Shown: positions 1-25,233 of the stretch, one piece after another
How the letters are laid out: the number at the start of each line of letters is the position of its first letter
How positions within the stretch are numbered: the stretch's first letter is position 1
Source: a virus
Direction: 5' to 3' (one strand)
Length of the DNA stretch: 25,233 nucleotides
Virus record (IMG/VR): IMGVR_UViG_3300032086_001335
Location: 1-25,233 of that record
Notes under the pieces: generated by a model
What the model saw: only the letters and a program-made list of their open reading frames with translations
What the model was told of the DNA's origin: nothing
The model's database searches: none
Program-made: the position numbers and the translations under genes

Positions 1-357
1 TTAAAAGGAGGCAACGGAAGAAAGTCAGTAGCGGGTAATTTAGCTTGGGAAATTAGGGAAGCCATAAAAGGCAAAGAACTTGACCCTAATCAGCTATTAG
101 AAATACAAACAAGAATTAACGAAATAGAAGCACAACACCGCACAGTATTTGTAGCAGGGTGGAGACCTTTTATAGGTTGGGTCTGTGGAGTAGCATTAGC
201 ATATAACTTTGTAATAAGAGATTTATTTATTTGGGCAATAAAACCTGAAACAATTCCACCCGCTTTACAAATGGAGCATTTAATGACTGTTTTATTGGGT
301 ATGTTAGGTCTCGGTGGTTTGAGAACATACGAAAAGTTAAAAGACAAGGTTAAATAA
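1..357 (+). CDS. Phage holin, 3-TM gene-transfer-agent type (5' truncated)
   Basis: The frame is open from the first base and stops with TAA at 355-357, leaving 118 residues with no start codon in view. A charged amphipathic stretch (about residues 15-48) is followed by hydrophobic segments around GWRPFIGWVCGVALAYNF and MTVLLGMLGLGG, and the chain ends with LRTYEKLKDKVK. The WRPFIGW and LLGLGGLRTYEK blocks match what I know of the '3-TM holin for gene-transfer release' family, which permeabilises the inner membrane so that endolysin can reach the wall. The endolysin would be expected upstream, outside the window. The family call rests on recalled motifs. Confidence 0.8.
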   Translation, partial: LKGGNGRKSVAGNLAWEIREAIKGKELDPNQLLEIQTRINEIEAQHRTVFVAGWRPFIGWVCGVALAYNFVIRDLFIWAIKPETIPPALQMEHLMTVLLGMLGLGGLRTYEKLKDKVK

Positions 358-396
358 AAGCATTCGCTAATAAACTTCATCTATAAGGCTTTTTAA

Positions 397-415
397 GGCT
401 ATTTTTAGCCGTTTT
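397..415 (+). terminator. Weak hairpin after the holin gene
   Basis: GGCTA (397-401), a TTTT loop and TAGCC (406-410) form a perfect 5-bp stem followed by GTTTT. An extra AAGGCT copy lies just upstream at 385-390. It would end the lysis transcript, but the stem and T-tract are short, so this is only a weak terminator candidate. Confidence 0.35.
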
Positions 416-471
416 AAGCAACTTATTTAAATAATTGGTATATTCGTATAGGTAGCGAGACAAAAGCTCGT

Positions 472-540
472 TATATAACGTTATATATTAGAGATTATAT
501 ATAGTTATATATAGATATATAATCGCTTATATATATATAC
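472..540. repeat. AT-rich palindromic and repeated region, possible origin or control site
   Basis: A 16-bp perfect palindrome TATATAACGTTATATA lies at 472-487. Next comes an inverted repeat, GATTATATAT (493-502) and ATATATAATC (515-524), which encloses part of two tandem copies of TTATATATAG (495-504 and 505-514). An alternating TA run follows to 539. Together with a small CGAG/CTCG hairpin at 456-470, this fills the 197-base gap between the holin and the first early gene. Such easily melted, symmetric DNA could be an origin unwinding element or an operator/promoter region. No canonical DnaA box was seen. Confidence 0.45.
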
Positions 541-554
541 AATATAAAAAAATA

Positions 555-812
555 ATGGAAATAGAAGAAAGAATTAGAAAAATTACAGGCTATAAAACTT
601 GGAGCGTAAAACGAAAGGTTGATAGTCTTTTAGAAATCGATGCTAATATGTATACCAATCTAGGTCTCGATAGTACGATAATCGAAAAGAGAAACACTAA
701 AGCAATCTCTAGGAAAATATATAAAGCTATCGCACTAATTAGTCCACTAGACGGGTATATCTTAGAAGCTCATATGAATGAGAAAGATTTAACCGATGCG
801 ATTAAAAAGTAG
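555..812 (+). CDS. Small conserved-type phage protein, function unknown
   Basis: This is an 85-residue charged, probably helical protein with no recognised domain. It is the first gene after the AT-rich 358-554 gap, and its last 17 bases overlap the start of the NinG-like gene, so the two are probably translationally coupled. The upstream sequence is nearly pure A/T, as is common for Bacteroidota start sites. No cysteine pairs, membrane segments or catalytic motifs are visible. Its position suggests an early gene, perhaps connected with recombination or regulation, but nothing in the protein itself shows a role. Confidence 0.7.
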   Translation: MEIEERIRKITGYKTWSVKRKVDSLLEIDANMYTNLGLDSTIIEKRNTKAISRKIYKAIALISPLDGYILEAHMNEKDLTDAIKK

Positions 813-1188
813 AAAGAGTATAATTAAAAAACTTGACACAGTATTTTCCCAATATATACGTCTCAGAAAATCTAAGAACGGTATTGCGGAATGTTATACT
901 TGCGGCAAAAAAGACCATTGGAAAAATTTACAATGCGGACACTTTATGTCTCGCAAACACTACGCGACTCGTTGGGACGAATTAAATTGCCAAGTGCAAT
1001 GTTATAAATGTAACATACACGGATACGGGGAGCAATTCCGATTCGGGCAAAGGTTGAATAAAGAATACGGAAGCGACACCGCTGATATATTAGAAAGTAA
1101 ATGCCGTAATATATCGAAGTTTAATAACGCTGATTTATTAGCTCTTATAGACTACTATAAAAACTTAGCGGAAACGTTGCACAAATAG
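796..1188 (+). CDS. ninG: NinG-like recombination protein
   Basis: The 130-residue protein has a basic N-terminus and a cysteine-rich zinc-binding core: CYTC (33-36), CGH (47-49), then C65, C69 and C72 followed by Asn. A CGHFMSR block comes before RWDELNCQVQCYKCN. This is the pattern of the lambda NinG/Rap family, treble-clef proteins related to HNH nucleases that act on recombination junctions during phage replication. The start overlaps the preceding gene. A promoter-like element begins near its 3' end and a strong terminator follows at 1246. Family membership is recalled from motif order. Confidence 0.85.
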   Translation: MRLKSRKSIIKKLDTVFSQYIRLRKSKNGIAECYTCGKKDHWKNLQCGHFMSRKHYATRWDELNCQVQCYKCNIHGYGEQFRFGQRLNKEYGSDTADILESKCRNISKFNNADLLALIDYYKNLAETLHK

Positions 1189-1207
1189 ATACAAATGGTT
1201 ATATTTG
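1177..1207 (+). promoter_or_regulatory. Bacteroidota-type promoter (TTG-N20-TATATTTG)
   Basis: TTG at 1177-1179, a 20-base spacer and TATATTTG at 1200-1207 match the Bacteroidota housekeeping promoter, including a perfect TAnnTTTG -7 box. It overlaps the 3' end of the NinG-like gene. Initiation would be near 1212, only about 35 bases before the terminator hairpin at 1246, so transcription would either stop early or need readthrough to reach the gene at 1332. Confidence 0.5.
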
Positions 1208-1245
1208 ATACGCAATAGTTCATATATTGTTTCTCAGTCGTAATT

Positions 1246-1278
1246 AAGAGGGTACTTTTTTTGAGTATCCTCTTTTTT
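1246..1278 (+). terminator. Rho-independent terminator
   Basis: AAGAGGGTACT (1246-1256) pairs with AGTATCCTCTT (1264-1274) over 11 bp with one G-U pair, around a T-rich 7-base loop. The T-tract runs through 1278. It closes the 555-1188 operon, or attenuates the promoter at 1177-1207. Confidence 0.85.
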
Positions 1279-1331
1279 ATTAACATTATTTTTAATAACT
1301 TAGCTCTTATTAATCTAAATATATATATAAA

Positions 1332-1751
1332 ATGAAAGGAACTATTGTTCTAGTCGAGAAGAAGCCAGGCTTCCAAGACTTAGTTAAAAACGAAGTAATT
1401 TTTAAACACGGTGAAAAGATTGCTTTCTTTACTAAAAAAACAGAGAAAAACCCCGACGGTGATTTTAATGTAGTTTTAGGCGTCGCTAAAGACGAATTAG
1501 TAGGTCATACTTTCGAATATGATCTAAACGACAAAGGAAACGGTAAGATAGCTATGTCTCCAAGAGATTATGCTAAGAGTGCGCCTAAATTTACGGGCGG
1601 TGGTAGACCGGCGAATACTAACGATAGTATTATGCTACAAGTATGTTATAAGGCTAATATGGAAGCGTATGCTCAAGATAACGCTGATATTATTTGGGAG
1701 CGTACAAAAGAGGATTTTAATCAAATGAGAACTATATTAGCTGAACTTTAA
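1332..1751 (+). CDS. Unknown early protein, possibly nucleic-acid-binding
   Basis: This 139-residue soluble protein is beta-rich in its N-terminal half. A glycine-rich linker (TGGGRPAN, about 88-95) leads to a helical C-terminal part. I do not recognise a family. It sits at the head of a unit that continues with a protein carrying an SSB-like tail and a DnaB-like helicase, so a role in replication, for instance as an OB-fold single-strand binder, is a reasonable guess from context only. An A/T-only leader (ATATATATATAAA) comes directly before the ATG, with no Shine-Dalgarno sequence. The next gene starts 9 bases after its stop. Confidence 0.75.
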   Translation: MKGTIVLVEKKPGFQDLVKNEVIFKHGEKIAFFTKKTEKNPDGDFNVVLGVAKDELVGHTFEYDLNDKGNGKIAMSPRDYAKSAPKFTGGGRPANTNDSIMLQVCYKANMEAYAQDNADIIWERTKEDFNQMRTILAEL

Positions 1752-1760
1752 AAATATATT

Positions 1761-2078
1761 ATGGCAAATTTTAAATACAAAACCGAACTTGTAAAACCGG
1801 TATTCGCTAAAAATCCAAAATTCGATTGGCAAGTTGCTAATGTCGATATTGTGGTCGATGATATGATTAAGTACTTGCAAAGTATTCGAGAAGATGCTAT
1901 TAATCGTTCTAACGGTTGGGCAAATTTTCAGATAACAAAGTCGCCCGATAAAAAAGATGACAGCGGTAGACCTAAACTAGCTTTCGCTAGAGTGACTCGT
2001 GAAGAGGATACTCCGGTTAGTGCTAATACGCATATGCCCGATAGGGTTGAAACTAGCGATAACGGATTACCGTTTTAA
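1761..2078 (+). CDS. Unknown replication-region protein with SSB-like C-terminal tail
   Basis: The 105-residue protein has a compact N-terminal part of about 70 residues, then a low-complexity polar stretch and the C-terminus ETSDNGLPF. A disordered linker ending in acidic residues plus LPF or IPF is the hallmark of bacterial single-stranded DNA-binding proteins, whose last residues recruit replication and repair partners. The N-terminal part does not read clearly as a canonical OB-fold SSB, so the assignment is tentative. It sits between the unknown gene at 1332 and a terminator, just upstream of the DnaB-like helicase. Confidence 0.7.
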   Translation: MANFKYKTELVKPVFAKNPKFDWQVANVDIVVDDMIKYLQSIREDAINRSNGWANFQITKSPDKKDDSGRPKLAFARVTREEDTPVSANTHMPDRVETSDNGLPF

Positions 2079-2084
2079 TTTAAT

Positions 2085-2111
2085 GGGAGGGTAAAACCTC
2101 CCTTTTTTTTT
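2085..2111 (+). terminator. Rho-independent terminator
   Basis: GGGAGG (2085-2090) and CCTCCC (2097-2102) enclose the loop GTAAAA and are followed by nine Ts. It lies 6 bases after the stop of the SSB-tail protein. The T-tract runs into TATCTTTA (2111-2118), which resembles a Bacteroidota -7 box for the helicase gene, although no TTG is present at the right distance upstream. Confidence 0.85.
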
Positions 2112-2132
2112 ATCTTTACAAAAACGACTGAA

Positions 2133-3044
2133 ATGATAATAGAATTTAACGATGAACTAAATTACCTCAGAAAGATAAGAAGCGGTGAGATTAAAACCGG
2201 CTCGAGATTAGGTTTCCCCGCTATTGATGAGTATATAAGATTTAAACCCTCTAATTTTAATATTGTACTAGGACACGCGAACGTTGGTAAAACGTCTATG
2301 GCTTTGTATATTATGCTTTTGTATTCTATACTACACGGCAAAAAGTGGTTAGTATATTCGAGCGAGAACCCCGCGCATTCGTTGATCCGTAAACTTATAG
2401 AATATATAGAAGGCTTGCCGCTTGAAAAGGTAAGCGATAATGGAATGAATAGAACTTCTTTGTTTATTAATACGCATTTCAAATTTATAAACGCCGCTGA
2501 GATGTATACTTATAAGGAGCTTTTATCTCTTGGGAAAGTAATTAAAGACGCTTGGGAATACGATGGCTTTTTTATAGACCCTTACAACTCTCTAAAGAAG
2601 GATTTCGAATTATTAAAAAACGTAGGCGGTCACGAGTACGACTACCACGCTTGTACTGAGATTCGTATCTTTTGCAAAGACTATAACGTATCTACTTGGC
2701 TAAACACCCACGCTAATACTTCAGCTCTGAGAACTCTGCACCGATTCGAGGATGAGTTTGCCGGTTATCCTGTACCGCCTCTTGCTAGTGATATAGAAGG
2801 TGGAGGAAAATTCGTAAACCGTGCCGATGACTTTTGGGTAATACACCGTTATATTCAACATCCTAGCGAATATATAAATACACATCTTCACGTGCGAAAA
2901 GTAAAAGAGATTGAAACCGGAGGACGACCTACTATGTTAAACGCGCCTATAAAGTTTAAAGCGTTGCCAAATAACGTAGGCTATACCGTAGAAGAAGAAA
3001 ACCTCTTAGAACTCGTTAAAACGCCAAAAAACTTACCTTTTTAG
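2133..3044 (+). CDS. DnaB-like replicative helicase / RecA-fold ATPase
   Basis: The 303-residue ATPase has Walker A GHANVGKT at 47-54, a Walker B region WEYDGFFIDP (about 141-150, acidic D149), a sensor-like segment WLNTHANTS (189-197) and a basic RKVKEIETGGRP block near the C-terminus. This is the order of the DnaB C-terminal motor domain. The DnaB N-terminal primase-binding domain is missing, as in several short phage helicases. It should unwind the fork during phage replication. The nearby FEN-type exonuclease and DnaA-domain-IV protein support a replication module. The C-terminus ends in NLPF, like the SSB-type tail two genes upstream. No primase or polymerase is seen in the window. Confidence 0.85.
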   Translation: MIIEFNDELNYLRKIRSGEIKTGSRLGFPAIDEYIRFKPSNFNIVLGHANVGKTSMALYIMLLYSILHGKKWLVYSSENPAHSLIRKLIEYIEGLPLEKVSDNGMNRTSLFINTHFKFINAAEMYTYKELLSLGKVIKDAWEYDGFFIDPYNSLKKDFELLKNVGGHEYDYHACTEIRIFCKDYNVSTWLNTHANTSALRTLHRFEDEFAGYPVPPLASDIEGGGKFVNRADDFWVIHRYIQHPSEYINTHLHVRKVKEIETGGRPTMLNAPIKFKALPNNVGYTVEEENLLELVKTPKNLPF

Positions 3045-3085
3045 TACATTTTAAAATAAATGTTTAACTTAGTCGTAAAAAGGGG

Positions 3086-3259
3086 ATGGGATTCGATGTT
3101 CAAATAGTACCAATTTACGGCTTATCACTAGGCTTTATTTATTATAATCCACGTATTGACCCCGCAATAGAAGAGGTCGATGATAACGATATGTATCATC
3201 AAATAACCTTTTGCTTTTTGTTAGTAGGTTTACATATAACGTGGTGGAGTCTGTACTAG
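3086..3259 (+). CDS. Small two-segment hydrophobic protein, unknown
   Basis: ATG at 3086, preceded by the purine-rich AAAAAGGGG, opens a 57-codon frame ending TAG at 3257-3259. Two hydrophobic stretches, VPIYGLSLGFIYY (about 8-20) and FCFLLVGLHITWW (about 42-54), are separated by an acidic loop EEVDDND. This suggests a small two-pass or membrane-associated protein. The good ribosome-binding sequence and the overlap with the sigma-like gene support a real gene. No family recognised. Confidence 0.6.
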   Translation: MGFDVQIVPIYGLSLGFIYYNPRIDPAIEEVDDNDMYHQITFCFLLVGLHITWWSLY

Positions 3260-3828
3260 AATTATTAGCTAAAGACCATAAACATTGGATTAGCCTCCTC
3301 CTAAATATGGGATGCAACCCTAGCGTTGCTGAGGACATAGTACAAGAGATGTACATCAAAGTGTATAAGTACGTCGAAGAGTATAAGAAGAATATAATGT
3401 ATGAAAACGAGATTAATTACTTTTTTATATACGTCACTTTAAAAAATATGTATATGGATTATCATCGACAAAAGAGCAAAGTTGACACAATACCTTATTA
3501 CGATTTGAGTATCGAAGACGAATCAAGCTCAGAGGATGAGAAATCTATTGACGATATTTACGATAAGCATTTATCGATACAAGAATGGTACAACGATGAT
3601 TTATATTTGGAGCTTTTAGAAAAAGAAGAGATTACTGAAGCGGAATATACTAAAGAGGAGCTTGGTAAATATTATTCGAGAAGGATATTTAAAGAGGTCT
3701 TTTTAGATAAAATGAAGGTCGCTGAATTATCTAGATCAACGAATATAACCTATTGGAGCTTGAGGAATACAATTAAAATAATTAAAAAAGAAATAAGAAA
3801 ATATTATGAGACTCGGGGACTTAGTTGA
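3241..3828 (+). CDS. Sigma-70-family-like RNA polymerase sigma factor
   Basis: The N-terminal half has HWISLLLNMGCNPSVAEDIVQEMYIKVYKY, then INYFFIYVTLKNMYMDYHRQKSK, which is the layout of sigma region 2 (core binding and -10 recognition). An acidic Ser/Glu-rich linker follows. The C-terminal helix-turn-helix-like part, around VAELSRSTNITYWSLRNTIKIIKKEI, sits where region 4 is expected. It could direct host polymerase to phage promoters. The start is uncertain: GTG at 3241 or 3244 gives a usual short N-terminus, while TTG at 3211 gives ten more residues. It overlaps the small hydrophobic gene upstream and the next small gene (3806) downstream. Confidence 0.75.
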   Translation: MVESVLELLAKDHKHWISLLLNMGCNPSVAEDIVQEMYIKVYKYVEEYKKNIMYENEINYFFIYVTLKNMYMDYHRQKSKVDTIPYYDLSIEDESSSEDEKSIDDIYDKHLSIQEWYNDDLYLELLEKEEITEAEYTKEELGKYYSRRIFKEVFLDKMKVAELSRSTNITYWSLRNTIKIIKKEIRKYYETRGLS

Positions 3829-3961
3829 GAAAATAACAACCTACACCGGAATAAAATGGCTAGTGCATAAGGTAGTAGTCGATTGGTTAAAGTATGAAAG
3901 TTGCGGATGCGACAAACGTAAAAAGAAATTAAATAAAGTAGATTTAAAATTATGGGACTAA
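3806..3961 (+). CDS. Small Cys-containing protein with basic C-terminus, unknown
   Basis: ATG at 3806 opens a 51-codon frame ending TAA at 3959-3961. It overlaps the sigma-like gene by 23 bases and the next gene by 10. The protein has an LGDLVEKITTYTGI helix, then VDWLKYESCGCDKRKKKLNK. I recall short proteins with the same TGIK...CGCxKRKxxLN pattern from Bacteroidota phages and prophages, but none with a known function. The CGCD followed by a basic patch could bind metal or nucleic acid. Confidence 0.65.
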   Translation: MRLGDLVEKITTYTGIKWLVHKVVVDWLKYESCGCDKRKKKLNKVDLKLWD

Positions 3962-4170
3962 TAAAACCACAAGACCGAATATGGTTCAGAAACTTTAAAA
4001 AGAACTATAAAAACGAATTAAGAAAGACCGATTTAGAACAAATAGCATCTTTACATTCTGTTTATTTTGGACACGGATTCTATAAGCCTTGCACTTGTAA
4101 TCAAAACGGTAGGGATGAAATTAAACGTTGGGTAAGAGAGCTTGACGAATTATTACTCGGTGAAGATTAG
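3952..4170 (+). CDS. Small CxCN-containing protein, unknown
   Basis: The 72-residue basic protein has a helical N-terminal half, the motif YKPCTCNQNGRDEIKRWV in the middle, and the acidic end LDELLLGED. No family is recognised with confidence. It overlaps its neighbours at both ends (10 bases upstream, about 11 downstream), so it belongs to a tightly coupled string of small early genes. The paired cysteines may bind metal together with nearby His/Asn, but a single CxC is weak evidence. Confidence 0.65.
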   Translation: MGLIKPQDRIWFRNFKKNYKNELRKTDLEQIASLHSVYFGHGFYKPCTCNQNGRDEIKRWVRELDELLLGED

Positions 4171-4588
4171 CGAAGTACATAAATGGGAAAAAGCCGTTAT
4201 TGCTCTATTAAACTTTGACGGTTGGGACTTAGAATGGTGCGGTGGCGGTTTCGACCATTACGATGCCGTAGGCGCAACGCCTAAAGGATTCGAGTGCGTA
4301 ATAGAGATGAAGTTTAGACAAACTTATTACCAAACTAAAATGCTAGAGGTCTCGAAATATAAAGCGTTAATGGATATGCCATACGATATGGTAAAGCTAT
4401 ATTTCGTAAACGACCCTAAAGCAAATTATCTTTTTTACCTCAACGAAATAGAAATGCCCGAACCGGTTCAGATGTATTGTCCGGACACAACGTTATGGAC
4501 TACAAAGCGAAAAAATAAAGAGGTCTACTTATTAGATGAAAGTCAAGCAATTATCAAAAACCTAAACGAAATAAACGAAACAAAATAA
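4160..4588 (+). CDS. PD-(D/E)XK-fold nuclease
   Basis: Numbering from GTG at 4160 (142 residues), the core reads FDHYDAVGATPKGFECVIEMKFR. An acidic Asp (D35) is followed about 14 residues later by E-x-K (E49 and K51), which is the catalytic signature of the PD-(D/E)XK nuclease fold. A Gln-rich KFRQTYYQTK segment follows. Such proteins in phages include recombination nucleases and resolvase-like enzymes; the exact substrate cannot be read here. I chose GTG 4160 because it gives VKISEVHKWEKA and a short overlap; a TTG at 4142 would add six residues. Confidence 0.7.
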   Translation: MKISEVHKWEKAVIALLNFDGWDLEWCGGGFDHYDAVGATPKGFECVIEMKFRQTYYQTKMLEVSKYKALMDMPYDMVKLYFVNDPKANYLFYLNEIEMPEPVQMYCPDTTLWTTKRKNKEVYLLDESQAIIKNLNEINETK

Positions 4589-4605
4589 ATATTTAATTAA
4601 AAAGT

Positions 4606-4636
4606 TTTGTTGATAACATTCTTTTTTGTAATTTCG
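4606..4636 (+). promoter_or_regulatory. Bacteroidota-type promoter (TTTG-N19-TAATTTCG)
   Basis: TTTG at 4606-4609 is followed after 19 bases by TAATTTCG (4629-4636), one base from the TAnnTTTG consensus. It fills the only gap in this part of the early region. With initiation about 5-7 bases past the -7 box, the mRNA would start at or next to the ATG at 4642, making the first gene practically leaderless. Confidence 0.6.
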
Positions 4637-4641
4637 GGTCT

Positions 4642-4932
4642 ATGGACTATTCGAATTATAAAAATGTAGCCTTAGTAAAGTATGATTTATATACTGATAA
4701 CTTTAATACGGTTTATTATACTATAAAAAAATCACACGATAAGAAGCCTACTGAGAAAACGAAAGAACTATTAAACGCGATGCATCAAATAGCTTTGTAT
4801 GTAAATAGTTTAGAGATTGACTTAAACGCTAGTAATGAGGTAATATCTACGATGCGCCTCGACAAAAACCGAGCGATACTGAGAGCGCGTAAATGCGAGG
4901 ATAAACACAAAGATTTAAATTTAAAATTATGA
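4642..4932 (+). CDS. Unknown early protein, helical C-terminus
   Basis: The 96-residue protein has a Tyr-rich, probably beta N-terminus (VALVKYDLYTDNFNTVYYTI). A highly charged helical C-terminal half, likely a coiled coil, covers about 35-96. It is the first gene after the promoter at 4606-4636, and its ATG lies only 6 bases past the -7 box. Its end overlaps the next start by 4 bases. No catalytic or metal-binding residues stand out, and no family is recognised. Confidence 0.7.
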   Translation: MDYSNYKNVALVKYDLYTDNFNTVYYTIKKSHDKKPTEKTKELLNAMHQIALYVNSLEIDLNASNEVISTMRLDKNRAILRARKCEDKHKDLNLKL

Positions 4933-5192
4933 CTAGAAACGATTGGACTATCGAATTTAAACGCTATGCTCAAAAACAAGGGTATGGCAAAAACGAAAAG
5001 ATTGTAGAGGTTGAGCGTTACCACGTAACCGTACCTACTGCGGAAGGAACAAAAGAATGCGCCGTTGAGACTTTAGAAGAAGCGTGCGATATTGTAAAAA
5101 TGTTTATCGAAGGATTTAAGCAAATAAAATTGCATAAAAAAGAATACGATGAATTTTGTAAAAATCATAAATGGACGCGCTATGGTACTTGA
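4929..5192 (+). CDS. Unknown small early protein
   Basis: The 87-residue basic protein starts in the ATGA overlap with the previous gene. It appears to combine a short beta sheet (EKIVEVERYHVTVPT, KECAVETLEEA) with a helix (CDIVKMFIEGFKQIKLHKKEYDEF) and ends in a basic tail. The stop TGA (5190-5192) lies inside the start of the next gene, so translation is probably coupled. No family or active site is recognised. Confidence 0.7.
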   Translation: MTRNDWTIEFKRYAQKQGYGKNEKIVEVERYHVTVPTAEGTKECAVETLEEACDIVKMFIEGFKQIKLHKKEYDEFCKNHKWTRYGT

Positions 5193-5370
5193 TCGATACA
5201 AACAAAACTTGCGAATAGAAGGTAATAAAGTTATCTCTTATTATACTCACGTTGCTACTATCGAAGATGGTAAATTATTAGAGCGTGGATGGTGGTCGAT
5301 GACTACTCAGAAACACATTAACTATGTGGCTAAGGAATTAAATCTCGAACTTGTAAAATATATACCATAA
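5182..5370 (+). CDS. Small conserved-type phage protein (TTxKHINYVA motif)
   Basis: I place the start at ATG 5182, giving 62 residues and an 11-base overlap with the preceding gene; an ATG at 5149 would lie deep within that gene. The protein reads VISYYTHVATIEDGKLLERGWWS followed by MTTQKHINYVAKEL. Short viral proteins with a 'tk/yS-TTsKHinyVA' pattern are known to me as a domain of unknown function in phages and archaeal viruses. The stop and the next ATG share bases. Confidence 0.7.
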   Translation: MVLDRYKQNLRIEGNKVISYYTHVATIEDGKLLERGWWSMTTQKHINYVAKELNLELVKYIP

Positions 5371-5609
5371 TGGGATTCCCGATAAAAAACGAGATAATAG
5401 ACTTATATAATAAGATGTCAAACGATGACAAAGTATTTATGCTACAATTAATGCGTAAAGATATATTTGTCTCTGTGGAGGTACATTACAAAGGGAAAAA
5501 GATGGGGTATTCTATGGAAGTTAATCCTGAGTACCCCGCTTGGATTAACGGTGTCGATGTACAATTAAATTTAGAAGAACCAATAAAAATAGAAGATGAA
5601 AGTGTTTAG
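5370..5609 (+). CDS. Unknown small early protein
   Basis: The 79-residue acidic protein begins with a helical part (IKNEIIDLYNKMSNDDKVFMLQLM). It continues with beta-type segments (FVSVEVHYKGKKMGYSMEV) and PEYPAWINGVDVQLNL. The ATG overlaps the previous stop by one base, and its own end overlaps the zinc-ribbon gene at 5596. The domain is not recognised. No signal peptide or membrane segment is seen. Confidence 0.65.
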   Translation: MGFPIKNEIIDLYNKMSNDDKVFMLQLMRKDIFVSVEVHYKGKKMGYSMEVNPEYPAWINGVDVQLNLEEPIKIEDESV

Positions 5610-5733
5610 CGATTGTTGTCTTGCTCCTTTGTTTCCGGTCGAAATTGCGGTATGCTCAAAATGCCACGAAATATGCGACCCCGTAACGATAGGAACAGAC
5701 TCTAATGGAAACGATGTAACTATAAAAGTATGA
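5596..5733 (+). CDS. Tiny zinc-ribbon-like protein
   Basis: ATG at 5596 opens a 45-codon frame ending TGA at 5731-5733. The sequence has CC at 7-8, then CSKCHEIC (20-27), a plausible four-cysteine zinc ribbon of the kind seen in many small phage proteins. It overlaps the preceding gene by 14 bases and the exonuclease ATG by 4 (ATGA), so it fits the coupled layout of the operon. Likely a nucleic-acid- or protein-binding accessory. Function unknown. Confidence 0.65.
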   Translation: MKVFSDCCLAPLFPVEIAVCSKCHEICDPVTIGTDSNGNDVTIKV

Positions 5734-6443
5734 TATTATTAGTTGATGCGGATTCGATGATATTCGCTAGTTGCTACCGAACAAATAGGCAACCCGATGA
5801 AGAGCCGTTTTATGAAAACTTAGAAGATGCTAAAGCTAAGTTTGACCAAACGTTTATGAAGATTATAAACGATATTGAAGAGATTTATAACGTTGATCAA
5901 GTATTAACATTTAACGGCTCAACCGGTAATTTCAGAAAGCACTTGACGAAGAAGTACAAAGCGAATAGGCTTAATCAACCAAAGCCACCGTTATTAGGTC
6001 AAATGCACTATTACGTTTCTCAAGCATACGAAGGTATAAGTGGGAGCGGAGTAGAGACCGATGACCTAGTTGCGACATATTGGTATAAGATAAGCAGAGA
6101 TGCCGGACGCGATTCGGTTATGATAGTATCGATTGACAAAGATTATATGCAATTCCCCGCATTAATATATAATTACGGTTTCAAACATCGATGCGTTTAC
6201 GATGTAAGCGAAGATGAGGCGAGATATAATTTCTATGAGCAAATGATAGCGGGTGATACTGCGGATAATGTAAATTATTTCTACGGCAAAGGCAAAGCGT
6301 TTTGTAGAGAATACTACAAAGATTGCAAAACCGATTATCAATACCGAAAAAAGTTATTTGAGCTATTTAAACAAGAGTATAAGTCGAAAGCTCGAGAGAG
6401 ATATATCGAATGTTATAACCTATTAAAATTAAAAATAGTATGA
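5730..6443 (+). CDS. FEN-family 5'-3' exonuclease / RNase H-like
   Basis: The 237-residue protein carries the acidic metal-binding motifs of the FEN/PIN 5'-nuclease family in order: LLVDADSMIF (D6, D8), GVETDDLVATY (E109, D111, D112), VSIDKDYMQFP (D136, D138) and IAGDTADNV (D176, D179), where bacterial relatives usually have GDSSDN. A basic helical arch region (RKHLTKKYKANR, 69-80) precedes the second motif. T7 gp6, T5 exonuclease and T4 RNase H relatives remove RNA primers and process flaps. It lies directly before the DnaA-domain-IV protein, with an ATGA overlap. Confidence 0.9.
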   Translation: MILLVDADSMIFASCYRTNRQPDEEPFYENLEDAKAKFDQTFMKIINDIEEIYNVDQVLTFNGSTGNFRKHLTKKYKANRLNQPKPPLLGQMHYYVSQAYEGISGSGVETDDLVATYWYKISRDAGRDSVMIVSIDKDYMQFPALIYNYGFKHRCVYDVSEDEARYNFYEQMIAGDTADNVNYFYGKGKAFCREYYKDCKTDYQYRKKLFELFKQEYKSKARERYIECYNLLKLKIV

Positions 6444-6895
6444 ATAAAATGACAATATTAAATATTGTAAATAAGGAAACCGGAGTTGACATAACTACCA
6501 AAACACGAAGGCGTGAATTTTGCGAGGCGAGGTTTATCTATTTTGACCTTTGCAGAAAATATGCTAGTGACGGTAAAAGTTTATATTCGATTGGTCGAAG
6601 CGTAAAAAAAGATCACGCTACTGTTTTACACGGTGTTAAATTTTGTAAGTCTCAACTCGAAATAAAAAATAAAGAGTTTCTTTATAAGTACAATAACATA
6701 AAGGATATAGTCGAGAAGAAAAATAAACATCGCAAACGATATAAAAACACCGATAATATTATTGACAGACTCGAATATGTAGAAGGTCAAATGAAGTTGC
6801 TATTACAAATAAATGAAGATTTAAAAAAGGATAAAGAGCGACTAGAAAAACGAGTCTCAAATCTAAAAGCCGGTTACGGTTTCAAAACTTATTAA
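6440..6895 (+). CDS. DnaA domain-IV-like DNA-binding protein with C-terminal coiled coil
   Basis: The 151-residue protein contains CEARFIYFDLCRKY, then SLYSIGRSVKKDHATVLHGVK (47-67). This matches the helix-turn-helix of DnaA domain IV, including the hallmark DHxTVLH. The AAA+ domain of DnaA is absent. A charged coiled coil (about 105-145) follows and may allow oligomerisation. In DnaA this domain binds 9-mer DnaA boxes at the origin, so this protein may mark the phage origin or hijack or block host initiation. It is placed after the exonuclease and before the methyltransferase. The domain is clear; the role is inferred. Confidence 0.8.
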   Translation: MNKMTILNIVNKETGVDITTKTRRREFCEARFIYFDLCRKYASDGKSLYSIGRSVKKDHATVLHGVKFCKSQLEIKNKEFLYKYNNIKDIVEKKNKHRKRYKNTDNIIDRLEYVEGQMKLLLQINEDLKKDKERLEKRVSNLKAGYGFKTY

Positions 6896-6896
6896 T

Positions 6897-7427
6897 ATGG
6901 ATAGCTACGATAGCATAGCTGATATATACGACACTCTTTTTGACGATGATTATTCTATGAAAGAAAATAGAGCGATAGCGAATATGCTAACGCCATACTT
7001 GTATAACAAATCTATTTTAGACATCGGTTGCGGTACGGGTTTATTATTAGATATGTTTAGTCTGAAGCCGGATAAATATATTGGCATAGACCCAAGCGAA
7101 AAAATGCTAGACATAGCTAGAGAAAAACACCCGCCATTTTCATTTAAGCAAGAAAAATTCGAGGAGTATATTGGCTACACCGATGTAGCAGTTTCTTTAT
7201 TCGGGAGTATGAATTATGTCGATATAGAATACCAACAAAAAATATTGCAAATATGTAACAGGTATTTTTTAATGTATTATAAAGACGGTTATTTTCCTCA
7301 GACTTACAAAGCAACCGGACTCAATCCAAATAAAAAAGACATAACCTATAATGACTTATGCAATTTATTTTGGAAGTATAACATTTTCGAGTTTAATAAT
7401 TTCTACATTTTAACAAGTTTATTTTAA
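6897..7427 (+). CDS. Class I SAM-dependent methyltransferase
   Basis: The 176-residue protein opens with DSYDSIADIYDTLF, typical of the Methyltransf_11/25 type. Motif I SILDIGCGTGLL is at about 39-50 and motif II YIGIDPSEKM at 61-70, with the acidic residue that holds the SAM ribose. A VAVSLFGSMNYV segment resembles motif IV. No DNA-methylase catalytic signature (DPPY/NPPY or PC) is seen, so a small-molecule, sugar or base-side-chain acceptor is more likely than direct restriction-type DNA methylation. It overlaps the glycosyltransferase-like gene by one base and opens the accessory cassette. Confidence 0.8.
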   Translation: MDSYDSIADIYDTLFDDDYSMKENRAIANMLTPYLYNKSILDIGCGTGLLLDMFSLKPDKYIGIDPSEKMLDIAREKHPPFSFKQEKFEEYIGYTDVAVSLFGSMNYVDIEYQQKILQICNRYFLMYYKDGYFPQTYKATGLNPNKKDITYNDLCNLFWKYNIFEFNNFYILTSLF

Positions 7428-8026
7428 TGAGAGCCGGAATAATAACAATTCCTAACAGGAATCACTATCTCAATTCGCTCACCGATTGTCTTGAGGTAAA
7501 CGATATAGAATATAAATTATTCATAGACTATCGAAAGCAAGGCGCGTTTTGGAATTATATGCGAATGTTTAAAGAGATGTTAGAAGGTGCGAAAAAAGAT
7601 GAACCGATTCTCTTATGTACAGACGACGTAATCACAACGTATGATTTTAGAATGCGATTTGAAAAACTACACGCTGAGGTAGGCTCAGAACTATACACAT
7701 TCTTTACAAGACAAAGACATCTTCTAAAATATAAAGACGTTGGATATGTTACTAAGGTTCAAAAGCGAGGTTGGTATGATCAAGCTAGTGTATTTATAAA
7801 TCAACAAGACCTGCCTTGTAAAGTAGAAACTTGGTTTGAGACTCACGGTAAATATCTAATGAATGAGAATCGACAAAAGCATCACGATGTAGTAATACAA
7901 GACTATTTCGTAGATAATAACATACCTTGGACTATTACGGTTCCGACATTTTTTGAGCATACCGGAGTAGTATCGAGCTTAGGACACGATGTAGGACAAT
8001 CAATTTTATATATAGGCAACGTATGA
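7427..8026 (+). CDS. GT-A-like glycosyltransferase
   Basis: The 199-residue protein starts with a Rossmann-like strand (AGIITIPNR). It carries ILLCTDDV (61-68), whose paired aspartates fit the metal/nucleotide-sugar DxD site of GT-A enzymes. Later it has TFFTRQRHLLK, QKRGWYDQASVFI and PTFFEHTGVVSSLGH, a pattern I recall from phage glycosyltransferase-like proteins. Possible substrates are modified phage DNA bases or host surface sugars. It sits between a methyltransferase and an IbrA-like protein with 1- and 4-base overlaps, suggesting one functional cassette. The fold call is moderate; the acceptor is unknown. Confidence 0.6.
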   Translation: MRAGIITIPNRNHYLNSLTDCLEVNDIEYKLFIDYRKQGAFWNYMRMFKEMLEGAKKDEPILLCTDDVITTYDFRMRFEKLHAEVGSELYTFFTRQRHLLKYKDVGYVTKVQKRGWYDQASVFINQQDLPCKVETWFETHGKYLMNENRQKHHDVVIQDYFVDNNIPWTITVPTFFEHTGVVSSLGHDVGQSILYIGNV

Positions 8027-9171
8027 AGATTTATAAAAAAACAAACGTATATGAAGAGGCGTTGAATAGAGTACGTTATTTGTACGATGAATTCGATGAG
8101 GTACTAGAAGGTTACTCGGGTGGAAAAGATTCGACAGTAACGCTTAGAATCGCTATTGAGGTGGCTAGAGAGAAAGGTAAGCTACCGGTGAAAGCAATAT
8201 TTATAGATCAAGAGGCTGAGTGGGGCGCAGTTATTGAGCATATGCGAGAAATATATAACGAGGATGAAGTCGATTTAAGATGGTATCAAATACCTTTTAA
8301 GATATATAACGCAACCTCAACCTTAAAGCAATGGATTACGGCTTGGGAGGATGGAGTCGAAACTATGAGACCTAGAGAACCTTATTCTATTCAGAAAAAT
8401 ACATACGGTACTGAGGGGTTTTACGATTTATTCAATAAGATAATTGAGAAAGACTTTCCCGAAAATACAATATTACTCGGTGGGGTAAGAGCCGAAGAAA
8501 GTCCTAGACGTAAAGTGGCGATGACACAAGACGTGACATATAAATACATAACTTGGGGTAAGAAACTAAACCCGAAAAAGAATCAATATACATTTTATCC
8601 CATTTACGATTGGAGCTATACGGATGTTTGGAAAGCGATACACGATAATAAATGGCTATATACAAAGGTTTATGATTACCAATATATGTACGGAGTGCAA
8701 CCGAAGAAGATGAGAGTCTCTAATCTACACCACGAAACCGCAATCGAGACGTTATTTTATTTGCAAGAGATAGAAAAAGACACTTGGTTAGCTTTAACGA
8801 AAAGAATGAGCGGTATAAATACTGCCGGTAAACTAAACAAAGACGATTACTTTGTAAGAGAGTTGCCGTTTATGTTTAGGTCTTGGGAAGAGTATCGAGA
8901 TTATCTAACTGAGCATCTAGTAAAGAATGAATCGCTCAAAGAGAAGTTTAAAAAGAAATGGGAAGTTTACGATGTTCGTTACGCGAAGATGAACCATAGA
9001 GATAAATTAATCAAAGCCGAGATACAAACCATTTTAGCGAATGACATCGATTTAAACAAATTGCGTAACTTTACAGAAACGCCGGAGATGGAAGATTTTA
9101 GAAGATGGGCAAGAGGCGATGAAATTAAATTTACTCGAATAAAAAATAAATACATACCGGATGAAGTTTAA
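8023..9171 (+). CDS. ibrA: IbrA-like PAPS-reductase-family protein (DUF3440 type)
   Basis: The 382-residue protein has the PP-loop EGYSGGKDSTV (29-39), which binds the pyrophosphate of ATP or PAPS, then AIFIDQEAEW. The second conserved block LLGGVRAEESPRRK (151-164) is diagnostic of the PAPS-reductase/adenylyl-PP-loop superfamily. Total length fits the DUF3440/IbrA group rather than the shorter assimilatory CysH. In E. coli, prophage-borne IbrA acts with the ParB-like IbrB to control expression of immunoglobulin-binding eib genes, and the pair recurs in mobile elements. Here too a ParB-domain gene follows directly, overlapping by 11 bases. The chemistry is unproven in the family. Confidence 0.85.
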   Translation: MKIYKKTNVYEEALNRVRYLYDEFDEVLEGYSGGKDSTVTLRIAIEVAREKGKLPVKAIFIDQEAEWGAVIEHMREIYNEDEVDLRWYQIPFKIYNATSTLKQWITAWEDGVETMRPREPYSIQKNTYGTEGFYDLFNKIIEKDFPENTILLGGVRAEESPRRKVAMTQDVTYKYITWGKKLNPKKNQYTFYPIYDWSYTDVWKAIHDNKWLYTKVYDYQYMYGVQPKKMRVSNLHHETAIETLFYLQEIEKDTWLALTKRMSGINTAGKLNKDDYFVRELPFMFRSWEEYRDYLTEHLVKNESLKEKFKKKWEVYDVRYAKMNHRDKLIKAEIQTILANDIDLNKLRNFTETPEMEDFRRWARGDEIKFTRIKNKYIPDEV

Positions 9172-9826
9172 AGAACTATTTATAAAAGAATATGAGGAGG
9201 CTGAAGATAAGGTTGAGTTTCTAGAGAAGGTTCAAGATTTTCTTAATGACATATCACCATTAAAAAGCCAACCTATAAACCGAGTACGGTGGGTCGATAT
9301 AGATAAAGTACAAGCTAACGATTACAACCCTAATAGCGTTGCTAAAACAGAGATGAAATTACTCTATACGTCTATATCTCACGACGGTTATACGCAACCG
9401 GTGGTTACAGTCTATGATCAAAAAAAGAAAAAATACGTTATTATAGATGGGTTTCATAGATATTTTACGTGCAAAAGTTATAAGGATATACTTGAAAGGA
9501 ATCACGGTAAGCTACCAATCGTTGTAATCGATAAGGACATAAACGATAGGATGGCGTCTACAATACGACACAATAGAGCTAGAGGTAAACACTCTATAAG
9601 CGGGATGAGTAATATCGTATTTGAGATGCTAGACAACGGATGGAGCGACGCTGACATATTAGAGGAATTAGGAATGGAATCGGAGGAGCTTATAAGACTA
9701 AAACACATAACCGGATTCAGTAAGCTCTTCGCTGATACGGAATATAAAAAGGCTTGGGAATTAAAAAAGCAACTAATCATTAAAAAGAAATACAAAGATG
9801 AAAATCCAAACGAAAAATTTATCTGA
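9161..9826 (+). CDS. ibrB: IbrB-like ParB/Srx-domain protein
   Basis: The 221-residue protein has an N-terminal helical lead of about 40 residues. Its ParB-like core shows NDYNPN (53-58), HDGYTQPVVTV, the catalytic or nucleotide-binding loop VIIDGFHRYF (93-102) and TIRHNRARGKH (134-144). A helix-turn-helix-like segment (MSNIVFEMLDNGWSDADILEELGM) and a basic tail follow. Members of this fold include CTP-binding ParB, sulfiredoxin and serine kinase enzymes. The pairing with an IbrA-like gene identifies it as IbrB-like. It overlaps the second ParB-domain gene by 29 bases. Confidence 0.8.
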   Translation: MKFKELFIKEYEEAEDKVEFLEKVQDFLNDISPLKSQPINRVRWVDIDKVQANDYNPNSVAKTEMKLLYTSISHDGYTQPVVTVYDQKKKKYVIIDGFHRYFTCKSYKDILERNHGKLPIVVIDKDINDRMASTIRHNRARGKHSISGMSNIVFEMLDNGWSDADILEELGMESEELIRLKHITGFSKLFADTEYKKAWELKKQLIIKKKYKDENPNEKFI

Positions 9827-10340
9827 GATAAAACCGTATTGGCGTAACGCTAGAAAGAATGAGCGCACAGTAGAAGCTCTAAAGAAATCGATAAGCAAGT
9901 ATGGGTTTAATCAACCATTAGTCCTAGATAAGAAAAATGTAATCGTAACCGGACACGCTCGATATAAAGCTCTAATGCAATTAGGATATGAAGAAGTCGA
10001 GTGCGTAGTCGCTGATTTAAGTGAGCAAAAAGCGAAGGAGTATAGAATCGCAGACAATAAAACACACGAGCTTACAATATGGGATAACGATGACCTAATG
10101 ATCGAGTTGAGAGAAATCGGTAACAATATCGATATGCAAGATTATTTTCAAAATATAAATCTAGAAGCGTGGCTAGATGATAGCGTTGGATTCAATATGA
10201 CAAATACTTCTCAAGAGGAGTTTCAGAAAAAGGAACACCAAATGGAAAACCGATTCAAAGATGAGGTAAGACAAGAGAAGGTAACGCTAACTTGCCCACA
10301 TTGTTTTGAGGAATACGAACTTGATAAAAAAGATATATAA
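9798..10340 (+). CDS. ParB-domain protein with C-terminal zinc-knuckle
   Basis: The 180-residue protein has a ParB N-terminal domain: IKPYWRNARKNERTVEALKKSI, YGFNQPLVLD, VIVTGHARYKAL (48-59) and YRIADNKTHE (82-91). It ends with a short Cys motif CPHC (166-169) that could form half of a zinc ribbon or a dimeric one. In many phages this ParB form is fused to or adjacent to a DNA methylase and lies just before the terminase genes. No methylase domain is present here. Overlaps with IbrB upstream and the small terminase downstream suggest co-translation. Possible roles are DNA modification or delivery of DNA to packaging. Confidence 0.8.
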   Translation: MKIQTKNLSEIKPYWRNARKNERTVEALKKSISKYGFNQPLVLDKKNVIVTGHARYKALMQLGYEEVECVVADLSEQKAKEYRIADNKTHELTIWDNDDLMIELREIGNNIDMQDYFQNINLEAWLDDSVGFNMTNTSQEEFQKKEHQMENRFKDEVRQEKVTLTCPHCFEEYELDKKDI

Positions 10341-10708
10341 TGAGTGACAATAGTGACAATATAAAAAAGGGACTCGAGAAGAAAGATGCGATGATAGAGG
10401 CATTAGAAAATTCTCTAGGTATCGTTTCAGTAGCTTGTCGTAAAGTAGGCATCTCTAGGCAAACGCATTACCGATGGTGTCAAGAGGACGAAGCATATGA
10501 CAGAGCCGCTAAAGAGATTATAGAGGCTACAATCGACTTTGTTGAGTCTAAGCTATTCGAGAATATACAAGACAAAAAAGAAGCGTCAATAATGTTCTAT
10601 TTAAAATCCAAAGCTAAGCATCGCGGATATGTAGAAAGACAAGAGGTGGATATGGGAACTAATAATCACTTCCGAGTCGAAATCATAGATGAAGGAGCTG
10701 AAGAGTAA
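10340..10708 (+). CDS. terS: Terminase small subunit
   Basis: The 122-residue protein has an N-terminal helix-turn-helix: AMIEALENSLGIVSVACRKVGISRQTHYRWCQEDEAY (about 17-53), the pattern of the phBC6A51/Terminase_2-like small subunits. A helical oligomerisation part (VESKLFENIQDKKEASIMFYLKSKAKHRGYVERQEV) follows, then a polar tail. It should recognise the packaging site and recruit the large subunit, whose gene overlaps by 20 bases. Length and position directly before the large terminase support the call. Confidence 0.85.
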   Translation: MSDNSDNIKKGLEKKDAMIEALENSLGIVSVACRKVGISRQTHYRWCQEDEAYDRAAKEIIEATIDFVESKLFENIQDKKEASIMFYLKSKAKHRGYVERQEVDMGTNNHFRVEIIDEGAEE

Positions 10709-11849
10709 TATAATCTTTAGACATTTAGAGCAATCTAAAAAGCGTATTATAATAGAGCAAGGTGGAACGCGCTCGGGCAAAACCTATAACATATTGCTAT
10801 GGATAATATTCGGGTATGCCTTAAAGAACACAAAGAAAACTATTTCGGTTGCTAGAAAAACCTATCCGGCTTTGAGAACCTCAGCAATGCGAGATTTTAT
10901 AGAGATACTTCGCAACTATGAGTTATACGATGAGACAAAGCATAATAAGTCAAGCGCTGAATATCACCTAAACGGAAACCTCATTGAGTTTATATCTTTA
11001 GATCAGCCGACTAAGGTACGTGGACGAAAGCGTGATTTATTATTTATAAACGAAGCTAACGAGCTACATTGGGAGGATTGGCAACAATTAGTATTCAGAA
11101 CTAAGGAGCGCATTATAATAGACTACAACCCCTCCGATGAGTTTCATTGGATATATGAAAAGGTAAAGACTAGAGACGATGCTGATTTCTTTATCACAAC
11201 CTATAAGCATAATCCGTTTCTAGATGAAAACATTAAAAAAGAAATAGAGCGTCTAAGAGATACCGATGAGCAATATTGGAATATATACGGTCTAGGTCAA
11301 GTTGGCGTTGGAAAAAGCCTTATTTTCCGTTCTACGTTAATAGACGATGTTCCTTTAGATGCAGAGTTTCTGAGTTATGGTATGGATTTTGGATACACTA
11401 ACGACCCCACTACCTTGATCGCCGTTTACAAGCGCGACACGAGTTTATATTTTAACGAGTTAATTTATAGAACCGGAATGACAAACAGAGATATTGCGAA
11501 AGAAATGGAGATACTAGGAATAAATAGAAGAGCCGAAATATATGCAGACTCAGCTGAACCGAAGTCAATAGATGAGATTTATCGCTTTGGGTGGAATATA
11601 AAACCGGCAACAAAAGGTCGCGACTCGATTAACATCGGAATAGATATGCTAAAAAGGTATTCGCTATTCGTAACTAAGTCCTCAACGAATACAATAAAAG
11701 AATTTAGAAACTATAAATGGCGAGAGGATAAAAACGGTGTCGTATTAAACACTCCGGTCGATGCTTATAATCATAGCCTTGACGCTTGTAGATACGCTAC
11801 ATACAATAAATTATCACGCCCGAACTATGGAAAATACGCGGTGAGGTAA
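10689..11849 (+). CDS. terL: Terminase large subunit (PBSX/XtmB type)
   Basis: The 386-residue packaging motor has Walker A GGTRSGKT at 25-32 and Walker B LLFINEAN at 117-124, with the catalytic Glu next to it. The RNase-H-like nuclease domain shows GMDFGYTNDPT (D233, D239), EIYADSAEP (D287) and DAYNHSLDACRYA (D358, D365). It cleaves concatemers and pumps DNA into the prohead through the portal. It is followed not by a portal gene but by a structured intergenic stretch and small genes, which is unusual for this family's usual gene order. Confidence 0.95.
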   Translation: MKELKSNIIFRHLEQSKKRIIIEQGGTRSGKTYNILLWIIFGYALKNTKKTISVARKTYPALRTSAMRDFIEILRNYELYDETKHNKSSAEYHLNGNLIEFISLDQPTKVRGRKRDLLFINEANELHWEDWQQLVFRTKERIIIDYNPSDEFHWIYEKVKTRDDADFFITTYKHNPFLDENIKKEIERLRDTDEQYWNIYGLGQVGVGKSLIFRSTLIDDVPLDAEFLSYGMDFGYTNDPTTLIAVYKRDTSLYFNELIYRTGMTNRDIAKEMEILGINRRAEIYADSAEPKSIDEIYRFGWNIKPATKGRDSINIGIDMLKRYSLFVTKSSTNTIKEFRNYKWREDKNGVVLNTPVDAYNHSLDACRYATYNKLSRPNYGKYAVR

Positions 11850-11866
11850 AAATTTTATTAAAAAAA

Positions 11867-11896
11867 TTTGTTAATTAAAAAAATATTATTAACTTG
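11867..11896 (+). promoter_or_regulatory. Bacteroidota-type promoter (TTTG-N19-TAACTTG)
   Basis: TTTG (11867-11870), a 19-base spacer and TAACTTGC (11890-11897) give a reasonable -33/-7 pair. Initiation near 11902 would place the outer stem of the foldable RNA at the very 5' end of the transcript. GTTAAT (11870-11875) and ATTAAC (11888-11893) form an inverted repeat within the promoter that may be an operator. Confidence 0.5.
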
Positions 11897-11903
11897 CGGT
11901 ATA

Positions 11904-12014
11904 ATTAGAACAAAACGCGGGTTTAATATCGTGACCTAATTAAGCTAGAAGTGAAAATAGGAGCGTTTCCCTGACCCGCTGAGTTCTAATAAAAGGTGTA
12001 AAATTCCGGCACCT
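11904..12014 (+). ncRNA. Candidate structured leader RNA, two helical modules
   Basis: ATTAGAAC (11904-11911) pairs perfectly with GTTCTAAT (11983-11990). Inside it GCGGGT (11917-11922) pairs with ACCCGC (11974-11979), extendable by a U-G pair. Further in, CCTA (11935-11938) pairs with TAGG (11958-11961) beneath possible UU/AA pairs. A second hairpin follows: AGGTG (11994-11998) with CACCT (12010-12014). The nested perfect helices, separated by asymmetric internal loops, are far more ordered than the AT-rich background. The region has no T-tract, so it is more likely a 5' leader (riboswitch-like, or a packaging or processing element) than a self-terminating sRNA. It matches no class I could name. 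Confidence 0.5.
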
Positions 12015-12057
12015 ACTCTAGAGACAAATCAAAACGGATATAATTAAAACGACAAGT

Positions 12058-12294
12058 ATGAACTATATTAAAGAAAATGACAAAATCGGAGACCGTATTG
12101 TAAGAGCTACACAATTAGGTAATTGTATTGGCGAGGTTTCTAATCTAACTATGTTTATTGAAAATATTTTGATTCCTAAAGTAGAGAATCGAGATGAAAC
12201 GTATTATGATAGAGCTGATATTTCTAGAGATTTATCAGAGGTGCTAGAAAATCTAAACGAGCTAAAAAATAAAATCGATAAAATAGAATTATAA
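12058..12294 (+). CDS. Small helical protein, unknown
   Basis: The 78-residue, mostly helical, charged protein begins NYIKENDKIGDRIVRATQLG. A C-terminal heptad-like part (DLSEVLENLNELKNKIDKIEL) looks like a coiled coil. It is the first gene after the structured leader and shares one base with the next start. No family is recognised. The position between terminase and tail genes is where a portal might be expected, but the protein is far too small to be one. Confidence 0.65.
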   Translation: MNYIKENDKIGDRIVRATQLGNCIGEVSNLTMFIENILIPKVENRDETYYDRADISRDLSEVLENLNELKNKIDKIEL

Positions 12295-12578
12295 TGGATC
12301 ACGGAATATTTGAAAATTTAGGATGGCATATTGACTACCGTTTAAACGGAAAGTATATCGGGAGTGAATTAGTAAGTGAACCGGATAGATTTAAAACCGG
12401 TTATGAGGGTCGAGTTCAAAGAGAGCTTGAAGAGGATATAATCCTTAGAGGTAAAAGATATAAAAAGGGAACGTTAGTTGTTACCGAATGCGTGCCGTTG
12501 TGCGGTCGAGTAAAAGGTGATAGACTTAAAGTGCTAGAGGATAGTGTAGAGTGGCGTAACCAATTAAATTACTCTTAG
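12294..12578 (+). CDS. Small probably beta-rich protein, unknown
   Basis: The 94-residue protein begins HGIFENLGWHIDYRLNGKYIGSEL and continues with charged strands (VQRELEEDIILRGKRYKKGTLVVTECV). The pattern suggests a small beta barrel or SH3-like fold, but I cannot name a family. It is co-transcribed with the gene at 12058, and a terminator at 12607 closes the unit. Neither gene has a visible link with packaging. Confidence 0.65.
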   Translation: MDHGIFENLGWHIDYRLNGKYIGSELVSEPDRFKTGYEGRVQRELEEDIILRGKRYKKGTLVVTECVPLCGRVKGDRLKVLEDSVEWRNQLNYS

Positions 12579-12606
12579 TTTCATTTGATTTTGTTTGTTT
12601 AAATGC

Positions 12607-12638
12607 GAGGGGGATGCGAAAGCGTCCCTCTTTTTTTT
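12607..12638 (+). terminator. Rho-independent terminator
   Basis: GAGGGGGATGC (12607-12617), a GAAA-type loop and GCGTCCCTC (12622-12630) form an imperfect stem with strong GAGGG/CCCTC closing pairs, followed by eight Ts. It ends the 12058-12578 unit. The T-tract supplies the -33 TTG of the next possible promoter. Confidence 0.85.
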
Positions 12639-12665
12639 GATAATGAAATATTTTTTTTATCTTAG
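12637..12665 (+). promoter_or_regulatory. Possible promoter TTG-N18-TATCTTAG
   Basis: TTG (12637-12639), 18 bases, then TATCTTAG (12658-12665), one base from TAnnTTTG. It would start a transcript near 12671 that meets a terminator at 12739 before any gene. It could feed the tail operon if the terminator is read through. Confidence 0.4.
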
Positions 12666-12708
12666 TACGGTAAAATTAAAACTAATGTTAAATTAAAAAT
12701 TTGCAATA

Positions 12709-12723
12709 GTGTAAACTTTACAC
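12709..12723. promoter_or_regulatory. Perfect palindrome GTGTAAACTTTACAC, operator-like
   Basis: Seven-base arms GTGTAAA and TTTACAC surround a single central C. The site lies in the gene-free stretch between two terminators (12579-12813), before the tail operon. Symmetry and size fit a dimeric repressor or activator site; no protein partner can be named. Confidence 0.45.
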
Positions 12724-12738
12724 ACATTTTAACACTAA

Positions 12739-12779
12739 AGAGGGTTTTCTATCGTTGCTGCGGGTCACCCTCTTTTTTT
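12739..12779 (+). terminator. Rho-independent terminator before the tail operon
   Basis: AGAGGGT (12739-12745) pairs with ACCCTCT (12767-12773), followed by a T-tract to 12779. The 21-base loop is unusually long for a simple terminator. No gene ends nearby upstream apart from the already terminated 12578 gene, so it must end a short transcript or act as an attenuator of the tail genes. Confidence 0.75.
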
Positions 12780-12813
12780 ATTCTCAAAAAATTAATATCA
12801 ACGTTATATACAT

Positions 12814-13479
12814 ATGGAAATAAAAGTAAAAGTCCCGAGTAAACTTTCAGAGCTTACACTAGAGCAATATGCTAAGTATTCAGAGATGCTCCAACAATAC
12901 GAAGCGATGAAGGACGAAAAGAAGAACCCCGAGATATTTTATATGCTTAAAACGCTTGAAATATTTTGCGGTATCAATTATGAGGACGGTATGAAAATAC
13001 GAGTACAAGATGTTAAAAAACTTGTGTACTCTATGGAAAAATTACTTTCAGAGAAACCGGATTTAATCCGAACATTTAAAGCCGGTGATACAACGTTTGG
13101 TTTTATACCTCAACTTGACGATATGACCTTCGGCGAGTATATAGACGTTGACACAAACTTAGGGGATTGGAAGAATATGCACAAAGTTATGGCGGTGTTA
13201 TATAGACCGGTTAAAAAACATAGTGGAGATAAATACCTTATAGACGAATATAAGGGAGACCTATATCACGAGGTAATGAGAAAAACGCCTTTAGATGTCG
13301 TATTTAGTTCGCTGATTTTTTTTTATCATTTAGGGATAGACTTGTCGAACGCTATGACGAAATATTTGGAGGAGAAAGCAATGGACTCGGAGCAATCGAA
13401 AACTTTGGACGTAAGTGGGGTTGGTATCAATCGGTCTATTCGCTTGCTAAAGGAGACATTACAAAATATGACGATATAA
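12814..13479 (+). CDS. Tail assembly chaperone, zero-frame product (G-like)
   Basis: The 221-residue soluble protein begins IKVKVPSKLSELTLEQYAKY and contains FGFIPQLDDMTFGEYIDVD (95-113) followed by NMHKVMAVLYRPV (121-133). I recall this pattern from Bacteroidota phage proteins at the start of tail operons. Residues 168-170 (IFF) are encoded by part of a T9 run, where a second product can branch off (see the 12814-13574 entry). After this point the zero frame continues for 51 residues with a plausible helical tail (FYHLGIDLSNAMTKYLEE). By analogy with lambda G/GT it would bind the tape measure protein during tail assembly. Confidence 0.75.
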   Translation: MEIKVKVPSKLSELTLEQYAKYSEMLQQYEAMKDEKKNPEIFYMLKTLEIFCGINYEDGMKIRVQDVKKLVYSMEKLLSEKPDLIRTFKAGDTTFGFIPQLDDMTFGEYIDVDTNLGDWKNMHKVMAVLYRPVKKHSGDKYLIDEYKGDLYHEVMRKTPLDVVFSSLIFFYHLGIDLSNAMTKYLEEKAMDSEQSKTLDVSGVGINRSIRLLKETLQNMTI

Positions 13480-13574
13480 CAAAAACGAATTTGAATACTT
13501 GCTTACTAGCACTATGCTTTGAACAAGAGAAGAATGATCTAGAAGCGAAACAAATAAAAAGAAATTTTAAATGA
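12814..13574 (+). CDS. Tail assembly chaperone, -1 frameshift fusion (GT-like)
   Basis: Zero-frame codons 169-170 are TTT TTT, preceded by T, giving the slippery heptamer T TTT TTT (13317-13323) within a T9 run. Slipping back one base continues at 13323 for 83 more residues and stops at 13572-13574. The extension includes GWYQSVYSLAKGDITKYDDIT and LLALCFEQEKNDLEAKQIK, which reads as real protein. The -1 frame is open only from 13308, has no proper start, and its stop overlaps the next ATG by 4 bases like other genes here. The fusion would be 253 residues. Lambda G/GT-type tail chaperones are made in this way; a homopolymer error is the alternative. Confidence 0.7.
13316..13324 (+). promoter_or_regulatory. 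T9 slippery site for -1 frameshifting
   Basis: Nine consecutive Ts containing T TTT TTT in register with the zero frame. A slip of tRNA-Phe by -1 keeps full pairing at both sites. Polymerase slippage on the same run could produce the same fusion. Confidence 0.65.
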
Positions 13575-14041
13575 GCGAAACGGGAGCAAGAGGTTTTTAC
13601 CTCATAACTGACAAACTTAGAGACGAATTAATCGCAGACGATACGATTAACACCGTTACATATGGCGATATAACGCAAGTGGATTTATCTAAGCAAACGA
13701 TATTCCCGTTGGCTCACGTAATGATAAACTCCGTAAATCATCTCGAGCGTATCCTAAGTTTCAATATAACGGTTATGACTATGGACGTAGTAAACCAATC
13801 GAAGGATGCTACCTCTGACATATATGTAGATAACGATAACGAGCAAGATATTCTTAATACTCAACTAGCGGTAATCAATAAACTTGTCGAAAAGCTACGC
13901 TCCGGAACTTTACATAGCGATAAATATCAACTTGAGGGTAATCCAATATGCGAACCATTCGTTGACAGATTCGAAAATAAGATTGCGGGTTGGGCGACTA
14001 CTTTTGACGTTATAATTCATAACGATATTTACATATGCTAA
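13571..14041 (+). CDS. Probable tail-completion/terminator-type structural protein
   Basis: The 156-residue protein contains LRDELIADDTINTVTYGDITQVDLSKQTIFPLAHVMI and later LNTQLAVINKLVEKLRSG and EPFVDRFENKIAGWATTFDVII. I recall close matches to this arrangement among Bacteroidota phage neck or tail proteins of about this size. Its place after the chaperone and before an HK97-gp10-like protein fits a tail terminator or completion factor. The start overlaps the end of the frameshift product, and its own stop overlaps the next ATG. The precise role is inferred from context. Confidence 0.6.
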   Translation: MSETGARGFYLITDKLRDELIADDTINTVTYGDITQVDLSKQTIFPLAHVMINSVNHLERILSFNITVMTMDVVNQSKDATSDIYVDNDNEQDILNTQLAVINKLVEKLRSGTLHSDKYQLEGNPICEPFVDRFENKIAGWATTFDVIIHNDIYIC

Positions 14042-14553
14042 AATACGAAGAGTTACATAATGCCTTACTCACTTTTAGAGACGCAGTAATTGAAGAGTCG
14101 AAAAAAAGCCTTATAAGACAAAAAAAATCGTCTAGTGGATACTTATATAAGTCAATAAAGGGAAACCCCGTTAAAACGTCTGAAAATAGCTTAGAATTTA
14201 ATATAGAGATGGCTGATTACGGGGCGTTCGTTGATAGAGGTGTTAGTGGTATCAAAAAGAAGTATAATACACCCTACGCATACAAAGACAAAATGCCTCC
14301 TCCGAGTAAGCTCGATAAATGGATAGTCAAGCGTGGAATCGCTCCTAGAGACGGTGGTAAATTTACAACTCGTAAATCTTTACAATTCGCTATCGCTAGA
14401 AGCATCTATTATAAAGGATTAAAGCCGAGTCTGTTTTTTACCGAGCCATTTAAAAAATATTATAAGAACCTACCAAACGAAATACAAGAGGCATTCGGTT
14501 TAGATGCTGAGAGCTTTATCGATTTTATTGCAAAACAAAATAATAAAAAATGA
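14035..14553 (+). CDS. HK97 gp10-like neck/minor tail protein
   Basis: The 172-residue basic protein has SGYLYKSIKGNPVKT, then FNIEMADYGAFVDRGVSGIKKKY and a later SLQFAIARSIYYKGLKPSLFF. The 'Y-A-x-F/Y-V-[ED]-x-G' block in a small basic protein is typical of HK97 gp10-type head-tail or tail-completion proteins, and the conserved GLKPSLFF ending is familiar from Bacteroidota phages. It overlaps both neighbours by a few bases. It should act at the head-tail joint or tail terminus. Exact placement in the virion is inferred. Confidence 0.65.
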   Translation: MLKYEELHNALLTFRDAVIEESKKSLIRQKKSSSGYLYKSIKGNPVKTSENSLEFNIEMADYGAFVDRGVSGIKKKYNTPYAYKDKMPPPSKLDKWIVKRGIAPRDGGKFTTRKSLQFAIARSIYYKGLKPSLFFTEPFKKYYKNLPNEIQEAFGLDAESFIDFIAKQNNKK

Positions 14554-16022
14554 GTACAAAGATTAACGTTAGAAGTCCGTTTTATCTCAATCTACAAGAG
14601 CCTACATTTGTAGCTCCTACATTTATATGCGATACCGCCGGATTGACAAACCTTACTATCGACCAACAAGGTCAAATATCAACCCCTAGCTTAGCGTATG
14701 GAGTTGTCGATTCTATAACCTCTACTGCCGGTGATTTTAGTAATGGTAAATTTGCAACGGTTTCTACGGCTACGACTCGAACGTTGACGGTAAGAATTAT
14801 CATACCGGATGGATATGCAAACGTCGATGAGGTATATATCGATTGCGAGTATGACATAACACAACCGGCTTACTCTTCGGGGGTATCTTGTACCGCAGGA
14901 CCAACTAACAACGGGTCAATACCCGCAGTAACTCTAGACTCTGGAGGCGATAGTGACACAATAAACCTAAGCTCGTACTTTACACAAGGTAATGTAGCAA
15001 TAGCCGGATATAACACATCGGTAGCTCAACCTAATCTAGTCAACGTTTCTATTAGCTCTAATACATTAACTATCTCTTCGAACTCTTTCGGGGGGTCTAC
15101 AACCGTATATGTGTCAGCGTATGATAACGAAAGCAACTCTTGTACGGCTACTCAATCAATAAGCGTTACAATAAATGCTCCTACGGGGACAAATTTCGCT
15201 TGTACTAATAACGGAATAGAAGCTCTCAACGGTGGTAGTATAGCTCAAGACGGTACGATTACAAAACCAACGGGAGTCGGTGTAGTAGGAACTATAAAAG
15301 ACACTAGTGGAGGGTCTGCAATAACTTCATATTCCGCAAATAATACCGGAAGCAATAGAACGGTAACCCTATATTTTGATGTAACTGCGCCAAGCGGATA
15401 TACTAATGCGGGGTCTACAATAGAATGCTCAAAAGATTTTGTACAACCGTCTAGCTTACCCGAATTTACTTGCGAAGTTGCAAACCTCTACGGGCAACAA
15501 ATAACCTCTAAAGGGTCTATCGTAAAAGGTAGCGCAACAATAGGAACGCTTGGAACTTTCTCGCCGGATACTTTTGCGGAGGTATCTACTGAGACGGCTC
15601 GAAGTGTAACGTTTAAAGTAACGCCACCGGCAACCGGATACTCAAATAGTGGAGGAGCAGACATAGATTGTACAAAAACGATTACACAACCTGCTACTAC
15701 GCCAAGTTGCGGTTCAACCGATTTTCATTTAAGTGTAGGTTTATCAGCTCCGAGTAATTTTTGCGGTGGCTCGTATGATCTAAGAACGTTAGTATCGAGT
15801 ACAGGAGGCACGTATGGGTTAGGTGCTAGAGTATGTAAAGGCGGTACACCTTTTGACGGTGCAGATAGATATTATGCGGTCGGCACTAGTCCTTTAACGG
15901 TAGGATTAAATTACGGTGCGTTTTTAATATGGCAAATAGACTCAAACGGAATTATACAAACCGTAACAGAATGGAATTGCTCTAGCGGTGTAGCCGGTTC
16001 AGGTTCAGGAGCGCAATTATAA
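14550..16022 (+). CDS. Ig-like repeat tail protein
   Basis: This 490-residue, Thr/Ser/Gly-rich protein has no signal peptide. A short N-terminal anchor (SPFYLNLQEPTF) leads to about 85-residue repeats at roughly 24-106, 214-300 and 305-381. Each begins F-x-C and ends GY-x-N...I-x-C...QP, with a Cys pair in matching positions. Between the first two lies a cadherin/Big-type domain (about 111-208: ITLSS-like strands, VSAYDNESNSCTATQ). A different C-terminal domain (about 386-490) contains four further Cys. Phage Ig-like repeats usually decorate tail tubes or fibres and bind carbohydrate weakly. It could be the tail-tube protein with decorations or a separate tail-surface protein. Confidence 0.6.
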   Translation: MSTKINVRSPFYLNLQEPTFVAPTFICDTAGLTNLTIDQQGQISTPSLAYGVVDSITSTAGDFSNGKFATVSTATTRTLTVRIIIPDGYANVDEVYIDCEYDITQPAYSSGVSCTAGPTNNGSIPAVTLDSGGDSDTINLSSYFTQGNVAIAGYNTSVAQPNLVNVSISSNTLTISSNSFGGSTTVYVSAYDNESNSCTATQSISVTINAPTGTNFACTNNGIEALNGGSIAQDGTITKPTGVGVVGTIKDTSGGSAITSYSANNTGSNRTVTLYFDVTAPSGYTNAGSTIECSKDFVQPSSLPEFTCEVANLYGQQITSKGSIVKGSATIGTLGTFSPDTFAEVSTETARSVTFKVTPPATGYSNSGGADIDCTKTITQPATTPSCGSTDFHLSVGLSAPSNFCGGSYDLRTLVSSTGGTYGLGARVCKGGTPFDGADRYYAVGTSPLTVGLNYGAFLIWQIDSNGIIQTVTEWNCSSGVAGSGSGAQL

Positions 16023-16034
16023 TAAATTAGAAAA

Positions 16035-17030
16035 ATGGCTTTAGGAAGTGTACAATTAAAATTATACGTTTATCAAGGTACGGTTGGAAGTTATACCGAA
16101 GGAAACCTAGCATACACAATTAACAAATCAAAAATAAGCGGTAAAAGTAATATCGTTTTAGAGATAGCTGAGCTTGTCAGAGATTATATCACAATCGATT
16201 TTGACAACTATGCCTCATCTACAAACTCACACGCCGTTTGGGTAACGGCAATTGCTTATTATAAAGACACTAACGGGAATGATTTTACATATGGAAATCC
16301 GGAGACCTTTAATTATATAGCAACCGATGGGTATGGGTATTTTGAAGATGAAATAAATCCGGAGCTTTCTAGAAATGCGTTAATAAGCTCTAATCATATT
16401 TATTTGCCCGAAGGCGTAGCCGGTAAGTTGCCTATTTTTTCGGAAGGTGTAGGAAAAGTTACTATTGACTCAAGCGATACACAAATAACAGACAACGGTC
16501 ATTCTAACCAAAAAATACAATATGTTACTATACCCGCTGATAGCGATACTATTCAGATATATGATACGGATGATAGCACACTATTAAAAACGATTACGGT
16601 TACCAATATATGCGAACCAAAATACACAGCGTATAAAGTTACCTTTGCTAACAAATATGGAGCTTTACAAGACCTATACTTCTTTAAAAAGACAACCGAG
16701 TCATTTACGGTGACCGATGAGCTATATAAAAGAAATATAGTCGATACCGATAATGTGTCATATTCCTTAAAGGATACTCAAAACCAAAGGTACAACGTAA
16801 ACGCTAAAACTAAGCTAACGTTAAATACAGGATTTATACACGAGGATATGAATCAAACTATTGAGGAGCTATTCCTTACAGAGAACGCTTGGATAAATTA
16901 CGAAGGAAACATACTCCCAATTATACCTTTGAGTAAATCGTTGCAATTTAAAACCTCACTAAATAATAGATTGACAGATTACACCGTTGATTTTGAGTTT
17001 GGCTTTAATAAAATAAACAATATAAGATAA
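16035..17030 (+). CDS. Tail structural protein, unknown class
   Basis: The 331-residue mostly beta protein starts LGSVQLKLYVYQGTVGSY and has SNIVLEIAELVRDYITIDFD (about 37-56), a cysteine at about 198 and the closing segment SLNNRLTDYTVDFEFGFNKIN. I associate this class with tail-operon proteins of flavophages, placed between the tube/Ig protein and the large tail-tip protein, but I cannot name the family with certainty. It starts 12 bases after the Ig-repeat gene and is followed directly by the 1155-residue protein, so it is likely part of the distal tail. Confidence 0.55.
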   Translation: MALGSVQLKLYVYQGTVGSYTEGNLAYTINKSKISGKSNIVLEIAELVRDYITIDFDNYASSTNSHAVWVTAIAYYKDTNGNDFTYGNPETFNYIATDGYGYFEDEINPELSRNALISSNHIYLPEGVAGKLPIFSEGVGKVTIDSSDTQITDNGHSNQKIQYVTIPADSDTIQIYDTDDSTLLKTITVTNICEPKYTAYKVTFANKYGALQDLYFFKKTTESFTVTDELYKRNIVDTDNVSYSLKDTQNQRYNVNAKTKLTLNTGFIHEDMNQTIEELFLTENAWINYEGNILPIIPLSKSLQFKTSLNNRLTDYTVDFEFGFNKINNIR

Positions 17031-20000
17031 ATGCTACAAATACAACTCTACATAGAGAACGATTCGGGCGTATTACAAGAGGTCGAGCTATATAGCGATG
17101 AGTCGATTAACTTGACACAATCTATACAAGATGTACGAGATATAGAAAAAGTGCTAACCGATTTCTCGAGAACGTTTAGCGTACCGGCATCGAAGAATAA
17201 TAACAAAGTATTTAAGCATTTTTATAACTATCACATTGACGGTTTTGACGCTAGAAAGAAAAAAGTAGCTGAATTACATCTAAATTATAAGCCGTTTAAA
17301 AAGGGTCGTATCAAATTAGAGGGTACTGATCTAAAAAATAACGAGCCTCACACCTATAAATTAACTTTCTACGGTGACACAATATCCTTAAAAGATACTT
17401 TCGGAGAAGACAAGTTATCCGGCTTGACAGAGTTGTCGCAATTAGATTTTGATTATACAGACTCTAATATCGAGACCTACGCAACTGACGGTTACGATGG
17501 TCTTATAGGCTCAAAAGAAATAAGCGATGCGATTATATTCCCCTTAATAACTCATACGGATAGACTCATATATGACTCGGGGGATGATACCGCCGGTAGT
17601 TTTAACGTTTATAGCACTATGCTAACGACTACGGCTAGAGGAGTATATTTTAATCAATTAAAACCCGCTATAAGGCTCTATGCGATAATTAGAGCTATTG
17701 AGCTTCATTATAATATATCATTTAGCGATGATTTCTTAGACTCTTCGAATACAGTCTTTAATAACCTCTATATGTGGATGCACAAAAAAGAGGGCGCGTT
17801 ATTCTCAGATCAAGACGCTGAATATACTTTGAGCGGATTTTCTAGTATAAGTGGAGATACGCAAGATATTACCGGTGTAAGAAATGCTTATTTTTCGAAT
17901 GTTTACGATAGTGATAAATTTAATAGAACGCTTATAGTCCAAATTACGACAACCTCTACTCAAGATTATAGCATATTAATAAAAAAGAACGGCGAAGACT
18001 TTAAAGAATTTACAGGGCTAAACGGTACAACTCGAAACGGAGTCGCGTTAAATGAGGAGGTTGTAGAAATCGACATACCAAACGGAGACTATACATTTTT
18101 TATAAAAACCTCAGACTCGGGAACGTTTACATCCGAGATAATAGTAAAACAAAAACCTAGTGCCTCAATAACGTTAAGAAGAGAAAAAGAAATCTCATTT
18201 ACCGGCTCTGCAACTATCGGAGTTGGCGAGTCAATATCCGTACCGAGCAATATGCCGGAAATGAAAGTGCTAGATTTTATAGTAGGTTTATTTAAGATGT
18301 TTAACTTAACGGCGTATTTATTAGACGATGGTACAATTAAAGTGCAACCCCTTAACGATTACTACGCTAGTTCAACCTCTACTTGGGACGTTACAAAATA
18401 CATAGACGCTAATGCCTCTACTACAAACTCGCTAGTGCCTTTTAAACGAGTCAATATTGGTTATGAAGCTACCGATACTTTTTTAGCTAAAAATCACTAT
18501 CAATTAGGAAACAAAGATTGGGGGAAGCTAGAATACGATGAAACCGATAAAGTTGAAGGCGACACATACGAGATAAAAGTCCCTTTCGAGCATATGAAAA
18601 TGGAGAAGCTCGTAGATATTAGCGCAACAAATGAGCCTACAATACAATGGGGGTGGCATACAGACTCAAAACAAGATTCTAGCGTCTCTAAGCCTCTTAT
18701 TTTTTACCCTATACAAACTGTATCATTAGTTCAAGCGGTTAAATTAGACGGCTCCTATGCGCGTTTATCGGCTATGTATATGCCTTCTAATAGTATTACC
18801 TCGTTAAATATTTTCGGTTTCGAGTCAAATCCGCAATCTTTAAATTTCCACGCTGAGATAGACGAATACACCGGTGAGCCAAACGAAAAAACTTTATTTA
18901 AAACTTTTTATGAGGATTATGTAGTCGATTTATTCAGCAAAAATAAACGCATTACAAAATTTAGCGCATACTTGCCTTTGAATATTATAGAGAATTTGAG
19001 TCTCGCTGACAAAATAATAGTGTTCGATAATATTTATAGAATTAATAAGATCACGACTAATTTCGAAACTAATAAAAGCGAACTAGAACTTGTAAATATA
19101 ATTGGAGAGGATGCTATTCCAACGGTGTTAAATAATTTTACTTTTGATATTTCTGAGGATATACTTTACACCGCTGATATAACATATTTAACTGCTGATA
19201 TTTCAGACACTAGCGCAGATGGTTTAGACTTACCGCCCGAAAGTGTAGAAAATCCTGAGAATATACAATCAAACGAAGCACCGGCGACTAACTTCCAACC
19301 TTGCGTAGTAACCGCGCCAACAATAACGACTGGATTACATACGGGAGACTCTACGAGTATAACTTTCAAATATAGCATAACGACATCCGGAACGATTTGC
19401 AACGTAAATAATATTGACGAATTTGGTTTTTTTATTGCTAATAATGAAAGCGATTTATCTTCAAGCGATATTGACACATTAAAAGCAAACTCAAGTGTAA
19501 CTACAATATCGACTATTAGACAAACCGGTGAGCCTATATTACCGATAGGAGAAAAAACAACTAAGATTACAGGACTAACTCACACCGCGACTCGATATGG
19601 AAGGTTTTACGCTAAAACAAATAATAGTGATTTATTTAATGAGGCTAACGTAGTGAGTAGTGTATTTTCTCAAAGTACAATAGCAAATGCGGGGACTAAT
19701 ACGTCAACGGGTACAGTGCCTTCGTTTTATCAATATGCGGGATATGGTAGTGCCGGTTACTCAACGATACCCACTCAAACAGAAATAGAAGCTAACGTAT
19801 ACACTCTGTATTATAATGCGCTTTGCGGTCAAGAGACTACATCAAGAAGTGGTAGACATAGTGGAAGCACTATATATCCGTCAGTTGGAGATTACTATAC
19901 ATTTAAAACAACAAACGGAATACCGAACTATACAGGAGGCGCAAACTCTTTCCCTAGTACATTTAGTGGGACTAATTATTTTGCGATTGCTTTATTAGAT

Positions 20001-20498
20001 AATGTTCAAAACAGACTTGAAAACGGGAATTTGTATAGACCGGTTGTGGGTTATTTAGTTATCGAATACGCAACTGCTGAAATCCAAGCCGTTTATTTAT
20101 GCGATACTACTTTTAGCGGTACTTACGATGCCGGAACATTTTTGTACTCAAACCCTAGTCCATACTTCTTCGTAGGAAAAGCTGAGCAAGTCGGTAATTT
20201 AGTATGTGGTAATTCTTATAATACTCTATCGCCAACGGTTTATGATACGGTGCATAATGGTACGGGAGCTAATCCGGTAGTCGGGGATAAGATACGAATA
20301 GATGTTTTTGGTCAACCTTTTAATTTTAACGGTGGAGCTAACTCATTCCCAGCGTCTTGGTTAGCCGGAACCGGTATATACATAACGTTAATATTAACAC
20401 AAGCTGATCCAAACGATTCGTATAGAGGTATTGCAAAATATATAATCCAAGTGAATACTAACACCGCAGAAGTGATAGAAGTTTACGAATGCCCATAA
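17031..20498 (+). CDS. Large tail-tip / receptor-binding protein
   Basis: The 1155-residue protein is the largest product in the window. Its N-terminal region (LYSDESINLTQSIQDVRDIEKVLTDFSRTFSVPASK) reads as a hub-like domain known to me from Bacteroidota phage tail-tip proteins. The middle is mixed beta. A fibronectin-like segment lies around 755-890 (APTITTGLHTGDSTSITFKYS). Two C-terminal repeats of about 100 residues (about 927-1024 and 1055-1154) each contain a CG, P-x-VGD, GGANSFP and a closing V-Y-x-C. The terminal repeats resemble adhesion modules that would contact the host surface. Hub versus fibre role is inferred; no protease motif is seen. Confidence 0.6.
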   Translation: MLQIQLYIENDSGVLQEVELYSDESINLTQSIQDVRDIEKVLTDFSRTFSVPASKNNNKVFKHFYNYHIDGFDARKKKVAELHLNYKPFKKGRIKLEGTDLKNNEPHTYKLTFYGDTISLKDTFGEDKLSGLTELSQLDFDYTDSNIETYATDGYDGLIGSKEISDAIIFPLITHTDRLIYDSGDDTAGSFNVYSTMLTTTARGVYFNQLKPAIRLYAIIRAIELHYNISFSDDFLDSSNTVFNNLYMWMHKKEGALFSDQDAEYTLSGFSSISGDTQDITGVRNAYFSNVYDSDKFNRTLIVQITTTSTQDYSILIKKNGEDFKEFTGLNGTTRNGVALNEEVVEIDIPNGDYTFFIKTSDSGTFTSEIIVKQKPSASITLRREKEISFTGSATIGVGESISVPSNMPEMKVLDFIVGLFKMFNLTAYLLDDGTIKVQPLNDYYASSTSTWDVTKYIDANASTTNSLVPFKRVNIGYEATDTFLAKNHYQLGNKDWGKLEYDETDKVEGDTYEIKVPFEHMKMEKLVDISATNEPTIQWGWHTDSKQDSSVSKPLIFYPIQTVSLVQAVKLDGSYARLSAMYMPSNSITSLNIFGFESNPQSLNFHAEIDEYTGEPNEKTLFKTFYEDYVVDLFSKNKRITKFSAYLPLNIIENLSLADKIIVFDNIYRINKITTNFETNKSELELVNIIGEDAIPTVLNNFTFDISEDILYTADITYLTADISDTSADGLDLPPESVENPENIQSNEAPATNFQPCVVTAPTITTGLHTGDSTSITFKYSITTSGTICNVNNIDEFGFFIANNESDLSSSDIDTLKANSSVTTISTIRQTGEPILPIGEKTTKITGLTHTATRYGRFYAKTNNSDLFNEANVVSSVFSQSTIANAGTNTSTGTVPSFYQYAGYGSAGYSTIPTQTEIEANVYTLYYNALCGQETTSRSGRHSGSTIYPSVGDYYTFKTTNGIPNYTGGANSFPSTFSGTNYFAIALLDNVQNRLENGNLYRPVVGYLVIEYATAEIQAVYLCDTTFSGTYDAGTFLYSNPSPYFFVGKAEQVGNLVCGNSYNTLSPTVYDTVHNGTGANPVVGDKIRIDVFGQPFNFNGGANSFPASWLAGTGIYITLILTQADPNDSYRGIAKYIIQVNTNTAEVIEVYECP

Positions 20499-20500
20499 TT

Positions 20501-20638
20501 ATGTTAGAAAATATTATAACCCTTTTAGAAGTAGCCAAAGAAGAAAATATACGTGGAGAGAATATCGACATAGCTCTAGGTAAATATAAAATGCCTATGT
20601 CTTTCTCGGATATTGTGAAACAAATAAAAATGAAGTAA
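20501..20638 (+). CDS. Tiny tail-operon protein, unknown
   Basis: ATG at 20501 opens a 45-codon frame ending TAA at 20636-20638, the last base of which is the A of the tape measure ATG. It begins 2 bases after the stop of the tail-tip gene. The product is helical (MLENIITLLEVAKEENIRG) with a basic end. The tight spacing on both sides supports real translation. It may simply couple translation into the tape measure gene; no family recognised. Confidence 0.55.
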   Translation: MLENIITLLEVAKEENIRGENIDIALGKYKMPMSFSDIVKQIKMK

Positions 20639-22500
20639 TGCAATCGATAGTATTAAAATTAAAAGCGGATGTAAAAGACGCTAACGACCAAATATGGGAG
20701 CTTAACCACAGACTCAACGATGCTCTTTCCGCACAAGAGGCGATGAAGAAAGAAATGGAGGCGATAAAGAAAGCGGCTAAAGAACAAGCTAAAGAGCAAG
20801 GTGTATTAGCAAAAACTCTTACCCGTACCGCTAACGGTTTTAAAGGTATCGGACTTGCTATGAAAGCCGCCGGATTTGCATTAGTTATGAAAGCCGTAGA
20901 TAAGTTGAGCGAAGTAATGATGAGTAATCAAGAAGTCGCAGACGCGGTTAATACGGTATTTAAAAGCATTCAAATAGTATTTACTCAAGTATCCGGTGTA
21001 TTTGTAGATATGTTTAAAAAGGTCTCGGAGCTTACCGGAGGTTTTGACGCCCTCAGAAAGTTGATAGGAGGCTCTCTATCGCTTGGAATTAATCTTTTGG
21101 TAGGTAGTATCCAAGGAATAGTTTTAGGCTTTCAAAAGGCGCAATTAGCGTGGACTAAATTTACAGACGGGAGCAATATCGCAAAAATAGAAGAGTTGCA
21201 AAAATCGATAGATGACACAAACGCATCTTTAGAAGTAACCGGAGAAAGAATAAGTCAAGCCGGTAGTGATATAAAAGATAGTTTTGTTGAAGCGGTTGGA
21301 GAAGTTGGTAGTTTAGCGCAAGGAGTTGCAAAGGCTACTGCCGATGCCGTAGAACAAATAAACGTAAAAAGAGCCGTTGAACAAGCAAAAACGATTGTAG
21401 AAAACGAAAAGAATTATGAGCTTTTAGCGTTACAACAACAAAGACTCGTTGAGCAATTCGATAGAGAAGCAGAGGTGCAAAGACAAATTAGAGACGATGA
21501 AAGTAAATCGATTGCCGATAGAATAAAAGCAAATGAAGAGCTAGGTAAAGTATTACAAGAGCAAGCCGATGCAGAAAAAGCAACGGTGCAATCAAGAATC
21601 GACGCCATTAATGCTCGTATAGAAGCCGAAGGTGAAAGCGTTGAATTAACGAATGAGCTATATAGTTTAAATACGGAATTAATAGCAATCGAGGCAAAAG
21701 TTACCGGCTTACAATCTGAGCAAAAAACAAACATCAACGCTCTTAGGAAAGAGGAGCTTGATCTATTAAAAACACAAAAAGAAGTCGAGAACGAGATAGC
21801 AATATCTCAAGCTAACTCAAGCGCTGAGCTAGAACTTATAGAAGTCAATAGAATACAAAAACTACAAGAGGCGTTAGCACTCGAAAAACAAATAGAGCTT
21901 GACAGAGTAAATGCACAAATAGAAGCTACCGGAATCGGTACACAAGCTCGTGCAGATGCGATAGCCGAAAAATTAAGACTCGATGAAGATTATAGATTAA
22001 GAGAAGATGAGCTCAATAGACAATCTTTGGAAGCTGAGAAACTTTTAAGCCAACAAAAAATGGCGGTCGTTGCCGATACCTTCGGCGCACTAGCTGACAT
22101 ATTAGGAGAAAACTCTAAAGCGGGAAAAGCAGCGGCGATAGCTCAAGCGATTATGAATACCTATTTAGGAGTAACGCAAGTATTGGCTAGTAAGTCTACA
22201 CTACCCGAGCCATTCGCCTCTATACAACGAGGTGTGAGTATCGCCGGAGTATTAGCAACCGGATTCAAAACAGTTAAGGATATAACCGCCGTTAATACAG
22301 AAAGCCCATCCACAATAGCGACTCCAAGAGGTTCAGCACCGCCGGCATTTAACGTAGTAGGCGCAAACCCCACTAATCAACTAGCAGACGCGATAGGAGG
22401 GCAACAATCGAAACCGGCAAAAGCGTATGTAGTAAGTACCGAAGTAACAAACGCTCAAGCGCTTGATAGACAAATTGAAACGAAATCCGCTTTAGGATAA
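20638..22500 (+). CDS. Tail tape measure protein
   Basis: The 620-residue protein is dominated by long coiled coils (about 5-60 and 230-470, rich in Gln, Glu, Ala and Lys). Hydrophobic segments lie near residues 72-90 (GIGLAMKAAGFALVMKAVD) and 143-165 (GSLSLGINLLVGSIQGIVLG). A C-terminal Ala/Gly/Ile-rich region (AIAQAIMNTYLGVTQVLA, then SIQRGVSIAGVLATG) is typical of tape measure C-termini. This protein sets tail length and helps DNA cross the membrane. At about 1.5 angstrom per residue the tail would be about 90 nm (inference). It follows the tail-tip gene, the reverse of the usual order. Confidence 0.8.
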   Translation: MQSIVLKLKADVKDANDQIWELNHRLNDALSAQEAMKKEMEAIKKAAKEQAKEQGVLAKTLTRTANGFKGIGLAMKAAGFALVMKAVDKLSEVMMSNQEVADAVNTVFKSIQIVFTQVSGVFVDMFKKVSELTGGFDALRKLIGGSLSLGINLLVGSIQGIVLGFQKAQLAWTKFTDGSNIAKIEELQKSIDDTNASLEVTGERISQAGSDIKDSFVEAVGEVGSLAQGVAKATADAVEQINVKRAVEQAKTIVENEKNYELLALQQQRLVEQFDREAEVQRQIRDDESKSIADRIKANEELGKVLQEQADAEKATVQSRIDAINARIEAEGESVELTNELYSLNTELIAIEAKVTGLQSEQKTNINALRKEELDLLKTQKEVENEIAISQANSSAELELIEVNRIQKLQEALALEKQIELDRVNAQIEATGIGTQARADAIAEKLRLDEDYRLREDELNRQSLEAEKLLSQQKMAVVADTFGALADILGENSKAGKAAAIAQAIMNTYLGVTQVLASKSTLPEPFASIQRGVSIAGVLATGFKTVKDITAVNTESPSTIATPRGSAPPAFNVVGANPTNQLADAIGGQQSKPAKAYVVSTEVTNAQALDRQIETKSALG

Positions 22501-22532
22501 TGCAAAACTTTACAAAAAACCGTTAATATAAT

Positions 22533-23438
22533 ATGAGAATAGTTGAATTAATCATAGACGAAAACGATGAGCATAGTGGAATAGACGCTATCTCAATTGT
22601 AGAAAGTCCTGCGATAGAGGAGAATTTTGTTGCTCTGAATAAACAAAAGGAATATAAATTCGCAAAAGTAGACGATGAGAAGAGGTTGTTAATGGGTGCT
22701 ATATTAGTGCCTAATAAGCCTATATATCGAAAAGACGGTGAAGATGAGTATTATATCTATTTTACAAAAGATACGGTGCGTAAAGCCTCTGAATTATATT
22801 TAATGAAGGGGAATCAAAGCAACGCGACATACGAACACTTCGAAAAAATAAACGGTCTTTCCTTAGTCGAGTCTTGGATTGTAGAGGATAAACAAAAAGA
22901 TAAAACGTCACTATACGGTATGGAGTTACCTCTAGGAACTTGGGCGGGGTCTATAAAAGTAAATAATGATCAAGTATGGCAAGAATTTGTCAAAACCGGA
23001 ATGGTAAAAGGATTCTCTATTGAAGGATATTTTGCGGATAAGGCTGAAAGACCTAAAGAACAAATTGGCGAGGATTTAAGCTCAGAAATCGAAGCCGGTA
23101 AAAAATTGCTATCTATTAAAAAGGATATGATTATATATCAATTAGAAACTTTTAACGACTATCCGGAAGCCGCTAGTAACAACGCAAAAAGAGCAATTAA
23201 GTACAAAGAAGAAAACGACATTAAGTGCGGGACGAAAACGGGGTGGACTCGCGCCCGTCAATTAGCTAACAAAGAGCGCATTAGCCGAGACACAATCGCG
23301 AGAATGGCATCGTTTAATAGACACAAACAAAATAGTAAAGTACCCTACGATGAAGGATGCGGAGGTATAATGTGGGACGCTTGGGGAGGTACTACCGGAA
23401 TAAATTGGGCTATCAATAAAATGAAAACCTTTAAATGA
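22533..23438 (+). CDS. XkdF-like prohead serine protease with C-terminal extra domain
   Basis: The N-terminal part of this 301-residue protein shows DEHSGIDAISIVESPAIEENF, GAILVPNKPIYR, EHFEKINGLSLVESWIVED (101-119) and VKGFSIEGYF (158-167). These are the conserved blocks of the XkdF-like putative protease family that matures the capsid scaffold. A second domain (about 205-301) carries YPEAASNNAKRAI, GWTRARQLANKERIS and CGGIMWDAWGG, recalled as a small domain of unknown function (DUF5824-like) that also occurs in other phage structural proteins. It opens the head module 32 bases after the tape measure gene. Confidence 0.8.
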   Translation: MRIVELIIDENDEHSGIDAISIVESPAIEENFVALNKQKEYKFAKVDDEKRLLMGAILVPNKPIYRKDGEDEYYIYFTKDTVRKASELYLMKGNQSNATYEHFEKINGLSLVESWIVEDKQKDKTSLYGMELPLGTWAGSIKVNNDQVWQEFVKTGMVKGFSIEGYFADKAERPKEQIGEDLSSEIEAGKKLLSIKKDMIIYQLETFNDYPEAASNNAKRAIKYKEENDIKCGTKTGWTRARQLANKERISRDTIARMASFNRHKQNSKVPYDEGCGGIMWDAWGGTTGINWAINKMKTFK

Positions 23439-23791
23439 AAAATAAGTACACAAGTCCAAAAGGAGGTCGCAGAGCTTGTCTTTGTTGGGATACCGAGACG
23501 TATTCAATAGATTGTTGCGACGGGTCTCTACACGCTCAAGGAATAGGAAGAATAACTGCTAGTGAATTATTCGATACACCTTGGCAAGGATATTATATTT
23601 TAGATTGCGCCTCCGGACATCACCACAATTTACATTATCACGGTACATTAGAAGTAGGTAAAACATATAATATGACTATCGAAAATGGAGATACAGGATG
23701 CCATACCGTAGTAAGAGAGCAAAAGCAAGAGGGTACTCATATAGTTTCAGTAGGCGACGTATTCGATACTTGCGAAGAATGTAACGCCTAA
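23435..23791 (+). CDS. Cys/His-rich small structural-region protein, unknown
   Basis: The 118-residue protein begins YTSPKGGRRACLCWDTETYSIDCCDGSLHAQGIGRI, continues with a His cluster (GHHHNLHYHG, about 60-69), and ends with VFDTCEECNA. Four N-terminal Cys (CLC, CC) plus the terminal CEEC could bind metal or form disulfides. I recall the same SPKGG-ACLC-D-x-x-TYS-CC-G N-terminus in several Bacteroidota phage proteins next to capsid genes. A decoration or minor head role is likely from context. It overlaps the protease gene by 4 bases. Confidence 0.6.
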   Translation: MKNKYTSPKGGRRACLCWDTETYSIDCCDGSLHAQGIGRITASELFDTPWQGYYILDCASGHHHNLHYHGTLEVGKTYNMTIENGDTGCHTVVREQKQEGTHIVSVGDVFDTCEECNA

Positions 23792-23852
23792 AAATGCAAA
23801 TTTTTTTATAGTCCCGTTATTATATAAATGTTTAATATTTAATTAATTATTT

Positions 23853-24572
23853 ATGAAGCCAAGCGAAATGCTATCTAGAATAACTACGTTACTTCAAGCA
23901 AAGGTTCAGCTAGAAGAGATGAAGTTAGAAAATGGTACAGTTATCGAAGCGGATTCATTTGCAGAAGGCGAAAGCGTTTTCATTATTACAGAAGATGAAA
24001 AAGTGCCACTACCTATTGGAGAATACACTATGGAAGATGGAAAGACTATCGTAGTCGAAGAAGAAGGTGTAATCGCATCTCTAGGTGAAGCAAAAGAAGA
24101 AGAAGAGATGACAGAAGAAGAGCTTTCAGCGGACGAAGTTGCTACCGGTTCACAAAAAGCCGATGAGCCTAAAGCCGAAGAAAGTGAAGAAGCCGAAGCA
24201 GAAGCCGAAGAAGAAAAATCGGAAGAGCTATCGGAAGAGACTCCTGAAGATGTCGAATTAGAACACGACGATGAGCATAAAGACGAAATGAACCAAATCG
24301 TTGAGGCAGTAGTCGCGGCGGTCAGTCCTATGATCGAAGAAATGAAAGAGGAGTTAGGATATGTAAAGGATGAACTCGGAAAAATGAAGAACGAAGAACT
24401 TGCAAAGCAAGAAGTAGAAGAGCAAGTAAAACAAGAGCTTTCTGAGACTGCCGGAGCTAAACCTATTAAACACAATCCGGAAGCGAAACCGGAAGTAAAA
24501 ATGAGAAGAATTTCGCAAAACAAACCAACCTCTACATACGATAGAGTATATAATAGATTATTTAATAAATAA
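23853..24572 (+). CDS. Acidic capsid scaffold-like protein
   Basis: The 239-residue protein has a helical start (SEMLSRITTLLQAKVQLEEMKLENGT). A small beta part (about 30-75) is followed by a very acidic Glu/Ala-rich central stretch (about 80-145), and a charged coiled coil (about 146-200) precedes a basic tail (YDRVYNRLFNK). A protein with an acidic linker, coiled coil and basic C-terminus directly upstream of the major capsid gene and downstream of the protease is the usual form of a scaffolding protein. It would shape the prohead and then be cleaved or expelled. Sequence identity to a named family is not claimed. Confidence 0.7.
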   Translation: MKPSEMLSRITTLLQAKVQLEEMKLENGTVIEADSFAEGESVFIITEDEKVPLPIGEYTMEDGKTIVVEEEGVIASLGEAKEEEEMTEEELSADEVATGSQKADEPKAEESEEAEAEAEEEKSEELSEETPEDVELEHDDEHKDEMNQIVEAVVAAVSPMIEEMKEELGYVKDELGKMKNEELAKQEVEEQVKQELSETAGAKPIKHNPEAKPEVKMRRISQNKPTSTYDRVYNRLFNK

Positions 24573-24583
24573 ATTGATTTAAA

Positions 24584-25233
24584 ATGCCAACACCTAGTAT
24601 TACTACTACTTATGCAGGGGAATTTGCGAAAGAGTACATTTCCGCTGCCCTACTTGAAGGCTCTACAATCGCCAACGGCGGTATCACAGTAAAGCCTAAT
24701 GTTAAATACAAAGAAGTAATCAAAAAAGTATCTACAAGCGGTATCATCGTTGATGCAACTTGCGACTTTACTGATGCCGGTTCTTTGACTTTAACAGAGA
24801 AAATTCTACAACCGGATGAGTTCAACGTAAACCTTGAGCTTTGTAAGAGCGATTTCCACTCTGATTGGGAAGCTGCTGAGCAAGGATTTTCTGCATTTGA
24901 CTCTTTACCTCCTACTTTCGCTGATTTCTTATTAGCGCACGTTATCGGTAAAGTAGCTGAAAAAACTGAGCAAAACATTTGGGTGGGAAATACATCTAAC
25001 ACCGGAGAGTTTGACGGTTTAACTACTAAAATCGCGGTTGATGCTGACTTACCAGCCGCTCAAGAAGTTGCCGGTACTACTGTAACTGCTTCTAACGTAA
25101 TTACAGAGCTTGGTAGCATCGTTGACGCTATTCCTTCTTCACTATACGGAAGCGAAGACCTTTTCCTCTATGTTTCTCAAAACATCGCGAGAGCTTATGT
25201 TAGAGCATTAGGAGGATTTGGTGCGTCTGGATT
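24584..25233 (+). CDS. Major capsid protein (3' truncated by window end)
   Basis: ATG at 24584 opens a frame that runs off the right edge after 216 codons. The product starts PTPSITTTYAGEFAKEYISAALL, then IANGGITVKPNVKYKEVIKKV, and includes DEFNVNLELCKSDFHSDWE and VAEKTEQNIWVGNT. An N-terminal arm rich in Thr/Ala, a beta-rich E-loop-like part and a helical spine-like part, directly after a scaffold gene, fit an HK97-fold major capsid protein of the kind found in flavophages. The remaining part and any head-tail connector genes lie outside the window. Confidence 0.75.
   Translation, partial: MPTPSITTTYAGEFAKEYISAALLEGSTIANGGITVKPNVKYKEVIKKVSTSGIIVDATCDFTDAGSLTLTEKILQPDEFNVNLELCKSDFHSDWEAAEQGFSAFDSLPPTFADFLLAHVIGKVAEKTEQNIWVGNTSNTGEFDGLTTKIAVDADLPAAQEVAGTTVTASNVITELGSIVDAIPSSLYGSEDLFLYVSQNIARAYVRALGGFGASG

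Follow-up and report, generated by a model that had tools for sequence, protein, structure and literature searches.

Structured RNA ahead of a coding region is known from several phage and viral systems. The phage T4 gene 32 mRNA carries an H-type pseudoknot upstream of the start codon in its 5′ leader, and riboswitches of the preQ1 and SAM-II types are compact pseudoknots with an A-rich third loop near the start codon; riboswitches for cellular metabolites are usually present in hosts. The put RNA of phage HK022 is a structured RNA that heads a phage transcription unit and needs no conserved phage protein. Phage morons are units with their own promoter and terminator in which small variable genes sit beside structural genes, and in the dicistrovirus intergenic IRES a pseudoknotted viral RNA lies directly upstream of a start codon. 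The phage leader that we describe here resembles each of these in the features just named, the likeness to T4 being one of anatomy only, and that to the IRES an analogy only. It forms a previously unlisted RNA family that appears to work most like a pseudoknotted translational leader.

The hosts of these uncultured phages are probably Bacteroidetes, a group in which, to our knowledge, Shine-Dalgarno pairing is not used. In F. johnsoniae, transcription starts 4-5 nt past the -7 element, and genes have a Kozak-like start signal (PMC6847099). The platform of the F. johnsoniae ribosome has a pocket, formed by bS21, bS18, and bS6, that holds the anti-Shine-Dalgarno tail; of all ribosomal proteins, phages encode bS21 most often (PMC9976891).

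The region between terL and the virion genes

The window, by which we mean the whole stretch of DNA that was analysed, is a linear 25,233-base IMG/VR phage contig with nearly all of its genes on the plus strand. Genes for replication and DNA metabolism lie in its left half, together with two ParB-like nucleases, a PAPS reductase, and the terminase pair; virion genes, including tape-measure-like and maturation-protease-like matches, lie in its right half. The phosphoadenosine phosphosulfate reductase gene (8023-9171) is an auxiliary metabolic gene. The structured RNA region is situated between terL and the first virion genes, and its features are as follows.

10340-10708: terS
10689-11849: terL
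11867-11896, plus strand: Bacteroidetes-type promoter-like pair, TTTG (11867-11870), 19-nt spacer, TAACTTG (11890-11896)
11904-11990, plus strand: variable 5′ domain, type E, with outer and inner stems and apical stems 11930-11932/11963-11965 and 11935-11938/11958-11961
11995-12013, plus strand: helix S1, GGUGU (11995-11999) with GCACC (12009-12013), plus the pair A11994-U12014
12000-12003, plus strand: loop L1, AAAA
12005-12038, plus strand: helix S2, UCCG (12005-12008) with CGGA (12035-12038)
12014-12034, plus strand: conserved loop L3, UACUC-N-AGACAAAUCAAAA
12039-12060, plus strand: A/U-rich unpaired spacer of 19 nt and the ATG (12058-12060)
12058-12294, plus strand: first open reading frame (ORF), 78 aa, no known family
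12294-12578, plus strand: second ORF of the unit, 94 aa, no known family
12607-12640, plus strand: intrinsic terminator closing the unit, 11-bp stem, GAAA loop, T8; fold z -4.7

The TTTG-N19-TAACTTG pair and the two nested stems of an earlier, sequence-only reading of this DNA are all present in the window, the outer 8-bp stem at 11904-11911/11983-11990 and the inner stem at 11917-11923/11973-11979. Among 35 copies of the RNA (see below), a TTG/TTTG - N18-21 - TAnnTT(T/G) pair lies upstream of 30, as judged by a regular expression, with a few of the matches off-register. Given the spacing between -7 element and start in F. johnsoniae (PMC6847099), we predict the 5′ end of the window transcript at ~11902-11903, in agreement with the earlier guess of a position near 11902; transcription would proceed from the promoter-like pair. 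The folding energy of the window region was -34.5 kcal/mol, compared to an average of -24.7 for shuffled sequences (z -2.54; 3 of 200 shuffles were equally stable), which taken alone is only moderate evidence for structure.

Covariation reveals an H-type pseudoknot

We fetched 80 loci encoding TerL relatives and read the sequence 3′ of terL. The 3′ module was first seen there, without a pattern, in several of these relatives as AAAGGTGTAAA-loop-GCACCTACTC-N3/4-GACAAATCAAAA. Two pattern scans of IMG/VR yielded 45 contigs with 35 distinct copies, 34 of which were aligned. The scan pattern fixed S1, UACUC, and GACAAAU but placed no constraint on S2, on any 5′ sequence, or on anything downstream; the tests of S2 and of spacing described below were therefore not built in by the search.

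Four of the five S1 pairs are invariant across the 34 aligned copies, and the fifth is U-G or U-A. The UACUC and GACAAAU elements of L3 are likewise invariant, partly by construction since both belonged to the search pattern. The four pairs of helix S2 were free to vary, and 136 of their 136 cells were paired, 52 of them with changes on both sides. Shuffled controls were 63% paired with 12.4 double changes, and versions slid out of register were at most 57% paired; the covariation score was 1.07 for S2 versus 0.29 for shuffled and ≤0.23 for slid versions. The strand in the hairpin loop and the strand just past CAAAA read UCCG/CGGA in the window, UCUC/GAGA in L005, GGGA/UCCC in L053, GGUC/GACC in L082, AGUG/CACU in L094, GAAA/UUUC in L074, and GAUC/GAUC in L102. 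The hairpin loop thus pairs with a downstream strand, and the covariation shows an H-type pseudoknot.

The sequence-only reading had proposed a structured leader and had held that a lack of compensatory changes in homologues would count against it. Such changes exist (the S2 double changes), and its stems are real. The nested stems on which it dwelt, however, turn out to be the variable part of the RNA, and the conserved module consists of the 3′ hairpin and sequence beyond those stems. That hairpin (11994-12014) is real as well, with 6 bp (11994-11999/12009-12014), but it is not the separate element it was taken for, being helix S1 of the pseudoknot. The sequence-only reading had overlooked the downstream strand at 12035-12038, the conserved loop of 21 nt (12014-12034), and the constant spacing to the ATG at 12058.

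Variable 5′ domains precede the constant pseudoknot

At least six unrelated types of 5′ domain occur between the promoter and AAAA-GGUGU, whereas the pseudoknot is constant. Types A, B, and C have a GAGY-A(3-4)-GGUC element in common, and the second hairpin of type A covaries (CUCU/AGAG, GAUCC/GGAUC, AGUCU/AGACU, GACCU/AGGUC). Type D, an unrelated domain found in L068 and L111, is ~215 nt long and lies upstream of the same pseudoknot; the L068 domain had no Rfam match. Type E comprises the window and L008, and type F comprises L005, L006, and L125. Most copies have an extra covarying hairpin just upstream of the pseudoknot (90% paired), a place taken in the window by the outer stem.

Outside the window, its own domain type was found only in L008 and in a near-identical record (L019/L099). 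L008, a partial homologue, has a double change in the 11935-11938/11958-11961 stem (CCUA/UAGG to CUUA/UAAG), and the 3′ side of its outer stem falls beyond the contig end. Support for the window's 5′ domain, coming from this one partial homologue, is therefore thinner than that for the 3′ part, which the homologues make certain. We also considered a switch in which pairing to ACCUACUC would let the 5′ domain invade S1, and rejected it, as 0 of 26 copies did better than shuffled 5′ domains.

The distance from pseudoknot to start codon is fixed

In 35 of 35 copies, the ATG of an open reading frame lies 28-31 nt past GACAAAU, equivalent to 19-22 nt past S2. In all copies, the RNA reads in the same direction as the genes that follow it and lies between a promoter, which is predicted, and the start codon, as a cis-regulatory leader would. 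The first ORFs belong to 22 families without detectable similarity, among them zinc-ribbon peptides, GP88-like proteins, and peptides of 31-49 aa with a single membrane span. The type and length of the 5′ domain vary from copy to copy but the distance from pseudoknot to AUG does not, and this combination of variable upstream and fixed downstream length is our main ground for suggesting a role in translation. A purine is found at -3 in 32 of 34 starts, which fits the start signal of F. johnsoniae (PMC6847099).

The first ORFs of L082, L097, L102, L104, and L108 are 31-49 aa long with one hydrophobic segment and are recognized as genes by the fixed start distance alone. The spacing can therefore mark small genes of this size that annotation misses.

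The RNA appears virus-restricted and is patchily distributed

A covariance model gave one strong match per record at 77-93 bits, with the next best at 21 (39 records, many of them fragments). No Rfam 15 family scored above its gathering threshold, in keeping with the earlier remark that the RNA belongs to no named class; at E values up to 10, only an unrelated snoRNA model (12.9 bits versus 38) and a lncRNA model appeared. The exact pattern had 0 matches in ~85,000 prokaryote genomes, and the covariance model had no convincing match in 391 Bacteroidia genomes. The sole 36-bit match among the latter (L148) was rejected because it has no second helix and because chance alone would yield such a match. 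Four blastn queries against the INPHARED isolated phages returned nothing meaningful, and we found no report of this RNA in the open-access literature. As a class, the RNA appears to be new and confined to viruses.

Among phages with a TerL at least 88% identical to that of the window, the type E domain (window, L008), the type F domain (L005), and no RNA (L002, L003) all occur; an unrelated domain replaces that of the window in L005 and L125, and in L002 and L003 the domain is missing. Phages with a TerL of just 27-59% identity carry the RNA as well. This mixture suggests that the RNA is probably old and has been exchanged, gained, or lost as a unit. A tie to packaging, which the sequence-only reading had raised, finds no support, as the RNA is missing from relatives with a 91-92% identical terminase. 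Our assignment of the probable hosts draws on the promoter type and on the TerL relatives, which include Flavobacterium phages at 41% and MAGs labelled Bacteroidetes and Chitinophagaceae. Three related phages have minus-strand tRNA-Met (CAT) genes directly 3′ of terL (L075, 5166-5239; L076, 1353-1426; L077, 5268-5341).

The RNA heads a short accessory unit

The unit consists, in order, of the promoter-like pair, the RNA, a few small ORFs (two in the window), and the terminator. The first conserved gene of the virion operon starts in the window at 12814 and has a separate promoter-like motif. With that motif and the terminator at 12607-12640 intervening, the RNA is not the portal or virion-operon leader that its position had first suggested. 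In many other RNA-bearing phages, the small ORFs are likewise followed by a terminator, which often lies 40-60 nt upstream of the first conserved gene of the virion operon.

A conserved ACGTTATA motif (ACGTTATAT, window 12801-12809) comes right after the terminator, 10-20 nt upstream of the start codon of the first gene in the virion operon. Within the window's TerL group it is present in the window and ~45 related loci, in phages with and without the RNA, and it resembles a late-promoter element or start signal of a phage. RNA-less relatives retain the same terminator followed by this motif, indicating that the RNA heads a short accessory unit and that transcription of the virion operon does not need it. 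The order terL - RNA unit - virion operon was seen in ~20 of 27 mapped loci, as far as the contigs reach, and in L130, L137, and L138 the RNA is upstream of other small genes. With a predicted promoter, a terminator (which the scan found in not every RNA-bearing record), accessory genes, and patchy occurrence, the unit is moron-like.

Between the unit terminator and the virion operon, the window also has a palindrome, TGTAAACTTTACA (12709-12723), and a second hairpin with a T-run (12737-12779), possibly an operator and an attenuator. A different structured leader of ~140 nt, GAGTAGGCA...GTAAGACCGAAA...CCAATCCCT...AGGGTTGG, was seen 3′ of terL in L037 and L039 (also L149 and L150), 17-19 nt before an ATG. 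We do not claim a distant pseudoknot in L037/L039, since only two contigs hold the leader and the same pairs allow a plain 9-bp hairpin.

Nature also provides versions of the unit without the RNA. L058, which has it, and L064 and L065, which do not, share the promoter ...TAACTTTA and a zinc-ribbon gene family. The ATG of L064 and L065 is four bases past the -7 element, and with the F. johnsoniae spacing of 4-5 nt (PMC6847099) their mRNA is predicted to be leaderless. The same prediction holds 3′ of terL for L064, L065, L070, and L078 together, in which the ATG follows the TAACTTTA -7 element by 3-4 bases. L002 (without the RNA) and L005 (with it) have ...TCTTGCGGTATAATTAAT and TTAAAACTATTGATATG in common, and homologues of the window's first ORF are found in L125, which has the RNA, and in L002 and L003, which do not.

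Discussion

On balance we lean, by a narrow measure, toward the region being a phage-specific cis-acting 5′ leader that controls translation of the first gene, a function suggested by the fixed spacing. Counting in favor of translation control are the S2 covariation, the fixed ATG distance across 22 families in the face of changing 5′ domains, the purine at -3, the occurrence of one promoter and gene family both with and without the RNA, the constant coding strand, and the probable hosts. Counting against it, each phage record has one copy, where a general ribosome recruiter might occupy several genes; relatives with the same gene families do without the RNA; and the fixed spacing may partly reflect inheritance of leader and start region as one block.

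We envision that a host-type promoter starts a short transcript near 11902, which would fold into a variable 5′-terminal helical domain and the constant H-type pseudoknot, followed by ~20 unpaired A/U-rich nt and then the AUG of the first small gene. With the AUG in the P site of a 30S subunit, a position 19-22 nt upstream is about where the mRNA exits. The pseudoknot may therefore act on initiation at the 30S mRNA exit, where it could either dock on the platform of the subunit or offer a host factor or ligand a site, and in hosts that probably lack Shine-Dalgarno pairing such a folded leader would be an alternative way to set initiation. We saw no pairing that would sequester the start site or run antisense to it, so the simpler guess is that the leader raises translation rather than gates it. 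The 5′-terminal helix probably also shields the 5′ end of the mRNA. Considering the platform pocket that holds the anti-Shine-Dalgarno tail and the frequency of phage-encoded bS21 (PMC9976891), a phage RNA acting at the bS21/bS18/bS6 pocket is plausible, and we offer this as a suggestion only.

Two alternatives share much of this anatomy, and we regard each as unlikely, to the same degree. A phage or host protein could bind the pseudoknot and repress or activate the first gene, as T4 gp32 does on its own mRNA; a pseudoknot upstream of the start codon and a single site per genome would suit such a translational operator. Autoregulation by the first ORF is out, however, because that ORF is not conserved, and an autogenous operator of the gp32 type was rejected given 22 first-ORF families and no common phage protein. 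More broadly, no phage protein family was common to RNA-bearing genomes and missing from RNA-less ones at BLAST sensitivity (the best was present in 7 of 15 versus 0 of 10), which points to a host component, perhaps as the binding protein, or to an RNA acting alone. The other alternative is a riboswitch, in which the pseudoknot and conserved A-rich loop bind a small molecule and gate the first gene's translation. An invariant S1 and L3 beside a freely varying S2 resemble the ligand pocket of an H-type pseudoknot, and the location just upstream of the start codon is apt, but the 22 unrelated first-gene families have no metabolic theme, and the prokaryote and Bacteroidia genome searches and Rfam gave no convincing match. 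Ligand sensing is possible, with gene context and phylogenetic range arguing against a common cellular metabolite.

Slightly less probable still is an mRNA-stability element, in which a 5′-terminal helix and pseudoknot block 5′-end-dependent decay without affecting translation. The structure does begin 1-2 nt from the predicted transcript start, and the 5′ domains are unrelated in sequence yet structured. This explanation leaves the fixed distance between pseudoknot and AUG and the invariant loop unaccounted for, as a plain hairpin would suffice.

Processive antitermination of the HK022 put kind, in which the RNA would bind RNA polymerase and suppress terminators further along, with readthrough into the virion operon, seems very improbable: a single copy does head a unit closed by a strong terminator shortly before that operon, but the RNA-less relatives have the same terminator and ACGTTATA motif, and it is the spacing to the AUG, not to the promoter, that stays constant. 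Least credible of all is that the RNA itself is the product, such as a trans-acting decoy or inhibitor against host defence with an incidental ORF; its patchy presence and domain exchange among close relatives would fit, but every copy has a start codon at a fixed distance.

What replaces Shine-Dalgarno pairing in Bacteroidetes initiation is an open question, for which the RNA module and its natural RNA-less versions are a ready probe, and the pseudoknot leader may prove a useful expression part. More speculatively, and at odds that we would put low, the leader could be a bacterial counterpart of the IRES, an RNA found only in viruses whose pseudoknot, kept at a set distance from the AUG, recruits the 30S subunit or positions it. 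It would have evolved in phages of non-Shine-Dalgarno hosts and been exchanged as a cassette before unrelated genes.

Set against the dicistrovirus intergenic IRES itself, no relation is claimed, and the leader would bind ribosomes only by inference. Unlike the pseudoknot of T4 gene 32 mRNA, the one described here precedes a gene that changes between phages and is not the autoregulatory site of one protein. It differs from the preQ1 and SAM-II type riboswitches in being without an Rfam match, phage-only, and placed before unrelated genes, and from HK022 put RNA in its constant spacing to the AUG and in the terminator that RNA-less relatives keep. Phage morons are close in layout, the unit here having its own promoter-like sequence and terminator; we know of no moron for which a conserved structured leader RNA has been described, and it is such a leader that heads this unit.
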